From the NCBI RefSeq assembly GCF_900107545.1, contig NZ_FNQZ01000002.1:1-64000 (forward strand): a stretch of DNA of 64,000 bases. Reading direction: 5' to 3'. The DNA comes from Pseudobutyrivibrio sp. ACV-2. Its GTDB lineage: Bacteria; Bacillota; Clostridia; Lachnospirales; Lachnospiraceae. The translations under genes were made by a program, and so were the position numbers. Positions 1 to 64,000 of this stretch are shown one piece after another (the stretch's first letter is position 1; every line of letters starts with the position of its first letter). The notes under the pieces are model-generated. The model saw only the letters and a program-made list of their open reading frames with translations. It did not search any database and was not told the origin of the DNA.

Positions 1-50
1 ACAACAGAAAAGATATTCACTCATCAAGTCCACCATTCATGGTAAGAAAA

Positions 51-95
51 AGGGGCCTCGCCCAGATGATTTAATCATCTAAAGCGACAGCCCCT
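51..95 (-). terminator. Intrinsic terminator after the aldose epimerase gene
   Basis: Read on the minus strand, AGGGGC pairs with GCCCCT, an inner TCGC pairs with GCGA, and an apical AGATGATT pairs with AATCATCT. A run of T follows (plus-strand A run at 46-50). It sits just past the stop codon of the epimerase gene. Confidence 0.8.
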
Positions 96-110
96 CAAAT
101 TTTTGCAAAA

Positions 111-989
111 TTATTTTACGACTATATCATAGCTGGTCTTGAATTCCTCAGCTGGTGCAAGGCTATTGCCATATTCACGTTCCTCAAGTTTTTGATTGAA
201 GCCTACTCTGTCGCAGCGGCCGCACCATGGTTCGATACATACGAATGGAGCATGCTTGCCCACTGGTGACCATACGCCAAATAAAGGTGTAGGGCATGTA
301 ACTGTAAGCACGTCCTTGCCTTCTGCATCTACAAGTGTTACTGCGTCTGACTGTCTGTTTTCAAAAATAAGAGCATCCTGACTGAAAAGCTCATCTGACA
401 TCTTAAGCACACCCTCATCAAGTGGGAAGTGCTCCTGCTTTGGAGAAAGGCATCCGCTGCCGTCACCTGCGATGATATTGGCCTTGATGCAATCATTCAC
501 CTGACCATTCTTTTCAAATCTGAGAGTGTAGGTGTCAAGATCACAGTTGAATGCCGGGTGACCACCGATAGAAAAATACATAGTTTCCTGATTAGTATTT
601 TTTACCATCCAGGTAACTGTAACCTTTGTGCCCTCAAGCTTGTAGCCGATGCAAAGTACAAAATTAAATGGATATTTTTTGTGGGTCTCCTCATTATCCT
701 GAAGCTCAAAAACAAGCTCATCCTCAGACTGGCTTACAAGGTTAAAATCCATATCTCTGGCAAAGCCATGCTGTCCCATCTCATATGTATTTCCAGCATA
801 AACAGACTTCTTTTCATAATAGTTGCCTACCAGCGGAAAAAGTACAGGTGCTGTACGGCCCCAGTATTTGCTGTCTGCCTGCCACATCAACTCCGCTCCA
901 TCTGCCTTTCTGATAAGTGAGCGAATCTCTGCGCCATGCTCCTCCACGGTAAGCTTTAATAAATCATTTTCAATAATATGTACTGCCAT
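111..989 (-). CDS. Aldose 1-epimerase family protein (LacX/YeaD-like)
   Basis: This 292-residue cytoplasmic protein belongs to the galactose-mutarotase-like superfamily, which interconverts alpha and beta anomers of aldoses or sugar phosphates. Visible family motifs are FPLVGNYY (51-58), GQHGFARD (72-79) and GGHPAFN (142-148). Length matches the LacX-type subfamily. An upstream GGGAGG supports the start. It follows the alpha-galactosidase gene on the same strand, but a terminator separates them, so it is probably transcribed separately. A role in galactoside use is inferred from the neighbour. The exact sugar is unknown. Confidence 0.85.
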   Translation of the reverse strand: MAVHIIENDLLKLTVEEHGAEIRSLIRKADGAELMWQADSKYWGRTAPVLFPLVGNYYEKKSVYAGNTYEMGQHGFARDMDFNLVSQSEDELVFELQDNEETHKKYPFNFVLCIGYKLEGTKVTVTWMVKNTNQETMYFSIGGHPAFNCDLDTYTLRFEKNGQVNDCIKANIIAGDGSGCLSPKQEHFPLDEGVLKMSDELFSQDALIFENRQSDAVTLVDAEGKDVLTVTCPTPLFGVWSPVGKHAPFVCIEPWCGRCDRVGFNQKLEEREYGNSLAPAEEFKTSYDIVVK

Positions 990-1048
990 AGTTTCCTCCC
1001 ATAATAAGTTAGAGTTTTAGTTGTAAATACCCCAACTACAGTAAAAAT

Positions 1049-1075
1049 AATGCGGTTTTATTAAAAAACCGCATT
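1049..1075 (-). terminator. Intrinsic terminator after the alpha-galactosidase gene
   Basis: An 11-bp stem (AATGCGGTTTT with AAAACCGCATT) is followed on the minus strand by ATTTTTAC. It lies between the alpha-galactosidase stop codon and the epimerase start. Confidence 0.8.
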
Positions 1076-1139
1076 AAAAGAATCCTTGTTACATTATATA
1101 TCTATTAAAGCCTGTCAGCAATACTGGCGATGTGGCATG

Positions 1140-3341
1140 TTAAGCCTCTAAAATGAACATTCTTGAGGTGAAATCACCATCTGACATGTACCAAGGCTCA
1201 TCACTTCCCATTGTGCCAAGGCCACGCTCCATAAGGAAGTCGCCATATATTTTTTCTTTGCCATTTACAGTGTAAATAGTATTCTCCTCAAGACCCTGAA
1301 GCTTGATTGTTTCCATACCGATATTTGGAGTCTTGTGAGTTTTATACATTACTACGATAGCCTGCTTTTTGTCCTCAGACACTACCATCCAGCTGGCGAT
1401 ATTTTTCTCAAATGGAGACTGTAGACGATAAAGTGTGCCATATTGGAAAAGCTCTCTGTATTTTTTCATAAATACAATCTGCTTTTTAACCTGCTCAAAT
1501 TCTGCCTCAGACACTTCGTTTAGGTCGAGCTCATAGCCAAATGTACCAAAGCATGCAATATTTGCTCTGTCATCAGCATCCATGGAGCGTCCTGTCTGAT
1601 TGTTTGGTGATTTTGAAACGTGAGCACCAATGGAAGAAATAGGATAACCATAGCTTGTACCATACTGAATCTTTACGCGCTCATGTCCATCTGTGTCATC
1701 TGAACACCAAGCCTGTGGCGCATAGTAGAGCATACCTGCATCGAAGCGACCACCACCGCTGGCACATGACTCAAACAGAATATCAGGGAAGTCCTGAATA
1801 AGTCTCTCGTAGAGACTGTACACACCAAAGATATATTTATGGTAAACCATACCCTGATACTCTGGGGCTACATTCTGGCTGAAGCATTCTGTAATTGAAC
1901 GGTTCATATCCCATTTGATGTAGCTGATGTTGGCCTTTGAAATAACATCATATAGCTGATGATAAATGTTATCTACCACCTCTGGCTTTGAGAAATCAAG
2001 AACCATCTGATGACGGCCAAGAGTTCTGCGTCTGTCAGGAGCAGCAAGCACCCAATCAGGATGTGCTCTGTACAAATCAGAGTCAGGATTTACCATCTCA
2101 GGCTCAATCCAAAGACCAAAATCCAAGCCAAGGTCATTTACCTTTTTAGCAAGACCTGTGATTCCTGCAGGAAGTTTATTCGTATTTACGTACCAGTCGC
2201 CAAGTCCTGCATAATCATCATCGCGCTTTCCAAACCAACCATCATCAAGTACAAAAAGCTCAACTCCTGCTTCTGCTCCCTTTTTAGCGATATTTAAAAT
2301 CTTTTCCTCGTCGAATTCCATCTCGGTTGCTTCCCAATTGTTGAGAAGGATTGGTCTAGGCCTTTTCTTGTATGGAGAACGAACAAGGTTATTGTTCATA
2401 AAGCCATGGATGTTCTGGCTTAAATCATTAAGACCATTTTTTGTGTAGGAAATAATAACCTCTGGTGTGTTAAACTCCTCTGCTGACGCAAGAGGCCATG
2501 CAAACCAGTTAGGATTTATCCCCATTGTGAAGCGAAGCTTGCCATAGTTATCCACTTCTGCTTTCGCCATAAAGTTACCACTGTAGACAAGATTGATTCC
2601 CATTGCCTCGCCCTGGAATTCATCTGTATTTTTTCTCTTCATAATGATGAATGGATTGAAGTTGGCACTTGAGTGTCCACGCATACTCTCGATAGAAATG
2701 ATGCCCTTTTCGATACTACGTGTATGAGGATAACGCTCACGTCCCCAAGCTCCCTCGAACTGCATCCAGTCATAATCATAATCAGGTAAATCAAGGCAGC
2801 AGCTGAATGCTTTTGTGAGCTTTACTTCTTCCTGACCGATGTTTTTGATACTAGCATGACGAGTTATGATTGAATAGTTTTCCCAGATTGTGTAGTAAAG
2901 TGTGACCTCGATTTTTGCCACATCATCAATGCAAACTATCTCAAGTGTAGTTGCTTCTGAATCCGTATTTACGTAGCTGGCTGGAAGGCCTGGAATTGGC
3001 TTCTTTCCTTCGTATATACGATATGAGTCATACATAAGATTTGTTACTCTTGAGCCGTTTGGTTGGATAATCTCATAAGCTGGTCCATGGAAATCACCAT
3101 TACCAAATGCTGGATATTCAAGGCAAGCTAATTCCTTTGTGTAATTCTCATCATCTGTAACTGCGCAGCAAAGTGGTCTGCCGGCAAGTGTCTGATAACC
3201 ATAGATAATCTGATTTTCATTTATTCTTCTACCAAAATAAAGCTGCCCCATCTCACCGTCGCGGCACTCACCAATTACATAGCTAAGCTTTGAATTGTAA
3301 AGGTGAAACTGCTTTTCTGTTTCATGTACTTTAATTCCCAT
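1140..3341 (-). CDS. GH36 alpha-galactosidase
   Basis: This 733-residue enzyme hydrolyses alpha-1,6-galactosides such as melibiose and raffinose. It has the GH36 layout: an N-terminal beta-supersandwich (about 1-320), a (beta/alpha)8 barrel (about 330-650) and a C-terminal beta domain. The predicted nucleophile is Asp478 in KWDMN and the acid/base is Asp548 in WCSDDTD. The barrel also carries FVLDDGWFG (363-371) and the SCASGGGRFD motif (525-534). There is no signal peptide, so it acts in the cytoplasm on imported oligosaccharide. The start has a GAGGAG site eight bases upstream. It is divergent from an AraC-type regulator that probably controls it. No sugar transporter is adjacent, so the substrate must enter through a system encoded elsewhere. 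Confidence 0.95.
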   Translation of the reverse strand: MGIKVHETEKQFHLYNSKLSYVIGECRDGEMGQLYFGRRINENQIIYGYQTLAGRPLCCAVTDDENYTKELACLEYPAFGNGDFHGPAYEIIQPNGSRVTNLMYDSYRIYEGKKPIPGLPASYVNTDSEATTLEIVCIDDVAKIEVTLYYTIWENYSIITRHASIKNIGQEEVKLTKAFSCCLDLPDYDYDWMQFEGAWGRERYPHTRSIEKGIISIESMRGHSSANFNPFIIMKRKNTDEFQGEAMGINLVYSGNFMAKAEVDNYGKLRFTMGINPNWFAWPLASAEEFNTPEVIISYTKNGLNDLSQNIHGFMNNNLVRSPYKKRPRPILLNNWEATEMEFDEEKILNIAKKGAEAGVELFVLDDGWFGKRDDDYAGLGDWYVNTNKLPAGITGLAKKVNDLGLDFGLWIEPEMVNPDSDLYRAHPDWVLAAPDRRRTLGRHQMVLDFSKPEVVDNIYHQLYDVISKANISYIKWDMNRSITECFSQNVAPEYQGMVYHKYIFGVYSLYERLIQDFPDILFESCASGGGRFDAGMLYYAPQAWCSDDTDGHERVKIQYGTSYGYPISSIGAHVSKSPNNQTGRSMDADDRANIACFGTFGYELDLNEVSEAEFEQVKKQIVFMKKYRELFQYGTLYRLQSPFEKNIASWMVVSEDKKQAIVVMYKTHKTPNIGMETIKLQGLEENTIYTVNGKEKIYGDFLMERGLGTMGSDEPWYMSDGDFTSRMFILEA

Positions 3342-3460
3342 TATTTATACTCCTCGTATTTGTTTTTATGTAACTCTTTACATATAGTGTTTTGGATTGT
3401 CTTTAGATAGATGTTCTCTAATCGATGCTTATAGTATATTACCTATGAAAAATTTGTTTA

Positions 3461-3469
3461 TGGTATAAT
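3461..3469 (+). promoter_or_regulatory. Extended -10 promoter for the AraC-type regulator
   Basis: TGGTATAAT is a perfect TGn-TATAAT extended -10 element, 47 bases before the ATG of the regulator gene. No good -35 hexamer is visible, as is common for extended -10 promoters. Confidence 0.65.
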
Positions 3470-3515
3470 GAATTATATAGATGTCATTTTGTGACATTTC
3501 TTGAAGGAGCATTTT

Positions 3516-4343
3516 ATGAATTATTCTGGAATCGACAGAGGTAAATTTTTGGATTATACCGCTTCAAATGACTTTGCACTGTATGAAGTGGGATTTTATA
3601 AATGTCAAAGTGACTATAGCTATGGTCCTGTCATCAGAGATCATACTATATTTCATTATGTCATTTCGGGACAGGGGATACTTGTTTTGGAAGATGAAAC
3701 TTTTCAGGTTCATGCAGGGGAAGGCTTTTTGATTCCAGGAAATACCAAAGCTTACTATAAAGCTGATACATCAGATCCTTGGGAATATGCATGGATACAT
3801 GTAGATGGGCCAAGAGCAAAGGAACTTTTTTCCAAGGCTGGGCTTATCACTAAAAGTCCAGTGTATAAGCCTGTGTCAGATTCTATGGAAATATTTGATA
3901 TTATCAATGAAATATATGATAAGAGTGATAGAGAAATATACTGCTATGGAAAGGTTTATGAGTTTTTTGATTTTATAATATCAAGCTCTGCTACACCCAA
4001 AATCGCTAGTGTTGATCCAAAGCCAAATTATGTGAAAAATGCAGTTAGATTTATCAGTTTAAAATATTCGGAGCCTATTGGTGTTAAGGATATTGCAGAA
4101 GCCTGCGGATTGAATAGAAGCTATTTGACACGATTATTTAAACAGGAAATGGGGGTGTCGCCACAGACATATTTGATGCGGTTTCGATTGAAAAGGGCAG
4201 CTAACCTGCTTCAAGAGTCGGATGAAAGTGTAGGAGTTATAGCTTATATGGTGGGGTATGTGGATGTGTTTACTTTTTCTAAAGCTTTCAAGAGGGGTTA
4301 TGGGATAGCGCCTAGTGAATACAGAGAAAAAGGCAAGCAGTAA
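3516..4343 (+). CDS. AraC-family transcriptional regulator with cupin sensor domain
   Basis: This 275-residue regulator has an N-terminal AraC-type cupin ligand-binding domain (about 20-150) and two C-terminal helix-turn-helix motifs (about 180-270). The second includes VGVIAYMVGYVDVFTFSKAFKR, ending in the usual PSEYR. An in-frame TTG lies at 3501, but AAGGAG (3504-3509) lies between the two candidates with ideal spacing to ATG 3516, which is therefore chosen. Divergence from the GH36 gene makes it the likely galactoside-responsive activator, like MsmR/RafR. The ligand is inferred, not shown. Confidence 0.9.
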   Translation: MNYSGIDRGKFLDYTASNDFALYEVGFYKCQSDYSYGPVIRDHTIFHYVISGQGILVLEDETFQVHAGEGFLIPGNTKAYYKADTSDPWEYAWIHVDGPRAKELFSKAGLITKSPVYKPVSDSMEIFDIINEIYDKSDREIYCYGKVYEFFDFIISSSATPKIASVDPKPNYVKNAVRFISLKYSEPIGVKDIAEACGLNRSYLTRLFKQEMGVSPQTYLMRFRLKRAANLLQESDESVGVIAYMVGYVDVFTFSKAFKRGYGIAPSEYREKGKQ

Positions 4344-4357
4344 ACGCTTGCCTTCGG

Positions 4358-4405
4358 CCCTCATCAGTCAGCTTGCGCTGACAGCTTCCCCCAGTGGGGG
4401 AAGCC
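4358..4405 (+). repeat. REP-like palindromic element, copy A
   Basis: It starts with the conserved CCCTCATCAG, then a variable hairpin GTCAGC-ttgc-GCTGAC, then GCTTCCCCC-agt-GGGGGAAGC. The same skeleton recurs near 5.1, 7.95 and 35.95 kb. Copy A belongs to the same subtype as the inverted half of the copy at 35975-36021. Confidence 0.8.
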
Positions 4406-4415
4406 TTATTTTTTT
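4384..4415 (+). terminator. Terminator of the AraC-type regulator gene, formed by a repeat hairpin
   Basis: The second hairpin of repeat copy A (GCTTCCCCC with GGGGGAAGC) is followed by CTTATTTTTTT on the plus strand, giving a good intrinsic terminator. The repeat appears to have been co-opted. The T run reaches the stop codon of the convergent rubrerythrin gene. Confidence 0.7.
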
Positions 4416-5001
4416 ATTTAAAATAGCGGTTTAATAGTCCTTCTAGTGCTTTGCCGTGTCTTGCTTCGTCACGAGCCATTTCGTGGACTGTGTCGTGGAT
4501 GGCGTCTAAGTTATTTTTCTTAGCGCAGGTTGCTAAATCAACCTTGCCGCCTGTTGCGCCGTATTCACAATCAACACGCCAAGCGAGATTCTTTTTAGTA
4601 GAATCTGTCATATTCTTTTCAAGGTCTGAGCCTAACATCTCAGCAAATTTTGCTGCATGCTCTGCTTCTTCCCAGGCTGCCTTTTCCCAATATAGGCCAA
4701 TCTCTGGGTAGCCCTCTCTGTGAGCTACTCTGGCCATGCAAAGATACATGCCTACTTCTGAGCACTCACCTTCAAAATTAGCTTTGAGCTGTTCAAAAAT
4801 ATATTTCTTATCTTCTTCTGAGACTTCAGGATTGTTTTTTACTGTTGCTTCATAAAGTCCAAATACATGCTCTGCTGCAAGTGTAATTTCGCCTTCAACC
4901 TTTTTGAATTTATCACCACTTACATGACATACTGGACACTCATCAGGTGGGTTGTCACCCTCGTGAACATAACCACATACTGGACATACGTATTTTGCCA
5001 T
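4414..5001 (-). CDS. Reverse rubrerythrin (N-terminal rubredoxin domain plus di-iron domain)
   Basis: This 195-residue protein carries its rubredoxin domain first (Cys6, Cys9, Cys22, Cys25 in CPVCGY and CPVCH) and then a ferritin-like four-helix di-iron domain. Conserved carboxylate/histidine motifs there are EGECSE, EEAEHAA and DEARH. This order is reversed relative to classical rubrerythrin and is typical of clostridial oxygen/peroxide-detoxifying NADH-linked systems. It acts in the cytoplasm as a peroxidase/oxidase that takes electrons from a rubredoxin reductase. AAAGGAG lies before the start. It appears monocistronic. No clear PerR box was found upstream. Confidence 0.92.
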   Translation of the reverse strand: MAKYVCPVCGYVHEGDNPPDECPVCHVSGDKFKKVEGEITLAAEHVFGLYEATVKNNPEVSEEDKKYIFEQLKANFEGECSEVGMYLCMARVAHREGYPEIGLYWEKAAWEEAEHAAKFAEMLGSDLEKNMTDSTKKNLAWRVDCEYGATGGKVDLATCAKKNNLDAIHDTVHEMARDEARHGKALEGLLNRYFK

Positions 5002-5062
5002 AAATTTTGACTCCTTTCAGAAATAAATTGAACATATGTTAATATAAAGGACGTTACCTACA

Positions 5063-5105
5063 CCCCTCATCCGCCCTTTGGGCACCTTCCCCCCAGGGGG
5101 AAGGC
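5063..5105 (+). repeat. REP-like palindromic element, copy B1
   Basis: It begins CCCCTCATCC, has a small hairpin GCCC-ttt-GGGC, then CACCTTCCCCCC paired with GGGGGAAGGC. It is the shortest form of the element in this window and lies 11 bases from the longer copy B2. Confidence 0.8.
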
Positions 5106-5116
5106 ATGGGTTACAG

Positions 5117-5232
5117 CCCTCATCCGCCCCTCGCCGGGGTGGCAGATAACGCTAAAGCATTATCTCTTCCCCTCGCCGGGGTGGCAGATAACGCTAAAGC
5201 ATTATCTCTTCCCTCCGGGCACCTTCCCCCCA
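5117..5232 (+). repeat. REP-like palindromic element, copy B2, with a perfect 42-bp tandem duplication
   Basis: It has the same head (CCCTCATCCG) and tail (CACCTTCCCCCC to GGGGGAAGGC) as copy B1. The middle is enlarged by two identical 42-bp units, 5127-5168 and 5169-5210. Each unit contains CCCC-tcgcc-GGGG and the imperfect hairpin GATAAcGCT-aa-AGCaTTATC. Copy C near 7.95 kb carries one such unit. The unit length is divisible by three, so open reading frames run through it, but these are not thought to be coding. Confidence 0.85.
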
Positions 5233-5306
5233 GGGGGAAGGCTTTTATTCATAATAGCATAAAGAAGTCTGTAAATACTCAAAAACACTAATAGTTCTTA
5301 GATTAT

Positions 5307-6827
5307 TCACAAATGTAGATTTTCAAGGAAAAGCTGTTCAAATTTAGGGTCGGTGGCGAGGAATACTACTTTTGAATTATCTTTTATTTCCTGTAAAGTG
5401 TCCTCATCCGGGTTCATTATGAATTCTATGTCACCTAGCAGTGATGAATTGCCCAGGGTTTCGTATTTTGAAAGAATAGCCTCTGGGAATAATCCGATAC
5501 CTGCTGCGGAAAGCACACCCACAGATGCGCCTAATCCTCCGGATACATAGAGATGATCTATGTGTACGGCAGTCAGATTTGCTGCTTCAAAAAGCATTTG
5601 AATTCCTGATACGATTGCGGCCTTTGCTAGAATCACCTGCTGTATGTCTTCTCCTGTGATAACGATACCGTCAGCTATAGGGAATCCACTTTCTGAATAT
5701 TCATCCTTGAGAAGTCCACCGGCATCTATAATATCGTTTCTGTAAAGCTCATAAATCATGTCTATTACGCCACTTCCACAAAGTCCGATAGGCTTTTCAT
5801 TGCCAATGGTGCTGTACGTTACATTGCAATGATTGATAGACAGATGATTTATAGCACCCTTTACAGATGGCACACCACAGCTTAAGGATGCGCCCTCCAA
5901 GGCAGGACCTGCAGATGCAGATGAACACCAATAGGTAGTTCCATCAAAAAGCACAAGCTCCGCATTGGTTCCTAAATCTACAAACAGGAACTTATCCTTT
6001 TCATGATTTTTCTTTTTTAAATTTTGTCTTACATAATATAAACCAGACACAATGTCGCCACCTACAAAAGTGCTGATGGATGGCATAAAGAATATATCTC
6101 TGGTGCTCTCTCTAAACTTTACAGAGTCAAGCGTATATGGCACGAATGGATATGCTGCCAAGCCATCTACCGGGTAGCCTAGGAACAGGTGAGTCATAAC
6201 TGTATTTCCAGAAATTACAACCTTATGTGTTAAAAAATCCTCACCTAAAATCCTGGTACCAAGCCCCATCAGGTCCTTTACGACGATATCTCTTAGTTCT
6301 TCGCCATGACCATCAATAGCTGCTTTTATACGGCTCATTACATCTGCACCATATTTCAGCTGACCGTTAGTATAGGTCTGCTGACGCAGTACTTTTCCTG
6401 TATTCAATTCGATAGCCGCTACTGCCAGTGTGGTAGTTCCAATATCAACGGCAATAGCTATATTGGTTTTATCCAAAGGAAGTTCATTTTCCTGGCCTGA
6501 TACACCCACCGATGTAATTTCAGAAACCAGTCTCTTTGGAACCTGAATCTTGCAATCCTTTGTGATGACACATTTGCAGCCCAGTCGCCATCCATTTCTC
6601 ATTTCTGAAAAATCAAGAGCGCGCTCATCAGCTGAAGTCATCTCAGGAGCACCATAGACGAACCTTATGGCACAGCTAAGACATTTTTCATAGCCACCAC
6701 AAGGTCGATAGAATTTAAGACCTAAGTCATCCATAGCCTGAACAAAAGAAATCGCTTCGCCAGGCTTGGTCATTAACATATATTCCTGTTCAGGAACAAC
6801 ATCTTCAATAACAACTTTTATTTCCAT
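5307..6827 (-). CDS. Ferredoxin/ASKHA-domain protein, reductive activator of corrinoid proteins family (DUF4445)
   Basis: This 506-residue protein joins an N-terminal [2Fe-2S] domain (Cys43, Cys49, Cys52 and Cys84) to a large C-terminal ASKHA ATPase-like domain. The phosphate-binding motif AVDIGTTTLAVA starts near residue 126, and GGDIVSG and LCGSGVID motifs lie further on. Family members such as RamA and RACo use ATP to drive uphill reduction of Co(II) corrinoid proteins. No methyltransferase or corrinoid protein is nearby, so the partner is unknown. Its start overlaps the end of the phosphodiesterase gene by 10 bases, so the two are translationally coupled in one operon. Confidence 0.85.
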   Translation of the reverse strand: MEIKVVIEDVVPEQEYMLMTKPGEAISFVQAMDDLGLKFYRPCGGYEKCLSCAIRFVYGAPEMTSADERALDFSEMRNGWRLGCKCVITKDCKIQVPKRLVSEITSVGVSGQENELPLDKTNIAIAVDIGTTTLAVAAIELNTGKVLRQQTYTNGQLKYGADVMSRIKAAIDGHGEELRDIVVKDLMGLGTRILGEDFLTHKVVISGNTVMTHLFLGYPVDGLAAYPFVPYTLDSVKFRESTRDIFFMPSISTFVGGDIVSGLYYVRQNLKKKNHEKDKFLFVDLGTNAELVLFDGTTYWCSSASAGPALEGASLSCGVPSVKGAINHLSINHCNVTYSTIGNEKPIGLCGSGVIDMIYELYRNDIIDAGGLLKDEYSESGFPIADGIVITGEDIQQVILAKAAIVSGIQMLFEAANLTAVHIDHLYVSGGLGASVGVLSAAGIGLFPEAILSKYETLGNSSLLGDIEFIMNPDEDTLQEIKDNSKVVFLATDPKFEQLFLENLHL

Positions 6828-7321
6828 TTAGTTCTTTCGTATTCCTCTAGGGAATGTAAATCCATTTGTAGTTCACCACTATTATCTACCAAAATTGTCA
6901 TATAAGTGTGTTCACGGGAGTTTTGTCTTGGAAAAGATACACTTCCCGGATTTGCTATGACAAGACCTTGAAAATGATCAATGGTAGGTACATGGGTGTG
7001 GCCATATAATACAATGTCACAGCCCTTTGCTTTAGCGGCTTCTGCAATCTTTTCATAAGTATAGCTCACACCGTAGTAGTGACCGTGGGTGAGAAGAAGC
7101 CTGTGGTTACCCACATCCAGAACCACTTCATTTGGAAGATTTCCTCCCCAGTCACAATTGCCGCATACACATTCTGCTGGTGCTTCAGACATCATCCAAA
7201 GGTTGTCCTCAACGCCCTGCCCATCTCCAAGATGATAGATTCTGTCCGGCTTTTCTATGTCGATGACAGTTCTTAAATTATCAGGACTGCCATGAGTATC
7301 ACTAACAACTAATATTTTCAT
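6818..7321 (-). CDS. YfcE/MJ0936-family metallophosphoesterase
   Basis: This 167-residue calcineurin-like phosphoesterase shows the full metal-ligand set: DTH (Asp8, His10), GDG, GNCD, LTHGHYYG and GHTHVP. The family hydrolyses phosphodiesters with Mn or Ni in vitro, and its physiological substrate is generally unknown. It overlaps rdgB by 20 bases and the downstream ASKHA gene by 10 bases. The rdgB-yfcE pairing is common in Firmicutes and suggests nucleotide housekeeping. Confidence 0.9.
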   Translation of the reverse strand: MKILVVSDTHGSPDNLRTVIDIEKPDRIYHLGDGQGVEDNLWMMSEAPAECVCGNCDWGGNLPNEVVLDVGNHRLLLTHGHYYGVSYTYEKIAEAAKAKGCDIVLYGHTHVPTIDHFQGLVIANPGSVSFPRQNSREHTYMTILVDNSGELQMDLHSLEEYERTKWK

Positions 7322-7913
7322 GTTTAATTATTTCTTCCTTTATCATTCTAAGAGCCTGTCCTCTGTGGCTGATAGCATTTTTTTCCTCTGGGCTGATAGC
7401 TGCTGTGCTTACATCCTTGTCCCAAAGATAGAAAATCGGGTCATAGCCGAAGCCATTTTCTCCCATAGGCTCCCAACCGATATAGCCCTCTATAGTGCCT
7501 CGCACTACCGCTTCTTTGCCATCTGGGAACACCGCTGAAACTGCGCAAACGAAGCGGGCACTTCTGTCCAGCTTTTCTACTCCATTAAGGCGCTCTATGA
7601 GATTGGCGTTTTTAATGTCATAACTGGTGTCCTCTCCCAAGTATCTGGCAGAATATATTCCAGGCTCTTTATTTAATGCATCTATTTCAAGGCCACTGTC
7701 ATCAGCAAGTACGATTGCATCCTTGGCGTATGCGGCAATGGCTCTGGATTTGATGAGTGAATTTTCTTCGAAGGTCTTGCCGTCCTCTACTATATCAATG
7801 TCTATGCCTGCCTGCTTCATTGTGAGAATATCGTATTTTTCCTCACCAAGGATTTCTTTGATTTCTCGTAATTTGTTTGGATTGCCTGTGGCAAAGATTA
7901 TTTTGGTTTTCAT
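7302..7913 (-). CDS. rdgB: XTP/dITP diphosphohydrolase (RdgB/HAM1 family)
   Basis: This 203-residue pyrophosphatase removes ITP, XTP and their deoxy forms from the nucleotide pool and so prevents mutagenic incorporation. Diagnostic motifs are ATGNPNKLREI near the N-terminus, the metal-binding DDSGLEIDAL (71-80), GFGYDPIF and SHRGQAL. Length is normal. AAGGAG lies upstream of the ATG. It is followed by the overlapping phosphodiesterase gene. A REP-like element separates it from the amidase gene upstream. Confidence 0.95.
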   Translation of the reverse strand: MKTKIIFATGNPNKLREIKEILGEEKYDILTMKQAGIDIDIVEDGKTFEENSLIKSRAIAAYAKDAIVLADDSGLEIDALNKEPGIYSARYLGEDTSYDIKNANLIERLNGVEKLDRSARFVCAVSAVFPDGKEAVVRGTIEGYIGWEPMGENGFGYDPIFYLWDKDVSTAAISPEEKNAISHRGQALRMIKEEIIKHENISC

Positions 7914-7951
7914 TTTGACTCCTTGTTTTAGTTGTTCTATAGCCGTCAGGA

Positions 7952-8036
7952 CACCTCATCCGCCCCTCGCCGGGGTGGCAGATAACGCTAAAGCATTATC
8001 TCATCCCTTCGGGCACCTTCCCCTCAAGGGGAAGGC
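7952..8036 (+). repeat. REP-like palindromic element, copy C
   Basis: It starts ACCTCATCCG, holds one copy of the CCCC-tcgcc-GGGG plus GATAACGCTAAAGCATTATC module that is doubled in copy B2, then CACCTTCCCC-tcaa-GGGGAAGGC. It fills the rdgB-amidase spacer. Its last base is the first base (on this strand) of the amidase stop codon. Confidence 0.85.
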
Positions 8037-9097
8037 TAATATATATATTCAATTACCGCATCGTATAAAGCTTTCGCGGTTTTTTGTTGGTAATCTTTGT
8101 CTTGGAGGTTTTTCAGTTCTTGGGTGTTTGTCATGAAGCCCACTTCTACAAGGGCTACTGGGACATTTGAGGAGCGAATGATGTATACTTCATCACCTAC
8201 CACAGTTCCCTTGGATTTAGAGCCCAGCGCCTGAACAAGTTTGTCAAGACATATGCTGGCAAATTCCCTGGATGCACCTGTAGAGTCTCCTCCTTCGTAC
8301 ATGACCTCTGTACCATTTATGGATGACATACGCCCTGATGCTGTGGAATTGTTGTGGATAGACAGAAAAACATCCGCCTCAGAATCATTGGCAAGACCAA
8401 CTCTTGCCGCAAAAGAAGGGTTAGAATCATCGGTACGAGTATAATACACACCGATGTTTTTATCGCTTCTGTCGAAAACCTTTTTAAGTTCAAGTGCAAT
8501 TTGTAAATCTAAGTCTTTTTCATAGACGCCCATTTTAGTGGCTCCAGGCATATCGCCTCCGTGGCCAGCGTCGATAACTACCACCTTTTCATATACCTGA
8601 TGGGGATCTACAAAGTCCAGATAAATATATTCATCCTCTGAGGTCATCTGAACCTCAACCACATCATCCATGGACAGTTCGATTACGCCTACATAGTCCT
8701 CACTGATATAGGTTACATCCATGATATTCTCTGCATTTCCACGAATAGGATACTGAGAAAAATAGTCCTTTCCTATACCATCTATTGTAATCGAGATTGT
8801 CCTATTAACATGAATATTTTCAATTGTAACATTGTCACTGGTGACATTTTGAGGTAGGGTCAATCGCAACTGATGCCCTTTTAAAATGCTCTGGCGACTC
8901 AACTCGTCATCTTCATCCAATTCCTTATCCGATGTCCAAAGCATATCCATGACAGAAATTCTGCCGCTTTCTAATCTATTGTCCCTTGCTTTAAGTGCCA
9001 ATTTGTGCAAATTCGGCACACAAATAAGCAAGCTGCTCACCGCAATAAACACTGCCACAAGAAGTGCAGTGAACGCCCCCATAACTTTTTCTTCCAT
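8036..9097 (-). CDS. N-acetylmuramoyl-L-alanine amidase (Amidase_3), membrane-anchored
   Basis: This 353-residue cell-wall hydrolase has an N-terminal signal anchor (about 7-29), a beta-rich region resembling an AMIN domain (about 75-165) and a zinc amidase domain (about 172-353). Zinc-ligand motifs are DAGHGG (His179), YEKDLDL (Glu) and SIHNN (His), and the catalytic Glu lies in VEVGFMTN. It would cleave the bond between MurNAc and the stem peptide outside the membrane. It lies 18 bases after the C1 peptidase gene in the same operon. Its stop codon abuts repeat copy C. Confidence 0.92.
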   Translation of the reverse strand: MEEKVMGAFTALLVAVFIAVSSLLICVPNLHKLALKARDNRLESGRISVMDMLWTSDKELDEDDELSRQSILKGHQLRLTLPQNVTSDNVTIENIHVNRTISITIDGIGKDYFSQYPIRGNAENIMDVTYISEDYVGVIELSMDDVVEVQMTSEDEYIYLDFVDPHQVYEKVVVIDAGHGGDMPGATKMGVYEKDLDLQIALELKKVFDRSDKNIGVYYTRTDDSNPSFAARVGLANDSEADVFLSIHNNSTASGRMSSINGTEVMYEGGDSTGASREFASICLDKLVQALGSKSKGTVVGDEVYIIRSSNVPVALVEVGFMTNTQELKNLQDKDYQQKTAKALYDAVIEYIY

Positions 9098-9115
9098 AAT
9101 TATTGCTTCGCTACA

Positions 9116-10846
9116 TTACTGCCCCTCAAATACTTCAACCACATTGTTTGCGTAGGCCTTAATGCAAAGATTTGCTTTCGCAACATCTTCAACGCTCTCC
9201 CAATCCAATCCATTGTTGCTGATAAAGCCCTTGCCATCTGTGATGTCTACAGCTTGGGTCATTGAGTCGCTGGCATACTCCACCGCAAGAGGACGCAACG
9301 TATCAGGTGTGTTGATGTAAATCACAATAGCGAAGTTTTCTCCCTCTGAAACTGTTTTTGGCTGGTCGAATTTGATAGTGTAATAGCCAGCCTGTTCAAG
9401 TGTTCCCTGGGCAACCAACTCCTTCGAAGAAAGTGTGCTGGTGTTGACATAATTTGGCACAAAATAAACCTGATAGGTAGTATTGTGTCCAAGGCTATAA
9501 AAACCTGCTGCTTCTATCTGTTGAGCAGCTGAAGCAGTAAAAGTGTTGGCGCCATAAGCCCACTCCTTGCTGTAGCCAATCTGACCAACCCAACCGCAGA
9601 GATCACTTTGATAAATATAATTATATGTATTGTTGGTATCTACTTTAACATAAGATACTGCCTGATTTCCAATATTTGAATCGTAGTATGATATATAAAA
9701 AACGCCATCATCTCCAAAGCCACTACCCCAGCTATTTTGGCAGATAAATGCTCCGTTTCCAGGCACATCTGTGCTGAAATTGGCCGCAGGATAGGAGTCG
9801 TTCCAACCGATTATGACCACGTCATGATTTGGCTTTGAGTTGCCGGTGTAGCAGTAAGAATTGGTAGCGCGATTGTAACTGCTTGAACCATTAAGGTTCG
9901 CAGTAGAAACACTTGCATAAATAGACGTAGAAACTCCACCATATCTGTATACTGCACGTTTGATGTCATCTAAGTTTTCTGCATCATAAAAGTGGGCTTC
10001 CTGAAGATGAATTTCAGGACCTTTTGTTTCGCCTGTTAATTCATCAAGGATATTGGTGTTGGCCTCCGTGCTTATTGGCCCCTGCCAAGACAGAAGGTAC
10101 GCCAATGCCATAGTGTAATCACCACCGGCTGATTCATCCAGTTTAAAACTATTATCTTTTATCATGGAATCAACTGAAAACTTGTGCTCAGCTACTGGAA
10201 GCAAAGACGATTCCAGAGCCTCTAAAGATGCACAAGCCCAACAGGTAGCTGTAGAGCCCTGATTTCTGATGAAGCTGACGCGGTTTACAGTTCTTAAATC
10301 GTATACATTTGGTAATTTGGGAGTTTTGTCTATAGTAATGTTTACCGAATAGGCGTTGGTATTGTAGCTATATTCGTAGCCAAAGATTTTGCATAGATCC
10401 TCCAGCCCCACATACATTTCGCCAAGATGCAGAGATGGTGTAGTGATTAGTTCAATATCCTCGCCATTTTTAGTGGCACTTCTACTACCAACAACTAATT
10501 CGTAGATATCGCTGGTGATTTGGATTAATGCACTTTTTTCATCCATCATAAATGCAGATCCAGACATCACTGTTCTGATAAATTCCAGAGATCCAACAGG
10601 ATTAAGACTATCATCCAAAATAGCATCCTGCCCATTGCTGGCATAAACTTCTCCATTAATATAGACTCTAAGCTTGCTGGAGTCATTTAGATTTTTAGAC
10701 ATCAAAGGATACAGCACATCTTTATTTAGTGCTGCACCTCTGAAAGTATCGACAGCTGCGTATCTGTCGTTCCAATTATTTATTTTTCCAAATAGAGTGA
10801 TTGCTATGATTAAAGCAAACGCCAGAAATCTCTTGGAAAATTTCAT
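9116..10846 (-). CDS. Exported C1 papain-like cysteine peptidase with lectin-like C-terminal domain
   Basis: This 576-residue protein has an N-terminal hydrophobic signal or anchor (about 5-20). A region near 100-160 resembles the copper-amine-oxidase N-terminal (cell-wall stalk) fold. A C1A peptidase domain follows. The catalytic Cys is Cys192 in STATCWACAS, the His is in NHDVVIIGW and the Asn is in CQNSWGSGFG. The C-terminal 140 residues resemble the lectin-like domain common after C1 domains in clostridial surface proteases. It probably acts in the envelope on proteins or peptides. It is sandwiched, with 3- and 18-base gaps, between the methyltransferase and amidase genes. The stalk-domain call is tentative. 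Confidence 0.85.
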   Translation of the reverse strand: MKFSKRFLAFALIIAITLFGKINNWNDRYAAVDTFRGAALNKDVLYPLMSKNLNDSSKLRVYINGEVYASNGQDAILDDSLNPVGSLEFIRTVMSGSAFMMDEKSALIQITSDIYELVVGSRSATKNGEDIELITTPSLHLGEMYVGLEDLCKIFGYEYSYNTNAYSVNITIDKTPKLPNVYDLRTVNRVSFIRNQGSTATCWACASLEALESSLLPVAEHKFSVDSMIKDNSFKLDESAGGDYTMALAYLLSWQGPISTEANTNILDELTGETKGPEIHLQEAHFYDAENLDDIKRAVYRYGGVSTSIYASVSTANLNGSSSYNRATNSYCYTGNSKPNHDVVIIGWNDSYPAANFSTDVPGNGAFICQNSWGSGFGDDGVFYISYYDSNIGNQAVSYVKVDTNNTYNYIYQSDLCGWVGQIGYSKEWAYGANTFTASAAQQIEAAGFYSLGHNTTYQVYFVPNYVNTSTLSSKELVAQGTLEQAGYYTIKFDQPKTVSEGENFAIVIYINTPDTLRPLAVEYASDSMTQAVDITDGKGFISNNGLDWESVEDVAKANLCIKAYANNVVEVFEGQ

Positions 10847-10849
10847 CTT

Positions 10850-11998
10850 CTAGTCCTTTTTCTTAGGCTTTGGTCCAAGGAACTGATAAAAATATGTCTT
10901 TATCATTCCATTATATATTTTGCGATTCTTATCTGCTTTTCTTCCTATATCTCTTGGTGCATTCTCATAGCTTGTGATTACAAACATAGACCAGCTATCA
11001 AGACCTGCAAATGAACGTCCCAGATTGCCATATAGTTCAGGCAAATCCTTTTTTTCTTCAAGGCGCTCGCCGTATGGTGGATTTGTCAAAATAAATCCGT
11101 ACTTTTTAGGGTGAGAAAGCTTTGCCACATCTCTCACCTGGAAATGTATCATGTGATCCACCCCAGCCTGCTTTGCATTGAGTCTGGCAATTTTGACCAT
11201 ATCAGGGTCTATGTCGAAGCCCTGAAGGTCGCATTCTACAGAGGTATCTACCTCACTTCTGGCTTCATCAAAAAGCTCCTTCCATAAATCCGGCTCAATG
11301 ATATTTGACCAGTCCATGGAGGTGAATTCTCTATTTAAACCAGGAGCGATATTGGCTGCTATCATAGCTGCCTCTATCAAAAATGTACCTGAGCCGCAGA
11401 ATGGATCCACAAGAATTCGGTCTGGTCTCCATGGTGTCAGCTGAATCAAAGCTGCAGCCATTGTTTCAGAAAGAGGCGCCTTGCTAGTGTAGGTACGATA
11501 ACCTCTTTTATGAAGAGGCATACCTGTAGAATCAAGTGTAACTATAACGTCATCCTTTAATATGAAGATACGTACAGGATAATCAGAGCCATCTTCCTTA
11601 AACCACTGAATATCATAATAGGATTTCATGCGCTCAACCATGGCCTTTTTGGCAATGGACTGAATATCTGTAAGGGAAAATAACTTGCTCTTTACAGATG
11701 TGGCCTTTGTAACCCAAAAGCGAGCATCTTCCGGAAGATAATCCTCCCAAGGCAATGCCTTGATTCCCTGGAAAAGCTCCTCAAAGGTGGTGGCGCGAAA
11801 ACGACCAACCTCCACAAGTACACGCTCAGCAGTACGTAAGTGGATGTTAGCGCGACAAATTGCTTCTGCATCACCAGTAAAGGTTACTCTTCCATCTGTA
11901 ACCTCTGTTATGTCGTACCCCAGATCATAGATTTCTCTTTTTAATGGTGCCTCAAGACCAAAGTGGCATGGGCAACTGATTGTGTATGTTTTTGGCAT
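10850..11998 (-). CDS. THUMP-domain class I RNA methyltransferase (RlmL/YpsC-like)
   Basis: This 382-residue cytoplasmic enzyme has an N-terminal THUMP RNA-binding region (about 45-160), then a Rossmann methyltransferase domain. The latter contains DPFCGSGTFLIEAA (SAM binding) and the catalytic NPPYGERL motif near residue 300, typical of N2-guanine methyltransferases. The nearest known members modify G2445 of 23S rRNA. It is the first gene of the operon, and its ATG follows AAAAAGGA. A TATAAT (minus strand, 12022-12027) lies just upstream without a clear -35. Confidence 0.9.
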   Translation of the reverse strand: MPKTYTISCPCHFGLEAPLKREIYDLGYDITEVTDGRVTFTGDAEAICRANIHLRTAERVLVEVGRFRATTFEELFQGIKALPWEDYLPEDARFWVTKATSVKSKLFSLTDIQSIAKKAMVERMKSYYDIQWFKEDGSDYPVRIFILKDDVIVTLDSTGMPLHKRGYRTYTSKAPLSETMAAALIQLTPWRPDRILVDPFCGSGTFLIEAAMIAANIAPGLNREFTSMDWSNIIEPDLWKELFDEARSEVDTSVECDLQGFDIDPDMVKIARLNAKQAGVDHMIHFQVRDVAKLSHPKKYGFILTNPPYGERLEEKKDLPELYGNLGRSFAGLDSWSMFVITSYENAPRDIGRKADKNRKIYNGMIKTYFYQFLGPKPKKKD

Positions 11999-12196
11999 AT
12001 ATTATTTCCTTTTTGCTTATTATTATACTAGGTTAATCTTATCCTTTATAAGCATTAGAGTCAAATTTCTTACGTTACTTTTGTTGCTTTTATTATTTTT
12101 GCTTTTAATTTTTATTGGTACTATACAATTTATATGTCGTATAATATACATATATGTATTTTTCTATATTTTTTTCACAAACTTTTATTAGAACTA

Positions 12197-12225
12197 TTGC
12201 ATTGAAAATATTTCTATATTATAAT
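12197..12225 (+). promoter_or_regulatory. Sigma-A-like promoter for the candidate small RNA
   Basis: TTGCAT (12197-12202), a 17-base spacer and a perfect TATAAT (12220-12225) point into an intergenic segment without an ORF. The -10 is consensus, the -35 is weak. Confidence 0.5.
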
Positions 12226-12231
12226 CCTAAG

Positions 12232-12311
12232 CGTAACGAAGAGTTTCCTTCGTTGCACCCTTATTAATTATTTATACTCCCCTCAAAAAGACCGAAAGCT
12301 CGGTCTTTTTT
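12232..12311 (+). ncRNA. Candidate small RNA of about 80 nt
   Basis: Starting about seven bases after the TATAAT, the transcript would contain a hairpin AACGAAG-agtttc-CTTCGTT (12235-12254). A single-stranded stretch with a C-rich CTCCCCTC follows. It would end in the strong terminator GACCGA-aagc-TCGGTC with six T. No start codon with a ribosome binding site leads a convincing ORF. The promoter-hairpin-C-rich-terminator layout is typical of small regulatory RNAs. No known family was recognised. Confidence 0.4.
12290..12311 (+). terminator. Intrinsic terminator of the candidate small RNA (possibly bidirectional)
   Basis: GACCGA-AAGC-TCGGTC is followed by TTTTTT on the plus strand. The minus strand also has a short T run after the stem, so it may work both ways. 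Confidence 0.75.
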
Positions 12312-12452
12312 CTATTTTTGATTGTTCTAAATCATTTTGGATTTTTCGTTTCAGTTTCCATGGAGTTTCCATTGTGCACAACCCAGATACGCACAAGCTA
12401 TAATTTATTGTGCATATATTACAATTTTTACTAATATATATATTCAAATAAT

Positions 12453-12478
12453 AAAAGCACCTTTGTTAAGGTGCTTTT
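12453..12478 (-). terminator. Intrinsic terminator of the receiver-domain gene
   Basis: An 11-bp perfect stem (AAAAGCACCTT with AAGGTGCTTTT) with a 4-base loop lies 15 bases past the stop codon. The stem ends supply the T run. Confidence 0.75.
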
Positions 12479-12492
12479 ATAGTTATATTCAG

Positions 12493-12876
12493 TTATGTAA
12501 AATGTGCTAAGGCCTCCGCGAATCTTACCTCGTCAAAAGGTTTTATTACAAAATCCTTGGCGCCTGCTTCTATGGCCTCGATAACGTAACACTTCTGCCC
12601 CATGGCACTGACTACAAGGATTTTAGCATCTGGGTCAAATTCCTTGATTTGCTTGATAGCATCAATGCCATTAGAACTTCTGCCGACAGTATGTCCATCC
12701 ACTGTCATTGTGATATCCATGGTCACGATATCCGGCCTGAGTTCCTTGTATTTAACAACTGCTCCGTCACTACAATCTGCTTCACCAATTACAGTGCAAC
12801 CGTTTCTTTCTACTTCATTTTTAACGACGGCTCTCATAAATCTGGAGTCATCAACAACCAATACTGTTTTACCCAA
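12493..12876 (-). CDS. CheY-like single-domain response regulator with an enlarged beta3-alpha3 loop
   Basis: This 127-residue stand-alone receiver has the acidic pair Asp9/Asp10, phospho-acceptor Asp54 (VTMDITM), Ser90 and Lys112 (IKPF). Directly after DITM, where most receivers read DITMPxMDG, this one has TVDGHTVGRSSNG. That is an insertion of about nine residues beside the phosphorylation site. There is no output domain, so signalling would be through protein contacts as with CheY. It lies downstream of hypE on the same strand but has its own promoter and terminator. The cognate kinase is unknown. Confidence 0.88.
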   Translation of the reverse strand: MGKTVLVVDDSRFMRAVVKNEVERNGCTVIGEADCSDGAVVKYKELRPDIVTMDITMTVDGHTVGRSSNGIDAIKQIKEFDPDAKILVVSAMGQKCYVIEAIEAGAKDFVIKPFDEVRFAEALAHFT

Positions 12877-12924
12877 AACTGCATCCTCCTTATCTGAAAA
12901 ATGTTAATTTGGATGTGTAGATAC

Positions 12925-12933
12925 ATTATAGCA
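12925..12933 (-). promoter_or_regulatory. Extended -10 promoter for the receiver-domain gene
   Basis: Read on the minus strand, TGCTATAAT is a perfect extended -10 element about 49 bases before the start codon. The same nonamer is used by the hypA promoter. Confidence 0.6.
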
Positions 12934-12996
12934 TAGGAACCACCCAAAATAATATGAAATTTATGTTAACTGTAGGCGCCAGGTGAGGATTATGAA

Positions 12997-13998
12997 CTAG
13001 CAAATTCTAGGTAATCCTTCTCCCTGTAAAATATCAAGAAATCTGCGCCCACCTATTTCAGTGTTAAGTACCAGCGTGCCTGTTTCACTTTCGTTTTCCG
13101 GAGTTTTTACATTTCCGATAACACAGGCATTTTCTCCATATTTACATTCTTTAATAATATTTAGTGCTTCGTCTGTATATTCTTTTGGAACTATGGCTAC
13201 CAGCTTTCCTTCATTTCCCATGTATAATGGATCCAGGCCAAGAAGTCCACTGAAGGATTTAACCTGTGGATCCACTGGAATATTTTCTGCGTCTATTTCA
13301 AAATTATTCCCACTGGCCAGGGCAAGTTCCTTTAAAACGGTAGCAAGGCCGCCTCTAGTAACATCTCGCAATACATGAATAGGGATATTATTAGAAATGA
13401 GCTTCCCTACCATTTCCTGCAAAGGTGCATTGTCACTTTTGATTGTGTTTTTGATTTCCATGCGTTGACTTAAAACTGTAGCATGATGGTCTCCAATATT
13501 TCCAGAGACTATAATCACATCACCATCAGCCGCATTTTTGGCCTTGATATCTATTCCACTTGGAATAAAACCTACACCTGCTGTGTTTATGTATAAACCA
13601 CCATTTCCTTCAACAACCTTGGTATCGCCTGCCACTATTTTGACACCAGCTTCTTTTGCCGTATCTGCCATGGATTTGACAATTCTTTTGAGTTGTTCGA
13701 TGTCTACGCCTTCTTCTAATATAAATCCACAGGTGATGTATTTAGGTCTCGCACCTCTCATACACAGGTCGTTGACTGTGCCACAGATGCAAAGTCTTCC
13801 TATATCTCCACCTGGAAATTCAAGGGGTGTTACAACAAAGCTATCTGTAGTCATGGCAATAGCCTCTGCCCCTGGCACTACTGCTGCATCTTCCATTTCA
13901 GATAGAACGTCATTATCAAATTCGGCCTCGAAAATCTCTTTTATTAATTCTGAAGTGGCACGACCTCCCGAGCCGTGCTCCATTATTATCTTTTCCAT
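12997..13998 (-). CDS. hypE: Hydrogenase maturation protein HypE
   Basis: This 333-residue protein dehydrates the thiocarbamoyl group on its own C-terminal cysteine to thiocyanate, the donor of cyanide ligands for the NiFe site. It has the PurM-like ATP-binding fold, the start MEHGSGGRA, the motif DVTRGGLATVL and the required C-terminal PRIC ending in Cys333. It works with HypF (carbamoyl transfer) and the HypC-HypD complex. It is the last gene of hypC-hypD-hypE, 25 bases after hypD. Confidence 0.97.
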   Translation of the reverse strand: MEKIIMEHGSGGRATSELIKEIFEAEFDNDVLSEMEDAAVVPGAEAIAMTTDSFVVTPLEFPGGDIGRLCICGTVNDLCMRGARPKYITCGFILEEGVDIEQLKRIVKSMADTAKEAGVKIVAGDTKVVEGNGGLYINTAGVGFIPSGIDIKAKNAADGDVIIVSGNIGDHHATVLSQRMEIKNTIKSDNAPLQEMVGKLISNNIPIHVLRDVTRGGLATVLKELALASGNNFEIDAENIPVDPQVKSFSGLLGLDPLYMGNEGKLVAIVPKEYTDEALNIIKECKYGENACVIGNVKTPENESETGTLVLNTEIGGRRFLDILQGEGLPRIC

Positions 13999-14023
13999 TA
14001 ATCCTCACAACAATTATATATAC

Positions 14024-15061
14024 TTAAGATAAAAAAGCATTATTACAGCTGCCTTCCTGGGACACCATGCATGCTCCCTGTGGCGATGATGGTGTACATA
14101 CCTTTCCAAAAAGTGGACAATCTGACGGCTTTGCTTTACCCATCAGGATATCTCCACAGCGGCAGGCAATATTTTTTTTGTTATCCACATCAAGGCCTGC
14201 ACTTCCTGCATCAAAATGTGCATAATCCTCTTTTAGCATGAGCCCTGTTCCTGGTAAAATCCCCATTCCTCGCCAAGCTACATCCGCTTTTTTATAATAT
14301 TTTTGAAACTGGGCTTCCACAATTTCATTTTTTTCTAAATCCACCACTGATGTGTAGTAATTTGCAACCTTGTCCTCGCCCTTTTCAATCATTTTCACCA
14401 GACCAAAAATGGCTACTACAAGCTCCTTTGCGCTAAAGCCTGAGACTGCAAATGGGATATGATATTTTTCTGCCAAATCTACAAAATAAGCTGCTCCCGT
14501 AACTGCGCTGACGTGGCCAGGTGCAATAAAGCCGTCTATATTTGCTCCTTTTTCACACAGGTACGAGATAGCTCCTGGCATGGTTTTAAGGGCTGTTAAA
14601 AGTCTGATATTATCTAACTTCTCTTCAATGGCTCTATCTAAAAGCAGCGTATACACGGGCGCTGTGGTTTCAAAACCTACTGCTGCAAATACGTATTTAC
14701 GAAGTGGATTATCTCTGGCAAGCTTTAGCACATCCATAGGGGAATAGACCATAATTACGCTTGCACCCCTGCCCTTGGCTTCGTTCAGGCTTTCTTTTGA
14801 ACCTGGTACTCTAAGCAAATCCCCAAAGGTAACCACTGTGGTATCAACCTCTAAGCTAAGCTCTATAAGCCTGTCTATATAAGCCGTAGGGGTGACGCAC
14901 ACAGGGCAGCCTGGCCCTGACAGAAGCTCTATTTTAGGTGACAACAATTCCCTGATTCCATGCTCTGAAATGGCATGAGTATGACTGCCACACACCTCCA
15001 TCAATCTGACAGGCTTTCCATCATAATTTCTTAAATAATCGACCAGTTGAGATATTTCCAT
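14024..15061 (-). CDS. hypD: Hydrogenase maturation protein HypD
   Basis: This 345-residue iron-sulfur protein is the scaffold on which Fe(CN)2CO is assembled with HypC. Visible conserved motifs are EVCGSHTH, SGPGCPVCVTP, GFETTAP and a C-terminal cysteine-rich segment with CRCGDIL and CPLFGKVC that supplies the [4Fe-4S] ligands. Its ATG overlaps the hypC stop codon (TAATG), so the two are translationally coupled. Confidence 0.97.
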   Translation of the reverse strand: MEISQLVDYLRNYDGKPVRLMEVCGSHTHAISEHGIRELLSPKIELLSGPGCPVCVTPTAYIDRLIELSLEVDTTVVTFGDLLRVPGSKESLNEAKGRGASVIMVYSPMDVLKLARDNPLRKYVFAAVGFETTAPVYTLLLDRAIEEKLDNIRLLTALKTMPGAISYLCEKGANIDGFIAPGHVSAVTGAAYFVDLAEKYHIPFAVSGFSAKELVVAIFGLVKMIEKGEDKVANYYTSVVDLEKNEIVEAQFQKYYKKADVAWRGMGILPGTGLMLKEDYAHFDAGSAGLDVDNKKNIACRCGDILMGKAKPSDCPLFGKVCTPSSPQGACMVSQEGSCNNAFLS

Positions 15062-15270
15062 TAGGCTTCAAGGCCTCCCATCAGTTCAATTATTTCCTCG
15101 GCCTCGCTCTTTTTTAGGGTCTGAATCACACATCCCGCGTGAACCAGTGCATAGTCCCCTTCCTTTACATTTACAAGTCCGGCGTATGCCTCCACCTCGT
15201 TACCGTTGAAATCTACAGTGACTTTGCCGTCCTTTAATCTTTTAACTAATCCTGGTATTGCAACACACAT
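15061..15270 (-). CDS. hypC: Hydrogenase maturation chaperone HypC
   Basis: This 69-residue chaperone has the essential N-terminal Cys2 in MCVAIPG, which with HypD holds the iron centre and delivers it to the hydrogenase large subunit. The conserved DYALVHAGCVIQ motif lies in the second half. GGAGAGGG precedes the ATG. It is the first gene of the hypCDE unit and is divergent from hypA, with 64 bases between start codons. Confidence 0.95.
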   Translation of the reverse strand: MCVAIPGLVKRLKDGKVTVDFNGNEVEAYAGLVNVKEGDYALVHAGCVIQTLKKSEAEEIIELMGGLEA

Positions 15271-15292
15271 TATTCCCTCTCCTTATAGCGTA

Positions 15293-15301
15293 TGCTATAA
15301 T
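15293..15301 (+). promoter_or_regulatory. Extended -10 promoter for hypA
   Basis: TGCTATAAT is a perfect extended -10 element 34 bases before the hypA ATG. It forms part of the palindrome TATAGC-gtat-GCTATA (15284-15299), so the same bases could serve both divergent genes or act as an operator. Confidence 0.6.
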
Positions 15302-15334
15302 TTTACTACATTTGTTGTGTTTTGGGAGGATAAA

Positions 15335-15676
15335 ATGCACGAGCTTGCAGTTACAGAATATGTTTTTAATTTAGTAAAAAAACAGGCTGACGCAGCGGGC
15401 GTCAGCCATGTAGATAAAATTCATTTTTTGCTTGGTGATCAGTGCGAATATGTGCCTGAAATCATAGAAGAATATCTTCAGGTAATGAGTGAAGGCACTG
15501 CACTTTCAGGGGTAAAGGTGGATGCTGTCATTAAAGAATCCACAGTAGTTTGCAAGAATTGCAATCATAAGTTTACCCGTCATGAATTTAAGGATGTATG
15601 TCCTAAATGCGGCAGTGCCAATTTAAAGCTAAACCGCTGCACTGATTTCATTGTAAAAAATATCGAGGTATCTTAA
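15335..15676 (+). CDS. hypA: Hydrogenase nickel insertion protein HypA
   Basis: This 113-residue nickel metallochaperone begins MHELAVTEY, whose His2 (with the N-terminal residues) binds nickel. It has a structural zinc site made of CKNC and CPKC in the C-terminal half. The open frame extends upstream to 15206, but GGGAGGA (15324-15330) and the family start fix the ATG at 15335. It is the only plus-strand hyp gene. Its usual GTPase partner HypB is not encoded in the window. Confidence 0.95.
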   Translation: MHELAVTEYVFNLVKKQADAAGVSHVDKIHFLLGDQCEYVPEIIEEYLQVMSEGTALSGVKVDAVIKESTVVCKNCNHKFTRHEFKDVCPKCGSANLKLNRCTDFIVKNIEVS

Positions 15677-16426
15677 TTATCTAAGCCCATACTCAAGTCG
15701 AACTGTGATGGTAGCTGTTTTATGACGTGAGCTGGTATCAAAAGCGCCATCATAAGAATAGCTACTTGTACCAGAGTTCTGAGCTGTAATCTGAAATACT
15801 CCTAGGCTTGAGCTCTTAAGCTTTCCAAGCTTTGTGTCTGTATTTTTTGCGATGATATCAATTCTGTCTTTTGCGTTTGCAGATGCTTTATCGATAAGAT
15901 CAAGCTTTAAATCGTCAAGTCCCGTGTAGTAATACTCTGGTGAGCCTGATGACAGTTCAACGCCCTGATCCAAAAGTGTTGAGATATCTCTTGAAACATT
16001 TTCCACTAAATCAATATTTGCAGATGTAACTGTTACTCTTTGAGTAAGCTCATATCCGTCTGGCTGTGAACCAGCATAATTTCCATTTACATCATAAATA
16101 TCAGAATATGTTCTTCCAATATCTACTGCATCAAATACGATTTCATCCTCTGATACACCTTTTGAAGTAAGATACTGCTTTACCTGGTTGGCATCCTCTT
16201 TTATTACAGCATATGCTTCCTGTGATGAATATGCAGTTGCTGAAAATGAGCCTCTCCAGATAATTAAATCCGCCTCGAAATCAACACTTGCGCTACCTGT
16301 TGCAGATATTCCCTGGGTGCTCTGTGCTCTAAAATGCGAAAGACCAAACGCAAGAGCCGAGAAGGCTACAACAATACATACTCCTATAATTAGTGCTGAT
16401 AACCAGCTGCTTCTTTTTTGTTCCAT
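15677..16426 (-). CDS. SIMPL-domain (DUF541) membrane-anchored protein
   Basis: This 249-residue protein has one N-terminal transmembrane segment (about 9-30) and an extracytoplasmic SIMPL/DUF541 domain. Visible are the ISATGSASVDFEAD start motif, TQRVTVTSAN and a C-terminal TVRLEYGLR. The function of this domain in bacteria is poorly known. It converges exactly with hypA (adjacent stop codons) and lies after hypF, but has its own promoter. A role in hydrogenase maturation is not implied. Confidence 0.85.
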   Translation of the reverse strand: MEQKRSSWLSALIIGVCIVVAFSALAFGLSHFRAQSTQGISATGSASVDFEADLIIWRGSFSATAYSSQEAYAVIKEDANQVKQYLTSKGVSEDEIVFDAVDIGRTYSDIYDVNGNYAGSQPDGYELTQRVTVTSANIDLVENVSRDISTLLDQGVELSSGSPEYYYTGLDDLKLDLIDKASANAKDRIDIIAKNTDTKLGKLKSSSLGVFQITAQNSGTSSYSYDGAFDTSSRHKTATITVRLEYGLR

Positions 16427-16465
16427 ATCATTTTCCTCCCTATGGTTTAATACACAATATATAAT

Positions 16466-16493
16466 ATTATATGCATTAATAATATCATTGCAA
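16466..16493 (-). promoter_or_regulatory. Sigma-A-like promoter for the SIMPL protein gene
   Basis: On the minus strand TTGCAA (16488-16493), a 16-base spacer and TATAAT (16466-16471) lie about 40 bases before the start codon, which has GGGAGG just upstream. Confidence 0.6.
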
Positions 16494-16559
16494 TTTTTTC
16501 ATCAAATTCAGATACTTTTTAACATAGCCTATTTGAGTTGAAATATTAATCACTTTTAA

Positions 16560-18866
16560 TTACATTAGAAAAATCTGGCCTAAACAGATGCCTCCATCAC
16601 CTGGTGGGAGTTGCTCTGCAATGTATACTTTGAAATGCTTTTCTTCTAATTCTGTGATAACCTTTTCAGTAAGGATTCTATTTAAAAAGGTACCGCCTGA
16701 AAGTACCACTTGGTTGATATTACTTCTTAATGCTATTCCAATTACATAGTTTGCAGCGGCCTCGATAAAGCCTCTTGCGATTTTGGACTTTGAGATATTT
16801 TGGGATATAGCATTTTTTATTTCTTTAAATAATGAAGTAGTATCACCATCCTCGCCTATGAAAAGTGGGTATCCATCATCTGCAGTCACTGCCATGTTTT
16901 CGAGCTCCACCGGGGCCTGGCCTTCATAGGAATTGTAATGGCAAATATCAAGCATGGCGGAAACCGCGTCAAAGAGACGTCCCATGGAGGTGGATGTGAC
17001 AGCGTTTATATCCTTTTCAATAGCAGCTGTAATCAGGCTGGCGTTTTGATTATCATCTATATCATCAAGCCCACATGCATGAAGCATGCCAGTTAATATG
17101 GTATCACAGTTTTTTGCGCCTTCGTCACCACCTATTAGCTTTACTGGCTTTAGGTGATGTACTCTTTTCATCTCTGCTAATGGTGATTTTCCATCCCAGA
17201 GGAATATCTCACTTCCCCAGATTGTACCATCCTCGCCATAACCTGTTCCGTCGAAGGCAAAACCAAGCACAGGTCCCTTTAGATTATGCTCTGCGAGCAC
17301 TGCTGCAACATGAGCCTTATGATGCTGGATATGTTTTATAGGAAGACTACTGTTTTTCGCCAGATTCTCACCTATGGCTCTACTAAAATATCCAGGGTGC
17401 AAATCGGTTACTATAGCCTTTGGTTTAAATCCAAAGATTTTAGCCATGGCTTCCATTTCTTTTTTATAAAACTGTTGGCAGCTAACTGACTCTAAATCTC
17501 CTAAGTGCTGGCTCACATAGGCAAGGCCATTTTTGACATAACAGAATGTGCTTTTTAGATCTCCACCAGTAGCATAAATCTCACTTGAGATATCCACAGG
17601 GATAGGTGTTGGAACATGGCCTCGTCCACGTCTTATGAACTGAGTCCGTCCCTTCACAACCTGCATAACAGAATCATCAAGGGGCCTAAGGATTCTGCGG
17701 TTGTGTCTGAGGATTGCTATAGGTACATCTTTTGGTATTTCACCTGATTGTACTCTGGCCCTCAGCCAATTTTCCATGCTTTCGTCGTTAATTTCCAACA
17801 CATCGCCACTTGCATTTCCGCTTGTCATAATAAGAGGTCCACATTCTGCAGTCAGAAGCATTTGGACTGGATTACATGGAAGCATAGCGCCAATGTAAGG
17901 GCTTGTTAAACAGACGTTGTCTGCAAACTGATTTTTAGAGTTATTTTTATTTTGTCTAATCAATACTATAGGTCTAGCGGGTGATGTCAGAAGTTTCTGT
18001 TCAAAGTTATCCACAATGCAAAATTCACGAATATTATCCACATTTTCAAACATCACTGCAAAGGCCTTGTTTTCCCTGTGTTTCAGTATTCTCAAGGCTT
18101 CCACGGCTTTTTTCTGGAATGGATTGCAGGCTAAATGATATCCACCAATGTCCTTTATTGCTACAATACCACCCAAATTGAGTATAAATGTAGCCATGTC
18201 AATTTCACGTTTTTTGCCACCTCCATTATGTTTATCCACTAAGTTATCTACATATCCACGCAATGTAACATTGTCTGATTTTTCGTCCTTTATTTCTATA
18301 AATTCTAACTTAGGACCGCATGAAGGGCAAGCTATCGTCTGAGCATGGCGTCGTCTATCCCTTTTTCCTGAATATTCTTGAAAACATGATGAGCACATGT
18401 CAAAGTCAGCCATTGTAATGGATTCCCTGTCATAGGGGAGTTTTTCGATTATAGAGTATCTGGGACCACATGTTGTGCAACTAATAAATGGATGTCCAAA
18501 ACGACGATTTCCAGGATCAAATAACTCCTCATGGCATTTGTCACAGGTGGCAATATCCGCTGGAATCAATGGCAGATTTTTACCATAATCCTCATCAGAT
18601 TCGAGTATTTTAAAGCCATCAAAAGCCTGAGTTTTTGCACAATCTTCCACCAAAATGTCAGTAACAAAGCCTCCCGTAGGCACCTGTGTGGATAACTTCT
18701 TATATAATTCATCTAATGCACTATCAACACCACTGGCCTCTATAGTCACTATGCCACCGGTATTTCTCACCCAGCCTGTTATATTTAATTCTTCTGCTAT
18801 GGTTGCCACAAAAGGCCTGTAGCCTACGCCCTGCACCAAGCCCTTTATTGTATATTTTCTAGTCAT
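16560..18866 (-). CDS. hypF: Hydrogenase maturation carbamoyltransferase HypF
   Basis: This 768-residue enzyme makes carbamoyl adenylate from carbamoyl phosphate and ATP and passes the carbamoyl group to the HypE cysteine. Domains in order: acylphosphatase (about 1-85, GLVQGVGYRPFV), a double zinc finger (CDKCHEEL, CTTCGPRYS, CSSCF, CPSCGP; about 105-185), a YrdC-like domain (about 200-390) and a Kae1-like domain (about 400-768, HHKAH and GTGYGEDGTIWG). Length is normal. A TGGTATAAA extended -10 (18892-18900, minus strand) lies just upstream. Confidence 0.97.
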   Translation of the reverse strand: MTRKYTIKGLVQGVGYRPFVATIAEELNITGWVRNTGGIVTIEASGVDSALDELYKKLSTQVPTGGFVTDILVEDCAKTQAFDGFKILESDEDYGKNLPLIPADIATCDKCHEELFDPGNRRFGHPFISCTTCGPRYSIIEKLPYDRESITMADFDMCSSCFQEYSGKRDRRRHAQTIACPSCGPKLEFIEIKDEKSDNVTLRGYVDNLVDKHNGGGKKREIDMATFILNLGGIVAIKDIGGYHLACNPFQKKAVEALRILKHRENKAFAVMFENVDNIREFCIVDNFEQKLLTSPARPIVLIRQNKNNSKNQFADNVCLTSPYIGAMLPCNPVQMLLTAECGPLIMTSGNASGDVLEINDESMENWLRARVQSGEIPKDVPIAILRHNRRILRPLDDSVMQVVKGRTQFIRRGRGHVPTPIPVDISSEIYATGGDLKSTFCYVKNGLAYVSQHLGDLESVSCQQFYKKEMEAMAKIFGFKPKAIVTDLHPGYFSRAIGENLAKNSSLPIKHIQHHKAHVAAVLAEHNLKGPVLGFAFDGTGYGEDGTIWGSEIFLWDGKSPLAEMKRVHHLKPVKLIGGDEGAKNCDTILTGMLHACGLDDIDDNQNASLITAAIEKDINAVTSTSMGRLFDAVSAMLDICHYNSYEGQAPVELENMAVTADDGYPLFIGEDGDTTSLFKEIKNAISQNISKSKIARGFIEAAANYVIGIALRSNINQVVLSGGTFLNRILTEKVITELEEKHFKVYIAEQLPPGDGGICLGQIFLM

Positions 18867-18891
18867 GTTAATGCCTTTAGTTTTTTATTAT

Positions 18892-18900
18892 TTTATACCA
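18892..18900 (-). promoter_or_regulatory. Extended -10 promoter for hypF
   Basis: On the minus strand TGGTATAAA matches TGn-TATAAT with one mismatch, 25 bases before the hypF ATG. Confidence 0.5.
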
Positions 18901-19023
18901 ATTAATTGTATCACTAAGAGTCAATTTTTTAACTTATTTTAGTGGAATATTGATGGGTGAAAATACTTAGGTTAGTATATACTATTTTCATAATTTCTCG
19001 TATCAAATCTAAGGAGGATAATA

Positions 19024-19668
19024 ATGAAAATTTATAATGTATCAGATCCAGAGTTTGTAAACTATGGACGAATTATCGAGGGTTACGAAGAAGAGAAGAA
19101 AGCAATAGTTGAGGCTTTAAAGAATAAGACTCCTATCCCAGAAGGAACAGATTATGTTGCTGAGGAAAAGGAGCTTCAGTCTCTTGCCGCAGCAGATAAA
19201 ATTACAAACTCACTCTTTGGTGGTTCACCAATGCAGTTTGGATGGTGCAACGGACACAACACAAAGCTTAACTGCTTAGAGTATCACCGCTCAAGTGAGA
19301 TAAATCTTGGCGCTACAGATTTCATTCTTCTTCTTGCAAAGCGAGAGGAAGTAGAAGATTTTAAGCTCGATTCAAGCAAGGTAAAAGCATTCTTCTGCCC
19401 AGCTGGAACTATGATTGAAGTATATGCAACAGCACTTCATTATGCTCCATGTCAGGCTAGCTTAGATTCAGGTTTCCAGGTACTTGTTGGACTTCCAAAG
19501 GGTACAAATGTGGGTTGCCCTTCATTTACTCCTGCAAACACAGAAGATAAGCTTCTTAGAGCTACTAACAAATGGCTCATCGCACATCCTGACAGCAAGG
19601 AAGCTAAGGACAATGCTTGGGTTGGTATCACAGGTGACAACATTGATATCGCTTCAGATCTAAAGTAA
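19024..19668 (+). CDS. DUF4867 family protein
   Basis: This 214-residue soluble protein matches my recollection of the DUF4867 family found in Firmicutes, often near sugar-metabolism genes. A cupin-like fold is plausible from the segment around FCPAGTMIEVYATALHYAP (about 121-139). No catalytic motif can be assigned. AAGGAGG lies eight bases before the ATG. It is flanked by hypF (divergent) and echF (convergent) and ends in a strong terminator, so it is transcribed alone. The context does not reveal its job. Confidence 0.75.
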   Translation: MKIYNVSDPEFVNYGRIIEGYEEEKKAIVEALKNKTPIPEGTDYVAEEKELQSLAAADKITNSLFGGSPMQFGWCNGHNTKLNCLEYHRSSEINLGATDFILLLAKREEVEDFKLDSSKVKAFFCPAGTMIEVYATALHYAPCQASLDSGFQVLVGLPKGTNVGCPSFTPANTEDKLLRATNKWLIAHPDSKEAKDNAWVGITGDNIDIASDLK

Positions 19669-19680
19669 ACAAGGCATTAA

Positions 19681-19710
19681 AATAGCGGCAAGGCGGGGCT
19701 TGCCGCTATT
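19681..19710 (+). terminator. Strong intrinsic terminator after the DUF4867 gene (may also serve ech)
   Basis: AATAGCGGCAAG pairs with CTTGCCGCTATT (12 bp) around a GCGGGG loop and is followed by TTTTTTAG. In the reverse direction the stem ends ATTTTAA, so it may also end the ech transcript, whose last stop codon is at 19713. Confidence 0.9.
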
Positions 19711-19712
19711 TT

Positions 19713-20105
19713 TTAGTTTTTCGTTGTCGCTGCAGCTGGTTTTGCTGCTGGCTTTGGAGGTTCATAAGGAACCTCTACAGTATCTACAAATTTTGCTGGT
19801 CCTGGTTCTTGATATCCAGGAATAATAGTTAAGCACTTTTTCGGACATTTTTCTGTACAATATCCACACTGGATACAATCAAATCTGTTGATACTCCAGG
19901 TTTTGCCTGCTCTATCCACCTTTATTGCTCCTGGTGGACAGCTGCGCATGCACATGCCGCACAAAATGCAGGCATCCTTGTTTATGTCTATGTGGCCCCG
20001 GGTTCTTTCGGGGTAATCCTTTGGCTCAAAAGGGTAGTTGGTTGTGGCGGGCTGTGAAAATAAATTTTTCAGTACCTGCCTGGTAAAAGGTAATATCTGT
20101 CCCAT
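19713..20105 (-). CDS. echF: Ech hydrogenase ferredoxin-like subunit EchF
   Basis: This 130-residue polyferredoxin subunit passes electrons from soluble ferredoxin to the EchC cluster. It carries two [4Fe-4S] motifs, CILCGMCMRSCPPG and CIQCGYCTEKCPKK. The open frame extends upstream to 20186, but GGAG before ATG 20105 and the fact that the extension is palindrome sequence place the start at MGQILPFTRQ. The C-terminus has a short Pro/Ala-rich tail (PPKPAAKPAAATTKN), unusual for this subunit. It is the last gene of the ech operon, separated from echE by a 354-base spacer full of palindromes. Confidence 0.93.
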   Translation of the reverse strand: MGQILPFTRQVLKNLFSQPATTNYPFEPKDYPERTRGHIDINKDACILCGMCMRSCPPGAIKVDRAGKTWSINRFDCIQCGYCTEKCPKKCLTIIPGYQEPGPAKFVDTVEVPYEPPKPAAKPAAATTKN

Positions 20106-20159
20106 AGTTTTTCTCCATGATTTGCAAAAATTCCGCTGGCAGATTGCTATAAGTAGGTC

Positions 20160-20243
20160 GCAGATAGCTATCAATTTATGTAACATTTTTTCATCGCTTT
20201 CGCTATACTCTCAAAAATGCTACATAAATTGCTAGCTATCTGC
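20160..20243 (-). repeat. Long hairpin 1 (31-bp arms, 22-nt conserved loop)
   Basis: Arms 20160-20190 and 20213-20243 pair at 29 of 31 positions without gaps. The loop (20191-20212) starts tcatcgctttcg and on the minus strand contains GC-GAAA-GC, a GNRA-like tip. The outer hexamers GCTGGC (20135) and GCCAGC (20261) extend the symmetry. Confidence 0.9.
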
Positions 20244-20286
20244 TAGTCTTTCTAAAGCCCGCCAGCTAGTGTTTTCTAAACATGCC

Positions 20287-20372
20287 GCTGATTACGCTAA
20301 CAAACTATGTGCCATTTTTTCATCGCTTTCGCTATACTCTCAAAAATGGCACATAGTTTGTTAGCTATCAGC
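20287..20372 (-). repeat. Long hairpin 2 (24-bp perfect inner stem, identical 22-nt loop)
   Basis: Inner arms 20296-20319 and 20342-20365 are perfectly complementary over 24 bp. An outer GCTGAT (20287-20292) pairs with ATCAGC (20367-20372). The loop 20320-20341 is identical to that of hairpin 1, while the arms differ at several positions in a compensating way. Confidence 0.9.
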
Positions 20373-20388
20373 TAGGCTATTTAAATAG

Positions 20389-20424
20389 CAGCTGGCTAGA
20401 CTTTCTAAATCATTCAGCCAGCTG
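20389..20424 (-). repeat. Short hairpin 3 of the palindrome chain
   Basis: CAGCTGGCT (20389-20397) is perfectly complementary to AGCCAGCTG (20416-20424). Its loop contains GACTTTCTAAAT, related to the segment after hairpin 1. It lies 36 bases from the echE stop codon. Confidence 0.8.
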
Positions 20425-20459
20425 GTTTTTCTAAATATGTCGCAACGATTTGTTACGAA

Positions 20460-21539
20460 TTAACGTTCTGTGCAACTTATGCACGGATCTATCGTTAGGA
20501 TGAGAAGTGGTACATCGCCGTATTGGCAGCCTTGGAGGGTTTGGGTTAGGGCTGGGATGTTGGCGAAGGTTGGGGTGCGCACGCGGAAGCGGTCCAGGAA
20601 TTTGGTTCCGTTGGCGCGGACGTGATAGAATGCTTCACCACGCGGCTGTTCCACTCTTATAATGGATTCTCCATTTGGCATTCCTGTTACTTTTGTGTTT
20701 ATCTCGGTGTCAGGTATTTTGGCTACGCACTGTCTTATGATGTCGATAGACTGGAATATTTCGCCTATGCGTACCTCACAGCGGGCGTAGGAATCGCATT
20801 TGTTGCTGGTGATGACTTCGAAATCAATATCGTTGTAGGCTGCGTAACCGAGCTTTCTCATGTCTACATTTATTCCAGATGCTCGCATCATAGGTCCTAC
20901 GGAGCCACGTCTTATGGAGTCCTCTCCAGTGATTATTCCCACATCCACAAGTCTGCTTTTCACTGTGTAATCATCAAGGAAAATACGAGTGGTCTCACGG
21001 ATTTCTTTTTCCATTTCATCTAACTGCTTTACAAAGCCTTCAAGCATTTCCTTTGGCATATCCTTTAATACGCCTCCTATCGTATTTACGGAAAAAATTA
21101 CTCGCCCTCCGGTAGATTCCTCAAACATATCAAGAATTTTTTCACGTAATCTCCAGGAATGCATGAACAACGATTCAAATCCAAATGCATCTGCAAGCAA
21201 TCCTAGCCACAGCAGATGGCTGTGAAGACGGCTCAACTCTGACCATATTGTTCTTAAGTAATCGGCACGGCGAGGTACCTCAACGTTCATGATATCTTCA
21301 AGCGCCATACAATATGCCATGCCATGCATGTAAGAGCAAATACCGCATATACGTTCCGCAACATATACCATTTCATTGAAATCCTTTTTGCTGGTAAGGC
21401 TTTCAAGACCTCGATGTATGTATCCGATGGATGGGATGGCCGCTACTACTGTCTCATCCTCAAGTACTAAATCCAGATGAATTGGTTCAGGAAGAACGGG
21501 ATGCTGTGGTCCATATGGAACTATACTTCTATTGCCCAT
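20460..21539 (-). CDS. echE: Ech hydrogenase large (NiFe-binding) subunit EchE
   Basis: This 359-residue catalytic subunit of a membrane-bound group 4 [NiFe] hydrogenase reduces protons with electrons from ferredoxin. Nickel-iron ligands are Cys65 and Cys68 in RICGICS, and Cys353 and Cys356 in the C-terminal DPCISCTER. The protein ends at the Arg of the CxxR motif, so it has no C-terminal extension for an endopeptidase to remove. It overlaps echD by 11 bases. The fold is shared with NuoD of complex I. Confidence 0.96.
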   Translation of the reverse strand: MGNRSIVPYGPQHPVLPEPIHLDLVLEDETVVAAIPSIGYIHRGLESLTSKKDFNEMVYVAERICGICSYMHGMAYCMALEDIMNVEVPRRADYLRTIWSELSRLHSHLLWLGLLADAFGFESLFMHSWRLREKILDMFEESTGGRVIFSVNTIGGVLKDMPKEMLEGFVKQLDEMEKEIRETTRIFLDDYTVKSRLVDVGIITGEDSIRRGSVGPMMRASGINVDMRKLGYAAYNDIDFEVITSNKCDSYARCEVRIGEIFQSIDIIRQCVAKIPDTEINTKVTGMPNGESIIRVEQPRGEAFYHVRANGTKFLDRFRVRTPTFANIPALTQTLQGCQYGDVPLLILTIDPCISCTER

Positions 21540-21915
21540 CTTCTTTTTCCTCCTTCTCCAAGAATGGTGTTTCTACGTCTATACGATATAACTTATCATG
21601 TAAATCAACTTTGATGTTTTCTACATTAAGCCCCCAGAGCTCATGCATTTCATTTTCATAGTTGATAGCAGATTTATACACACGTGATATTGATGGTACC
21701 CCCTCATCCCTTTCTGCAATCAGTCTGTAATTTGCAAGTTCATATCCATTTGCAAATGAATACGTAATTTCGAAATGTTTTTCAAGCGTTGGGTATGAAC
21801 AGCAAATCTGACAGAGTCTCCACAGCGCATTTTTCTTTTCCATTATCACATGTAGAAGCTCTGATTTATCTATCAAATATAAATCCTTTTTTAATTCCCG
21901 CATAATTTCCTCCAA
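21529..21915 (-). CDS. echD: Ech hydrogenase subunit EchD (NuoC-like)
   Basis: This 128-residue hydrophilic subunit matches the 30-kDa complex I subunit family (NuoC). It has ERDEGVPSISRVYKSAINYENEM and a following HELWG motif typical of that family. It has no cofactor and helps hold the hydrogenase module together. It directly abuts echC and overlaps echE by 11 bases. Confidence 0.9.
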   Translation of the reverse strand: MEEIMRELKKDLYLIDKSELLHVIMEKKNALWRLCQICCSYPTLEKHFEITYSFANGYELANYRLIAERDEGVPSISRVYKSAINYENEMHELWGLNVENIKVDLHDKLYRIDVETPFLEKEEKEDGQ

Positions 21916-22359
21916 CTAGTTAGCCTTAGATGCCATTTTTAAAGCGGCTGCTTTTTCTTTGAATAGACCTATACCTTTTACCACACCATCGATGATGGAT
22001 TCTGGTCTGGCGGCGCAGCCTGGAACATATATATCCACAGGAATCACTGTATCTGCTCCACCTTTGATGTTGTAACATTCCTTAAAAATGCCTCCTGTGC
22101 AGGCACAGGTGCCAACTGCTATCACCACCTTTGGTTCAGGCATCTGGTCATATATCTGTTTAACAACCGATTCATTCTGTGAGTTGATGCCCCCAGTTAT
22201 GAGGAAAATATCTGCATGCATTGGGTTTCCTGTGTTTATAACTCCAAATCTCTCCACATCATAAACTGGTGTGGTGCATGCTAAAACTTCTATATCGCAT
22301 CCGTTACAACTGCTTCCATCATAGTGAAGCAGCCAAGGCGATTTATGTATTGTGCTCAT
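21916..22359 (-). CDS. echC: Ech hydrogenase small subunit EchC (NuoB-like)
   Basis: This 147-residue subunit carries the proximal [4Fe-4S] cluster that feeds electrons to the NiFe site. The four ligands are Cys18 and Cys21 (SCNGCDIE), Cys85 (VGTCACTGG) and Cys115 (YVPGCAARPE). It belongs to the NuoB/PSST family and lacks the longer C-terminal domain of uptake hydrogenase small subunits, as expected for group 4. It starts 12 bases after echB. Confidence 0.95.
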   Translation of the reverse strand: MSTIHKSPWLLHYDGSSCNGCDIEVLACTTPVYDVERFGVINTGNPMHADIFLITGGINSQNESVVKQIYDQMPEPKVVIAVGTCACTGGIFKECYNIKGGADTVIPVDIYVPGCAARPESIIDGVVKGIGLFKEKAAALKMASKAN

Positions 22360-22370
22360 TATCCTTCCCC

Positions 22371-23255
22371 CTAACTTCTGATTATCTCAAGTAAGAAAAG
22401 ATTCATTCCTGCTGCGACCAAAGTCACTCCCCAAGCAAGCTTTAACATCAGCTGCCACTTGACCCTCGCAGAAGTATTGTCGATAAGAATCTCTAAAAAC
22501 CACACTGCCAGAATTACAGCAATGGCTCCAATTATTGAAAACGGATTTTTGTTTATTAAAAACAGTCCTACAATTCCGTATAGGATTGCATTTTCATACC
22601 ATTCAGCCAGCGTAACCATTGCATATTCCTTACCGACCATCTCTGAGGTAACACCCTTGATTACCTCCTGATGTGCATGATGAGATGTGGCAATATCAAA
22701 TGGTGATTTTCTGAATTTGATTGTAAGGATAAATACGAATCCTATAAAAAATCCCGGCAAAAATACAATGTTTGAATAGTTACTATTCAGTACAATATTT
22801 GCCACATTAAAGGTCTTTGGCTTGGTAGCCAGATAAAAACCTACGGCTACCAAAAGCTCCATTGGCTCACATGCCATTATCTGTATCAGCTCTCTGTGTG
22901 TGCCCTGAGTGCTAAAAGGCGAGTGGGTTGTGGTGGATGCTAAAATCAAAAACATAGCTGATGTAGATAGTGCAAATACCACAAGTAATAAATCAAATCC
23001 CGCAAAGAAAAGAATTCCCGACAACACGATGAAGCACAAATATGAGCGAATCATAAAAAGCTGCATTATATTGGCGCTTAAAAATTCTTTTTCAAATAAT
23101 TTTTTTAAATCGTAAAATGGCTGAAGCACCGATGGTCCTCTTCGTCCCTGCATTCTGGCTGAAAGCTTTCTGTCAAAACCATCAAGCAGCCCGATTACAA
23201 CAGGCGCTCCAACAATATAGCAAATTGCAAGTATTATTCTTATCTGTACAGTCAT
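22371..23255 (-). CDS. echB: Ech hydrogenase membrane subunit EchB (NuoH-like)
   Basis: This 294-residue integral membrane protein of the NuoH/HycD family has about eight transmembrane helices and anchors the hydrogenase module. Family motifs include RRGPSVLQPFYDLKKL near residue 40 and the acidic loop with SPFDIATSHHAHQEVIKG. It overlaps echA by four bases, indicating translational coupling. Confidence 0.95.
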   Translation of the reverse strand: MTVQIRIILAICYIVGAPVVIGLLDGFDRKLSARMQGRRGPSVLQPFYDLKKLFEKEFLSANIMQLFMIRSYLCFIVLSGILFFAGFDLLLVVFALSTSAMFLILASTTTHSPFSTQGTHRELIQIMACEPMELLVAVGFYLATKPKTFNVANIVLNSNYSNIVFLPGFFIGFVFILTIKFRKSPFDIATSHHAHQEVIKGVTSEMVGKEYAMVTLAEWYENAILYGIVGLFLINKNPFSIIGAIAVILAVWFLEILIDNTSARVKWQLMLKLAWGVTLVAAGMNLFLLEIIRS

Positions 23256-25192
23256 GCCAAAGTACCTCCAATCACAATAATCAAATAAACAATTATGATG
23301 AAGGTAGAAATCATAATTGCAGGGGTGAACAGCTTTTTCTCACCCATAATTTCTTCCATATAGAAATTTGCAACATGCATCTCTCGTGGATCACCAGTGG
23401 CTGATACAAAATTCATGTTATCGCCTGCATTGGCACCACCCATATAGGTTAAGACTTGTCTGTAGCCTGTATTTTTTGTCATAAGATAATTGATTAAAGG
23501 AATAACAAAAATACCTACCAGCAACACTATCATTATGATGATGTTCTGTCTTGAAATGACCTGCTCAACCACACCAAACATTTCTCTGGATAATGGCTTT
23601 AAAACATTGACTGATAACCATGGGAAGCCAAGGATTAATGTCACCATGAGAAAAGCGTGGAAAAACATGGAAATATATTCGTTCTTTTTTGTTAAGTCTC
23701 TAGACTTTGGTCTCTTAGAAGCTCCAAGAATCTTTGCCATCCATTTTGTCCAGTAAAACATTGTTGTAGCGGAACCAAAGCAAATAAACATTACCATAAG
23801 TGTCGATACGTAAACGGATTTTGTATCAATGAAGGCCTTCAAGGCTGCCCACTTTGAAATGAGCATTCCAAAAGGTGCCAAAAACATTCCTGCTATACCG
23901 ACCATCAATATCAACGCAAGCTTTGGGAAGATAGACATAAGTCCCTGCATATCCTCAACATCACGACTGCCTGTGGTATTTTCGATTGCACCCACACACT
24001 GGAATAACATTGACTTAGAAACCGCATGGAATATTACAAGGAATACTGCTGCCCAGATTGTTTCCTCATATCCACAGCCTGTACATGCAACAATCAGTCC
24101 CAAGTTAGAGATAGTAGAGTATGCCAACACCTTTTTTCCGTCTGTCACAGAAATAGCCAAGCAAGATGCTGCAAGGAATGTGAAGCCGCCTATCAGAGAC
24201 ACCATATTTCCAACACAATTGTCTACCATTGCTGTTGAAAGTCTAATCAAAAGATAAACACCAGCCTTAACCATTGTTGCACTATGAAGGAGTGCAGATG
24301 AAGGTGTTGGTGCTACCATGGCACCTAGCAACCATCCTGAAAATGGAAATTGCGCCGATTTTGTGAGCGCTGCAAAGGCCAACATCGCTATCGGAAGTAG
24401 ATAGCGCATATCACCCGGATTTATTTTTGCCAGGCGAATCATATCGAAAAGATTTACAGTGTTTAACCACAAATATCCTGCGCATATAGCAACCGCCAAT
24501 CCACAGCCACCAAGCAGATTCATCCAAAGAGCCTTAAAGGAATTGGTAATTGCCTCTTCAGTTCTGGTATATCCTATCAAAAGGAATGATGTAACCGATG
24601 TAATCTCCCAGAAGAAATAGATACTTAAAAGATTTGCAGAAGTTACAAGACCAAACATAGCTCCAAAAAACACAAATATCATGGCAAGGAAAAAACTTCT
24701 TCTATCTGTCAGTTCCTTGTGGTGATGGATGTGATAACCATGCATGTATCCTACCGCATAAATACCAATCAGCGAACCAATCACTCCGATAATAATAACC
24801 ATGATAAATGTAAGATAATCAAATCGCATGGTGTAGGTGTTTGGAAGCTTTGGTCCAACAAACTCTAACAATGTAGGAACAACAGTTGAAACTATTGTTA
24901 AAACCGCTATTATTAATCTTTTGTATTTGTAGGAAAGATATGTAATAAAACACATCAAAAGAACATCGCCCACCAGAAAAATATGTCCAAACATCTCCTG
25001 GAATGGCAATCTAAAATTCAGTGTCTGACCCCCGTCAATGTACCACCGAATAGCTGTAAATATAGATAGAATCATTACGATTCCACAACCGAGATAGACG
25101 AAAAAAGCCCTGCGCTTTGAATTGTGAACACACGCAGGCAAAATCGCCCAAAGAAATGGAAAGCAAATCAATGCTGTCACTAAGGTTTCCAT
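23252..25192 (-). CDS. echA: Ech hydrogenase antiporter-like membrane subunit EchA (NuoL-like)
   Basis: This 646-residue protein of the NuoL/MrpA family has 14 or more transmembrane helices and is the likely ion-translocating channel of Ech. Visible are the helix carrying FFWEITSVTSFLLIGYTR, a lysine-containing LTKSAQFPFSGWLLGAMVAP and HSATMVKAGVYLL. Whether H+ or Na+ is pumped cannot be told from sequence alone. It is the first ech gene, with GGAGGGGG before the ATG. A TATAAT (25249-25254, minus strand) directly follows the upstream HD-GYP stop codon. Confidence 0.95.
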   Translation of the reverse strand: METLVTALICFPFLWAILPACVHNSKRRAFFVYLGCGIVMILSIFTAIRWYIDGGQTLNFRLPFQEMFGHIFLVGDVLLMCFITYLSYKYKRLIIAVLTIVSTVVPTLLEFVGPKLPNTYTMRFDYLTFIMVIIIGVIGSLIGIYAVGYMHGYHIHHHKELTDRRSFFLAMIFVFFGAMFGLVTSANLLSIYFFWEITSVTSFLLIGYTRTEEAITNSFKALWMNLLGGCGLAVAICAGYLWLNTVNLFDMIRLAKINPGDMRYLLPIAMLAFAALTKSAQFPFSGWLLGAMVAPTPSSALLHSATMVKAGVYLLIRLSTAMVDNCVGNMVSLIGGFTFLAASCLAISVTDGKKVLAYSTISNLGLIVACTGCGYEETIWAAVFLVIFHAVSKSMLFQCVGAIENTTGSRDVEDMQGLMSIFPKLALILMVGIAGMFLAPFGMLISKWAALKAFIDTKSVYVSTLMVMFICFGSATTMFYWTKWMAKILGASKRPKSRDLTKKNEYISMFFHAFLMVTLILGFPWLSVNVLKPLSREMFGVVEQVISRQNIIIMIVLLVGIFVIPLINYLMTKNTGYRQVLTYMGGANAGDNMNFVSATGDPREMHVANFYMEEIMGEKKLFTPAIMISTFIIIVYLIIVIGGTLA

Positions 25193-25229
25193 TATTCCCC
25201 CTCCTATTATGTTGTAAAAATTTCTATAA

Positions 25230-25254
25230 ATCGAGTTCCGCTGCCTCGATTATA
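25230..25254 (-). promoter_or_regulatory. Possible ech promoter -10 with adjacent 6-bp hairpin
   Basis: On the minus strand CTATAATCG supplies a consensus TATAAT (25249-25254) 57 bases before the echA ATG. No good -35 is seen, as it would lie inside the HD-GYP gene. ATCGAG/CTCGAT (25230-25250) forms a short hairpin at the expected transcript start. Confidence 0.35.
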
Positions 25255-25260
25255 GCCCCA

Positions 25261-26358
25261 TTAAATACATGCACGGATATATAAATCAGTGCGTTCATTA
25301 AGATCTATGAAACTGCCATCATCAAGCTTAACAAGTGGGCTTGATAGTGCCCTTTCATTTATCATAGTAATGATACCGCGACTTCCGTCTGACAAAAGCA
25401 CCCCTGAGCCTGTGTAGGAATGTGCGATATTTTTCAAAAATACCTGAAGTATATTTTGATCATATTTTGCTTTGTCCTCACGCTGGAATTGAGCAATAAC
25501 CTCAAATGGACAAATGCCTGCTTTGTAGGTACGGTCTGCTGTCATAGCATCGTACACATCTGAAATAGCAATAATTTTAGAATATGGACTTATAAAATCT
25601 TTGGTAAGTCCATATGGGTAACCACTTCCATCGTTGCGCTCGTGATGCTGAAGCGCTGCCAGCTTTATTCGCCTGTCTATATCTATATCCCCAAGCAGAT
25701 TATAGCCAAGCAATGGATGTTCCGCCATCCTGGCAAACTCATCGGCCGTAAGCCTTGATGGTTTAACTAAAATATCATGTGGCACCAATGATTTTCCAAT
25801 GTCATGGTAAAGGCCACACATAGTAAGTACATCTAACTCTTTTGGGTCTGTGATTCCCAGCCAGCCGCCACACACTCTGGCAATGATAGCCACATTTACA
25901 CAGTGCATGTAGGTCGTGGTATCTATTTCCTGAATGTTTAGCATCATTGCCATTATTCCAAGGCCGGTTGAGTGTCTGTCAAAGACCATATGTATTTCAT
26001 CAATCAACTCTTCATCGTTAATTGGAACTTTCTTTTCCACAAAATCTGTGACTATTTTTTCAAGTCTACCAGCGCATTTATTATAGGCACGTTTGAATTC
26101 CCTAAACTCTGCGCTATTTACTATTCTCCAGGATTGAGTCTCCCCTATAAATTCATCCGGAGCTTCTTCTTCATATTTGTCTATAGCTTCCTCTTCGTCC
26201 TGAATAGCAAGCTCACGTATATTGTAATAAGTAAAATGTAGTAACTGCTGTGCAGTGATAGGAGTACCTGGCTCCGCCAACACCTGTCCCCGTGGACTGA
26301 GTACACGCTCAGCCAAAAACATACCAGGTTTAATATCATCTATTGCTATCTTTTTCAT
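25261..26358 (-). CDS. HD-GYP domain phosphodiesterase
   Basis: This 365-residue cytoplasmic protein has a DUF3391-like N-terminal region (IKPGMFLAERVL) and an HD-GYP domain (about 155-330). Motifs are YHDIGKS, the HPLLGY segment, HHERNDGSGYP and DVYDAMTADR. HD-GYP enzymes hydrolyse cyclic di-GMP or related cyclic dinucleotides, so it is probably a second-messenger phosphodiesterase. A GTG at 26379 lacks a ribosome binding site. GGGGTGAG before ATG 26358 decides the start. It sits alone between the nup terminator and ech. Confidence 0.88.
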   Translation of the reverse strand: MKKIAIDDIKPGMFLAERVLSPRGQVLAEPGTPITAQQLLHFTYYNIRELAIQDEEEAIDKYEEEAPDEFIGETQSWRIVNSAEFREFKRAYNKCAGRLEKIVTDFVEKKVPINDEELIDEIHMVFDRHSTGLGIMAMMLNIQEIDTTTYMHCVNVAIIARVCGGWLGITDPKELDVLTMCGLYHDIGKSLVPHDILVKPSRLTADEFARMAEHPLLGYNLLGDIDIDRRIKLAALQHHERNDGSGYPYGLTKDFISPYSKIIAISDVYDAMTADRTYKAGICPFEVIAQFQREDKAKYDQNILQVFLKNIAHSYTGSGVLLSDGSRGIITMINERALSSPLVKLDDGSFIDLNERTDLYIRACI

Positions 26359-26391
26359 ACTCACCCCGTCAAAAGCCACTGATGCATAAAT

Positions 26392-26421
26392 GGGAAATGA
26401 ACCCGCTAAGATTCATTTCCC
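26392..26421 (-). terminator. Terminator of the nup operon
   Basis: GGGAAATGAA pairs with TTCATTTCCC (10 bp) 27 bases beyond the last nup stop codon. The T run is short on both strands (ATTTATG on minus, TTTTAATG on plus). Confidence 0.6.
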
Positions 26422-26448
26422 TTTTAATGCCTTTGATTAATAAAACTA

Positions 26449-27393
26449 CTAACGTGCTCCCTTATCGTAAGGAATACCTTCTGCCTTTGGAGCTCTTGAA
26501 TTCTGAGATGTAAAGGCAAGAACGATAAGTGAAACAATATATGGGAACATGTTATAAACAGTTCCTGAAATTGGAAGCGCATGTAAGAATCCAATTCCCA
26601 TGTAAACATTTGATAATGAGCGGAATAAAGCAAATAAAACTGCTGACCATGCAATACGCTCTGGCTTCCACTGACCAAAAATCATAACGGCAAGAGCAAG
26701 GAAACCTGCTCCGGCAACACCGTAATCAAAATGCCATGTGGAGTTGGCAGCACAGATGTAGATGATACCACCAAGTCCGCCAAGGAAACCTGACATTAAA
26801 ACACCGATGTATCTCATAGCGTATACGTTGATACCCACTGAATCTGCAGCCTGTGGATGCTCACCGCAAGCGCGGATTCTAAGTGCAAGCTTTGTCTTGT
26901 AGAAGAAAATGATTGCACATACAAGAAGGATAGCAGCCACTACGATGAACCAGCTAAGCTGAAGCTTACCGATGGTAAACATAAATGCATTGTGACCGCG
27001 AACATAATCAAGCTTTGCAGAGAAATCTGTGCCGCCTGAACGAGCTGTGTTAAAGCCCTTTACAATAACAGTAGCTGATGCTGTAGCAAGCATGTTAAGA
27101 GCTGTACCTATAAGAGTCTGATCAGCCTTGAAATTGATACATGCCACTGCAATCAAGAGCGATGACAGCATGCCCGCTGCTGCAGCTGCTAAAAGTGTAA
27201 GAATAATGATAGTAGGTCTTGATGCGTCTGCTGGAAGGAGAACCATTACCATAGCTCCTGCCATGGCACCAAATACCATGATGCCTTCAAGACCAAGATT
27301 GATGATACCGCTTCGCTCTGAGAACATACCACCCAAAGCTACAAGAATAAGTACTGCTGAGAAAATGAGAGTGTATTGAATCAATAGTAACAT
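26449..27393 (-). CDS. nupQ: Nucleoside ABC transporter permease NupQ
   Basis: This 314-residue inner-membrane permease of the BPD_transp_2 type has about eight to ten helices. FSERSGIINLGLEGIMVFGA near residue 25 is typical of the second permease of BMP-dependent nucleoside importers. It forms a heterodimer with NupP. It starts three bases after the nupP stop codon. The symbol follows the B. subtilis guanosine importer, but the exact nucleoside here is not known. Confidence 0.9.
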   Translation of the reverse strand: MLLLIQYTLIFSAVLILVALGGMFSERSGIINLGLEGIMVFGAMAGAMVMVLLPADASRPTIIILTLLAAAAAGMLSSLLIAVACINFKADQTLIGTALNMLATASATVIVKGFNTARSGGTDFSAKLDYVRGHNAFMFTIGKLQLSWFIVVAAILLVCAIIFFYKTKLALRIRACGEHPQAADSVGINVYAMRYIGVLMSGFLGGLGGIIYICAANSTWHFDYGVAGAGFLALAVMIFGQWKPERIAWSAVLFALFRSLSNVYMGIGFLHALPISGTVYNMFPYIVSLIVLAFTSQNSRAPKAEGIPYDKGAR

Positions 27394-27396
27394 CTT

Positions 27397-28548
27397 CTAC
27401 ACCTCCTTTTCTTTGTCTTTGTTGTCAGTTGTGTTTGTTGCAGGCTCTGCGTTAGCATTTACAGTTACCTTGCCAGGTCTGTTAAGTATTGTTCTGAAGA
27501 ATAATACGAAACCGCAGAGGTAGATGATGATTGAAATCATAAGGTCTGCAACCTGAGGGTTGTAGTAGTTTGTGTTGAGATACTGACCACCAAGTGTAAT
27601 GTACTCAACAAAAAGTCCTGCAATAATAGCTCCGATTGGATGAAGACCACCAAGGAATGCAACAGCGATTCCGTTGAAGCCCATGCCTGGAACTGAAGAT
27701 GCGATTTTGAAGTGCTCAATACCTGTAAGGTAATAAAGACCTGCAGCCATACCAGCAATTGCACCTGAGATAACAAGTGTAAGTATGATGTTGCGCTTTG
27801 CATTCATACCAGAATATTTAGCTGCTTCTTTGTTGTGACCTGTGGCCTTTAACTCGTAGCCAAAGGTTGTCTTGTTTAATACTACAAGGATAACGATTGC
27901 AACAATAACTGTGATAGGAATAGCTATTGTCATGTATTCGTTCTTTCCAAAGAATTCACGCATGAAAGCTGGAAGAAGACCTGCTGGATTAACATCCTTG
28001 ATATCGTAGGTCTCTGATTTAGACTGATTCATACATGATGGAAGACCAAGGATAATATTACAAATGTAAAGGCCAATCCAGTTGAGCATGATACCTGCAA
28101 TAACTTCGTTGACATTGCAATATGCCTTGAAGAAACCTGCGATTAAGCCCCATACAGCACCTGCTACTATAGCTGCGATTAAGCATAAGAACCAGTTCCA
28201 TCCAAGTGCAAGTGATGTATAGAGGCTGGCAATAATACCAACTGTATACTGGCCTGCAACACCGATGTTGAAAAGGCCTGCCTTGTATGCAAAAAGAATA
28301 GCCTCAGCACAAAGTATTACAGGAACAGATTTTACAAGGAATGACCCCATGTACTTCATGAGAGTAGTCTGGCTGGCTATACGATACTTGAAGAAATTGG
28401 TAAGGATAGCTGCCATACCTTCACCTGCATGCTCTGCATTCATAAATAAAAGAATAATGTATCCGATGATGATACCTAATACAGCACACAGAATCGAAGC
28501 AAGTAATGTCTGTACTGCTGGTCGTTTGAAAAAGCTTGTCTTTTCCAT
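27397..28548 (-). CDS. nupP: Nucleoside ABC transporter permease NupP
   Basis: This 383-residue permease has the KAGLFNIGVAGQYTVG motif (near residue 88) that marks the first permease of this importer family. It has about ten transmembrane helices, and a charged C-terminal tail rich in Lys, Asp and Glu. Its ATG overlaps the last base of the nupO stop codon. Confidence 0.9.
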   Translation of the reverse strand: MEKTSFFKRPAVQTLLASILCAVLGIIIGYIILLFMNAEHAGEGMAAILTNFFKYRIASQTTLMKYMGSFLVKSVPVILCAEAILFAYKAGLFNIGVAGQYTVGIIASLYTSLALGWNWFLCLIAAIVAGAVWGLIAGFFKAYCNVNEVIAGIMLNWIGLYICNIILGLPSCMNQSKSETYDIKDVNPAGLLPAFMREFFGKNEYMTIAIPITVIVAIVILVVLNKTTFGYELKATGHNKEAAKYSGMNAKRNIILTLVISGAIAGMAAGLYYLTGIEHFKIASSVPGMGFNGIAVAFLGGLHPIGAIIAGLFVEYITLGGQYLNTNYYNPQVADLMISIIIYLCGFVLFFRTILNRPGKVTVNANAEPATNTTDNKDKEKEV

Positions 28549-30086
28549 TACTTAGCCTCCTTTCTGTTGTCTCGTTTTGCACCTGACATGTATAATCCAA
28601 GTTCCTGAAGTGTAGTTGTCTTTGGATCAACCTCACCAACTATCTCACCTTCATACATAACAAGGATTCTGTCTGAAAGGTTCATAACCTCATCCAATTC
28701 GAGAGAAACAAGAAGGATTGCTTTTCCTGCATCGCGTTCTTTAACGATTTCTTTGTGAATGTATTCGATAGCACCGACATCTAGACCACGAGTAGGCTGA
28801 ACTGCTACTAAAAGCTCATGCTGTCTGTCCATCTCACGGGCAACGATAGCTTTCTGCTGGTTACCACCTGACATAGAGCGAACTATTGTCCTTGGTCCCT
28901 GGCCTGAACGAACGTCAAAGGCCTTTGTAAGTCTGTCTGAGTATTTTCTCATTTCAGCCTTTTTGATGATGCCCTTGTTGTTAAAGGCTGGCTCGAAATA
29001 TCTCTGAAGAATCATGTTCTCTTCCAGTGAATAGTCAAGAACAAGACCATGTTTATGTCTATCCTCTGGAATGTGGCTCATACCATGAGTATTTTTGTAG
29101 CGGATAGATTTTTTGGTGATATCTTCACCGCAAAGTGTAATCTTACCACTTGAAATATCATCAAGACCTGTAAGAGCACCAACGAACTCTGTCTGTCCAT
29201 TGCCATCGATACCTGCGATACATACGATTTCACCGGCACGTACATTAAATGACACATTATGTACAGAATCATTTGAGTGAAGCTTGCTCTTTACACATAC
29301 GTTTTCTACTTTAAGTACCTCATCAGTAGGCTTTGCCTCTACCTTATCAACGGCAAATTTAACGTTACGTCCTACCATCATTGAAGAAAGTTCTTCCTTA
29401 GTGGTATTTTTTACATCAACTGTGCCGATGTATTTACCCTTTCTAAGGATTGAACATCTGTCAGCAACTTCCATAATCTCATTAAGCTTATGAGTGATGA
29501 ACAGGATTGATTTACCTTCTGCTGCAAGATCCTTCATGATTTTCATGAGCTCATCAATCTCCTGTGGAGTAAGCACAGCTGTAGGCTCGTCAAAAATAAG
29601 AATATCGTTATCACGATAAAGCATCTTGAGGATTTCTACACGCTGCTGCATACCAACAGTGATATCCTCAATAAGTGCATCAGGGTCTACCTTGAGGTTG
29701 TACTTATTTGACAGATCAAGTACCTTTTTACGAGCATCCGCTTTGGTAAGGAACCCAAACTTGCTTGGCTCAGAACCCAAGATAATATTGTCAAGTACAG
29801 TAAAAATATCTACCAACATGAAATGCTGATGAACCATTCCAATACCTAAATCTGTAGCATCATTAGGGTTGTTGATTTTTACTTCTTTACCATCTTTTTT
29901 TATAACTCCCTTTTCCGGTGTATAAAGTCCAAATAATACACTCATAAGTGTGGACTTACCGGCGCCATTCTCCCCGAGAAGCGCATGAATCTCCCCACGC
30001 TTTAATTGCAAAGTAATATCGTCATTTGCAATAATGCCTGGAAATTCTTTTGTGATATGCAACATCTCAATTACATAATCTTCCAT
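28548..30086 (-). CDS. nupO: Nucleoside ABC transporter ATP-binding protein NupO
   Basis: This 512-residue ATPase has two nucleotide-binding domains. The first has Walker [10 protein letters not shown] (about 37-45) and Walker [11 protein letters not shown]. The second has a degenerate Walker A (GIDGNGQTE) and an intact signature SGGNQQK, as usual for this sugar/nucleoside importer subfamily. It energises NupP/NupQ from the cytoplasm. GAAAGG lies before the start. It has its own candidate promoter between it and nupN, so it can be expressed apart from the binding protein. Confidence 0.93.
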
Positions 30087-30138
30087 ATTAGAACCCTTTC
30101 TAATTTTTTATACTGATAATGCAATCTATGTCTGCAAA

Positions 30139-30180
30139 ACCATAACAATAACCACTGTGCTCAATGGTCATTTTTATGGT
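30139..30180 (-). other. Hairpin at the predicted 5' end of the nupO mRNA
   Basis: The arms 30139-30154 and 30165-30180 pair over 16 positions with one mismatch and one G-U pair. The predicted start site from the upstream promoter is near 30188, so the stem would form at the very 5' end, about 50 bases before the nupO start codon. Confidence 0.55.
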
Positions 30181-30194
30181 CTTGTACACGCTTT

Positions 30195-30223
30195 ATTATA
30201 CTAATTTTGTTGGTTTTACACAA
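30195..30223 (-). promoter_or_regulatory. Internal promoter for nupO
   Basis: On the minus strand TTGTGT (30218-30223), a 17-base spacer and TATAAT (30195-30200) lie between the nupN terminator and nupO. Confidence 0.5.
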
Positions 30224-30241
30224 TAGAATATAATGCTAAAA

Positions 30242-30268
30242 AAGGCCTTCCCGAATTGGGAAAGCCTT
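30242..30268 (-). terminator. Terminator between nupN and nupO
   Basis: AAGGC-t-TTCCC pairs with GGGAA-g-GCCTT (one internal mismatch) and is followed on the minus strand by TTTTTTAG. It lies 27 bases after the nupN stop codon and probably limits read-through, so that the binding protein is made in excess over the transporter. Confidence 0.8.
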
Positions 30269-30294
30269 AGATTTTTTAATGAAATTACTTGTGT

Positions 30295-31482
30295 TTAGTG
30301 AATATTGTCATATTCCTTTACAGTGATTTCTGTCTTTGGCATAGCATCTGTAGAGTTGCTAACTGTGATTGTTCCATCGTTTAATGAAGCAACAAGTGCC
30401 TTGTAATCATCAACTGTGAAGTTTTCCATTGTCCATGTGTCAGTTGGAAGCTGAACATAGTTGAGTGAAGGATCTGTTCCTGATACGATACCAAGGTTTT
30501 CAATCTTTCCAGCGTAGTTAGACCAGTTACCTGCTAAGAGGTCTGTAAGTGTTGCATCTACTGTTGCAGCAAGACCCTTCATAGCTGAAGTTACACAAAG
30601 GCCTTCAACACCGTAAGCGTTCTCGATTGTACCTGACTGATCAACGTCAACACCGATAACCTTACCGTTAACGCCTGGCTTTGTTGCAGCTTCACAAGCT
30701 GATGTGAAGATACCACCACCACAAGCGAATACGATTTCAGTGCCGTTTGAATACCATGTATCCATCTGAGCTGTTACGGCATCATCACCATAGAACTGGC
30801 CACCATATACGTAGTTAACCTGAACATCTGATGCGTTGCCAAGCTCAACTGCTGCTGCATCACAGCCCTGAACAAAACCATAACCGTAGCGGATAACAGC
30901 AGGAACTGCCATACCACCAAGGAAACCAAGCTTTTTGTAGCCTTCCTTAACTGCTGCATAGCCTGCCATGTAACCAGCAAGCTCTTCCTGATATGTGAAT
31001 GAGCAGACATTTTCTGGAAGCTCTGACATACCAGCGCCGTCGAAGTCACCCTGTGAGCAGTCAAGAGCGATGATAGTAACGTCTGGATAATCCTCAGCAA
31101 CGTTTGCAATCATACCAGCAAATAAGTAACCTGGAACGATGATTACGTTATAACCATCTGTAACAGCATTCTCAAATGAAGCGATACGAGCGTCATCAGA
31201 ATCCTCTGTTGGCTTGTAGTACTGGAAGTCTACTCCATTTTTCTCAGCGAAAGCCTTAGAAGCTTCGTAAGTAGTCTGGTTGAATGACATGTCTGTGATA
31301 TCACCAGAGTCTGTAATCATAGCAATCTTGTAATCGCTAGATGCAGCGCTACCTGCTCCCTCTTCTGTTGTTGCAGCATCTGAAGATGCAGTGTCACTGC
31401 TCTCTGAAGATGATCCACATCCAACAAACATAGTAGCTGTCATAGCAGCCACAAGAAGTACGCTTAATAACTTCTTCTTCAT
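30295..31482 (-). CDS. nupN: BMP-family nucleoside-binding lipoprotein NupN
   Basis: This 395-residue lipoprotein captures nucleosides outside the membrane for NupOPQ. It has a lipobox with acylated Cys22 (TMFVGCGSS), a Ser/Ala/Glu-rich linker (about 23-50) and a BMP-type periplasmic-binding fold starting YKIAMITDSGDITDMSFNQ. AGGAGG precedes the ATG. It has its own promoter and a terminator directly downstream. The BMP family binds purine or pyrimidine nucleosides, and a neighbouring cytidine deaminase hints at cytidine or deoxycytidine among the ligands. Confidence 0.93.
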   Translation of the reverse strand: MKKKLLSVLLVAAMTATMFVGCGSSSESSDTASSDAATTEEGAGSAASSDYKIAMITDSGDITDMSFNQTTYEASKAFAEKNGVDFQYYKPTEDSDDARIASFENAVTDGYNVIIVPGYLFAGMIANVAEDYPDVTIIALDCSQGDFDGAGMSELPENVCSFTYQEELAGYMAGYAAVKEGYKKLGFLGGMAVPAVIRYGYGFVQGCDAAAVELGNASDVQVNYVYGGQFYGDDAVTAQMDTWYSNGTEIVFACGGGIFTSACEAATKPGVNGKVIGVDVDQSGTIENAYGVEGLCVTSAMKGLAATVDATLTDLLAGNWSNYAGKIENLGIVSGTDPSLNYVQLPTDTWTMENFTVDDYKALVASLNDGTITVSNSTDAMPKTEITVKEYDNIH

Positions 31483-31538
31483 TCTTTAATTCCTCCTATT
31501 ATCCTGTTTTCGTAATTAGTTGAAAACACCTATATAAA

Positions 31539-31566
31539 ATTATAAAGAATTTTGTAAGTTTTGCAA
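31539..31566 (-). promoter_or_regulatory. Promoter for nupN
   Basis: On the minus strand TTGCAA (31561-31566), a 16-base spacer and TATAAT (31539-31544) lie 56 bases before the nupN ATG. Confidence 0.65.
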
Positions 31567-31606
31567 TATAGAGTTATTTTATCTAATGAAAATAATTATA
31601 TAATGA

Positions 31607-32059
31607 TTATATTTCAAGGTTCTCAGGTCCAAATCCAAGTGGTAACAATTCACTAAGAGTCATTGTTTTTATTCTGACTTTGTCTTCGGTAAGATTGTTT
31701 AAATCTGTCACATCATCAACTTCTGCAAGATAAACCTTGAAAGTATCTGGAGCGACAAATTCTCTTAAGACCTGTCTGCACACACCACATGGTGCGCAAA
31801 ATGGTAAAGCTTTAAGTTTGTCCATACCACCAACAACAGCGATGGACTCGAATGTTTTGTAGCCTTCGCTCACTGCTTTGAAAATTGCTGTTCTCTCGGC
31901 ACAGTTTGTTGGAGTGTAGCCTGCATTTTCAATGTTGCACCCCTTGAAAACCTTGCCATCTGTAGTAAGAAGAGCTGCTCCTACTTTATGACGAGAATAT
32001 GGTGTATAGGCCATTTCTCTAGCTTCAAGTGCAAGCTTAATCAGTTCAATTTCTGTCAT
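31607..32059 (-). CDS. cdd: Cytidine deaminase
   Basis: This 150-residue enzyme deaminates cytidine and deoxycytidine to uridine forms in the cytoplasm. The zinc and catalytic motifs TNCAERTA (Cys ligand and proton-shuttling Glu) and PCGVCRQVL (two Cys ligands) are intact. The size fits the small tetrameric class. A GTG at 32068 is possible, but AGGTGA sits right for ATG 32059. That places the start one base after the stop codon of the TPR gene, so the two are coupled. Together with the importer and deoC it supports nucleoside salvage. Confidence 0.95.
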   Translation of the reverse strand: MTEIELIKLALEAREMAYTPYSRHKVGAALLTTDGKVFKGCNIENAGYTPTNCAERTAIFKAVSEGYKTFESIAVVGGMDKLKALPFCAPCGVCRQVLREFVAPDTFKVYLAEVDDVTDLNNLTEDKVRIKTMTLSELLPLGFGPENLEI

Positions 32060-32060
32060 A

Positions 32061-33455
32061 TTAATCACCTATCTCGGCCGCGCTAAGCTCAGTATCATCT
32101 GCTGCGATGTATACCTTTGCCTGACGACCCCATTTATTATTTGGAAAATACTCAATAACTTTATTGAAGCATTCCATTGCAGAGTCTGTATCCCCTGTCA
32201 ATCTGTAGCAATCACCAAGTAGGAACAATGCTGCACCTTCATTGTATTTTTCATCCGTATCTACAACATTTTTTAGATTAATGATTGCGCTCTCGTAATT
32301 TTCTTCTGTATAGAAGGCGTTGCCCTCTTCATAATAGCCTTCAGTCATAGCCGGGCCAAGTTCTGCATATAGATTGTCGTATGCAATCTGTCCCTGCTCG
32401 CCCATAACATCTTTTGTGACAAGCTGAATATATTCACAGGCGGTTTTGCTATCTCCTGAAGCATAATAATTCTGAGCCGCCCAGAGATTGTCATAGGATG
32501 TAGAAACATCCTGCTTATTATCAAACGCAGAAAGGCTTGTTTTAAGTTTATCTATCTCCTCCTGTAGGGCATCATTTTCTGAACGAGCCTCAGCTAAAGT
32601 TTCGTTTAAACTGATAACCGTTTGGGTGTTACCATCCGTCATGTTGCTACGGACAGTTGGAACTACAAGGAAAAAGCAAATCAAAAGTCCTACAACAAGT
32701 CCAAGAAGAATATTAACAAGACTTGTTCTGGTGTTATCAAGCATACTTCTAAGAGAAGTTTCCGTCATGATAACAGTATCGTTTCCATCAGAAAATGAGA
32801 TGACATCATTTTTCTTTTTGTGTCTTTTATTACTTTCCTTTAATCTGGCCTTAATCTCATGATTGTAACGAATCGTTGTAGTATTGTTGTTATCTATTTT
32901 AGCAGCAGCTGTGAGAACTTTTCTAGCATCTGCAAATTTACCATCCTCGATGTATATAAGTCCTAACAACTGATGAGCCTTTAAAAGATTAGGATTCTGG
33001 CTAATTACTTTTTTCAGCTGAATCGTAGCCAAATCCCTGTTGCCCGACTTACAGTATTCAATTGCCTGATTATACTTTTTGATAGTGGAATTTAGTTTAC
33101 TTAGAAGTCCAGGGTCGCTTTCTATCTCTGCCAAATATCTGTCTGCATCCGGATTATCATTTTCCTGCAGATTTTTAGACAATACCCATTCATTAATAGC
33201 TCTGACTGTCTCCCCAATCTGATAGTAGCACAGTCCAAGCAAATTTCTGGCTCTTGTATTGTATTTGTAATACTGTAAAGATGATTTAAGTGCCTCAATA
33301 GCACCTGTCATATCCTTTACTTTCGCTTTTTCTAAGCCCTGATTATAGAACACGTAAGAAGTGTAAATTATCTGTTTGTATAACAAAATATCGGCGCCGC
33401 AGTTGTAACAGATTTTACTATTAGCTACTTCGGCACCACACATAAAACATTGCAT
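32061..33455 (-). CDS. Zinc-ribbon, TPR and transmembrane protein of unknown function
   Basis: This 464-residue protein begins with a zinc ribbon (Cys3, Cys6, Cys16, Cys19). TPR helices follow (about 25-205), then one transmembrane segment (about 244-268), a coiled coil (about 280-315) and a second TPR region (about 320-450). The last includes GDCYRLTGDTDSAMECFNKV. The layout implies TPR scaffolds on both sides of the membrane joined by one helix. The partners are unknown. It lies between a 48-residue gene and cdd in an operon headed by a DUF342 protein. Confidence 0.8.
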   Translation of the reverse strand: MQCFMCGAEVANSKICYNCGADILLYKQIIYTSYVFYNQGLEKAKVKDMTGAIEALKSSLQYYKYNTRARNLLGLCYYQIGETVRAINEWVLSKNLQENDNPDADRYLAEIESDPGLLSKLNSTIKKYNQAIEYCKSGNRDLATIQLKKVISQNPNLLKAHQLLGLIYIEDGKFADARKVLTAAAKIDNNNTTTIRYNHEIKARLKESNKRHKKKNDVISFSDGNDTVIMTETSLRSMLDNTRTSLVNILLGLVVGLLICFFLVVPTVRSNMTDGNTQTVISLNETLAEARSENDALQEEIDKLKTSLSAFDNKQDVSTSYDNLWAAQNYYASGDSKTACEYIQLVTKDVMGEQGQIAYDNLYAELGPAMTEGYYEEGNAFYTEENYESAIINLKNVVDTDEKYNEGAALFLLGDCYRLTGDTDSAMECFNKVIEYFPNNKWGRQAKVYIAADDTELSAAEIGD

Positions 33456-33475
33456 ATTATTCTCCGTAAAAATCG

Positions 33476-33622
33476 CTATTGCTTTGTAGTGTTATTCTGA
33501 GCTGTCATGTTATAAAGCAAATCTGTAAGGTCTGTTAAATCTCTGGCCTTGATATCTGCCTCCGCCTGTTCTACTTCAATGGCTGGCTCATACTTTTTAA
33601 GTTCTTCCTCGAAATCGATCAT
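33476..33622 (-). CDS. Small protein of 48 residues
   Basis: This short gene begins MIDFEEELKKYEPAIEVEQA and ends AQNNTTKQ. It has AGAGGG at the right distance before its ATG and sits in the 190-base gap between the DUF342 and TPR genes, which otherwise would be unexplained. It is acidic and predicted helical, with a heptad-like pattern. Coding is supported by position, start signal and a 49-codon uninterrupted frame. The function is unknown. It may be an adaptor for the DUF342 or TPR protein. Confidence 0.7.
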   Translation of the reverse strand: MIDFEEELKKYEPAIEVEQAEADIKARDLTDLTDLLYNMTAQNNTTKQ

Positions 33623-33645
33623 TTTTCCCTCTTTATCTAGTGAAG

Positions 33646-35073
33646 TTATTTTTTATTTTTCGGGAGACTGGCTTCTCCAACTAATCTTGTCAACTTTATT
33701 CCTTCAGGGCTCTTGCTGATTTCCACGCGATCATGATCACTATTGATGGCCACATTGTGATCATCAACAGATACATTGGTACCTGCATAGAGTCTGCGGA
33801 ATACTTTGATAGTAGCATCCTTTCCTGAGACAATTATCTCTTTCATCTTTGACAGACGTTTAGTCTCTTCAAGAACGATAGCTTCGTCACGAATACGCAC
33901 TCTAAGAAGCTGCATTCTACGTGGATCTTCCTTGTAGTTGATTCCACGCTCCTGCCCTATTTTATCAAAGTCTTCTATACCCTTTTTGATTTTCATTACG
34001 TTTGAATTGATGGCTTCGATTTTGTTAGCCAACATTTCAAAGGCGGCAATTCTTTCCACATCAACGCCTACTGCAACGTTGGTGATTGTTCCAAAGGAAT
34101 TACCAATGTCGTTTACTTCTATTCCTTGAACTGCAGAAACATAGCCTCCTATGATAGACGCATTGTTTCCATTCAACTCCACACGACCATTACAACTAAT
34201 CTTGCTCTTAAAGAAATAATCCGCTGTTATATTTCCATTGCAAGTAATAGTGGCGTACTCAACAAACTGAGCTGTCAGGGTGCCACCGCAATTTATAACT
34301 GTTTTTTCGTTGCCCTTTACTCCGGACAAAAGGAACAAATCCTTACCAGAGCGAATCTCCGAATCCTCGATTAGGCCATCAATGATAACATTGCCTGCTG
34401 CATCGATAATCGCACCATCATGAACGCCGCCATGGATAATAACGTCACCATTAAACTTAATATTTCCGGTTTCAATTCCAACATCTCCCTGAACCTCATG
34501 TACTGGAGATATTAAAATCTTGCCTTGTTGAACCTCAATTTTGCCTGAGATTAGCGCTGTATAGGTAAGGTTATCCTTGGAACGATCAAAGCCACGTCCA
34601 AACAATGGTGGTAAATCACGAACCGGTTTCGGCTCTAATATCTGGCCTCTGACAGACATACCCCTAGACCCTTGAATTGCAGGATGATAAATAGCGATAA
34701 CATCACCCTTTTCCACAGTCTCAATAGTCTTAATGCTCATGTAATCAGCTGTTCCATCAGGACGTATTGTAGGCTTTCTATTAAATTTAGTTTCAAAGGT
34801 GTATTCAAAATATCCTGGAGTACCCTGCTGTTGAGGTGTTCCCTCGGCCACCTTTATAGCGCGGCCATATATAGGATTATCCGCAAGTCTCTCCAAGGCA
34901 TCCTGATCAATTCCAAAAGTAACATTGGCGCTATGCAAGAACCCAAGTAACTGAGACGCAGTAAACCTGGGCACTTCATTTTTTCCATCTGGAATCTTGA
35001 AGGTCAATGTAGCCTCCAAACCATTGGATGATACCTGAACTTTTGGTGCTTGAGCTGGTATAGGCCCTGCCAT
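33646..35073 (-). CDS. FapA/DUF342 domain protein
   Basis: This 475-residue cytoplasmic protein has the DUF342 (FapA) architecture. It has an N-terminal mixed domain (about 10-150), a central right-handed beta-helix of polymorphic repeats (about 170-330, such as GDVIIHGGVHDGAIIDAAG) and a C-terminal helical coiled region (about 345-420). Related proteins are linked to flagellar assembly or surface functions, but no flagellar gene is near. It heads the operon with the 48-residue protein, the TPR protein and cdd, from a strong promoter. Confidence 0.85.
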   Translation of the reverse strand: MAGPIPAQAPKVQVSSNGLEATLTFKIPDGKNEVPRFTASQLLGFLHSANVTFGIDQDALERLADNPIYGRAIKVAEGTPQQQGTPGYFEYTFETKFNRKPTIRPDGTADYMSIKTIETVEKGDVIAIYHPAIQGSRGMSVRGQILEPKPVRDLPPLFGRGFDRSKDNLTYTALISGKIEVQQGKILISPVHEVQGDVGIETGNIKFNGDVIIHGGVHDGAIIDAAGNVIIDGLIEDSEIRSGKDLFLLSGVKGNEKTVINCGGTLTAQFVEYATITCNGNITADYFFKSKISCNGRVELNGNNASIIGGYVSAVQGIEVNDIGNSFGTITNVAVGVDVERIAAFEMLANKIEAINSNVMKIKKGIEDFDKIGQERGINYKEDPRRMQLLRVRIRDEAIVLEETKRLSKMKEIIVSGKDATIKVFRRLYAGTNVSVDDHNVAINSDHDRVEISKSPEGIKLTRLVGEASLPKNKK

Positions 35074-35108
35074 AAGAACCCCCTAAACCAAATAATAAAC
35101 TAGAAAAT

Positions 35109-35148
35109 GTACTATCTACATGCGCAAACCGCACAATATAGATAGTAC
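35109..35148 (-). other. 10-bp inverted repeat at the transcript start of the DUF342 operon
   Basis: GTACTATCTA (35109-35118) is perfectly complementary to TAGATAGTAC (35139-35148) with a 20-base loop. The predicted start site is near 35143, so this is either an operator overlapping +1 or a hairpin at the 5' end of the mRNA. Confidence 0.65.
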
Positions 35149-35149
35149 A

Positions 35150-35178
35150 ATTATAATTCTCTATTTTTACTTTGTCAT
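35150..35178 (-). promoter_or_regulatory. Promoter of the DUF342-TPR-cdd operon
   Basis: On the minus strand ATGACA (35173-35178), a 17-base spacer and a perfect TATAAT (35150-35155) give a near-consensus sigma-A promoter. Confidence 0.75.
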
Positions 35179-35228
35179 GATGTTCACGAAATTTTTTACT
35201 TTTTCATTAAAATTTCACTTTTGCGTTA

Positions 35229-35906
35229 TTAATACTTTCCGTCGTTTGGAAGCCCCTTAACGGCCTTTACAACACGGCTTGTACCAAGTCTTGATGCGCC
35301 AAGATCAATAAACTTCTGTGCGTCATCAAGTGATGCGATACCACCAGCAGCCTTGATAAGCTTGCCGTTTGTCATGTGGTCTGCCATAAGCTTGATATCC
35401 TCAAATGTTGCTCCGCCTGTTGAGAAGCCTGTAGATGTCTTGATGTAGTCTGCATCAGAGTTTGAAACTACTTCACACATCTTGATTTTCTCTTCATCTG
35501 TAAGAAGACAGCACTCGATAATAACCTTTAAGAGCTTACCCTTGCAGGCAGCCTTGATTGCATTGATTTCAGCAAGAACATCATCGTAACGTCCTTCCTT
35601 AACCCAACCAACATTGATAACCATATCTACTTCTTCAGCGCCATTATCTACAGCGTCTGATGCCATGAAGCACTTAGAAGCTGTTGTAGCATAACCATTT
35701 GGGAAGCCGATTACTGTACAGATTGGAAGGTGTCCACCCTGCTCCTTAACGTAATCTGCTGCCTGCTTTACAAAACTGGCTGGGATGCACACTGAAGCTG
35801 TTTCATACTTCATGCCGTCATCCACGATTCCTTTGATGTCGTTCCATGTTGCATCAACCCCAAGTAAAGTGTGATCGCATTTGCTTAAAATGTTTTTAAT
35901 ATCCAT
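35229..35906 (-). CDS. deoC: Deoxyribose-phosphate aldolase
   Basis: This 225-residue class I aldolase splits deoxyribose 5-phosphate into glyceraldehyde 3-phosphate and acetaldehyde in deoxynucleoside breakdown. The Schiff-base lysine lies in [14 protein letters not shown], and further conserved motifs are [11 protein letters not shown] and LIKAAGGI. The open frame continues upstream to 36023, but that part is translated repeat. AGGAGG five bases before ATG 35906 decides the start. It follows valS on the same strand behind an inverted pair of REP-like elements. Confidence 0.95.
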
Positions 35907-35919
35907 GATTACCTCCTGA

Positions 35920-36021
35920 CCCCTCATCCGCCCCTCCGGGGCACCTTCCCCCAGCGGGGGAAGGCTATTCTTTGGCTTCCCCCGCTGGGGGAAGCTGTCA
36001 CCGAAGGTGACTGATGAGGGC
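35920..36021. repeat. Inverted pair of REP-like palindromic elements, copy D
   Basis: D1 (35920-35964) reads CCCCTCATCCG, GCCCC-tcc-GGGGC, CACCTTCCCCC to GGGGGAAGGC. D2 (35975-36021) is the same skeleton in reverse orientation and belongs to the copy A subtype (variable stem GTCACC-ttc-GGTGAC). The two face each other tail to tail and can form a cruciform of about 100 bases in the deoC leader. Confidence 0.85.
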
Positions 36022-36038
36022 ACCCTTTTAATTATTTT

Positions 36039-38687
36039 TTAACGCATTGATGCAAGACGAGCTTCTACCTGTTCCATCATTGCTTCATATTTTGCAAGCT
36101 TTTCACGTTCTTCGGCAACCTTTGCCTCTGGTGCCTTGCTCATGAATTTCTCGTTTGAAAGCATTCCGCGTGAACGAGCAAGCTCTTTTTCAAGCTTTTC
36201 TTTTTCCTTTGTGAGGCGTTCCTTTTCCTTTTCGAAATCTACAAGATCTTCAAGTGGAACGAAAAGTGTTGCATCTGCAATAACTGCTGAAACAGCGTCA
36301 TCTCCGATGCCAAGCTTGTCTGCCTGAACGATTACATCTGTTGCACCTGCAAGGTTTGCAAATATTGGTGTGATTTCATCGAATATTGCACGTACCTCTG
36401 CAGACTCAGCAACGATGTGGATAGCAGCCTTCTTTGAAGGTGGAACATCCATATCTGTACGAAGCTGTCTCATACCACGAACAACATCCTTTGCACGTTC
36501 AACTTTTGCTTCTTCTACAGGGAAGTTGTTTGCTTCATCATATTCAGGCCAAGCTGAAAGCATGATAGTTTCTTCCTCGCTCTGAAGTGTGCAGAAGATT
36601 TCCTCTGTGATGAATGGCATGAATGGGTGAAGCATCTTTAATGCGTTTGTAAGTGCATACTTTGCTGTGTAAAGTGCTGCATTTTTGCTTGCTGTATATT
36701 CCTGAGAGTACATACGTGGCTTTACAATTTCGATGTACCAGTCACAGAACTCATCCCAAATAAAATCGTAAACCTTCTGAACTGCAATACCAAGCTCAAA
36801 TTTATCCATATTTTCGGTAACATCTTTGGCTAAAGTGTTAACCTTTGAGATAATCCATTTATCTTCTGTTGCAAGGTCGGCATCAGCTGGCTTTGTAACT
36901 TCGTTATCAGCAAGGTTCATCATGATGAAACGTGATGCATTCCATACCTTGTTTGCAAAGTTACGGCTGTTTTCAACACGCTCATTGTAGAAACGCATAT
37001 CGTTACCAGGTGCGTTACCTGTGATAAGTGTAAGACGAAGTGCGTCAGCGCCATAGTTGTCGATAATCTCAAGTGGATCAATACCATTTCCTAAAGACTT
37101 TGACATCTTGCGTCCCTGTGAATCACGAACGAGGCCGTGGATAAGTACAGTAGAAAATGGGCTCTTTCCTGTGTGAGCATAGCCTGAGAATACCATTCGG
37201 ATAACCCAGAAGAAGATGATATCATAACCCGTTACAAGTACATCTGTAGGATAGAAGTAGTCAAGCTCCTCTGTGTTTTCTGGCCATCCAAGTGTTGAGA
37301 ATGGCCAAAGTGCTGATGAGAACCATGTATCAAGTGTATCCTCGTCCTGCTTCATGTGAGTGTGTCCGCACTTAGGGCAAACTGTAGGAGCTTCTGCTGC
37401 AGGAGCAACTACTGTCTCGCCACACTTCTCGCAGTAATATGCAGGGATTCTGTGTCCCCACCAAAGCTGACGTGAAATACACCAGTCGCGGATGTTTTCA
37501 AGCCAGTGTAAATATGTCTTGTCGTAGTTCTTTGGTACGAATGTAAGCTCGCCTGTTTTGATAGCCTCGATAGCTGGCTTTGCAAGCTCTTCCATGGCAA
37601 CGAACCACTGTGGTTTTACCATTGGCTCTACTGTAGTGTTACATCTATCATGTGTACCAACGTTGTGTGTATGGTCTTCGATTTTTACAAGAAGTCCCAT
37701 TTCATCCATCTTTTTAACGATAATTTCACGGGCTTCGTATCTGTCCATTCCTTCGAACTCGCCACCGTTTGAATTGATAGTAGCATCATCGTTAAGGACA
37801 TTGATAACTGGAAGATTGTGTCTCTTACCAACCTCGAAATCGTTAGGGTCGTGAGCTGGTGTGATTTTAACAACACCTGTACCGAATTCCATATCAACAT
37901 ATTCATCAGCAACAACTGGAATCTCACGATTTACAAATGGAAGCATTACAGTCTTGCCGATGATATCCTGATATCTTTCATCCTTTGGATTTACAGCAAC
38001 AGCTGTATCACCAAGCATTGTCTCTGGACGTGTAGTAGCAAATGTAACAAAACGTCCTGGCTCTCCTACGATTTCGTACTTCATGTGCCAGAAATGTCCT
38101 GCCTGCTCCTCATGCTCTACCTCAGCATCAGAAATAGATGTCTGACAAACCGGGCACCAGTTGATGATGCGGTTGCCCTTGTAGATGTAGCCTTCCTTGT
38201 ATAACTTAACAAAAACATTTTCTACAGCCTTTGAGCAGCCTTCATCCATTGTGAATCTCTCGCGCTCCCAGTCAGCAGATGAACCCATTTTTTTAAGCTG
38301 ATTGATGATACGAGTACCATACTCATCCTTCCACTCCCAGCATTTTTCAAGGAAGCCCTCTCGTCCAAGGCTATCCTTTTCGATACCCTGCTTCTTAAGG
38401 TGCTCAATAACCTTTACCTCTGTAGCGATAGCTGCATGGTCTGTACCTGGCTGCCAAAGAGCTGAGTAGCCCTGCATTCTCTTGTAGCGGATAAGAATAT
38501 CCTGCATTGTATTGTCAAGGGCGTGGCCCATGTGAAGCTGTCCTGTGATATTTGGAGGTGGCATCACAATTGTAAATGGCTTTTTGCTGCGGTCTACTTC
38601 TGCATGGAAATAGCCATTTTCCTCCCATTTTTTATAAAGACGATCCTCTAGACCTTTTGGATCATAGGTCTTTGCTAATTCTTTCAT
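36039..38687 (-). CDS. valS: Valyl-tRNA synthetase
   Basis: This 882-residue class I synthetase charges tRNA-Val. It has the HMGH form of the HIGH motif in PPPNITGQLHMGHAL (about 37-51) and KMSKS in GRKMSKSLGNGIDP. It also has the editing (CP1) domain with TTRPETMLGDTAV, the WCISRQLWWGH segment, an anticodon-binding domain and a C-terminal coiled coil. The open frame begins ten codons earlier, but AAAGGA before ATG 38687 decides the start. The extra codons come from a GC-rich insert. Expression is controlled by a T-box leader. Confidence 0.97.
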   Translation of the reverse strand: MKELAKTYDPKGLEDRLYKKWEENGYFHAEVDRSKKPFTIVMPPPNITGQLHMGHALDNTMQDILIRYKRMQGYSALWQPGTDHAAIATEVKVIEHLKKQGIEKDSLGREGFLEKCWEWKDEYGTRIINQLKKMGSSADWERERFTMDEGCSKAVENVFVKLYKEGYIYKGNRIINWCPVCQTSISDAEVEHEEQAGHFWHMKYEIVGEPGRFVTFATTRPETMLGDTAVAVNPKDERYQDIIGKTVMLPFVNREIPVVADEYVDMEFGTGVVKITPAHDPNDFEVGKRHNLPVINVLNDDATINSNGGEFEGMDRYEAREIIVKKMDEMGLLVKIEDHTHNVGTHDRCNTTVEPMVKPQWFVAMEELAKPAIEAIKTGELTFVPKNYDKTYLHWLENIRDWCISRQLWWGHRIPAYYCEKCGETVVAPAAEAPTVCPKCGHTHMKQDEDTLDTWFSSALWPFSTLGWPENTEELDYFYPTDVLVTGYDIIFFWVIRMVFSGYAHTGKSPFSTVLIHGLVRDSQGRKMSKSLGNGIDPLEIIDNYGADALRLTLITGNAPGNDMRFYNERVENSRNFANKVWNASRFIMMNLADNEVTKPADADLATEDKWIISKVNTLAKDVTENMDKFELGIAVQKVYDFIWDEFCDWYIEIVKPRMYSQEYTASKNAALYTAKYALTNALKMLHPFMPFITEEIFCTLQSEEETIMLSAWPEYDEANNFPVEEAKVERAKDVVRGMRQLRTDMDVPPSKKAAIHIVAESAEVRAIFDEITPIFANLAGATDVIVQADKLGIGDDAVSAVIADATLFVPLEDLVDFEKEKERLTKEKEKLEKELARSRGMLSNEKFMSKAPEAKVAEEREKLAKYEAMMEQVEARLASMR

Positions 38688-38704
38688 CTTTCTGTCCTTT
38701 CTAA

Positions 38705-38832
38705 ATAAAGCGGCCATTTAGTGTTTCATGCTCCCGCAGGCCACCTTCCACACTCTCGCTGCGGTCCAGTGGGTCCTCACTCGGTGCGGAGCCTTCCTGC
38801 TCGCGCTCGCCTAGGTTGTGTAGCCGCTTTAT
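38705..38832. mobile_element. MITE-like GC-rich insert with 10-bp terminal inverted repeats in the valS leader
   Basis: ATAAAGCGGC (38705-38714) and GCCGCTTTAT (38823-38832) are perfect inverted repeats enclosing about 108 bases. The inside is far more GC-rich than its AT-rich surroundings. The insert lies between the T-box terminator and the valS ribosome binding site and has no ORF of its own. A target-site duplication is not clear, so mobility is only inferred. Confidence 0.45.
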
Positions 38833-38902
38833 AAATTAAACCTGTAGCTAAAAACTATCCACTATGTTTTCCTGAACCTAGACTATTAACGCAATTAAAA
38901 AA

Positions 38903-39140
38903 GCCCTGTATACGCATTACTACGTACACAGGGCGACATATACGGTATGGTCGCGTTACCACCTGCATTTATAACTCATCTTATTCCTTACGGGAACGAC
39001 TCGGGACGGCTTATACGCATAAGCGTTTTGTTCACCACCTGCTCCGAAGCTACCTTCATTAGCTCTGCTCCTAGGTCACCTTTCAGCCGGTGAGCGACCC
39101 TCTCTACAGGACGACACTAACTACTCCTCTTCATCATCGC
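38903..39140 (-). promoter_or_regulatory. Valine T-box riboswitch (valS leader)
   Basis: On the minus strand the leader shows Stem I (GAAGAGGAGTAG start, GTAGAGAGGG distal part), a specifier loop with GUA (39051-39053, a valine codon) and the T-box AGGTGGTAACGCG (38952-38964). It ends in the terminator GCCCTGT to ACAGGGC (38903-38934) followed by TTTTTT. Uncharged tRNA-Val binding would favour the antiterminator and switch on valS. Confidence 0.93.
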
Positions 39141-39157
39141 ATTTAAAAACTTAATTA

Positions 39158-39186
39158 ATGATATAAATATTTTTTGCTTATGTCAA
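39158..39186 (-). promoter_or_regulatory. Promoter of valS
   Basis: On the minus strand a consensus TTGACA (39181-39186), a 17-base spacer and TATCAT (39158-39163) lie just upstream of the T-box leader. Confidence 0.8.
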
Positions 39187-39237
39187 GGAATACGTGTACT
39201 AGTGTTATGTAATTTTAATGTTTTTAAAAATTTCTTC

Positions 39238-39266
39238 TTGCAATAATTTTTTAACCGTGTTATATT
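39238..39266 (+). promoter_or_regulatory. Promoter of the three-gene surface cassette
   Basis: TTGCAA (39238-39243), a 17-base spacer and TATATT (39261-39266) point toward the gene at 39382, leaving a leader of about 110 bases. It is divergent from the valS promoter. Confidence 0.6.
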
Positions 39267-39381
39267 ACCGCTTGTCTTTTTTTATAAATCAGGTTGTATC
39301 AACCAAATATTCCACAGGAATTAAATCATTCAAAATCACATTCATATTCCTTAACCTCAAAAACAGATAAGGAGTAATGAA

Positions 39382-40530
39382 ATGACAAAGTATATAAATA
39401 AAATCACACTATTTTTATCAGCACTAGCCATCGTGTTAATCGTGCTTCTATTAATGCGCTTTAAGGGACTTACCCTGTTCAAAAATGCCAGCGCAAATGA
39501 ACTAACTTCAGCGGATGCTGTCAAGGAGCTTAACAATTATGTGGACTCTAGTGACGGCTTCACCGATTCTCAAAAAGAGGCTCTGGATTTATTCATCAAC
39601 GATTATTTCAACAAAAACAATGTAACAACTGAAGAAGACATGGATATTGTCTACCAGATTATCGACGACAAATATGATTCCAACATGAAATCTTTGGAAG
39701 ATATCAAATCAGAACTTCAGATGAAACTAAATGCATCTTCCAACTCTGACAATATGCGCGTCGATGAAATTAATAAGCTCATCGGTGAAATAGACATCAT
39801 TCTTAATGACTCAAAGCAAACTTCGGAAGAGTACCAGACTAAATTCAAGGAAGATATTGACAACCTTGAGAAAAACTCCAAGGAAGAATTCGACAAAACC
39901 AATTCTGATGTAAATAAGCTTGAGTCAAAGACAAATAATAAATTTGAGGAAGTAATTAAAGACCTGACTGAGCTTGATAAAAAAACTGAAAATGAGTTTA
40001 CAAATGTTCATACCATTATCGAAGATCTTTCCAAAAACACTATGCCGGAACTTGATGATTTAAATAAAAACTTTAATGAAAAGCTCAACTCACTCCAGGA
40101 TGAAACATCTGCTAAAAGCGCTGAGTTGCAAGGCAATCTTGATAAAAGTGTGAGCAATTTGACTTCAGATATAAACTCAAAAGAGAATGGATTAAAGGGT
40201 CTTATCAGCGAATTAACGGAAAAGCTTCAATCTGAGAGTAAAAATATTTCTGAACTTATTAACAATTTTTCTGAAACATCCAAGCAGGAGGATGAAAAAC
40301 TAAACACACTCATTGAAGATAATGCAACAGAATTTAGAGGTGAAAATGAAAAATTAGGAAATCAGCTCAACTCGCTTTCTGAAACTGTTGAGGAAAATAA
40401 TGAACAGCTCTGGGCTGAGATAAACAAACTTCACAAACGTACAACTGATAATGGAGCAGAATTTAGATTTGGATATTCAAATGGTGTCTATGGCTATTAC
40501 GATAGCATGAACACATTTAAACCATTTTAG
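39382..40530 (+). CDS. Membrane-anchored coiled-coil protein of unknown function
   Basis: This 382-residue protein has one N-terminal transmembrane segment (about 8-27) and then a nearly continuous coiled coil (about 60-350) rich in Glu, Lys, Asn and Ser. A short aromatic tail (GYSNGVYGYYDSMNTFKPF) resembles the ends of some surface or tail-fibre-like proteins. With a single anchor the rod should project outside the cell. AAGGAG precedes ATG 39382, and an ATG four bases earlier meets a stop at once. It is the first gene of a plus-strand cassette followed by two secreted proteins. I do not recognise a named family. Confidence 0.75.
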   Translation: MTKYINKITLFLSALAIVLIVLLLMRFKGLTLFKNASANELTSADAVKELNNYVDSSDGFTDSQKEALDLFINDYFNKNNVTTEEDMDIVYQIIDDKYDSNMKSLEDIKSELQMKLNASSNSDNMRVDEINKLIGEIDIILNDSKQTSEEYQTKFKEDIDNLEKNSKEEFDKTNSDVNKLESKTNNKFEEVIKDLTELDKKTENEFTNVHTIIEDLSKNTMPELDDLNKNFNEKLNSLQDETSAKSAELQGNLDKSVSNLTSDINSKENGLKGLISELTEKLQSESKNISELINNFSETSKQEDEKLNTLIEDNATEFRGENEKLGNQLNSLSETVEENNEQLWAEINKLHKRTTDNGAEFRFGYSNGVYGYYDSMNTFKPF

Positions 40531-40551
40531 AGATGTAAGGAGTAAAAGTAT

Positions 40552-41481
40552 ATGAATTTAAAATCTATTATAAAAAAGGGCTTATTACCATTAGCTTTAG
40601 CTGCAACTATTGCACTACCATCAACAAGCAATATCGTATATGCGAATGAGTTAATTGCTGAGGAAAATATGGTTGATGGGGCGATATTTGAAGCGAATGC
40701 TGTTGATGGGGATGTGGAAGATGAATCTGATGGAGATAGTCTTGAGGAGGATAGCCTTGATAAAGATAGTCTTACGGACGGTGTCTCTGATGATCAGAAG
40801 TTTGAAAAAATTATTGTAGAGTCCGATGTGGAAGTGGTTGAAACAAACACTGTAGAGGTCTGCCCGATTAATGTTGATTATACAAAAGAAATCGAAATAT
40901 ATGATGGGTTTATTCCAACCGGTGAAACTACAACTATGTCATTATATACCACTATCGAATTAGAATACGGTGCCTCTCTTTCCTCTATTGATATGAACTC
41001 TGATACAGCTTTGATTTTAGATAATGTACAAGAGCTTAAGGGTGAAATTACATCGGGCTACACCATTAAGGCCAGTATAGATTTAGAGGGAAAGGTTTCA
41101 ATATCTTCTGTTGAAACACAGTCGCTCAAACAGGATTCCACCGATGTAACTGTTTATAAATCAATAGCTACTGTTGAGAAAATTGAAAAGGATGTGGTCT
41201 CTAATGATAAAAAGGATATAGAGAATTCAGATGTTGTTAAAGATGATAAAGAAAAATCTGATGTAGATAAATTGACCGGTAACACAGATTCTACCAATGA
41301 GGAATGTATCGATGAGGCAACTTCCCATGATGAAAGCAGCGCTGATGAAGCTATACTTAATGAAACTTCTGATGAGACCAATGAGGAATGTCCTGCTAAT
41401 GATGATAAAACTACCCTTGACGACGATGAGTTTTCAATGGATGTCCCAACTGAAGAAAAATTTAGCGAAGAGGAGGAATAA
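40552..41481 (+). CDS. Secreted acidic protein of unknown function
   Basis: This 309-residue protein has a Sec signal peptide (about 1-32, cleavage likely near VYANE) and a strongly acidic mature chain. A first Asp/Glu/Ser-rich segment (about 50-85) leads to a predicted beta-rich domain (about 100-210). A long acidic low-complexity tail (about 225-309) carries Asp, Glu, Ser and Thr. There is no LPXTG motif or membrane tail. TAAGGAG lies before the start. Such tails are known to bind calcium or cations, or to act as spacers, but no function can be assigned. Its stop codon directly precedes the start of the next gene. Confidence 0.75.
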   Translation: MNLKSIIKKGLLPLALAATIALPSTSNIVYANELIAEENMVDGAIFEANAVDGDVEDESDGDSLEEDSLDKDSLTDGVSDDQKFEKIIVESDVEVVETNTVEVCPINVDYTKEIEIYDGFIPTGETTTMSLYTTIELEYGASLSSIDMNSDTALILDNVQELKGEITSGYTIKASIDLEGKVSISSVETQSLKQDSTDVTVYKSIATVEKIEKDVVSNDKKDIENSDVVKDDKEKSDVDKLTGNTDSTNEECIDEATSHDESSADEAILNETSDETNEECPANDDKTTLDDDEFSMDVPTEEKFSEEEE

Positions 41482-43935
41482 TTGTTGGCTAAAAGATTTA
41501 AAAAACTAAAAAAGATAGCCATTGCGGCATCAACTCTATTCTCCCTTTTTTCAGCAAATTTAGTATCATTTGCAAAAGTAGACACTGGTAATAACTATAC
41601 CTTTATTCCTGCAAGAAGCTACTACGCTAAATATATTTCGGAAAATGCTTCTATGGATTCAGACATCGTGCAGTATGTATGGTTAAAACTTTTTTCTGAG
41701 GAATCAAACTGGAGAAATGGGCAATCCTACTATAGTTCTCCTTATTTAACCTGGGGGCATAAATATTACTCTGACTACGTTACAAACGATGGGAAAATTG
41801 CTTCTTCGTATAGGACGAATATCACATATAATTCTCAATTTGATTCCTATTTGTATCAAACTATAACACGCAATGATGATTTCATTATCAATTGGATTAA
41901 TAGTAATCCTGATGTCTTTAAGCAATATTGCAAGACTGTAAAATCTCATCCCGGTTTTGCAAAGGCAATTATAGATTTAACTTCAGGCAGCAACTCAGAC
42001 ACCAATTTTTTAGGTGACGGACAATATGCCAAAAACAATTTATTTTTAAGAGGCGCTGCATCCACTGCAACAAATCGTCATCAGGGAAATGGTTCTGGCG
42101 CCAAGTGGTCTGTTACAGCTGCAAATGCAACAGGATATGATATCGATATATTAAAAGTATTGGGAAACAATTACAGAAAACTGAACAAAACACAAAAGGA
42201 CTGGGTGAGAACTTATTTCAGTTGGATGATAGCAGATTATATTTCTAACCGCAGCAATTCTCTAGCTGGAGAATCTGAGGAGCTTTTAAATATGATTGCA
42301 GTTTCTGCTGAAGCTTATGACAGTAGCAATCCTCAATTATTTTTTGATTACTGTATAAATAACACAAATGCAAACATAGGAGAATTCATTGCAAACTCCA
42401 CCGAAAGTCATGGACTAAAATCTGCTCTTTACACGGGTGTTGATGATATTTCATCAAATACTGATATGTCTGTTATATGGGATTTAAGTGATGGAGACTG
42501 CTACTATACCAACAGTTCCTGGATCGGATATAGAGAACCCCAGGGACAATCTGCGGACAATGACTATGACTGGCTCTGCTATAAAATATGTTTTGACTCC
42601 GGAGCATACTGGGTAAACCTAAAAAATCTAGTTGCAACAAATCCTACAACCCGCACGCAAATGGAAGACTGGATTATGCGCTACAACACAAAAGCCGCCT
42701 CTAGTTCAAATGAATTTGCCAACGCTGTTGCCAGAGCAGGGCAAACTATTTCGGAAGTTGTCAGCAATGCCACCTGGAGTGGTTGTGGAAAAACATGCCC
42801 TGAAAATGTATATGGTGGTAACGGAGAAATCCTCTACACCAGGGATAATGCCTTTGACTGTGGTATACACCAAACTGTTCAAGGTTGGAATATAGCCAAG
42901 CCACTTGGAGTCGAAACAATTTCATTTACCATTCCTACTCACGGGCTTAATGTTGATTCCACTATATCATATCGCCTTTACGATACTACTAATAACAGAA
43001 CTGTATCCATAATTGGCGAAGTTTCCAAAACAAGAACTATAACAGTTCCAGCAAAATACGTGTGGAGTTCAACACTCGCCATTGAAGGAATAACCTATTA
43101 CCGCGATGGTAACCAAGGGCACGTAGAAAGAAGTGGAAGTTGTCCTCAAACCCATCATGGAACTACAACCATCAACTTTACCTATGCCAACGTTTCTGCT
43201 TGTGTAGCTAATAATCATGACTTCACATGGACCTATAACTTTTATGATTCAGATGGGAAAATGATTACAGATGATAACAAAACATCTATCCCTGCTTATT
43301 GTTTAGCTAGTGGTATATGTAAAAATTGCGGGCACAAGGCCGAATACAAGGACACCCAATTAAAAGTAAATAAAAATGGAAATTCAACTATATACACTGC
43401 AGCTTTCGCTCATAGCAGTGTTCCAAACCTAGGCACTAAATCTCATACTGTTTTTGCTCCTACTCAATCATCCTTTGCCACCAGATTTACCCCATCTGTT
43501 AATTCAGGATATTTATCAGCCTCATCTGAGCTAACTAATTTTGGACGAACACATAATATTACCAGGGTATATGAGGGTGATGGAAATGCAGTACAATTAG
43601 TCACAACCGCAAGTGGTACTGTAGCATTAAAATCAGGCGCGATTGGGGCAGGCGCAAAATCCATAACAGTAAATGCTGTTGGCCATGACATTATCTACAG
43701 ACTTATGAATCCTATAACCGGGGAACTAAAAGGATCAAGGCAAGAACTTATTGCCCAATCAGGAGCATCAGAGTGCACCTGGAATCTATCAGGATATTCA
43801 GATGAAGAATTAGAGGGTGTTTACGTAGTAGTGGAAATGTATTCACGAGATGAAAACTGGGGCGGGCATGCCTTGGGCGAAACCGTAACATGCTCATCCA
43901 CAGTACAATTCAATTATATAGAAGTAAACTATTAA
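41482..43935 (+). CDS. Large secreted protein of unknown function, TTG start
   Basis: This 817-residue protein has a lysine-rich N-terminus and a signal peptide (about 1-31, ending LVSFAK). The long mature chain is rich in Asn, Ser, Thr and aromatic residues. A Cys-rich stretch (WSGCGKTCPENVYGG) lies near residue 430, and a lone zinc-ribbon-like pair CLASGICKNCGHK near 610-622. The C-terminal third looks like beta-sandwich repeats. Translation must begin at TTG 41482 or the next codon (TTG 41485), because AGGAGG (41471-41476) lies within the end of the previous gene and no ATG fits. No sortase motif or C-terminal helix is present. It is probably co-secreted with its neighbours, and I know no homologue. 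Confidence 0.75.
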   Translation: MLAKRFKKLKKIAIAASTLFSLFSANLVSFAKVDTGNNYTFIPARSYYAKYISENASMDSDIVQYVWLKLFSEESNWRNGQSYYSSPYLTWGHKYYSDYVTNDGKIASSYRTNITYNSQFDSYLYQTITRNDDFIINWINSNPDVFKQYCKTVKSHPGFAKAIIDLTSGSNSDTNFLGDGQYAKNNLFLRGAASTATNRHQGNGSGAKWSVTAANATGYDIDILKVLGNNYRKLNKTQKDWVRTYFSWMIADYISNRSNSLAGESEELLNMIAVSAEAYDSSNPQLFFDYCINNTNANIGEFIANSTESHGLKSALYTGVDDISSNTDMSVIWDLSDGDCYYTNSSWIGYREPQGQSADNDYDWLCYKICFDSGAYWVNLKNLVATNPTTRTQMEDWIMRYNTKAASSSNEFANAVARAGQTISEVVSNATWSGCGKTCPENVYGGNGEILYTRDNAFDCGIHQTVQGWNIAKPLGVETISFTIPTHGLNVDSTISYRLYDTTNNRTVSIIGEVSKTRTITVPAKYVWSSTLAIEGITYYRDGNQGHVERSGSCPQTHHGTTTINFTYANVSACVANNHDFTWTYNFYDSDGKMITDDNKTSIPAYCLASGICKNCGHKAEYKDTQLKVNKNGNSTIYTAAFAHSSVPNLGTKSHTVFAPTQSSFATRFTPSVNSGYLSASSELTNFGRTHNITRVYEGDGNAVQLVTTASGTVALKSGAIGAGAKSITVNAVGHDIIYRLMNPITGELKGSRQELIAQSGASECTWNLSGYSDEELEGVYVVVEMYSRDENWGGHALGETVTCSSTVQFNYIEVNY

Positions 43936-43951
43936 TGTTTTAAGATAGATT

Positions 43952-44746
43952 TTAGATTAATTTGTAATGCTTAAGTGCATTGTAGATGCCGTCTTCATCA
44001 AAGGCTGTGGTTACATAATCTGCTGCAGCCTTTGCTCTATCTGTGCCGTTGCCCATAGCGATACCAACACCTGCCGCAGTGAGCATATCTAAATCGTTTT
44101 CACTATCACCGATAGCATAGGTATTTGCTGGGTCAACACCAACAATCTCACATGCTGTGAGCATACCTGTAGCTTTGTTGTGGCCTGCTGGAACTAATTC
44201 ACATACATCATCACTGTGAACTATAATTGCAAAATCATCAGCAAGTCTGTCAAAACACTCCATGCGCTTCTCAGGGTCTACATCTGTTGTGCATGACATT
44301 TTGTTGATTACCCAATTGCCGTAATGTTCGCCATTGATACCTACCAAGTTGTGGCCTAAGTCTCGACGCAATATATTTCCAAATCCGTCCTCAGGACCAA
44401 ATTCATTATCATCCATGTAGATTTTCTTTGGGCCTTCCAGGATTGGTCTAAATCCATAGCTTCGTATCATCTCGATGGTTTTTACTGCGAAGTCCTTATC
44501 TAAGAGCTTTTGATAAATGATTTTGCCATCGATTTCGATGTGGCAACCGCAAGAACATACTATTCCATCGAAACCTAATGCTAATAAGTCTGGGTCATTA
44601 ATAAATGATCTGGCTCTTCCACTGCAAATAAAAGCGAGATGGCCATTTTCTCTAAGCTTTTTAATGGCCTGTTTGGTACTTTCTGGGATGTATTTGTCGT
44701 AGTTCCAAAGTGTACCGTCTATATCAAAAAATACTGCTGATTTCAT
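43952..44746 (-). CDS. Cof-type HAD hydrolase
   Basis: This 264-residue cytoplasmic phosphatase of the HAD superfamily, class IIB, has motif I FFDIDGTLWN (catalytic Asp7 or Asp9), motif II CSGR and motif IV GDSENDLDML. Members dephosphorylate sugar phosphates or similar small molecules. It converges on the surface cassette and lies one base after the membrane protein gene that starts the glycan region, suggesting co-transcription. The substrate is unknown. Confidence 0.88.
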   Translation of the reverse strand: MKSAVFFDIDGTLWNYDKYIPESTKQAIKKLRENGHLAFICSGRARSFINDPDLLALGFDGIVCSCGCHIEIDGKIIYQKLLDKDFAVKTIEMIRSYGFRPILEGPKKIYMDDNEFGPEDGFGNILRRDLGHNLVGINGEHYGNWVINKMSCTTDVDPEKRMECFDRLADDFAIIVHSDDVCELVPAGHNKATGMLTACEIVGVDPANTYAIGDSENDLDMLTAAGVGIAMGNGTDRAKAAADYVTTAFDEDGIYNALKHYKLI

Positions 44747-44747
44747 A

Positions 44748-45611
44748 TTAATCCTTTTTTGTTAACTTTCTAAATAGTTTTGTTTCGAGGCGCTCTGCTC
44801 TGGTTACAAATGAAACCTGAGTATCACGTATCGTAATTACGGAATGACCGCTGATTTCATCAATCTCCTGTTCAACATAGTTCATGGTGCTATCCTGAAG
44901 ACTACGATGAGCGATAATGTTGTGCTTTAACAGAAGGTTAATCACATGAGTCTCAACCCCTGCATCGGCAACCTCGATAAAGGCCTCGTCAATCTTTTTA
45001 TCGGCAATAAATTCTTCAAGCTTATCAAGACCTATCAACGAATCAAAATGATCGATGTAGTCTGAGGCGCCTTCATTATTCATCGCCACTGCTACAATTT
45101 CATAATCGTTTTCAAATGAACCCTTGAGGACTCGTTTGATTACCTGTTGTGAATGGTTACTGTCGCAGACAACGATTAGTTTTGGACAAAGCGCTGAGTG
45201 AAATCTGCTGAAACGTATGAAGCATTTAAGAGCGCTTCTTTCAAATAGCAAACATAAATAGCATACAGCAAAGGCTGCGGCATATACGCTTCGTGAAAAG
45301 TTCTGAGCTGTCTTGATACCATAAAGTACAACTGTGAAGAAAGCCCAGCTAACAAATACCTGTGCTAACAATGTTTGGCATTCTTTGAAAAAGCTTCTTT
45401 TAATAACTCCGGACAAATTCTTGCTGATTAACAAAATAAGGAAATAAACCACAGCAAGAACTATACCATAGTCAAAAAACAATTCTCCATGGTGTACTGT
45501 GCTGAGCTCATATCTGAATTGAACCACCAACCAATAGCCAAAAACCAGTGCAACCATATCAAATATTATGAAGTCCGCATGTTTCTTCATATATAGTAGT
45601 AATTTTTTCAT
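44748..45611 (-). CDS. Glycosylphosphotransferase-like membrane protein lacking the catalytic domain
   Basis: This 287-residue protein looks like the N-terminal half of a polyprenyl glycosylphosphotransferase. It has four to five transmembrane helices (about 10-125) followed by a soluble Rossmann-like domain (about 140-250, starting PKLIVVCDSNHSQQVI). It stops with a basic tail where the sugar-transferase catalytic domain begins in the full-length relative at 47633-49054. Both read alike through the middle (DEAFIEVAD here, DEVFIDGKN there). It may be a regulator or partner of the full enzyme, or a relic. Its frame is intact with normal start and stop, so it is probably functional. Confidence 0.7.
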   Translation of the reverse strand: MKKLLLYMKKHADFIIFDMVALVFGYWLVVQFRYELSTVHHGELFFDYGIVLAVVYFLILLISKNLSGVIKRSFFKECQTLLAQVFVSWAFFTVVLYGIKTAQNFSRSVYAAAFAVCYLCLLFERSALKCFIRFSRFHSALCPKLIVVCDSNHSQQVIKRVLKGSFENDYEIVAVAMNNEGASDYIDHFDSLIGLDKLEEFIADKKIDEAFIEVADAGVETHVINLLLKHNIIAHRSLQDSTMNYVEQEIDEISGHSVITIRDTQVSFVTRAERLETKLFRKLTKKD

Positions 45612-45656
45612 TAATTGTTCTCCTTAAGAATTTCCCCGTTACGGCATAGCCATGGC

Positions 45657-46637
45657 CTATACAAACAATCTAAACCAAAGATTGTGTACTGCCCTTGTAA
45701 AATTATGCTTGCGATAAAAATACATTCTTTGTAATTTGTTTTTACGTCCTATGTTTGCGAAACACATAAGAACATCTCTTTTGTCCTTTGGCAAAAAATC
45801 TGCTTTTATTATTTCGTTCGCAAACAATCTGGATTCAGAAACAAATTCCTTCTTTTTTTCAAAGAAGCTGCCCTGCTTAATATCCTGAATGTTTCTGCCC
45901 GCCTTTTCGGAGTCAGATTCAGTTATCGCCCCCATTGCATTTTGCCCTGTTTGTCTATAATACGCCAGAGGCTCATCAATAGCAACCACCTTTCCATTAA
46001 TGGATGCCAACTCTAATATCAGAGCATCATGCATAGGAATGTTTTTTAAGTCTAGGTATGGCAACATTTTTACCACTAAATCACGGAGTGGTTTGTTGAA
46101 GCACATAGTACAACCAGCCGCTGGATTATCAATAATAATCTGGGTATAAGCAGTATTTGAAGGCAATCGTCCAATGTATCTGATGAAAGAATCAGAAAGA
46201 ATATTAAGCTCTTCATCTACGACCTTCATATCGGTAAATACACAAATCGGGGTGTCAAACTCATCGGTATCCATATGAGTTTTAGCCTTTATCAGGTCAA
46301 ACTCTGTTTTCTCTAACTTTTCTACAGAGCGTTCGACTTTTTCTTTCAGCCAAACGTCATCCTGATCGCAAAACATGTAGTAGTCAGCATGCACTCTGGT
46401 GAGCATCCAAAGGAAATTCTCTTTGGGTCCGCCGCATGGGTGACCAAAATATATCTCTATTTTATTTGGATAATTTTCTCTGTATTCATTTATGATGTCT
46501 ACGGTATCATCAGTTGAACCATCATCATGAATTACTATTCGAAAATTCTGATAGGTCTGCTCAAGCAAACTGTCTAACTGTTGTTTTAGATACCTACCAC
46601 CATTGTAGGTGGCCAGTAACACTGCTACATCTTTCAT
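45657..46637 (-). CDS. Family 2 glycosyltransferase (rhamnosyltransferase-like)
   Basis: This 326-residue GT-A enzyme starts VAVLLATYNGGRYLKQQLDS and has the IHDDGSTDDT nucleotide-sugar motif and the DXD-type FCDQDDVW (about 92-99). It resembles the rhamnosyltransferase subgroup of GT2 in the DQDDVWL motif and C-terminal length. It would transfer a sugar onto a lipid-linked glycan on the inner face of the membrane. Its ATG overlaps the stop codon of the upstream GT2 gene by one base. Confidence 0.87.
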   Translation of the reverse strand: MKDVAVLLATYNGGRYLKQQLDSLLEQTYQNFRIVIHDDGSTDDTVDIINEYRENYPNKIEIYFGHPCGGPKENFLWMLTRVHADYYMFCDQDDVWLKEKVERSVEKLEKTEFDLIKAKTHMDTDEFDTPICVFTDMKVVDEELNILSDSFIRYIGRLPSNTAYTQIIIDNPAAGCTMCFNKPLRDLVVKMLPYLDLKNIPMHDALILELASINGKVVAIDEPLAYYRQTGQNAMGAITESDSEKAGRNIQDIKQGSFFEKKKEFVSESRLFANEIIKADFLPKDKRDVLMCFANIGRKNKLQRMYFYRKHNFTRAVHNLWFRLFV

Positions 46638-47521
46638 TATCTGTTAAACCCGTATCCTGTCCCAGTTTTTTTCTTGTAGATAATATTGTAAATAAACAAA
46701 TCCAGATTTGCCAGGGAGCATGTTATTTTACCAATGGTATTGCTGGCCCTAAACTGATTTTTGTAGGTAATCATTTCATGGAGAGTATATATATCTTCCT
46801 GTTTGAAATAATCACAGTCATTTAGTAAATCTATAAAATCATAAACTGATTCGTCAGTTACAGTGGTATCTGCTGATATATTTGCGGCTGTATATCTGTG
46901 AGTATATAAAGCCTCGTCTAAGCACTTAAACTTCATTCCCTGGGCAAGCATTAAAAGCCAAAGGAAGTAATCATCAGCACCATTTTTTGACATTATATGT
47001 GTCTTCCAGAAATCTGGAATAGAAGATTTTCTTATCAGACACTGCCCTGGTGAAATGATTTGGATTCCTACTTTTAAATATGTTTTCAAATCCCCAATCA
47101 GTTTCTTGTGATAGCTGTTTCTGTACCACAACAACTCACTACCATCAGCTTGCTCCAGTCTGGCATTAGCAACCTCAACATCTGCATCATCTGTGGCAAT
47201 AGCTTTCAGGAGTTTTATCAAAGCTTCTCCTTCCAACGAATCATCCTGATCTAAAAACATGATATAATCACCGGTTGCCTCTGCCAGACCTGCAACACGA
47301 CTGTAATGTATTCCTCTGTTGTTTTCGTTTGTAATGACTTTAAAAAACTGACCCTGAATGTTTGGCGCTTCTAGCCTTTTCCATGGACTGTCATTTACTA
47401 AAATGGCTTCCAGCTCATGACCTTTTTTCTGCAGGCTTTGCTGATTTGCAAGAAGGCAATTAACAAGCGTTGCCATATATTTTTCACCCTCGTAAAAGGG
47501 AGTAATTACTGTTATTTTCAT
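46637..47521 (-). CDS. Family 2 glycosyltransferase
   Basis: This 294-residue GT-A enzyme has KITVITPFYEGEKYMATLV at its start, AILVNDSPW in the nucleotide-binding strand and the DXD motif FLDQDDSLEG (about 93-102). Acceptor and donor are unknown. GGATGGGG lies before the ATG. A terminator separates it from the sugar-transferase gene upstream, so either read-through or an unseen promoter feeds it. Confidence 0.87.
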   Translation of the reverse strand: MKITVITPFYEGEKYMATLVNCLLANQQSLQKKGHELEAILVNDSPWKRLEAPNIQGQFFKVITNENNRGIHYSRVAGLAEATGDYIMFLDQDDSLEGEALIKLLKAIATDDADVEVANARLEQADGSELLWYRNSYHKKLIGDLKTYLKVGIQIISPGQCLIRKSSIPDFWKTHIMSKNGADDYFLWLLMLAQGMKFKCLDEALYTHRYTAANISADTTVTDESVYDFIDLLNDCDYFKQEDIYTLHEMITYKNQFRASNTIGKITCSLANLDLFIYNIIYKKKTGTGYGFNR

Positions 47522-47590
47522 TTATGCCCCATCCTATAGAATAATGAGTTTCCTCTTTTGCTTTCGGAAACCTATAGTTTATTTAAAAAA

Positions 47591-47625
47591 GACCTCGTAA
47601 AGATTATTATAACCTTTACGGGGTC
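47591..47625 (-). terminator. Terminator of the sugar-transferase gene
   Basis: GACCTCGTAAAG pairs with CTTTACGGGGTC (one G-T pair) and is followed on the minus strand by TTTTTT. It lies eight bases past the stop codon. Confidence 0.85.
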
Positions 47626-47632
47626 TTCTTGT

Positions 47633-49054
47633 CTATTTAGAGCCAGAACCCTTTACAACAACTGCTACTGTTTTGAAAAGAATCTGTAGGTCCAAACCAA
47701 GGGACCAATTTCTAATATATTCTGTGTCTAGTGCAACAACTTCTTCAAAGTCCTTAATATCGCTTCGACCGCTTACCTGCCACATTCCTGTAAGACCTGG
47801 ACGACCGGCAAGTCGTGCTTTGTGATGAAGCTCATATTGAACGAATTCGTTTTCTGTCGGTGGACGAGTACCTACCAATGACATATCACCTATTAAAACA
47901 TTCCAAAACTGTGGAAGTTCATCAATAGAGTATTTTCTGATGAAGTGGCCTGCTGGGAAAATACGTGGATCATTTTCCATTTTGAACATGAGTCCATTCA
48001 TTTCGTTCTGATCCATCAATTCTTTTTTGCGTTCTTCGGCATCAGTGTACATGCTTCGGAATTTATAGAATTTGAACCTACGACCATTTTTACCTATACG
48101 AGTCTGAGAGAAGAACACAGGTCCTGGTGCCTGGAGCTTGATAACAGGTGCCAAAAATACAAATGCTATAGCACAGAAAACCAAGCCAACCAAACCGCCG
48201 ATGATATCTAGTGTACGTTTTGCAAATGCCTCTCTGTTAGTAGCCATATGCATACTGGTGGTCATAGTAATATAGTCACCATAGTATTCTATTGTGCGGT
48301 TCTTCATCAGATGTTCTGTATGAATAAGGGAAATGTGAACTGTACATCCCAAATCAGTAAGTCTTTCTGCTAAAAGTTCCTCGCTGTATCTGTTCTTTCC
48401 ATCGATAAACACTTCATCGACTACATTTGTACGAATGTACTCAAAGACAGAATCACAATCTCCTACAACAGGAACTCCCTGAATCTTTTTACCTACCCAG
48501 TTTTTATCGATAATGGCGCAACCTACTACCTTATATTCAACGTAGTCTGAACCTGCAAGCTGGCTTAGGCAATGATTTATAGTGCTTGAGTCTGCAATGA
48601 TAAGCATTGTAGATTTTGTACTATCATCATGCTTCCTGTAGCGAATCAATCTTTTGAAAACAATGCGGAATGCAAACATGATTAAAACCATCATGCCTGC
48701 CCATGCAAATATTACTGTGCGGGAAATGCGATTTGTGTATCTGAAGGCTACCAAAAATATAAGGATGCCTGCCAGATTGACAAATGAATGAACTACAACA
48801 GCCATTAATTCCTGCCACTTATTTCTGTGTACTATTCCTGTGTACGGATCTCGCAAAGAACAGTTTAAGATGCTGACAAATATGATCATTATAAACATGT
48901 TTTCGTAGATATATTCATGAGGAACAATATCTGAAAAAACAACTCTGTCAAATCTAAAAAATAAAGCTAAACCCAACGCAAGTAGTGCGGCCAATGTGTC
49001 TAATGTGATGAAATCCCAATGTTTTGCCCAAAATTTCTTCTTTTTTCTATACAT
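47633..49054 (-). CDS. Undecaprenyl-phosphate glycosylphosphotransferase (initiating sugar transferase)
   Basis: This 473-residue membrane enzyme transfers a sugar 1-phosphate from a UDP-sugar to undecaprenyl phosphate, the first step of polymer repeat-unit synthesis. It has an N-terminal four-helix membrane region (about 12-135), a CoA-binding-like domain (about 145-265), one further helix (about 283-306) and the bacterial sugar-transferase domain. The last contains KFYKFRSM, DELPQFWNVLIGDMSLVGTRP and RPGLTGMWQVSGR. Length is typical of the WbaP/EpsE family. The gene starts 12 bases after the UDP-sugar pyrophosphorylase gene, with which it is co-transcribed. It ends in its own terminator. 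Confidence 0.93.
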   Translation of the reverse strand: MYRKKKKFWAKHWDFITLDTLAALLALGLALFFRFDRVVFSDIVPHEYIYENMFIMIIFVSILNCSLRDPYTGIVHRNKWQELMAVVVHSFVNLAGILIFLVAFRYTNRISRTVIFAWAGMMVLIMFAFRIVFKRLIRYRKHDDSTKSTMLIIADSSTINHCLSQLAGSDYVEYKVVGCAIIDKNWVGKKIQGVPVVGDCDSVFEYIRTNVVDEVFIDGKNRYSEELLAERLTDLGCTVHISLIHTEHLMKNRTIEYYGDYITMTTSMHMATNREAFAKRTLDIIGGLVGLVFCAIAFVFLAPVIKLQAPGPVFFSQTRIGKNGRRFKFYKFRSMYTDAEERKKELMDQNEMNGLMFKMENDPRIFPAGHFIRKYSIDELPQFWNVLIGDMSLVGTRPPTENEFVQYELHHKARLAGRPGLTGMWQVSGRSDIKDFEEVVALDTEYIRNWSLGLDLQILFKTVAVVVKGSGSK

Positions 49055-49066
49055 TAGACAACCCCT

Positions 49067-50290
49067 TTATAATACTACGCCATTCTGCTGAAGAAGCTCT
49101 CTGGCACTATCAACAGAATCTACACCATGAAGATTCTTGATAGGAGCGAATTCATGAACTCTGTCTACCTCAAATGCAAGGTTGTTGTCCATCATGTGAA
49201 TCATATCAAGAACTAATAGCTCAAACTTATAGCCGTTTGGCTCTGTTGGAGAAATCTTTTCTCCATTTTCGTTGATGTAAGGGATTTTCTTTTCTACTAC
49301 ATGAACAACCATGTTGTTATCAACGATTTCATCAAGCTTCTCAACTGCAAATAAGTAGTTAAGAATAACGCCATATTTGTAAAGAAGGCTTCCGTCCTCT
49401 GCCTTTGCTTCAGACATTTCCTTTGACATCTCGTAGTATTCAACGATGCTTGGCTTGCCATCTTCAAGGCAAAGAAGACCCATCTTTTCAGCTGGCTCTA
49501 CTTTACGAACAACCTTAGAGCCTGATACATATCCACCAAGGATTGTAGCGCCAATAAATAGAGGATCAGCAATTCTCTGAAGAACATTATCTACAGCAAA
49601 TACATTAATCCACTTAAGACCCTTTGCCTCGATATCGCCCTTAAGACCTGCCTTGAGCATTGATGCATACCAACCACCATTACCATTTGGTGATGTAGCA
49701 AGACGTCCTTCCTCTTCAAGAAGAAGCTTTCCATCGTAATCAACCGCACACGCCATATCCTGAATGAAGAACTTAACGTATTCTGGGTTGTAACCGAAAT
49801 AGTTGTGTTCCTTGAAGAATGCCTGTGTAGCCTCGTCATTTTTCTCACTAGTCATGATATAAAGTGGTACAAATGCATCAGCCTTTTTAACTACATCCAT
49901 GAGGTTGTTAATGAGGCACTCAAAAATGAAAAGCTCATGTGTCTGTCCAACATTGTAGCAACCCTTTGGTAAATCAAAGCCAAGACGTGTGCCCATTCCT
50001 CCTGCAAGAAGAACCGCACCAACTTCACCCTTTTTGATAGCCTCAAGACCTGCAGCTTCAAACTCAGCCTTTCTAGCCTCAATCTCTGGAAGCTCAATAG
50101 CTGGTGGTACCGCAAACTCGCCTCTAACATCTGCTGAATCATTTCCAATAAGCTTGAAATCTGACCAGTTGATATTTTCAATCTGCGCAAGCAAAGATTC
50201 TTTTTTCTCGTCTGAAAGATTATCAAAGCCATTCATTACGTGGCCCTGACCAGCCTTTTCCAATAGTTCAATTGCTTCTTCTTTATTCAT
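49067..50290 (-). CDS. UDPGP-family nucleotidyltransferase (UDP-HexNAc/UDP-glucose pyrophosphorylase)
   Basis: This 407-residue cytoplasmic enzyme has the eukaryotic-type UDPGP signature LLAGGMGTRLGFDLPKG near residue 93, GNGGWYASM in the sugar site and MTSEKND. It would make UDP-GlcNAc or UDP-glucose from UTP and the sugar 1-phosphate. Bacterial members of this family are uncommon compared with GlmU or GalU and are frequent in Clostridia. It directly precedes the initiating sugar transferase, which probably uses its product. A TATAAT (50422-50427, minus strand) lies about 130 bases upstream. Confidence 0.88.
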   Translation of the reverse strand: MNKEEAIELLEKAGQGHVMNGFDNLSDEKKESLLAQIENINWSDFKLIGNDSADVRGEFAVPPAIELPEIEARKAEFEAAGLEAIKKGEVGAVLLAGGMGTRLGFDLPKGCYNVGQTHELFIFECLINNLMDVVKKADAFVPLYIMTSEKNDEATQAFFKEHNYFGYNPEYVKFFIQDMACAVDYDGKLLLEEEGRLATSPNGNGGWYASMLKAGLKGDIEAKGLKWINVFAVDNVLQRIADPLFIGATILGGYVSGSKVVRKVEPAEKMGLLCLEDGKPSIVEYYEMSKEMSEAKAEDGSLLYKYGVILNYLFAVEKLDEIVDNNMVVHVVEKKIPYINENGEKISPTEPNGYKFELLVLDMIHMMDNNLAFEVDRVHEFAPIKNLHGVDSVDSARELLQQNGVVL

Positions 50291-50318
50291 TTCTCTCCGT
50301 CTCCCTATCCCATATATT

Positions 50319-50356
50319 CTGTGAACTTATACAGCCTAATATTCGATCGTTCACAG
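50319..50356 (-). other. 8-bp inverted repeat in the leader of the pyrophosphorylase gene
   Basis: CTGTGAAC (50319-50326) is perfectly complementary to GTTCACAG (50349-50356) across 22 bases. It lies downstream of the candidate -10 (50422-50427), 29 bases before the start codon. It could be an operator or an mRNA hairpin. Confidence 0.4.
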
Positions 50357-50470
50357 TTTATTCACAAGTGTATATATGATACTATCTTTTGCGCAAAAAA
50401 TGTGCATAAAAATGGTACAAAATTATACTGCATAATGGTTATTTGACACACTAACTTCAGCCAGCGTCCT

Positions 50471-51739
50471 TTATACCACACCAAATGATGTTTCGCCAAT
50501 TAATGACTGAGTTACATCACTTATTTCATAGTTATATTTGCAAATAAGATTTACACCATTTTCATCAAGGACCTTCAGATTTTCATTTATATAATTAGTA
50601 GCTGAGGCCAAATCCTCTTTATTACCATCTAGAACAGCATATAAGAAAATTTGTCTCATTCCTGAATTTTCTGGGATAGTATCTCCAACCTTATAATTAG
50701 GATTTAGTGATAATGTATTCAAATTCTCCTTTATCAGGTCAAGTCCACTTATCTCTGAAATTGTGCTAGGATTTACCCATACACAATATGCCTTTGTATT
50801 AGGTATTACAGGGAGATTACCCATAAGCTTTTCCTTTTCTTCAGTAACTCCTATAGCATAATCAATCATACAATTGCATATAAACTCACTACTCATAGTC
50901 TTTGCGCCAGGTAAACGATAGTTCATTTCAATAACAGCAGGCTCGCCATTATCTATAATAAATTGAATACTGCCAACACCTGCCTGACATCCTATTCCTG
51001 AAAAAAGATTTTTCAATGGTTTTTCCAACTTTTCCTTAATTAGAGCCATATAGTTTGTTGGTGTTCCACCAAATAGGAAAGGTCTTCCGCCCTTTTTATC
51101 GCCTAATACATCACCAGACTCGACAAGAATAGGTTCACCATTTACAAAACAGAATAATAATGACACCTCTTCTCCGGCAAAGAACTTCTCAACAACCACC
51201 TTTTTTGCATCTGACTTCTCATAGGCATCTCTGTAGCCAGCAATAAGCTGCTCTTCATCGAAGCAAATATGTAGTCCTATGCTGCTGCATCCATCCACCG
51301 GCTTAACTACTACAGGGTATTCTATTGCAGCCAAATCACTAGCCTTAAGATTAATATCCAATTGAAAATCCTTAGCAACAGGAACGCCATACTTAATACA
51401 TTCTTCCTTAAAAAGCTGTTTGTTATTGACAATTTTCCAAGCTTCATCAGAAGCATAAAATGGGAAGCCAAGTCTCTTGCAAAGCTCTCTGTTAGCAGAC
51501 ATACATACTTCACTGGCACCACACAAAACTGCTGTAATACCAGCTTCTTTTGCCTTTTCTTCAAGCTCATCAATTTCAGTAACACTAATGTCCCAATACT
51601 CGTCTGCCATTTGCTTAACTGGTGAATCTTCAACTGATAAATTATCAGTAACAATGGAGTATATACCTCTCTCCTTAGATAGTCTTAGCAAAGTATCCAC
51701 ATGCAAGTTGTTGCCTAAAAATAAAATCTTGTCCATCAT
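50471..51739 (-). CDS. ATP-grasp ligase-like protein, paralogue 1
   Basis: This 422-residue cytoplasmic enzyme has a PurK-like N-terminal pre-ATP-grasp domain (ILFLGNNLHVDTLL) and an ATP-grasp fold (about 110-310). ATP-grasp motifs include YPVVVKPVDGCSSIGLHI and EMNYRLPGAKTMSSEF, the latter with the metal-binding Glu and Asn. ATP-grasp enzymes join a carboxylate to an amine or similar nucleophile through an acyl phosphate. AAAGGTGA points to ATG 51739 rather than GTG 51745. The next gene upstream is a clear paralogue. The glycan context suggests N-acylation of an amino sugar or addition of an amino acid, which is inference. Confidence 0.8.
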   Translation of the reverse strand: MMDKILFLGNNLHVDTLLRLSKERGIYSIVTDNLSVEDSPVKQMADEYWDISVTEIDELEEKAKEAGITAVLCGASEVCMSANRELCKRLGFPFYASDEAWKIVNNKQLFKEECIKYGVPVAKDFQLDINLKASDLAAIEYPVVVKPVDGCSSIGLHICFDEEQLIAGYRDAYEKSDAKKVVVEKFFAGEEVSLLFCFVNGEPILVESGDVLGDKKGGRPFLFGGTPTNYMALIKEKLEKPLKNLFSGIGCQAGVGSIQFIIDNGEPAVIEMNYRLPGAKTMSSEFICNCMIDYAIGVTEEKEKLMGNLPVIPNTKAYCVWVNPSTISEISGLDLIKENLNTLSLNPNYKVGDTIPENSGMRQIFLYAVLDGNKEDLASATNYINENLKVLDENGVNLICKYNYEISDVTQSLIGETSFGVV

Positions 51740-51800
51740 TCTCACCTTTCACTCATTTAGTATCCCCCTGTTTGTCTCCCCTATTTATAAAAGGCCAATA

Positions 51801-53018
51801 TTAAACTGCGTAACCTTTTTCAAAACGATATCTGCAAAGTAAATCCTCGCCAGTCTCAGAAATAACCTGAATATTATCGTTTACGGATTTAATAAATTCA
51901 TCTGCATGTTTAGGGTCTGTAAAGGCCATAATATAACCAAGAACCTGTCGCATGCCTGTTTCGTCCTCAATCACATCTCCAACCTGTCTAAACTGCTGAA
52001 CACTATACTTTTGTGGCTGTGCTTTAAACTCATCCAAGCCTTTGATTTCTGCAATCTTGCCTGGCTTAAGCCATAATGCATAGCTTGCAAACTGTCCCTT
52101 TTGTCTCTCTGGAGAAATACCACTGTCCTCTCCAAGGGCATTATCAAGCATGGCTGTACAAAGAATTTCTTCCCCTGGGAATTTTCCACCTGGAAGTCTG
52201 TAGTTCATCTCAAGTACTGCTGCTTTTTCACCATCTGTAATTACCTGGATTCCGGCAGTACCAGCCTTTATTTCTAATAAATTAAACAGTTTTTCTATTT
52301 GCTTTTCAAGTCTTTTCTCAAAAATATCCTTGTGCTTAGTAGGAGAGCAACCAAATACGCGTCGAGATGCATCATGCTTACATGCACAATCATCACCTGA
52401 TGCAATAAAGTGTGATTGACCATTTAAAAAGGCATAAATAATTCCAATCTGTTCGCCTGCAACGAACTCCTCAACTACTACCTTTTTGACTTTAGACTTT
52501 TCATATGCATCCTTGTAGCCCTCAATGAGTTCCTGCTCATTATTACAAATGTGAAGTCCCAGACTTGAACAACAATCAGTAGGTTTTACAACTACCGGGT
52601 ACTCTATATTTGCTAAGTCCTCAGCATTAAAATTGATATCTAAATCATAATCTTTAGGAACTGGTAATCCACATTCTATGCAGGCCTGTTTAAATAAAAT
52701 TTTGTCATTTGTGATATTCCATGCTTTCTCATTGGCATAGAATGGAAGATTGAGTCTTTCACATAATTCTTTATTGGCCTTTATACATACCTCTGAAGAA
52801 CCACATAATACAGCTGTTACGTTTTCCTCTTTGCATTTTTCTACGAGGACATCATAATCAAATACACTAATATCCCATGCTTCATCTGCCATAGCCTTAA
52901 CTGGAGATTGCTCAACTGTAAGGTTGTCAGTTACGATAGTGTAAACTCCTCTGGCTTTTGCATATTTAATAAGTTCATCCACGTGGCAGTTGTTGCCTAA
53001 AAATAATAATTTCTTCAT
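51801..53018 (-). CDS. ATP-grasp ligase-like protein, paralogue 2
   Basis: This 405-residue paralogue of the neighbouring ATP-grasp protein shares its N-terminus (LLFLGNNCHVDELI), TIVTDNLTVEQSPVK and the ATP-grasp core YPVVVKPTDCCSSLGLHI. EMNYRLPGGKFPGEE supplies the metal ligands. The two genes are adjacent and clearly arose by tandem duplication followed by marked divergence, so different substrates are likely. The ribosome binding site is weak (TTAGG nine bases before the ATG). Confidence 0.8.
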   Translation of the reverse strand: MKKLLFLGNNCHVDELIKYAKARGVYTIVTDNLTVEQSPVKAMADEAWDISVFDYDVLVEKCKEENVTAVLCGSSEVCIKANKELCERLNLPFYANEKAWNITNDKILFKQACIECGLPVPKDYDLDINFNAEDLANIEYPVVVKPTDCCSSLGLHICNNEQELIEGYKDAYEKSKVKKVVVEEFVAGEQIGIIYAFLNGQSHFIASGDDCACKHDASRRVFGCSPTKHKDIFEKRLEKQIEKLFNLLEIKAGTAGIQVITDGEKAAVLEMNYRLPGGKFPGEEILCTAMLDNALGEDSGISPERQKGQFASYALWLKPGKIAEIKGLDEFKAQPQKYSVQQFRQVGDVIEDETGMRQVLGYIMAFTDPKHADEFIKSVNDNIQVISETGEDLLCRYRFEKGYAV

Positions 53019-53059
53019 AATATAAAACCTAACTAAACTTTCTATAAAACTTTTCCTGG

Positions 53060-54028
53060 TTATCTACCAAGGATTTTATTAATAACTCTTTTTCTCTGTC
53101 TCTTCTTATGTAGGTCTTTTATAAATTTTGTATTGTTTGCATCATTGATGATTTTTCCAAGAATCTCATCATAATCATTTTTGTTAAATTGGCTTGCATT
53201 ATCCTCAAGTTTATTAAGCTCATAATTTCGACGTTCATCAAAATCAAGCTCAAGCCCAACAGCTTCTGCTATTTTTTCCATGATTTTCATACCTTCAAGG
53301 TAATTTATTACATTTTCTTTGCTGTAATAATCATTTTTTGAAGACCATGAACCACTATTTGCATTTAGCACATATCGATATGCTGCGAAATACTCACCCA
53401 TGTTGTACATCTTTCCTACTGAAAGCATGAGTAAAACCTGGCTTCTATCAATCAAAAATCTTGGATCAACATCAATCTTTGTAATTTTTTCCTGAAGCTT
53501 TGCGTATCCCACCTTTCTGTACAGAGATGTAGCAGTCTGTCCAGGTAATAAATAGTCCTGAAATGCCTTTACAGTATATTCTCCGCCTTCTTTCATGAAA
53601 CCGCTATACTGTTCCCTATCTGGCTGACGCACTTCGTTTTCATCAACAATCTGGCAAAGTCCAAAGCAAGCCACATAATCCTGATGAGAATCTAAGAAAT
53701 CCACCTGTTTTTGAAGCTTGTGGTCATCAATCCAATAATCATCACCCTCGATGAAGGCGACATATTCACCAGTTGTGCGCATAACAAGGTCTGCTGTATT
53801 GCCACCCATTCCAAGATTTTTCTCACGAATAAATGGAACAATTATATCTGGATATTTTTCTGCAAATTCTCTAACAACAGCAGCTGTGCCGTCTGTAGAG
53901 CAGTCATCTCCTACCAATGCCTCAAATTCAAAATTTGTCTTTTGATTAACTACACTCTCTAATGTGTGTCTAATGTATTTTTCCTGGTTGTATGTGGCTA
54001 TAACAACGCTTACTTTTTTATTTCCCAT
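53060..54028 (-). CDS. Family 2 glycosyltransferase
   Basis: This 322-residue GT-A enzyme has VSVVIATYNQEKYIRHTLES, LVGDDCSTDGT and the DXD motif FIEGDDYW (about 92-99). The GDDYW variant is common in glycosyltransferases of capsule and O-antigen-like clusters. The C-terminus is basic. It follows the WbqC gene by two bases and precedes the ATP-grasp pair. Confidence 0.88.
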   Translation of the reverse strand: MGNKKVSVVIATYNQEKYIRHTLESVVNQKTNFEFEALVGDDCSTDGTAAVVREFAEKYPDIIVPFIREKNLGMGGNTADLVMRTTGEYVAFIEGDDYWIDDHKLQKQVDFLDSHQDYVACFGLCQIVDENEVRQPDREQYSGFMKEGGEYTVKAFQDYLLPGQTATSLYRKVGYAKLQEKITKIDVDPRFLIDRSQVLLMLSVGKMYNMGEYFAAYRYVLNANSGSWSSKNDYYSKENVINYLEGMKIMEKIAEAVGLELDFDERRNYELNKLEDNASQFNKNDYDEILGKIINDANNTKFIKDLHKKRQRKRVINKILGR

Positions 54029-54030
54029 TT

Positions 54031-54789
54031 TTACTCCTCCGGCACATCGCTTGGAGATTCATAACCATCTACCAATGTGAATGCATTTAGTAATTCTTTT
54101 ATTTGTTCCTCTGAGCAGAACATCATAACGTCTATTATTGATAAGTTTGGAATAAACTCATCACCAAACTGGTGGTAAGATATATCCGAATTAGTCTGTA
54201 CAAACTTTAAACCCATTCCATTTTCTCTGAAGAAATCCTGGAAATATAGTTTTCTTCCACCAATGGCATTATAATATTCATCTGCATTTCTGGCTTTGCA
54301 GATGGCAATTACATAGTGCTCTTTGGCATAGACATTATGAAGTCTTATAGAAGGATCATCTGTAGTGCGAATAATAGGTGTATCTATACCTAAAGCTTTA
54401 GCAGTGCGTCTGATTGCATTTGCTAAAAAGGCCGCAAGATTTTTACCTTCTTCTGTGAGCCCATAATCAAGGACATCTTTGATAAGAGCATACACTCTTT
54501 CAAAATTAGGCGCCTTGGCATATGCACTTTGGATTGTAAGGAGCATTTTGTCAATTTCTGCTTCTGTAAGTCCAACCTCATGTTCATTAATCATTTTGTT
54601 CTGAGACTGCTTAACTACAGGAATTCTAAAATATGATGGAGCGCCATTCATAAGTATAGAATTACGATTAATATAGCCTCCCTTGATGTAGTTCACATCT
54701 TCTGCAAGAACATATTCATCTACCGCATTCATCAGCTGCCAATAACCAATGTATGGGAAAAAATATGGCTGCATAATTCCTAATTTCAT
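54031..54789 (-). CDS. WbqC family protein
   Basis: This 252-residue protein starts LGIMQPYFFPYIGYWQLMNA, the hallmark of the WbqC family. A later motif is YYNAIGGRKLY, before a region ending DISYHQFGDEF. WbqC proteins occur in polysaccharide clusters beside DegT aminotransferases and are thought to modify amino sugars, perhaps by N-acylation. The mechanism is not settled. Here it sits between a DegT aminotransferase and a glycosyltransferase, which fits that association. Confidence 0.88.
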   Translation of the reverse strand: MKLGIMQPYFFPYIGYWQLMNAVDEYVLAEDVNYIKGGYINRNSILMNGAPSYFRIPVVKQSQNKMINEHEVGLTEAEIDKMLLTIQSAYAKAPNFERVYALIKDVLDYGLTEEGKNLAAFLANAIRRTAKALGIDTPIIRTTDDPSIRLHNVYAKEHYVIAICKARNADEYYNAIGGRKLYFQDFFRENGMGLKFVQTNSDISYHQFGDEFIPNLSIIDVMMFCSEEQIKELLNAFTLVDGYESPSDVPEE

Positions 54790-54810
54790 AACATTACCTC
54801 TCGTAATATA

Positions 54811-55926
54811 TTATTTAGTTTTTGCATTGGCTTCGATAATATCACATATCATCTTGACCTGATCGAGCCTTAAATCTGTATAAAGCGGAAGGGTAAGTAC
54901 TTCCTCAGATAGCTTTTTGGCTATAGGTGTTTCTCCCCTGAAACCAGCATCCTTATAGCAATTAAATTCATTGACAATTGGATAAAAATATTTTCTGGAA
55001 TGGACATGATTATACGATAATATTTCAAACAACTCATTTCTGTCCATACCATAGGTTTCTTTGTCTATAAATATTGGGCAATAAGTATAATTAAACTCAT
55101 TGCGAACCTCGTCATAATCAAGGAAGCGGATACCTTTGATATCTGAAAGGCGCTGCCTGTAATACGTAAATAAATCTTTCCTCTTTAAGCGATTTTCCTC
55201 AAAGTGTTTGAGATTACATAATCCCATGGCCGCCTGAAATTCATTCATTTTGGCATTGGCACCGACAAATTCTACATGCTCTTCATCCATGATTCCAAAA
55301 TTGTGAAGCTGATAAACCTTGGTGAGAGTTGCTGTATCATGTACCACTGAAAGGCCGCCCTCTATAGAGTTAAAAGCCTTTGTAGCATGAAAGCTGAACA
55401 TACATGCATCACCATATTTTGCAGAGCTTTTACCATTAAACTTTTCTCCAAAGGCATGGGCTGCATCATATATAACCTTTAGATTATGCTTTTTTGCAAT
55501 TGCTTCGATTTTTTCTACGTCACATGGCATACCATATACATGAACCGGCACAATGGCCGATGTTTTGTCTGTGATTAATGACTCAATTTTGTCTGGATCC
55601 ATAGTGCAGTCACTTTCTCTGATATCACAGAATACCGGAGTTAGGCCATTTCTTACTATTGCATGTGTAGTGGATGCAAATGTAAATGGAGTGGTAATTA
55701 CCTCGCCCTTAAGCTCCATGGCTTGCAATGTCATTTCAAGAGCCATGTGACCATTACACATTGGAAGGACATGCTTTGCAGATAGAAAATCCATCAGCTC
55801 TAGCATAAAAAGTCTTGTGTATTTGCCAACGTTTGTCAGGTTATGGGTTTCCCATATATCCTGAAGATACTTCATGTACTCCTCCATTGGCGGAAGGACC
55901 GGTTTGGTGACGAAAATCTCTTCCAT
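54811..55926 (-). CDS. DegT/DnrJ/EryC1/StrS-family sugar aminotransferase
   Basis: This 371-residue PLP enzyme converts a keto-sugar nucleotide to an amino sugar. The PLP lysine is Lys183 in FSFHATKAFNSIEGG, the cofactor-stacking DAAHAFG segment is at 154-160 and TTPFTFASTTHAI is at 78-90. It closely resembles the viosamine/Fdt-type 3- or 4-aminotransferases, but the regiochemistry cannot be told. No dedicated dehydratase or epimerase for its substrate is in the window. Confidence 0.9.
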   Translation of the reverse strand: MEEIFVTKPVLPPMEEYMKYLQDIWETHNLTNVGKYTRLFMLELMDFLSAKHVLPMCNGHMALEMTLQAMELKGEVITTPFTFASTTHAIVRNGLTPVFCDIRESDCTMDPDKIESLITDKTSAIVPVHVYGMPCDVEKIEAIAKKHNLKVIYDAAHAFGEKFNGKSSAKYGDACMFSFHATKAFNSIEGGLSVVHDTATLTKVYQLHNFGIMDEEHVEFVGANAKMNEFQAAMGLCNLKHFEENRLKRKDLFTYYRQRLSDIKGIRFLDYDEVRNEFNYTYCPIFIDKETYGMDRNELFEILSYNHVHSRKYFYPIVNEFNCYKDAGFRGETPIAKKLSEEVLTLPLYTDLRLDQVKMICDIIEANAKTK

Positions 55927-55937
55927 TATTTATACTC

Positions 55938-57704
55938 CTAAAAATCATTCATAAGCTGAGCGATTTCAGCTTCATTTATAACTGTAACCTTGGTATCGCT
56001 GATTCTATACACTCTGTCACAAGCCGATAATACACTAGGGCGGTGTGTAGTAAGGATACAGGTACGTTTGCTATCTTTTTGCATAATATTGCTTAATACT
56101 TTACGCTCTGTGGCAACGTCGAGAGCTGATGTAGCCTCATCCATAAGAAGGATTGGTGTCTTGCGAAGGATAGCTCTTGCAATGGCAAGTCTCTGATTTT
56201 GACCTTCTGAGAAGCCGATACCACTTTCACCGATGTTGTGGTAGATGCCGTCAGGAAGCTTTTGAACAAAATCGTATGCACAAGACTGCTTCAGGGCATC
56301 TATAATTTCTTCATCTGTTGCGTCTGGTGCGATGAGTCGCATATTTTCCGCGATAGTACCGGAAAGCATTGTGTTGCCCTGTGGAACATAGGCAATGAGT
56401 GGTCTGGTCTCAGGTGAGAGACTGCGTTTTGAAGTAATATCTCCTTCAGCACATGCATATACTTCTCCCTGCTGCACATTAAGAATTCCGAGGAGAATTC
56501 TAAGCATTGTAGTTTTTCCTTCGCCTGAAGGACCTACAAGTGCTATGATTTCGCCAGGATGCGCTTCGAGAGATACCTGGTTGAATATATTTCTGCTGTT
56601 TTTGTAGGCGAAGCTCATATCCTTTACCTGTACAGCAACACCTGTGTTCTTTGCTTTATCCATAAGTGCATTGAACTCTGGTGTAACAATTTGTTCTTCG
56701 TTTGGTATATCAAGTATTTCCTTGACACGTTCTGTCGAAACAGCTATCTGAAGCGATACTGGTATAAGATTTAATAATACTTTTCCAGAGGTCGCTATTC
56801 TAACAGCCATCATAATGACTACTGTCAGTGCTCCAAGTGTCATAACACCTGTGTTTACTCTATAAAATGCCCATGCAATACAAATGATTCCTGAAAAAAT
56901 ACCGCCAAGATATGTAACTCCCCATGATAGTAATGAGAATACATTTGATTTCATATCTGCAGCATATCTTTCCTTTTCAAGAGCTTCTATCCTGCTGTAG
57001 AATTCATCTGCAAGACCAAAAGCCTTAACGGCCTGAATATTATGGAATGATTCCTTATGGTATGAATTTTCTTTACTTTCGATAATTTTGATTTCTGACT
57101 GACATTCGTAGATTTTGTTCATGAATATCTTTGATGAAAACAGAATTATTGGAGCAACTATAATAACTACTACAAGCATACTTGCATCATTAATTATTAT
57201 GACAAAAAGAGAGGCAAGTATCATCAGTGTGCTAGTGATGATTGTAGTTAAAAATCCATTAGCATTTCCAGATATAACCTTAACATCGTTTGTCAAACGT
57301 GTAATTAAATCTCCCGAATGGAAGCGGGTGAGTTCTTCCCAATCAGCTCTGACAATTTTGTCAAATAGCTTTTTAACCAAATGCGATTGCATAGAATTGT
57401 AATTCCATGTAGCAAATCTGTTAGATGCAATACTGATTAATGCATTTAAAATGAAAAGTCCTATATATGTAAGACCCATTACTAGTATTTTTTTTGCATC
57501 ATTTTCTACTGCATAATCAACGATTTTTCCAATTTTGTAGGTAATAATAAACTCTACAATCATGTGGATCATTTCAACACCGATATATGCAACAATTCTG
57601 CCTATATATTCTCTGAAAAAACCATATATCCATCTTAAATCGTGATACAGTCTTCCTATGATACCATCTTTATATGATTTAACCTTATTCTTTATTCTTC
57701 CCAC
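55938..57704 (-). CDS. ABC exporter, fused membrane and ATPase domains (candidate glycan flippase)
   Basis: This 588-residue half-transporter has six transmembrane helices (about 30-310) and a C-terminal ATPase domain. Walker A is GPSGEGKTTM (near 400), Walker B is ILLMDEATSALD and the ABC signature is the degenerate FSEGQ in place of LSGGQ. It would work as a homodimer. The size and the surrounding glycosyltransferases recall PglK/MsbA-type flippases of lipid-linked oligosaccharides. No Wzx-type flippase or Wzy polymerase is seen in the window, so this may be the export step. That is inference, and a peptide exporter is the alternative. Confidence 0.8.
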   Translation of the reverse strand: MGRIKNKVKSYKDGIIGRLYHDLRWIYGFFREYIGRIVAYIGVEMIHMIVEFIITYKIGKIVDYAVENDAKKILVMGLTYIGLFILNALISIASNRFATWNYNSMQSHLVKKLFDKIVRADWEELTRFHSGDLITRLTNDVKVISGNANGFLTTIITSTLMILASLFVIIINDASMLVVVIIVAPIILFSSKIFMNKIYECQSEIKIIESKENSYHKESFHNIQAVKAFGLADEFYSRIEALEKERYAADMKSNVFSLLSWGVTYLGGIFSGIICIAWAFYRVNTGVMTLGALTVVIMMAVRIATSGKVLLNLIPVSLQIAVSTERVKEILDIPNEEQIVTPEFNALMDKAKNTGVAVQVKDMSFAYKNSRNIFNQVSLEAHPGEIIALVGPSGEGKTTMLRILLGILNVQQGEVYACAEGDITSKRSLSPETRPLIAYVPQGNTMLSGTIAENMRLIAPDATDEEIIDALKQSCAYDFVQKLPDGIYHNIGESGIGFSEGQNQRLAIARAILRKTPILLMDEATSALDVATERKVLSNIMQKDSKRTCILTTHRPSVLSACDRVYRISDTKVTVINEAEIAQLMNDF

Positions 57705-57713
57705 AACTAACTC

Positions 57714-59591
57714 CTAACTAGCATCCGCTTTTTGTCTTCTATACCAAGTTGGACTTATAATGACCATCATGTATACTTTCTTTTGATGTCTGTCTAAATA
57801 TTTATAGTTATTTATACATTCAGCTATTAACAGTTTTCTAAATCTGTTTGTCAAATGATAATGTTTGTAATCATTTTTATCATACCTGAGTATAAGAAGT
57901 AGTAGCTCCTCAAACATTGAATAGACAATCAGATGAAGAAACTCTCCATATAATTGTTTTTCGCAACACTTTATCCTATCTAAATGAGCGTCTAAAATAT
58001 CAAAATGTCTCATATCAGCCTGGCATTTTGCCCCCATAATACTATCTGACCTAATCCTGTAATGATAGAGTGGTTTGTCTAACGTACATACCATATCTGA
58101 TGCATCTATTATCCTGTGAATTGCGTACTCATCTTCATGTATTTTCCCAACCGCATAACGAACATTATCAAAAACAGATTTTTTATATAACTTGTTCCAT
58201 GCAACTATCATTAATAAATATTCCGGTGGGAAAATATTGCCAAGTAGTAGCATTGCCTTTGTCTTTGACATCGATTGAGTGCCCATCGTTATATCAGATG
58301 GATTGTCATTTTCCTTTCGGATGCCACATACAACAACGTCGGCATCCTTGGCCTGAGCCTCTTTAAGCATGGCTTCTATGTAGTCAGGTTCCACCCAGTC
58401 GTCCGAGTCTACTACTGCTATGTAGTCACCCTTTGCCTGATCCAAGCCTGTATTTCTAGCTGCTGATAATCCTTGATTTTCCTGCCTGATGTAAGTAAAT
58501 CTCGGATCTTTTTTGGCAAAATTTTGGGCTATTTCTGTTGAACCGTCTTTTGAACCATCGTCTATAAGAAATACTTCTATATTGGAATATGTCTGAACTG
58601 CCAGAGAGTCTAAACATTCCTTCAGATAGTCCTGAACGTTATAGATTGGAACGACTATACTCACAAGTGGATTATCCTTTGGCGTATAGCTGCGTTTTCC
58701 TATATGTTCCATAAGGCCCCTGACCAATTGAGGCTCATTGACATAAGATATCTTCCTTGCAAATAACGCAGTTTCTGTATTTTTTAATTCCGCCAAATCC
58801 GTATATACGAATTCATAAGGATTGCCTCTCTTCCAATCGATTAATCGAAATGACTCACCTGCGATACGACTTTTAAAATCTGAATTGAAAGCCAGCGTCT
58901 GCAGATATATCTCGTCAGGTGCGTCTGTAAATCTATACATATCTAGTATTTGACGTTCATTTGCAACTACATATCTGGCGAAGTCATCTGTTATTGAGCA
59001 CCAGTTGTCACCTTTAACAAACTGAATATCAGGATGCTTTTTTGTTCTGTCTACACCGTGTTCCCGTTGCCTGTCCACCAGCCACCAGTTAAACTGAACC
59101 ATTTTTCTGAGAAAAGCACGTTTTTTCCCTGGGCCATCAAAATAACCTCTGCCTACCCAGCGCATTAGAGGATAATAGTATTTAATTTTGTAGAAAAATC
59201 TATCGTCCTGTTCTCCATTGTGGTGATAATTAATAAACTCAAGATTTTTATCTTCTAAATATTGATGAATATAATCCATAGATTTGATAGGAAAATCTAC
59301 ACCAGATAAAAGATGATAATAGTGATAATGTCCTTGACCAGTTGCCAGTTTAAATAGTTCTAGCTCACATTGAATAAAACTAGTGTGGCCCCAGCGAACA
59401 TTCAACCTGTGTGCAAAATACAGACCTGACTCTTTTACCCAGGAACGGATTTCATCAAAATCTGCATAACTGGTCTTTTTATCTATATGTATGAAAATGT
59501 CATTTCTCTTATCATCTAAGGTGAATAAAAGATATTTAAGTGACTCAAAATCATTATGAGCCATTATTAGAAATGCATGTTTCTTTTCCAC
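57714..59591 (-). CDS. Two-domain glycosyltransferase: GT14 (core-2/I-branching) fused to GT2
   Basis: This 625-residue protein joins two glycosyltransferases. Residues about 1-290 match the GT14 branching beta-1,6-GlcNAc/xylosyltransferase family (FLIMAHNDFESLKYLL, HIDKKT, LSGVDFPIKS, KGDNWCSI). Residues about 310-625 form a GT2 domain (VSIVVPIYNVQDYLKECLDS, LIDDGSKDGS, VVDSDDWVEPDY). Such a fusion would add two successive sugars to one acceptor. The frame is continuous, with a normal start and upstream ribosome binding site, so it is not an assembly fusion of two genes. Confidence 0.88.
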   Translation of the reverse strand: MEKKHAFLIMAHNDFESLKYLLFTLDDKRNDIFIHIDKKTSYADFDEIRSWVKESGLYFAHRLNVRWGHTSFIQCELELFKLATGQGHYHYYHLLSGVDFPIKSMDYIHQYLEDKNLEFINYHHNGEQDDRFFYKIKYYYPLMRWVGRGYFDGPGKKRAFLRKMVQFNWWLVDRQREHGVDRTKKHPDIQFVKGDNWCSITDDFARYVVANERQILDMYRFTDAPDEIYLQTLAFNSDFKSRIAGESFRLIDWKRGNPYEFVYTDLAELKNTETALFARKISYVNEPQLVRGLMEHIGKRSYTPKDNPLVSIVVPIYNVQDYLKECLDSLAVQTYSNIEVFLIDDGSKDGSTEIAQNFAKKDPRFTYIRQENQGLSAARNTGLDQAKGDYIAVVDSDDWVEPDYIEAMLKEAQAKDADVVVCGIRKENDNPSDITMGTQSMSKTKAMLLLGNIFPPEYLLMIVAWNKLYKKSVFDNVRYAVGKIHEDEYAIHRIIDASDMVCTLDKPLYHYRIRSDSIMGAKCQADMRHFDILDAHLDRIKCCEKQLYGEFLHLIVYSMFEELLLLILRYDKNDYKHYHLTNRFRKLLIAECINNYKYLDRHQKKVYMMVIISPTWYRRQKADAS

Positions 59592-59603
59592 AAAAATCTC
59601 CCT

Positions 59604-60698
59604 TTAACCCTTCCATTCCCCAATGGTAGGTCGCTTTCGCAATTTACGATAAACATCGTATATTTTCAAATATATATCCCCAAATACATCTCCTTCGATT
59701 TTTGTTTTGATATATAAACCATACCTATAATAAATCTTTGCTTTATCATAGCTATAAAAATCTGTAAATGATGATTTGTGCTTTAACGCAACATTCAGCC
59801 AATAAAGATAGTAACTATCCTTTGTTGCTTTTATAGCATTAACCATGTCATCTGCTGTATGCCCCTCGCCGGCATGAGCCATGAATTTAAATACCAGCTG
59901 ATAATATTTTTCTTTAATCTGACCGCTAAAGGCATTTTCGAAATATGGTTGAATTCCTTTAACAAATATCAGATGTTCTTCAAAGTTCTTTTTTATACTG
60001 TTTACCGACCCCATCGTTGAATTACTTCTGATTCGATAATAATATGTTCTGGCAGCTATGCTGGAAATACTATTTGCATGAAGTGCATAACATATATTAA
60101 ATGCCAGATCCTCTCCAATATGACAATCCTGAATAAATGAAATATGATTATCTTTTATTATGGAGGCTTTGTATAGCTTGTTCCAAACCTCATAGCCTAA
60201 TTGATAGTCAGCCAATGTATTTAAAATCAAATTAAGCTTCATGTCATCTGTTTCGGTTTTAATATTTCCCTGTAGAAAATCATACTCTTCTAAAAGATTT
60301 CCAGAGTCGTCAGTTCTATGATATTGGCAATTCACCCAATCAGAGGAATCCCTTTCAATGGCCTCCACCATAGTCGCTACCATGTCATTGGATACGTAGT
60401 CATCACCGTCTACAAAACAAATATAATCTCCGTCAGCCTGCTCCAATGCAAAATTTCGTGCAGTGGAAACACCTGAATTATCACGATGAAATCCTCGTAT
60501 TCTATGGTCATTTTTCATAGCAGTCTCTATATGGTTCCATGTGTTATCTGTTGAGCCATCATCAACAACAATTAATTCAATATGCCTGTAGGTCTGTGAT
60601 AAAACAGATTTCAGACATTGTCCTATATAATTTTCTATATTAAATGCTGGAATTATTATTGAGACCAACTTATTTGCTTTAAAATCCAATGTATCCAT
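59604..60698 (-). CDS. Family 2 glycosyltransferase
   Basis: This 364-residue GT-A enzyme has VSIIIPAFNIENYIGQCLKS, VVDDGSTDNTW and the DXD motif CFVDGDDYVS (about 93-102). The C-terminal part (about 220-364) is an accessory helical region seen in many clostridial capsule GT2 enzymes. It is two bases from the neighbouring GT2 gene upstream, with which it shares domain order and the IGEDLAFN helix, suggesting old duplication. Confidence 0.88.
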   Translation of the reverse strand: MDTLDFKANKLVSIIIPAFNIENYIGQCLKSVLSQTYRHIELIVVDDGSTDNTWNHIETAMKNDHRIRGFHRDNSGVSTARNFALEQADGDYICFVDGDDYVSNDMVATMVEAIERDSSDWVNCQYHRTDDSGNLLEEYDFLQGNIKTETDDMKLNLILNTLADYQLGYEVWNKLYKASIIKDNHISFIQDCHIGEDLAFNICYALHANSISSIAARTYYYRIRSNSTMGSVNSIKKNFEEHLIFVKGIQPYFENAFSGQIKEKYYQLVFKFMAHAGEGHTADDMVNAIKATKDSYYLYWLNVALKHKSSFTDFYSYDKAKIYYRYGLYIKTKIEGDVFGDIYLKIYDVYRKLRKRPTIGEWKG

Positions 60699-60700
60699 AA

Positions 60701-61657
60701 TTAATCTTGTATAAACATTTTACAGAAAATACCTGGTGTGCTCTTAAACATTCTGTATTTAGCCTGCTGTTTTTTTGTTAGTATTTTATGGTAACTGTCA
60801 TAAAGTCTGATGAACATTTCCATAGATTGATGTTTCATTTTATCGTTTCCATTCTTATAGAAATGAGCGAGCTTAAGTAGTGACCATTTTAATGTAGTAG
60901 AAGCAAATTCATCGTCATTATGTTTAAGAGCTATACTAAGACGTTCTTCATATGCTTCTACTCCATTAAGATGCTTTATATTGTTCGCGTTGTCCTTTCC
61001 AGTTATGCTAGCTTCATTATTTCGATACACATAATTTGCCTTTGATATGTACGCCACTTTATCAATATTATAAATCATATGATTAATCATAAACTCGTCC
61101 TCATGAAGCTTGCCATCAGGAAAACGAAATGATTCAAATAGCTTACGCTTGTATAGTTTATTCCAAGCAACAACCATAAGTACATATTCTCTGGAAATTG
61201 GATTGGTAAGCCAATTTCTACAATCCTCTGGCGAAAGGATTCTATTTTCATCAAGTTCCATGGAAGAATCGGTGAGTTTCGAAGAAATAATATCGCATAA
61301 AACAAAATCCGCATTCGTCGCTTCAATTTCATTTACAAAGGAGTCAATGTAATTATCAGTAACGAAATCATCAGAATCAATAAAGCATAAATAATCTCCT
61401 TTAGATATATCAATGCCCGTATTTCTTGCTGCAGATAACCCTTGATTATTTTGATGACAAACAGTAACTCTAGAATCTTTAGTTTTCCAAATGTCGCAAA
61501 GTGTTCCACTTGAATCTGTAGAACCATCATCCACTAAAATTAATTCGATATTAGAATAGGTCTGTTGAACTATTGACTCGATACAATGATCAAGAAATTT
61601 CTCAACATTGTAGACCGGTACAATCACCGAAACCAGCTTTGAATTATTAAAATCCAT
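60701..61657 (-). CDS. Family 2 glycosyltransferase
   Basis: This 318-residue GT-A enzyme has VSVIVPVYNVEKFLDHCIES, LVDDGSTDSSGT and CFIDSDDFVTDNY (about 90-102). It closely resembles the GT2 half of the 57714-59591 fusion, including LVMVAWNKLYKR and GKLHEDEF, which suggests the same or a related donor. It lies in a tightly packed operon, 11 bases after the GT32-like gene. Confidence 0.88.
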   Translation of the reverse strand: MDFNNSKLVSVIVPVYNVEKFLDHCIESIVQQTYSNIELILVDDGSTDSSGTLCDIWKTKDSRVTVCHQNNQGLSAARNTGIDISKGDYLCFIDSDDFVTDNYIDSFVNEIEATNADFVLCDIISSKLTDSSMELDENRILSPEDCRNWLTNPISREYVLMVVAWNKLYKRKLFESFRFPDGKLHEDEFMINHMIYNIDKVAYISKANYVYRNNEASITGKDNANNIKHLNGVEAYEERLSIALKHNDDEFASTTLKWSLLKLAHFYKNGNDKMKHQSMEMFIRLYDSYHKILTKKQQAKYRMFKSTPGIFCKMFIQD

Positions 61658-61668
61658 TTCCCTACTAT

Positions 61669-62403
61669 TTATCTCCCTTTAATTTTATCTTTAAAATATA
61701 TCATTTTTCCAAAAAGCAGATTTCCCTTTTCTACTCCAAATAAACGATTCAATATTCTCATAAATATGGTGTATTTTTTCCCACTTTTGCCATGCCAACT
61801 TCCATCATAGTGGTGAATGGAGTATGTATTATTAGTAATCTTTATGCGCCCTGTATCCCAACTTTTGGGACAAAAATATTCAACAGGATATATTGCCATA
61901 CCATCTATCTGTTGACGTGTTCCATCAAGTTTTAAGCCATGTTCTAGTAGAACTTTTGTCCTTAGTTTTGGACTTTCTATATATTCTTCTAACCCGTCGT
62001 ACAGATTTATCATCTCTTGAAATAAAGAAAACCCCGGAACGCCTCCAAAACCAAGTCCGTCTGCGATTAAATCTTCTTTTTCAAATCCAATGAAAGCTTC
62101 ATGAGTACATAGTGGAATCAGGCTCTTTATCACTTCCACATCTGTATCCAAGTATATACCACCATACTGAAGTAATATATCCAGTCTGGCATAATCTGTT
62201 GCGAATGCCCATTTTTTATCATTAACAGCTTTTTCCATGAACGGATGCTTGTGAATGTCGTAGTTGTTTTCATTCCATTCTATTATCTCGAAATCTGGAC
62301 AATTTTTACGCCAAGAATCTATACATTTTCTGACACTGGCTGGTTTTTCACTTCCACCAAACCAGAAATAATGAATTGTTTTAGGTATTAATAGATTTTC
62401 CAT
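61669..62403 (-). CDS. DXD-motif glycosyltransferase (GT32/OCH1-like)
   Basis: This 244-residue enzyme has the Gly_transf_sug layout: IPKTIHYFWFGGSEKP at the start, then FATDYARLDILLQYGGIYLDTDVEVIK with the DXD metal site at about 96-98. Related enzymes transfer galactose, mannose or GlcNAc onto capsule or surface glycans. It is the first gene of the minus-strand run and has AGGAGAG before its ATG. The divergent GT2 gene begins 51 bases away. Confidence 0.88.
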   Translation of the reverse strand: MENLLIPKTIHYFWFGGSEKPASVRKCIDSWRKNCPDFEIIEWNENNYDIHKHPFMEKAVNDKKWAFATDYARLDILLQYGGIYLDTDVEVIKSLIPLCTHEAFIGFEKEDLIADGLGFGGVPGFSLFQEMINLYDGLEEYIESPKLRTKVLLEHGLKLDGTRQQIDGMAIYPVEYFCPKSWDTGRIKITNNTYSIHHYDGSWHGKSGKKYTIFMRILNRLFGVEKGNLLFGKMIYFKDKIKGR

Positions 62404-62436
62404 TACTCTCCTACTGTTGTTGCGTTTGATATAAAA

Positions 62437-62448
62437 TATAATTATAAT
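62437..62448 (+). promoter_or_regulatory. Promoter placing the transcript start at or next to the start codon
   Basis: Two adjacent TATAAT hexamers (62437-62442 and 62443-62448) lie 7-18 bases before the ATG at 62455. TTGCGT (62420-62425) is 17 bases before the second. No Shine-Dalgarno sequence lies between. Confidence 0.5.
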
Positions 62449-62454
62449 TAAAGT

Positions 62455-63375
62455 ATGAATAAAACAATAACAACAATCATACCTTTTTTTAACAGCGGTA
62501 CTGCCCTGTCTGTCATGGTTGACAGCATTCTTGCAGGGACTGTTCTTCCATCTGAAATATTACTTATTGATGACGGATCATCAGATGATTCTCCTAAAAT
62601 AGCAAGCGATTATGCTGCTCGTTATCCTTTTATTAAATATATTAAGAAAGAGCACGCTGGCGTATCTGCCGCTAGAAATCTGGGACTCGAAGTAGCCACC
62701 GGAGAATTTATAAGCTTTCTTGATGCTGATGACTACATTGAAAGTACAATGTATGCACAAATGTTAGAAAACTTAAGCGATGATGTAGCTGGCTGTGTTT
62801 GCGGCTATTTTACCGAAAAGGACGGGATTTCAACCGAATATTTTACATCATACGGTAGCTTTAGTTCTAAGGAATTATTGAAAGCTATGTTTACTGATGA
62901 TAATGTAAGAGGCTTTCTTTTTACCCGACTTTTTAAGGCTGATGTAGTAAAAGCTTTTCAATTTAATACTGATATCAGTATGTGTGAGGATTTATTGTTT
63001 CAAACCACAATATTTTCCTCTATACCTGATCTTAAATTTGCTTGTGTAAACGCACCTCTTTATCACTATGTCCAAAATAGTATGTCTGCCACCAATGGCA
63101 TTAACTATTTCAAGGATGGGGTCTTCAAATATAAACCTGCATTTGACCTTATTAGAAGTATGGCTCCCTTTAAGTTTATTGAAGAGAGCTATAATTCCAT
63201 TTTGGAATTTAGCATGTACAATCTGCTTGTTGCCTACAAGGGCGGTAAAAAAGATGTAATTACTCAGGTTCGGTTGGTGCAAAAGGAACTAAAATGTACT
63301 CATCCTAGCAATGTTTCTAAGAGGCGGTTGGCTTATGTTTATTGCCCGCTCATATTTAGTCACATTTTAAGGTAA
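62455..63375 (+). CDS. Family 2 glycosyltransferase, probably leaderless
   Basis: This 306-residue GT-A enzyme has ITTIIPFFNSGTALSVMVDS, LLIDDGSSDDSP and SFLDADDYIEST (about 90-101). The start codon fits the usual GT2 N-terminus, yet there is no ribosome binding site and the -10 element is only six bases away, so the mRNA is probably leaderless or nearly so. It is the only plus-strand gene in the glycan region and converges with the partial GT2 gene at the window edge. Confidence 0.88.
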   Translation: MNKTITTIIPFFNSGTALSVMVDSILAGTVLPSEILLIDDGSSDDSPKIASDYAARYPFIKYIKKEHAGVSAARNLGLEVATGEFISFLDADDYIESTMYAQMLENLSDDVAGCVCGYFTEKDGISTEYFTSYGSFSSKELLKAMFTDDNVRGFLFTRLFKADVVKAFQFNTDISMCEDLLFQTTIFSSIPDLKFACVNAPLYHYVQNSMSATNGINYFKDGVFKYKPAFDLIRSMAPFKFIEESYNSILEFSMYNLLVAYKGGKKDVITQVRLVQKELKCTHPSNVSKRRLAYVYCPLIFSHILR

Positions 63376-63388
63376 CAATTGTAATATA

Positions 63389-64000
63389 TTAGCCTTTTGC
63401 AATTCTGTAAAAAATCCTAAGCAAATAAAAAATCTCGTATATACCTGTACGTAAACACAAGTATCTAAGGAAGCCGATTTTCTTGCTTTTTCCTATTTCC
63501 TTAAGAGTATGTTGGAACTCTTTGGATCTAATTTCTTTATTTATTTTATGTTTTACCATACCTGCATCACTCGTTCCTCTAAAGTGATCGTAGCAAGCAG
63601 TTAATCGGCTGACCCAATCGTTTATGTAGATTCCCTTTATAACAAGTATGTTGTCATCTGTAACATCATGTTGGGATGATTCCCAAGTAATAAAACGTCG
63701 ATAGATACATTTTGTATCCTCTAAATCATTTGAATGATATGAAATGGAAAGACTATCATCGCGTCGTTTTACATAATGGTAAAGAGCAATATTTTTCATT
63801 CCAATATATCCAGGACATTTATCCAAATAATCAAGATTGAACTTTAAATCCTCCCCAATATGTACTCCTTCATCAAATCTAATGTTGTATTCTTTTATTT
63901 TCCGCAAATCGTAACATTTATTAGTTACAAAATTAAAAATACCAAGCCATGAAAGTGTCGCAGCAGAGCTTCGATTTAATAAATAACATTCACCTTCAAT
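63389..64000 (-). CDS. Partial glycosyltransferase (C-terminal part of a GT2-type enzyme), runs off the window
   Basis: The frame stays open from its stop codon at 63389 to the last base of the window, giving 203 visible residues. The N-terminal catalytic half lies outside. The visible part has FNFVTNKCYDLRKIKEYNI, then HIGEDLKFNLDYL and ALYHYVKRRDDSLS, matching the C-terminal half of clostridial capsule GT2 enzymes. A TTG at 63907 could be read as a start, but the homologous sequence continues upstream in frame, so it is not the start. Donor and acceptor are unknown. Confidence 0.8.
   Translation of the reverse strand: MEGECYLLNRSSAATLSWLGIFNFVTNKCYDLRKIKEYNIRFDEGVHIGEDLKFNLDYLDKCPGYIGMKNIALYHYVKRRDDSLSISYHSNDLEDTKCIYRRFITWESSQHDVTDDNILVIKGIYINDWVSRLTACYDHFRGTSDAGMVKHKINKEIRSKEFQHTLKEIGKSKKIGFLRYLCLRTGIYEIFYLLRIFYRIAKG

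What the first reader, a model, noticed from the sequence alone, without database searches (positions are those of the whole stretch)
20160..20372. Two long hairpins with an identical 22-nt loop and compensating arm changes inside the ech operon
Hairpin 1 (20160-20243; 29 of 31 arm positions pair) and hairpin 2 (20287-20372; 24-bp perfect inner stem) share the same 22-nt loop. Their arms have diverged, yet each stays self-complementary. At least three arm positions differ between the copies as matched double changes (T-A to A-T, T-A to C-G, A-T to G-C), and an A-C mismatch in hairpin 1 is a C-G pair in hairpin 2. This pattern means pairing itself is kept, by selection on an RNA or DNA fold or by arm-to-arm correction. 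On the ech mRNA the loop carries a GC-GAAA-GC tip. I know of no described element with this design.
Basis: partly seen in the sequence, partly recalled or inferred. Interest (0 to 1): 0.8.

Follow-up and report, generated by a model that had tools for sequence, protein, structure and literature searches.

The report
Self-pairing RNA hairpin family in Pseudobutyrivibrio
A genus of gut bacteria carries many long hairpins between its genes whose tips and feet stay the same while their stems change freely but keep pairing, which suggests that evolution guards the shape of the RNA and not its letters; what the shape does is not yet known.

Summary
The pair in the ech operon belongs to a hairpin family found only in Pseudobutyrivibrio. 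Exact matches to the 18-nt tip, chosen without looking at the arms, sit on long hairpins in 23 of 23 own-genome copies and 32 of 33 named Pseudobutyrivibrio copies, but in 0 of 35 matches in other taxa. Arms of different copies are about 32% identical, yet all 24 arm pairs covary. Departures from Watson-Crick pairing are G.U on one strand only (54 G.U, 3 A.C), so one strand's fold is selected; duplex DNA or arm-to-arm copying alone would not do that. Between co-directional genes that strand is the mRNA strand 22:2 and 22:0 in two samples, only 15:7 in a third. The foot pattern, with either of two tips, occurs 489 times in 27 of 29 genus genomes and once in 216 others. The echE-echF spacer holds an element in 12 of 28 readable genomes and is short in 13. 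No Rfam family passed; Y1 transposase and reverse transcriptase are both missing from several copy-rich genomes. Best reading: a dispersed, RNA-selected hairpin repeat acting on mRNA decay or processing; the function is inferred.

The parts
20160..20243 (-). Hairpin 1 (nearer echF): arms 20213-20243 and 20160-20190, tip 20191-20212; foot stacks straight on, no A/GUA loop
   Evidence: the repeat finder; covariance model R1 76.6 bits, E 3.6e-15 at 20169-20234 (both window copies are among the 55 rows R1 was built from)
20287..20372 (-). Hairpin 2 (nearer echE): foot 20367-20372 / 20287-20292 (GCUGAU/AUCAGC), 1x3 internal loop A 20366 / GUA 20293-20295, arms 20342-20365 / 20296-20319, tip 20320-20341
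   Evidence: R1 81.7 bits at 20298-20363; R2, a model built without any copy carrying this tip, 46.9 bits, E 6.3e-11 at 20283-20376 (R2 did not find hairpin 1)
20193..20210 (-). conserved 18-nt tip GAGTATAGCGAAAGCGAT of hairpin 1
   Evidence: covariation of the inner tip pair
20322..20339 (-). conserved 18-nt tip of hairpin 2
20389..20424 (-). third, smaller hairpin upstream of hairpin 2 in the mRNA sense
   Evidence: repeat I4 and fold; not listed as a match by R1 or R2
20106..20459 (-). echE-echF spacer, 354 nt; short (9-44 nt where measured) in 13 of 28 readable congeners
19713..20105 (-). echF, downstream gene, start taken at 20105; the mechanical ORF begins further up, at 20186, inside hairpin 1
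   Evidence: relatives in 29 of 29 genus genomes with the query starting at 20105. Gene name as given by the finding, not tested against a family library
20460..21539 (-). echE, upstream gene
   Evidence: ORF; gene name as given by the finding

Best explanation
The two hairpins are copies of a dispersed, genus-restricted family of hairpin repeats, mostly intercistronic, that is selected as RNA. SHOWN: a common design (foot stem, usually an A/GUA internal loop, a long stem of free sequence, a conserved tip); pairing kept by compensating changes; G.U tolerated on one strand only; location mostly between genes with a bias to the mRNA strand; presence or absence of whole elements at one site in different species. 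INFERRED: the co-transcribed stem is a rigid double-stranded RNA of similar length from copy to copy that holds the conserved tip and foot motifs in place for a binding factor. In the transcript it acts as a barrier or processing point between two cistrons: it protects the upstream message from 3'-to-5' exonucleases, or is cut by a double-strand-specific RNase, and so sets the echE:echF mRNA ratio. Copies spread by an unidentified route and are lost again.
For: Copies chosen on the tip alone: 23/23 own and 32/33 named Pseudobutyrivibrio have 25 or more pairs enclosing the tip, 0/35 in other taxa, 0/4 viral. Covariation score 0.970 against 0.203 in shuffles, double changes in 24 of 24 arm pairs, slid controls at most 0.209 (its 55 rows were selected for pairing). 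G.U 54 against A.C 3, p 4e-13, under a filter that treats both alike (an earlier, less even cut gave 67 against 2). Between co-directional genes sense:antisense 22:2 of 30 own copies (p 4e-5) and 22:0 of 29 other-tip copies from genus genomes (p 5e-7; one search gave 23:0 but counted one chance match, L210). CM R1: 42 matches in the own genome (its training copies included), 18 of 29 genus genomes, 0 of 60 others. echE-echF spacer: element in 12 of 28, short in 13, other structure in 2, remnant in 1.
Against: Orientation is not absolute: copies of the window's tip in other genus genomes give 15:7 of 24 (p 0.13). A folded single DNA strand would give the same G.U asymmetry. Fold energy does not tell the strands apart. 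No transcript data were at hand; the effect on decay or processing is untested, and no binding factor is known. 13 of 28 species have a short spacer at echE-echF, so the element is not needed there. At three terminator sites other species carry ordinary hairpins instead, so any role is local or optional.
Confidence: 0.55

Rival explanations
1. Purely selfish, non-autonomous mobile hairpin (MITE- or REP-like): the fold is kept because an enzyme reads one folded DNA strand; the mRNA bias only reflects removal of harmful orientations.
For: Near-identical interiors at different loci of sister genomes G012 and G020: L220/L232 96% over 76 nt, L224/L229 95% over 80 nt; L219 and L230/L280 share arms but differ at the tip. 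Presence/absence at orthologous spacers. Copies that look nested in copies (L217, L194, L163, L175; by eye).
Against: Y1 transposase in only 10 of 29 genomes; none in G008, G019, G026, G012, G020, though three copy-rich genomes (G000, G006, G016) do have one. No R2 match in the 11 of 12 fetched Y1 loci that were searched. Arms of different copies are unlike (mean 32% identity; 21 of 1485 pairs above 70%), whereas recent copies of one transposon should share arms. No clear target duplication in the pairs aligned.
Confidence: 0.25
2. Arm-to-arm correction (replication template switching) keeps the arms complementary without selection.
For: Would explain fast arm change with pairing kept: L225/L228 differ at many paired positions at one site while flanks are 89-90% identical.
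Against: Predicts equal G.T and A.C mismatches; observed 54 against 3. Does not explain the conserved tip or the mRNA bias. Replacement by another copy explains L225/L228 as well.
Confidence: 0.07
3. Intrinsic terminators or attenuators with an unusual loop.
For: Some copies lie within stems followed by a T-run, judged by eye (L187, L208, L220, L227; weaker in L192, L223); 6 of 29 other-tip copies lie between convergent genes.
Against: Neither window hairpin is followed by a U-run, and 22 of 30 own and 22 of 29 other-tip copies lie between co-directional genes.
Confidence: 0.1

Closest known systems
REP / BIME elements with TnpA_REP (RAYT)
   Same: Intergenic palindromes in many copies; GTAG at one foot (here part of the search pattern); internal bulge; one folded strand recognised (PMC8266576, passages; PMC3733652, passages)
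   Different: REPs are 20-50 nt palindromes preceded by GTAG; here the unit is 73-86 nt, GU of GTAG is paired with AC of GTAAC, arms are free in sequence, and five copy-bearing genomes named lack a Y1 transposase
Pneumococcal BOX / RUP / SPRITE, ERIC, Correia elements
   Same: Small interspersed repeats with strong folds, transcribed within operons; proposed effects on mRNA decay and termination (PMC3049150, passages)
   Different: There the repeats are found by sequence models; 'compensat' and 'covari' occur 0 times in that text. Here the arms are near-random in sequence and shape, tip and foot persist
bcr1-bcr18 repeats of the Bacillus cereus group
   Same: Group-restricted, some MITE-like and some RNA-like; 84 of 165 and 62 of 155 copies transcribed in two strains; bcr3 co-transcription correlates with longer mRNA half-life (PMC3446304, passages)
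   Different: No sequence or structure comparison was made here; the half-life effect there is a correlation that its authors call hard to firm up

Membership tests
REP/RAYT system | A Y1 (TnpA_REP) transposase in the genome | tested here: not met
   PF01797 in 10 of 29 genomes; none in G008 (39 base-pattern copies), G019 (47), G026 (34), G012 (15), G020 (10); present in G016 (36), G000 (31), G006 (29). All are 89-100% complete, several in many contigs
REP/RAYT system | 20-50 nt palindrome preceded by GTAG | tested here: not met
   Unit 73-86 nt in 63 of 64 pattern matches read; the other, 70 nt, is the match outside the genus, L210. GT pairs with AC in 52 of 52 rows, but both motifs were part of the search pattern; window hairpin 2 has AU/AU there
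MITE (TIR-type) | Terminal inverted repeats shared between copies | tested here: not met
   Foot pairs vary between copies (columns 7-91 and 8-90 of A2); short ends of the ATGAG/CGGAC kind recur in many but not all copies
MITE (TIR-type) | Target-site duplication | tested here: inconclusive
   No clear duplication in the empty/filled pairs aligned; most pairs too diverged
Intrinsic terminator | Stem followed at once by a T-run on the transcribed strand | tested here: not met
   Not met for the two window hairpins; met by eye for some copies elsewhere
Any Rfam 15 family | Score above the family's gathering threshold | tested here: not met
   Only sub-threshold matches, mostly microRNA precursors (window 19900-20700, nine loci)
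RT-mobilised element (retron, group II intron, DGR) | Reverse transcriptase in the genome | tested here: not met
   PF00078 in 15 of 29 genomes; none in G008, G012, G020, G026, G022, G014, all with copies; present in the copy-richest, G019, and in the own genome
Integron attC | Integrase plus paired R and L boxes | not tested
   Set aside on recall of the attC design only; no integrase search was run
mRNA 3'-end stabiliser / RNase III site | Measured change of half-life or cleavage at the hairpin | not testable with these tools
   No transcriptome data at hand

The most novel reading that the evidence does not exclude
A new class of mobile RNA-shaped element that targets hairpin tips. The unit (GUAG ... 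GUAAC) extends whatever stem it lands on: a terminator-like stem, a spacer hairpin or another copy of itself. Arms are set or reset at landing, and landing follows the sense of transcription, by a route that needs neither a resident Y1 transposase nor a resident reverse transcriptase. In its favour: the 4 bp outside the unit are Watson-Crick in 245 of 256 pairs whatever the context, and copies appear nested in tips (L194, L217, L163, L175; by eye). Against: no bare pre-existing stem was found at a filled tip.
Probability: 0.13. Interest if true: 0.85.

Novelty: new variant of a known kind. Interest (0 to 1): 0.62.

Why it matters
Interspersed palindromes are usually recognised by their sequence. 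Here the arm sequence is almost free and the shape is what is kept, with a strand signature that points to the mRNA. That gives a natural set of many different stems on common tips and feet for testing what a bacterial cell reads in an intercistronic hairpin. It also shows a repeat family that plain similarity search partly misses: a search of the own genome with the window pair gave 15 matches, 3 of them the window itself, so 12 other places, against 42 matches for the structure model, the window pair included.

Tried and rejected
Rfam at permissive E-values gave only sub-threshold matches, mostly generic long-hairpin microRNA models. Phages: no match; plasmids: one weak match in Gloeothece covering 15% of the spacer. 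Viral contigs: 4 tip matches, none on a hairpin of 25 or more pairs. Other taxa in the genome collection: 35 tip matches, none with 25 pairs (best 24), taken as chance. RAYT/REP and RT mobilisation: enzymes absent from several copy-bearing genomes, present in others. Inverted duplication at insertion: in L224 against L275 a 27-nt left arm mirrors the right flank and is missing in the sister genome, but a deletion explains it as well. Pre-existing stems without the unit: at the L208, L192 and L187 sites the other species read carry other hairpins of unrelated sequence, the same element, or the element reversed, so tip insertion was not proved. The first wobble count filtered on pairing that counted G.U as paired; it was redone evenly. 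The first orientation count mixed genomes; one search replaced it, one search dropped a chance match (L210) from it, and the less favourable sample is given too (a looser version:10, held chance matches).

Full report
OBSERVATION. They lie in the 354-nt echE-echF spacer of the ech operon, which is read on the minus strand. In that sense the tip is GAGTATAGCGAAAGCGAT, with a GC-GAAA-GC hairpin. The spacer folds far better than shuffles on either strand (z -10 and -11), so energy alone does not tell the strands apart.

FAMILY. The own genome holds 23 exact and 9 one-mismatch copies of the 18-nt tip pattern (the reversed control pattern gave 1 at one mismatch). A covariance model of tip plus arms, trained partly on these, finds 42. 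Chosen on the tip alone, 23 of 23 own and 32 of 33 named Pseudobutyrivibrio copies have at least 25 base pairs enclosing the tip, against 0 of 35 other-taxon and 0 of 4 viral matches (the exception, L145, has 22). The model finds nothing in 60 genomes outside the genus (strict filters).

COVARIATION AND STRAND. On 55 copies without indels, selected from 107 distinct tip matches for at least 18 of 22 paired positions, all 24 arm pairs show double changes. The covariation score is 0.970 against 0.203 in shuffles and at most 0.209 in slid controls. The selection inflates the percentage paired, but not the tip-only result. Arms of different copies agree at 32% of positions. The inner tip pair also covaries (U-A 28, C-G 27). 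Read on the tip strand, departures from Watson-Crick pairing between Watson-Crick neighbours are 54 G.U, 3 A.C and 27 others, against 903 Watson-Crick, in 65 copies. Duplex DNA, cruciforms and arm-to-arm correction treat both strands alike, so one strand's fold is under selection.

RELATION TO TRANSCRIPTION. By simple ORF calls, between co-directional genes the folded strand is the mRNA strand in 22 of 24 own-genome copies (30 examined) and 22 of 22 other-tip copies of the genus (29 examined), but in only 15 of 22 copies of the window's tip in other genus genomes (24 examined). Convergent sites say nothing about orientation. RNA is therefore the likelier carrier of the fold; a folded single DNA strand is not excluded.

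A WIDER FAMILY. Orthologous spacers revealed elements with the same foot and another tip. The pattern GTAGNNNACAA ... TTGTNNNCGTAAC, which accepts either tip, occurs 489 times (my sum of the table) in 27 of 29 genus genomes, 0 to 47 each, and once in 216 others; that one, L210, was set aside as chance by eye. Of 64 distinct copies read without L210, 53 have another tip and 11 the window's. A model built only from 52 other-tip copies still finds window hairpin 2 (E 6.3e-11), so the two groups are related; it does not find hairpin 1, which lacks the A/GUA loop. Window hairpin 2 has AU/AU where the pattern has GU/AC, so the pattern misses it.

TURNOVER. At echE-echF, 12 of 28 readable genomes hold an element, 13 have a short spacer (9-44 nt; one, G021, judged by eye), 2 have other structured spacers and 1, by eye, a remnant (the 12 include G010, whose GTAG...GTGAC element the script's label missed; G028 was unreadable). 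Two near relatives differ: G020 filled, G012 bare. Near-identical units occur at different loci in these two genomes (L220/L232, L224/L229). At some sites both have an element with different arms (L225/L228; L226/L276). Elsewhere one element stays, with a compensating change (L213 in G012 and L260 in G002). Units also sit in terminator-like stems, in opposite orientation between species at two of those sites (L220/L271; L187/L351), and apparently in the tips of other copies (L194, L217).

MECHANISM. Shown: shape selection, strand specificity, location, turnover. Inferred: a co-transcribed rigid stem that presents tip and foot to a factor and acts on decay or processing of the mRNA between cistrons. 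Known repeats offer an analogy only: BIMEs, ERIC, BOX and Correia elements have been assigned opposing effects on decay and termination (PMC3049150, passages), and bcr3 correlates with longer half-life (PMC3446304, passages).

NOVELTY. No Rfam family passed. Six searches of the paper library listed, by title and start of abstract, nothing on such an element in Pseudobutyrivibrio or Butyrivibrio; most subscription journals are not held. I file it as a new variant of the interspersed palindromic repeat kind: a member of no family tested here, set apart by free arms on a fixed tip and foot.

Noticed in passing
G000:C37:210781-211151 (L012, L041-L043, L055): Four tandem copies about 101 bp apart with related but compensated arms; the flanking reading frames look like nadA and nadB by eye, no family search was run.
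   Followed up: partly
L160 (G016) against L172 (G022), echE-echF spacer: A further insertion of about 124 nt splits one arm of the hairpin in G016; a similar sequence abuts a tip copy in L064.
   Followed up: no
L341 (G005) against L340 (G023): A second palindromic insertion of roughly 90 nt lies in the tip of a terminator-borne element in G005 and not in G023.
   Followed up: no
L345 (G023) against L346 and L347: The inner tip hairpin of a terminator-borne copy is missing in G023 while the arms stay intact.
   Followed up: no
L224 (G012) against L275 (G020): Beside what looks by eye like a T-box leader on the other strand, the element's left arm mirrors 27 nt of the right flank and is absent in the sister genome: inverted duplication or deletion.
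   Followed up: partly
L058, L059, L060 and L061, L065, L070, L071: Copies recur upstream of what look by eye like carA and purF in several species, suggesting preferred sites.
   Followed up: no
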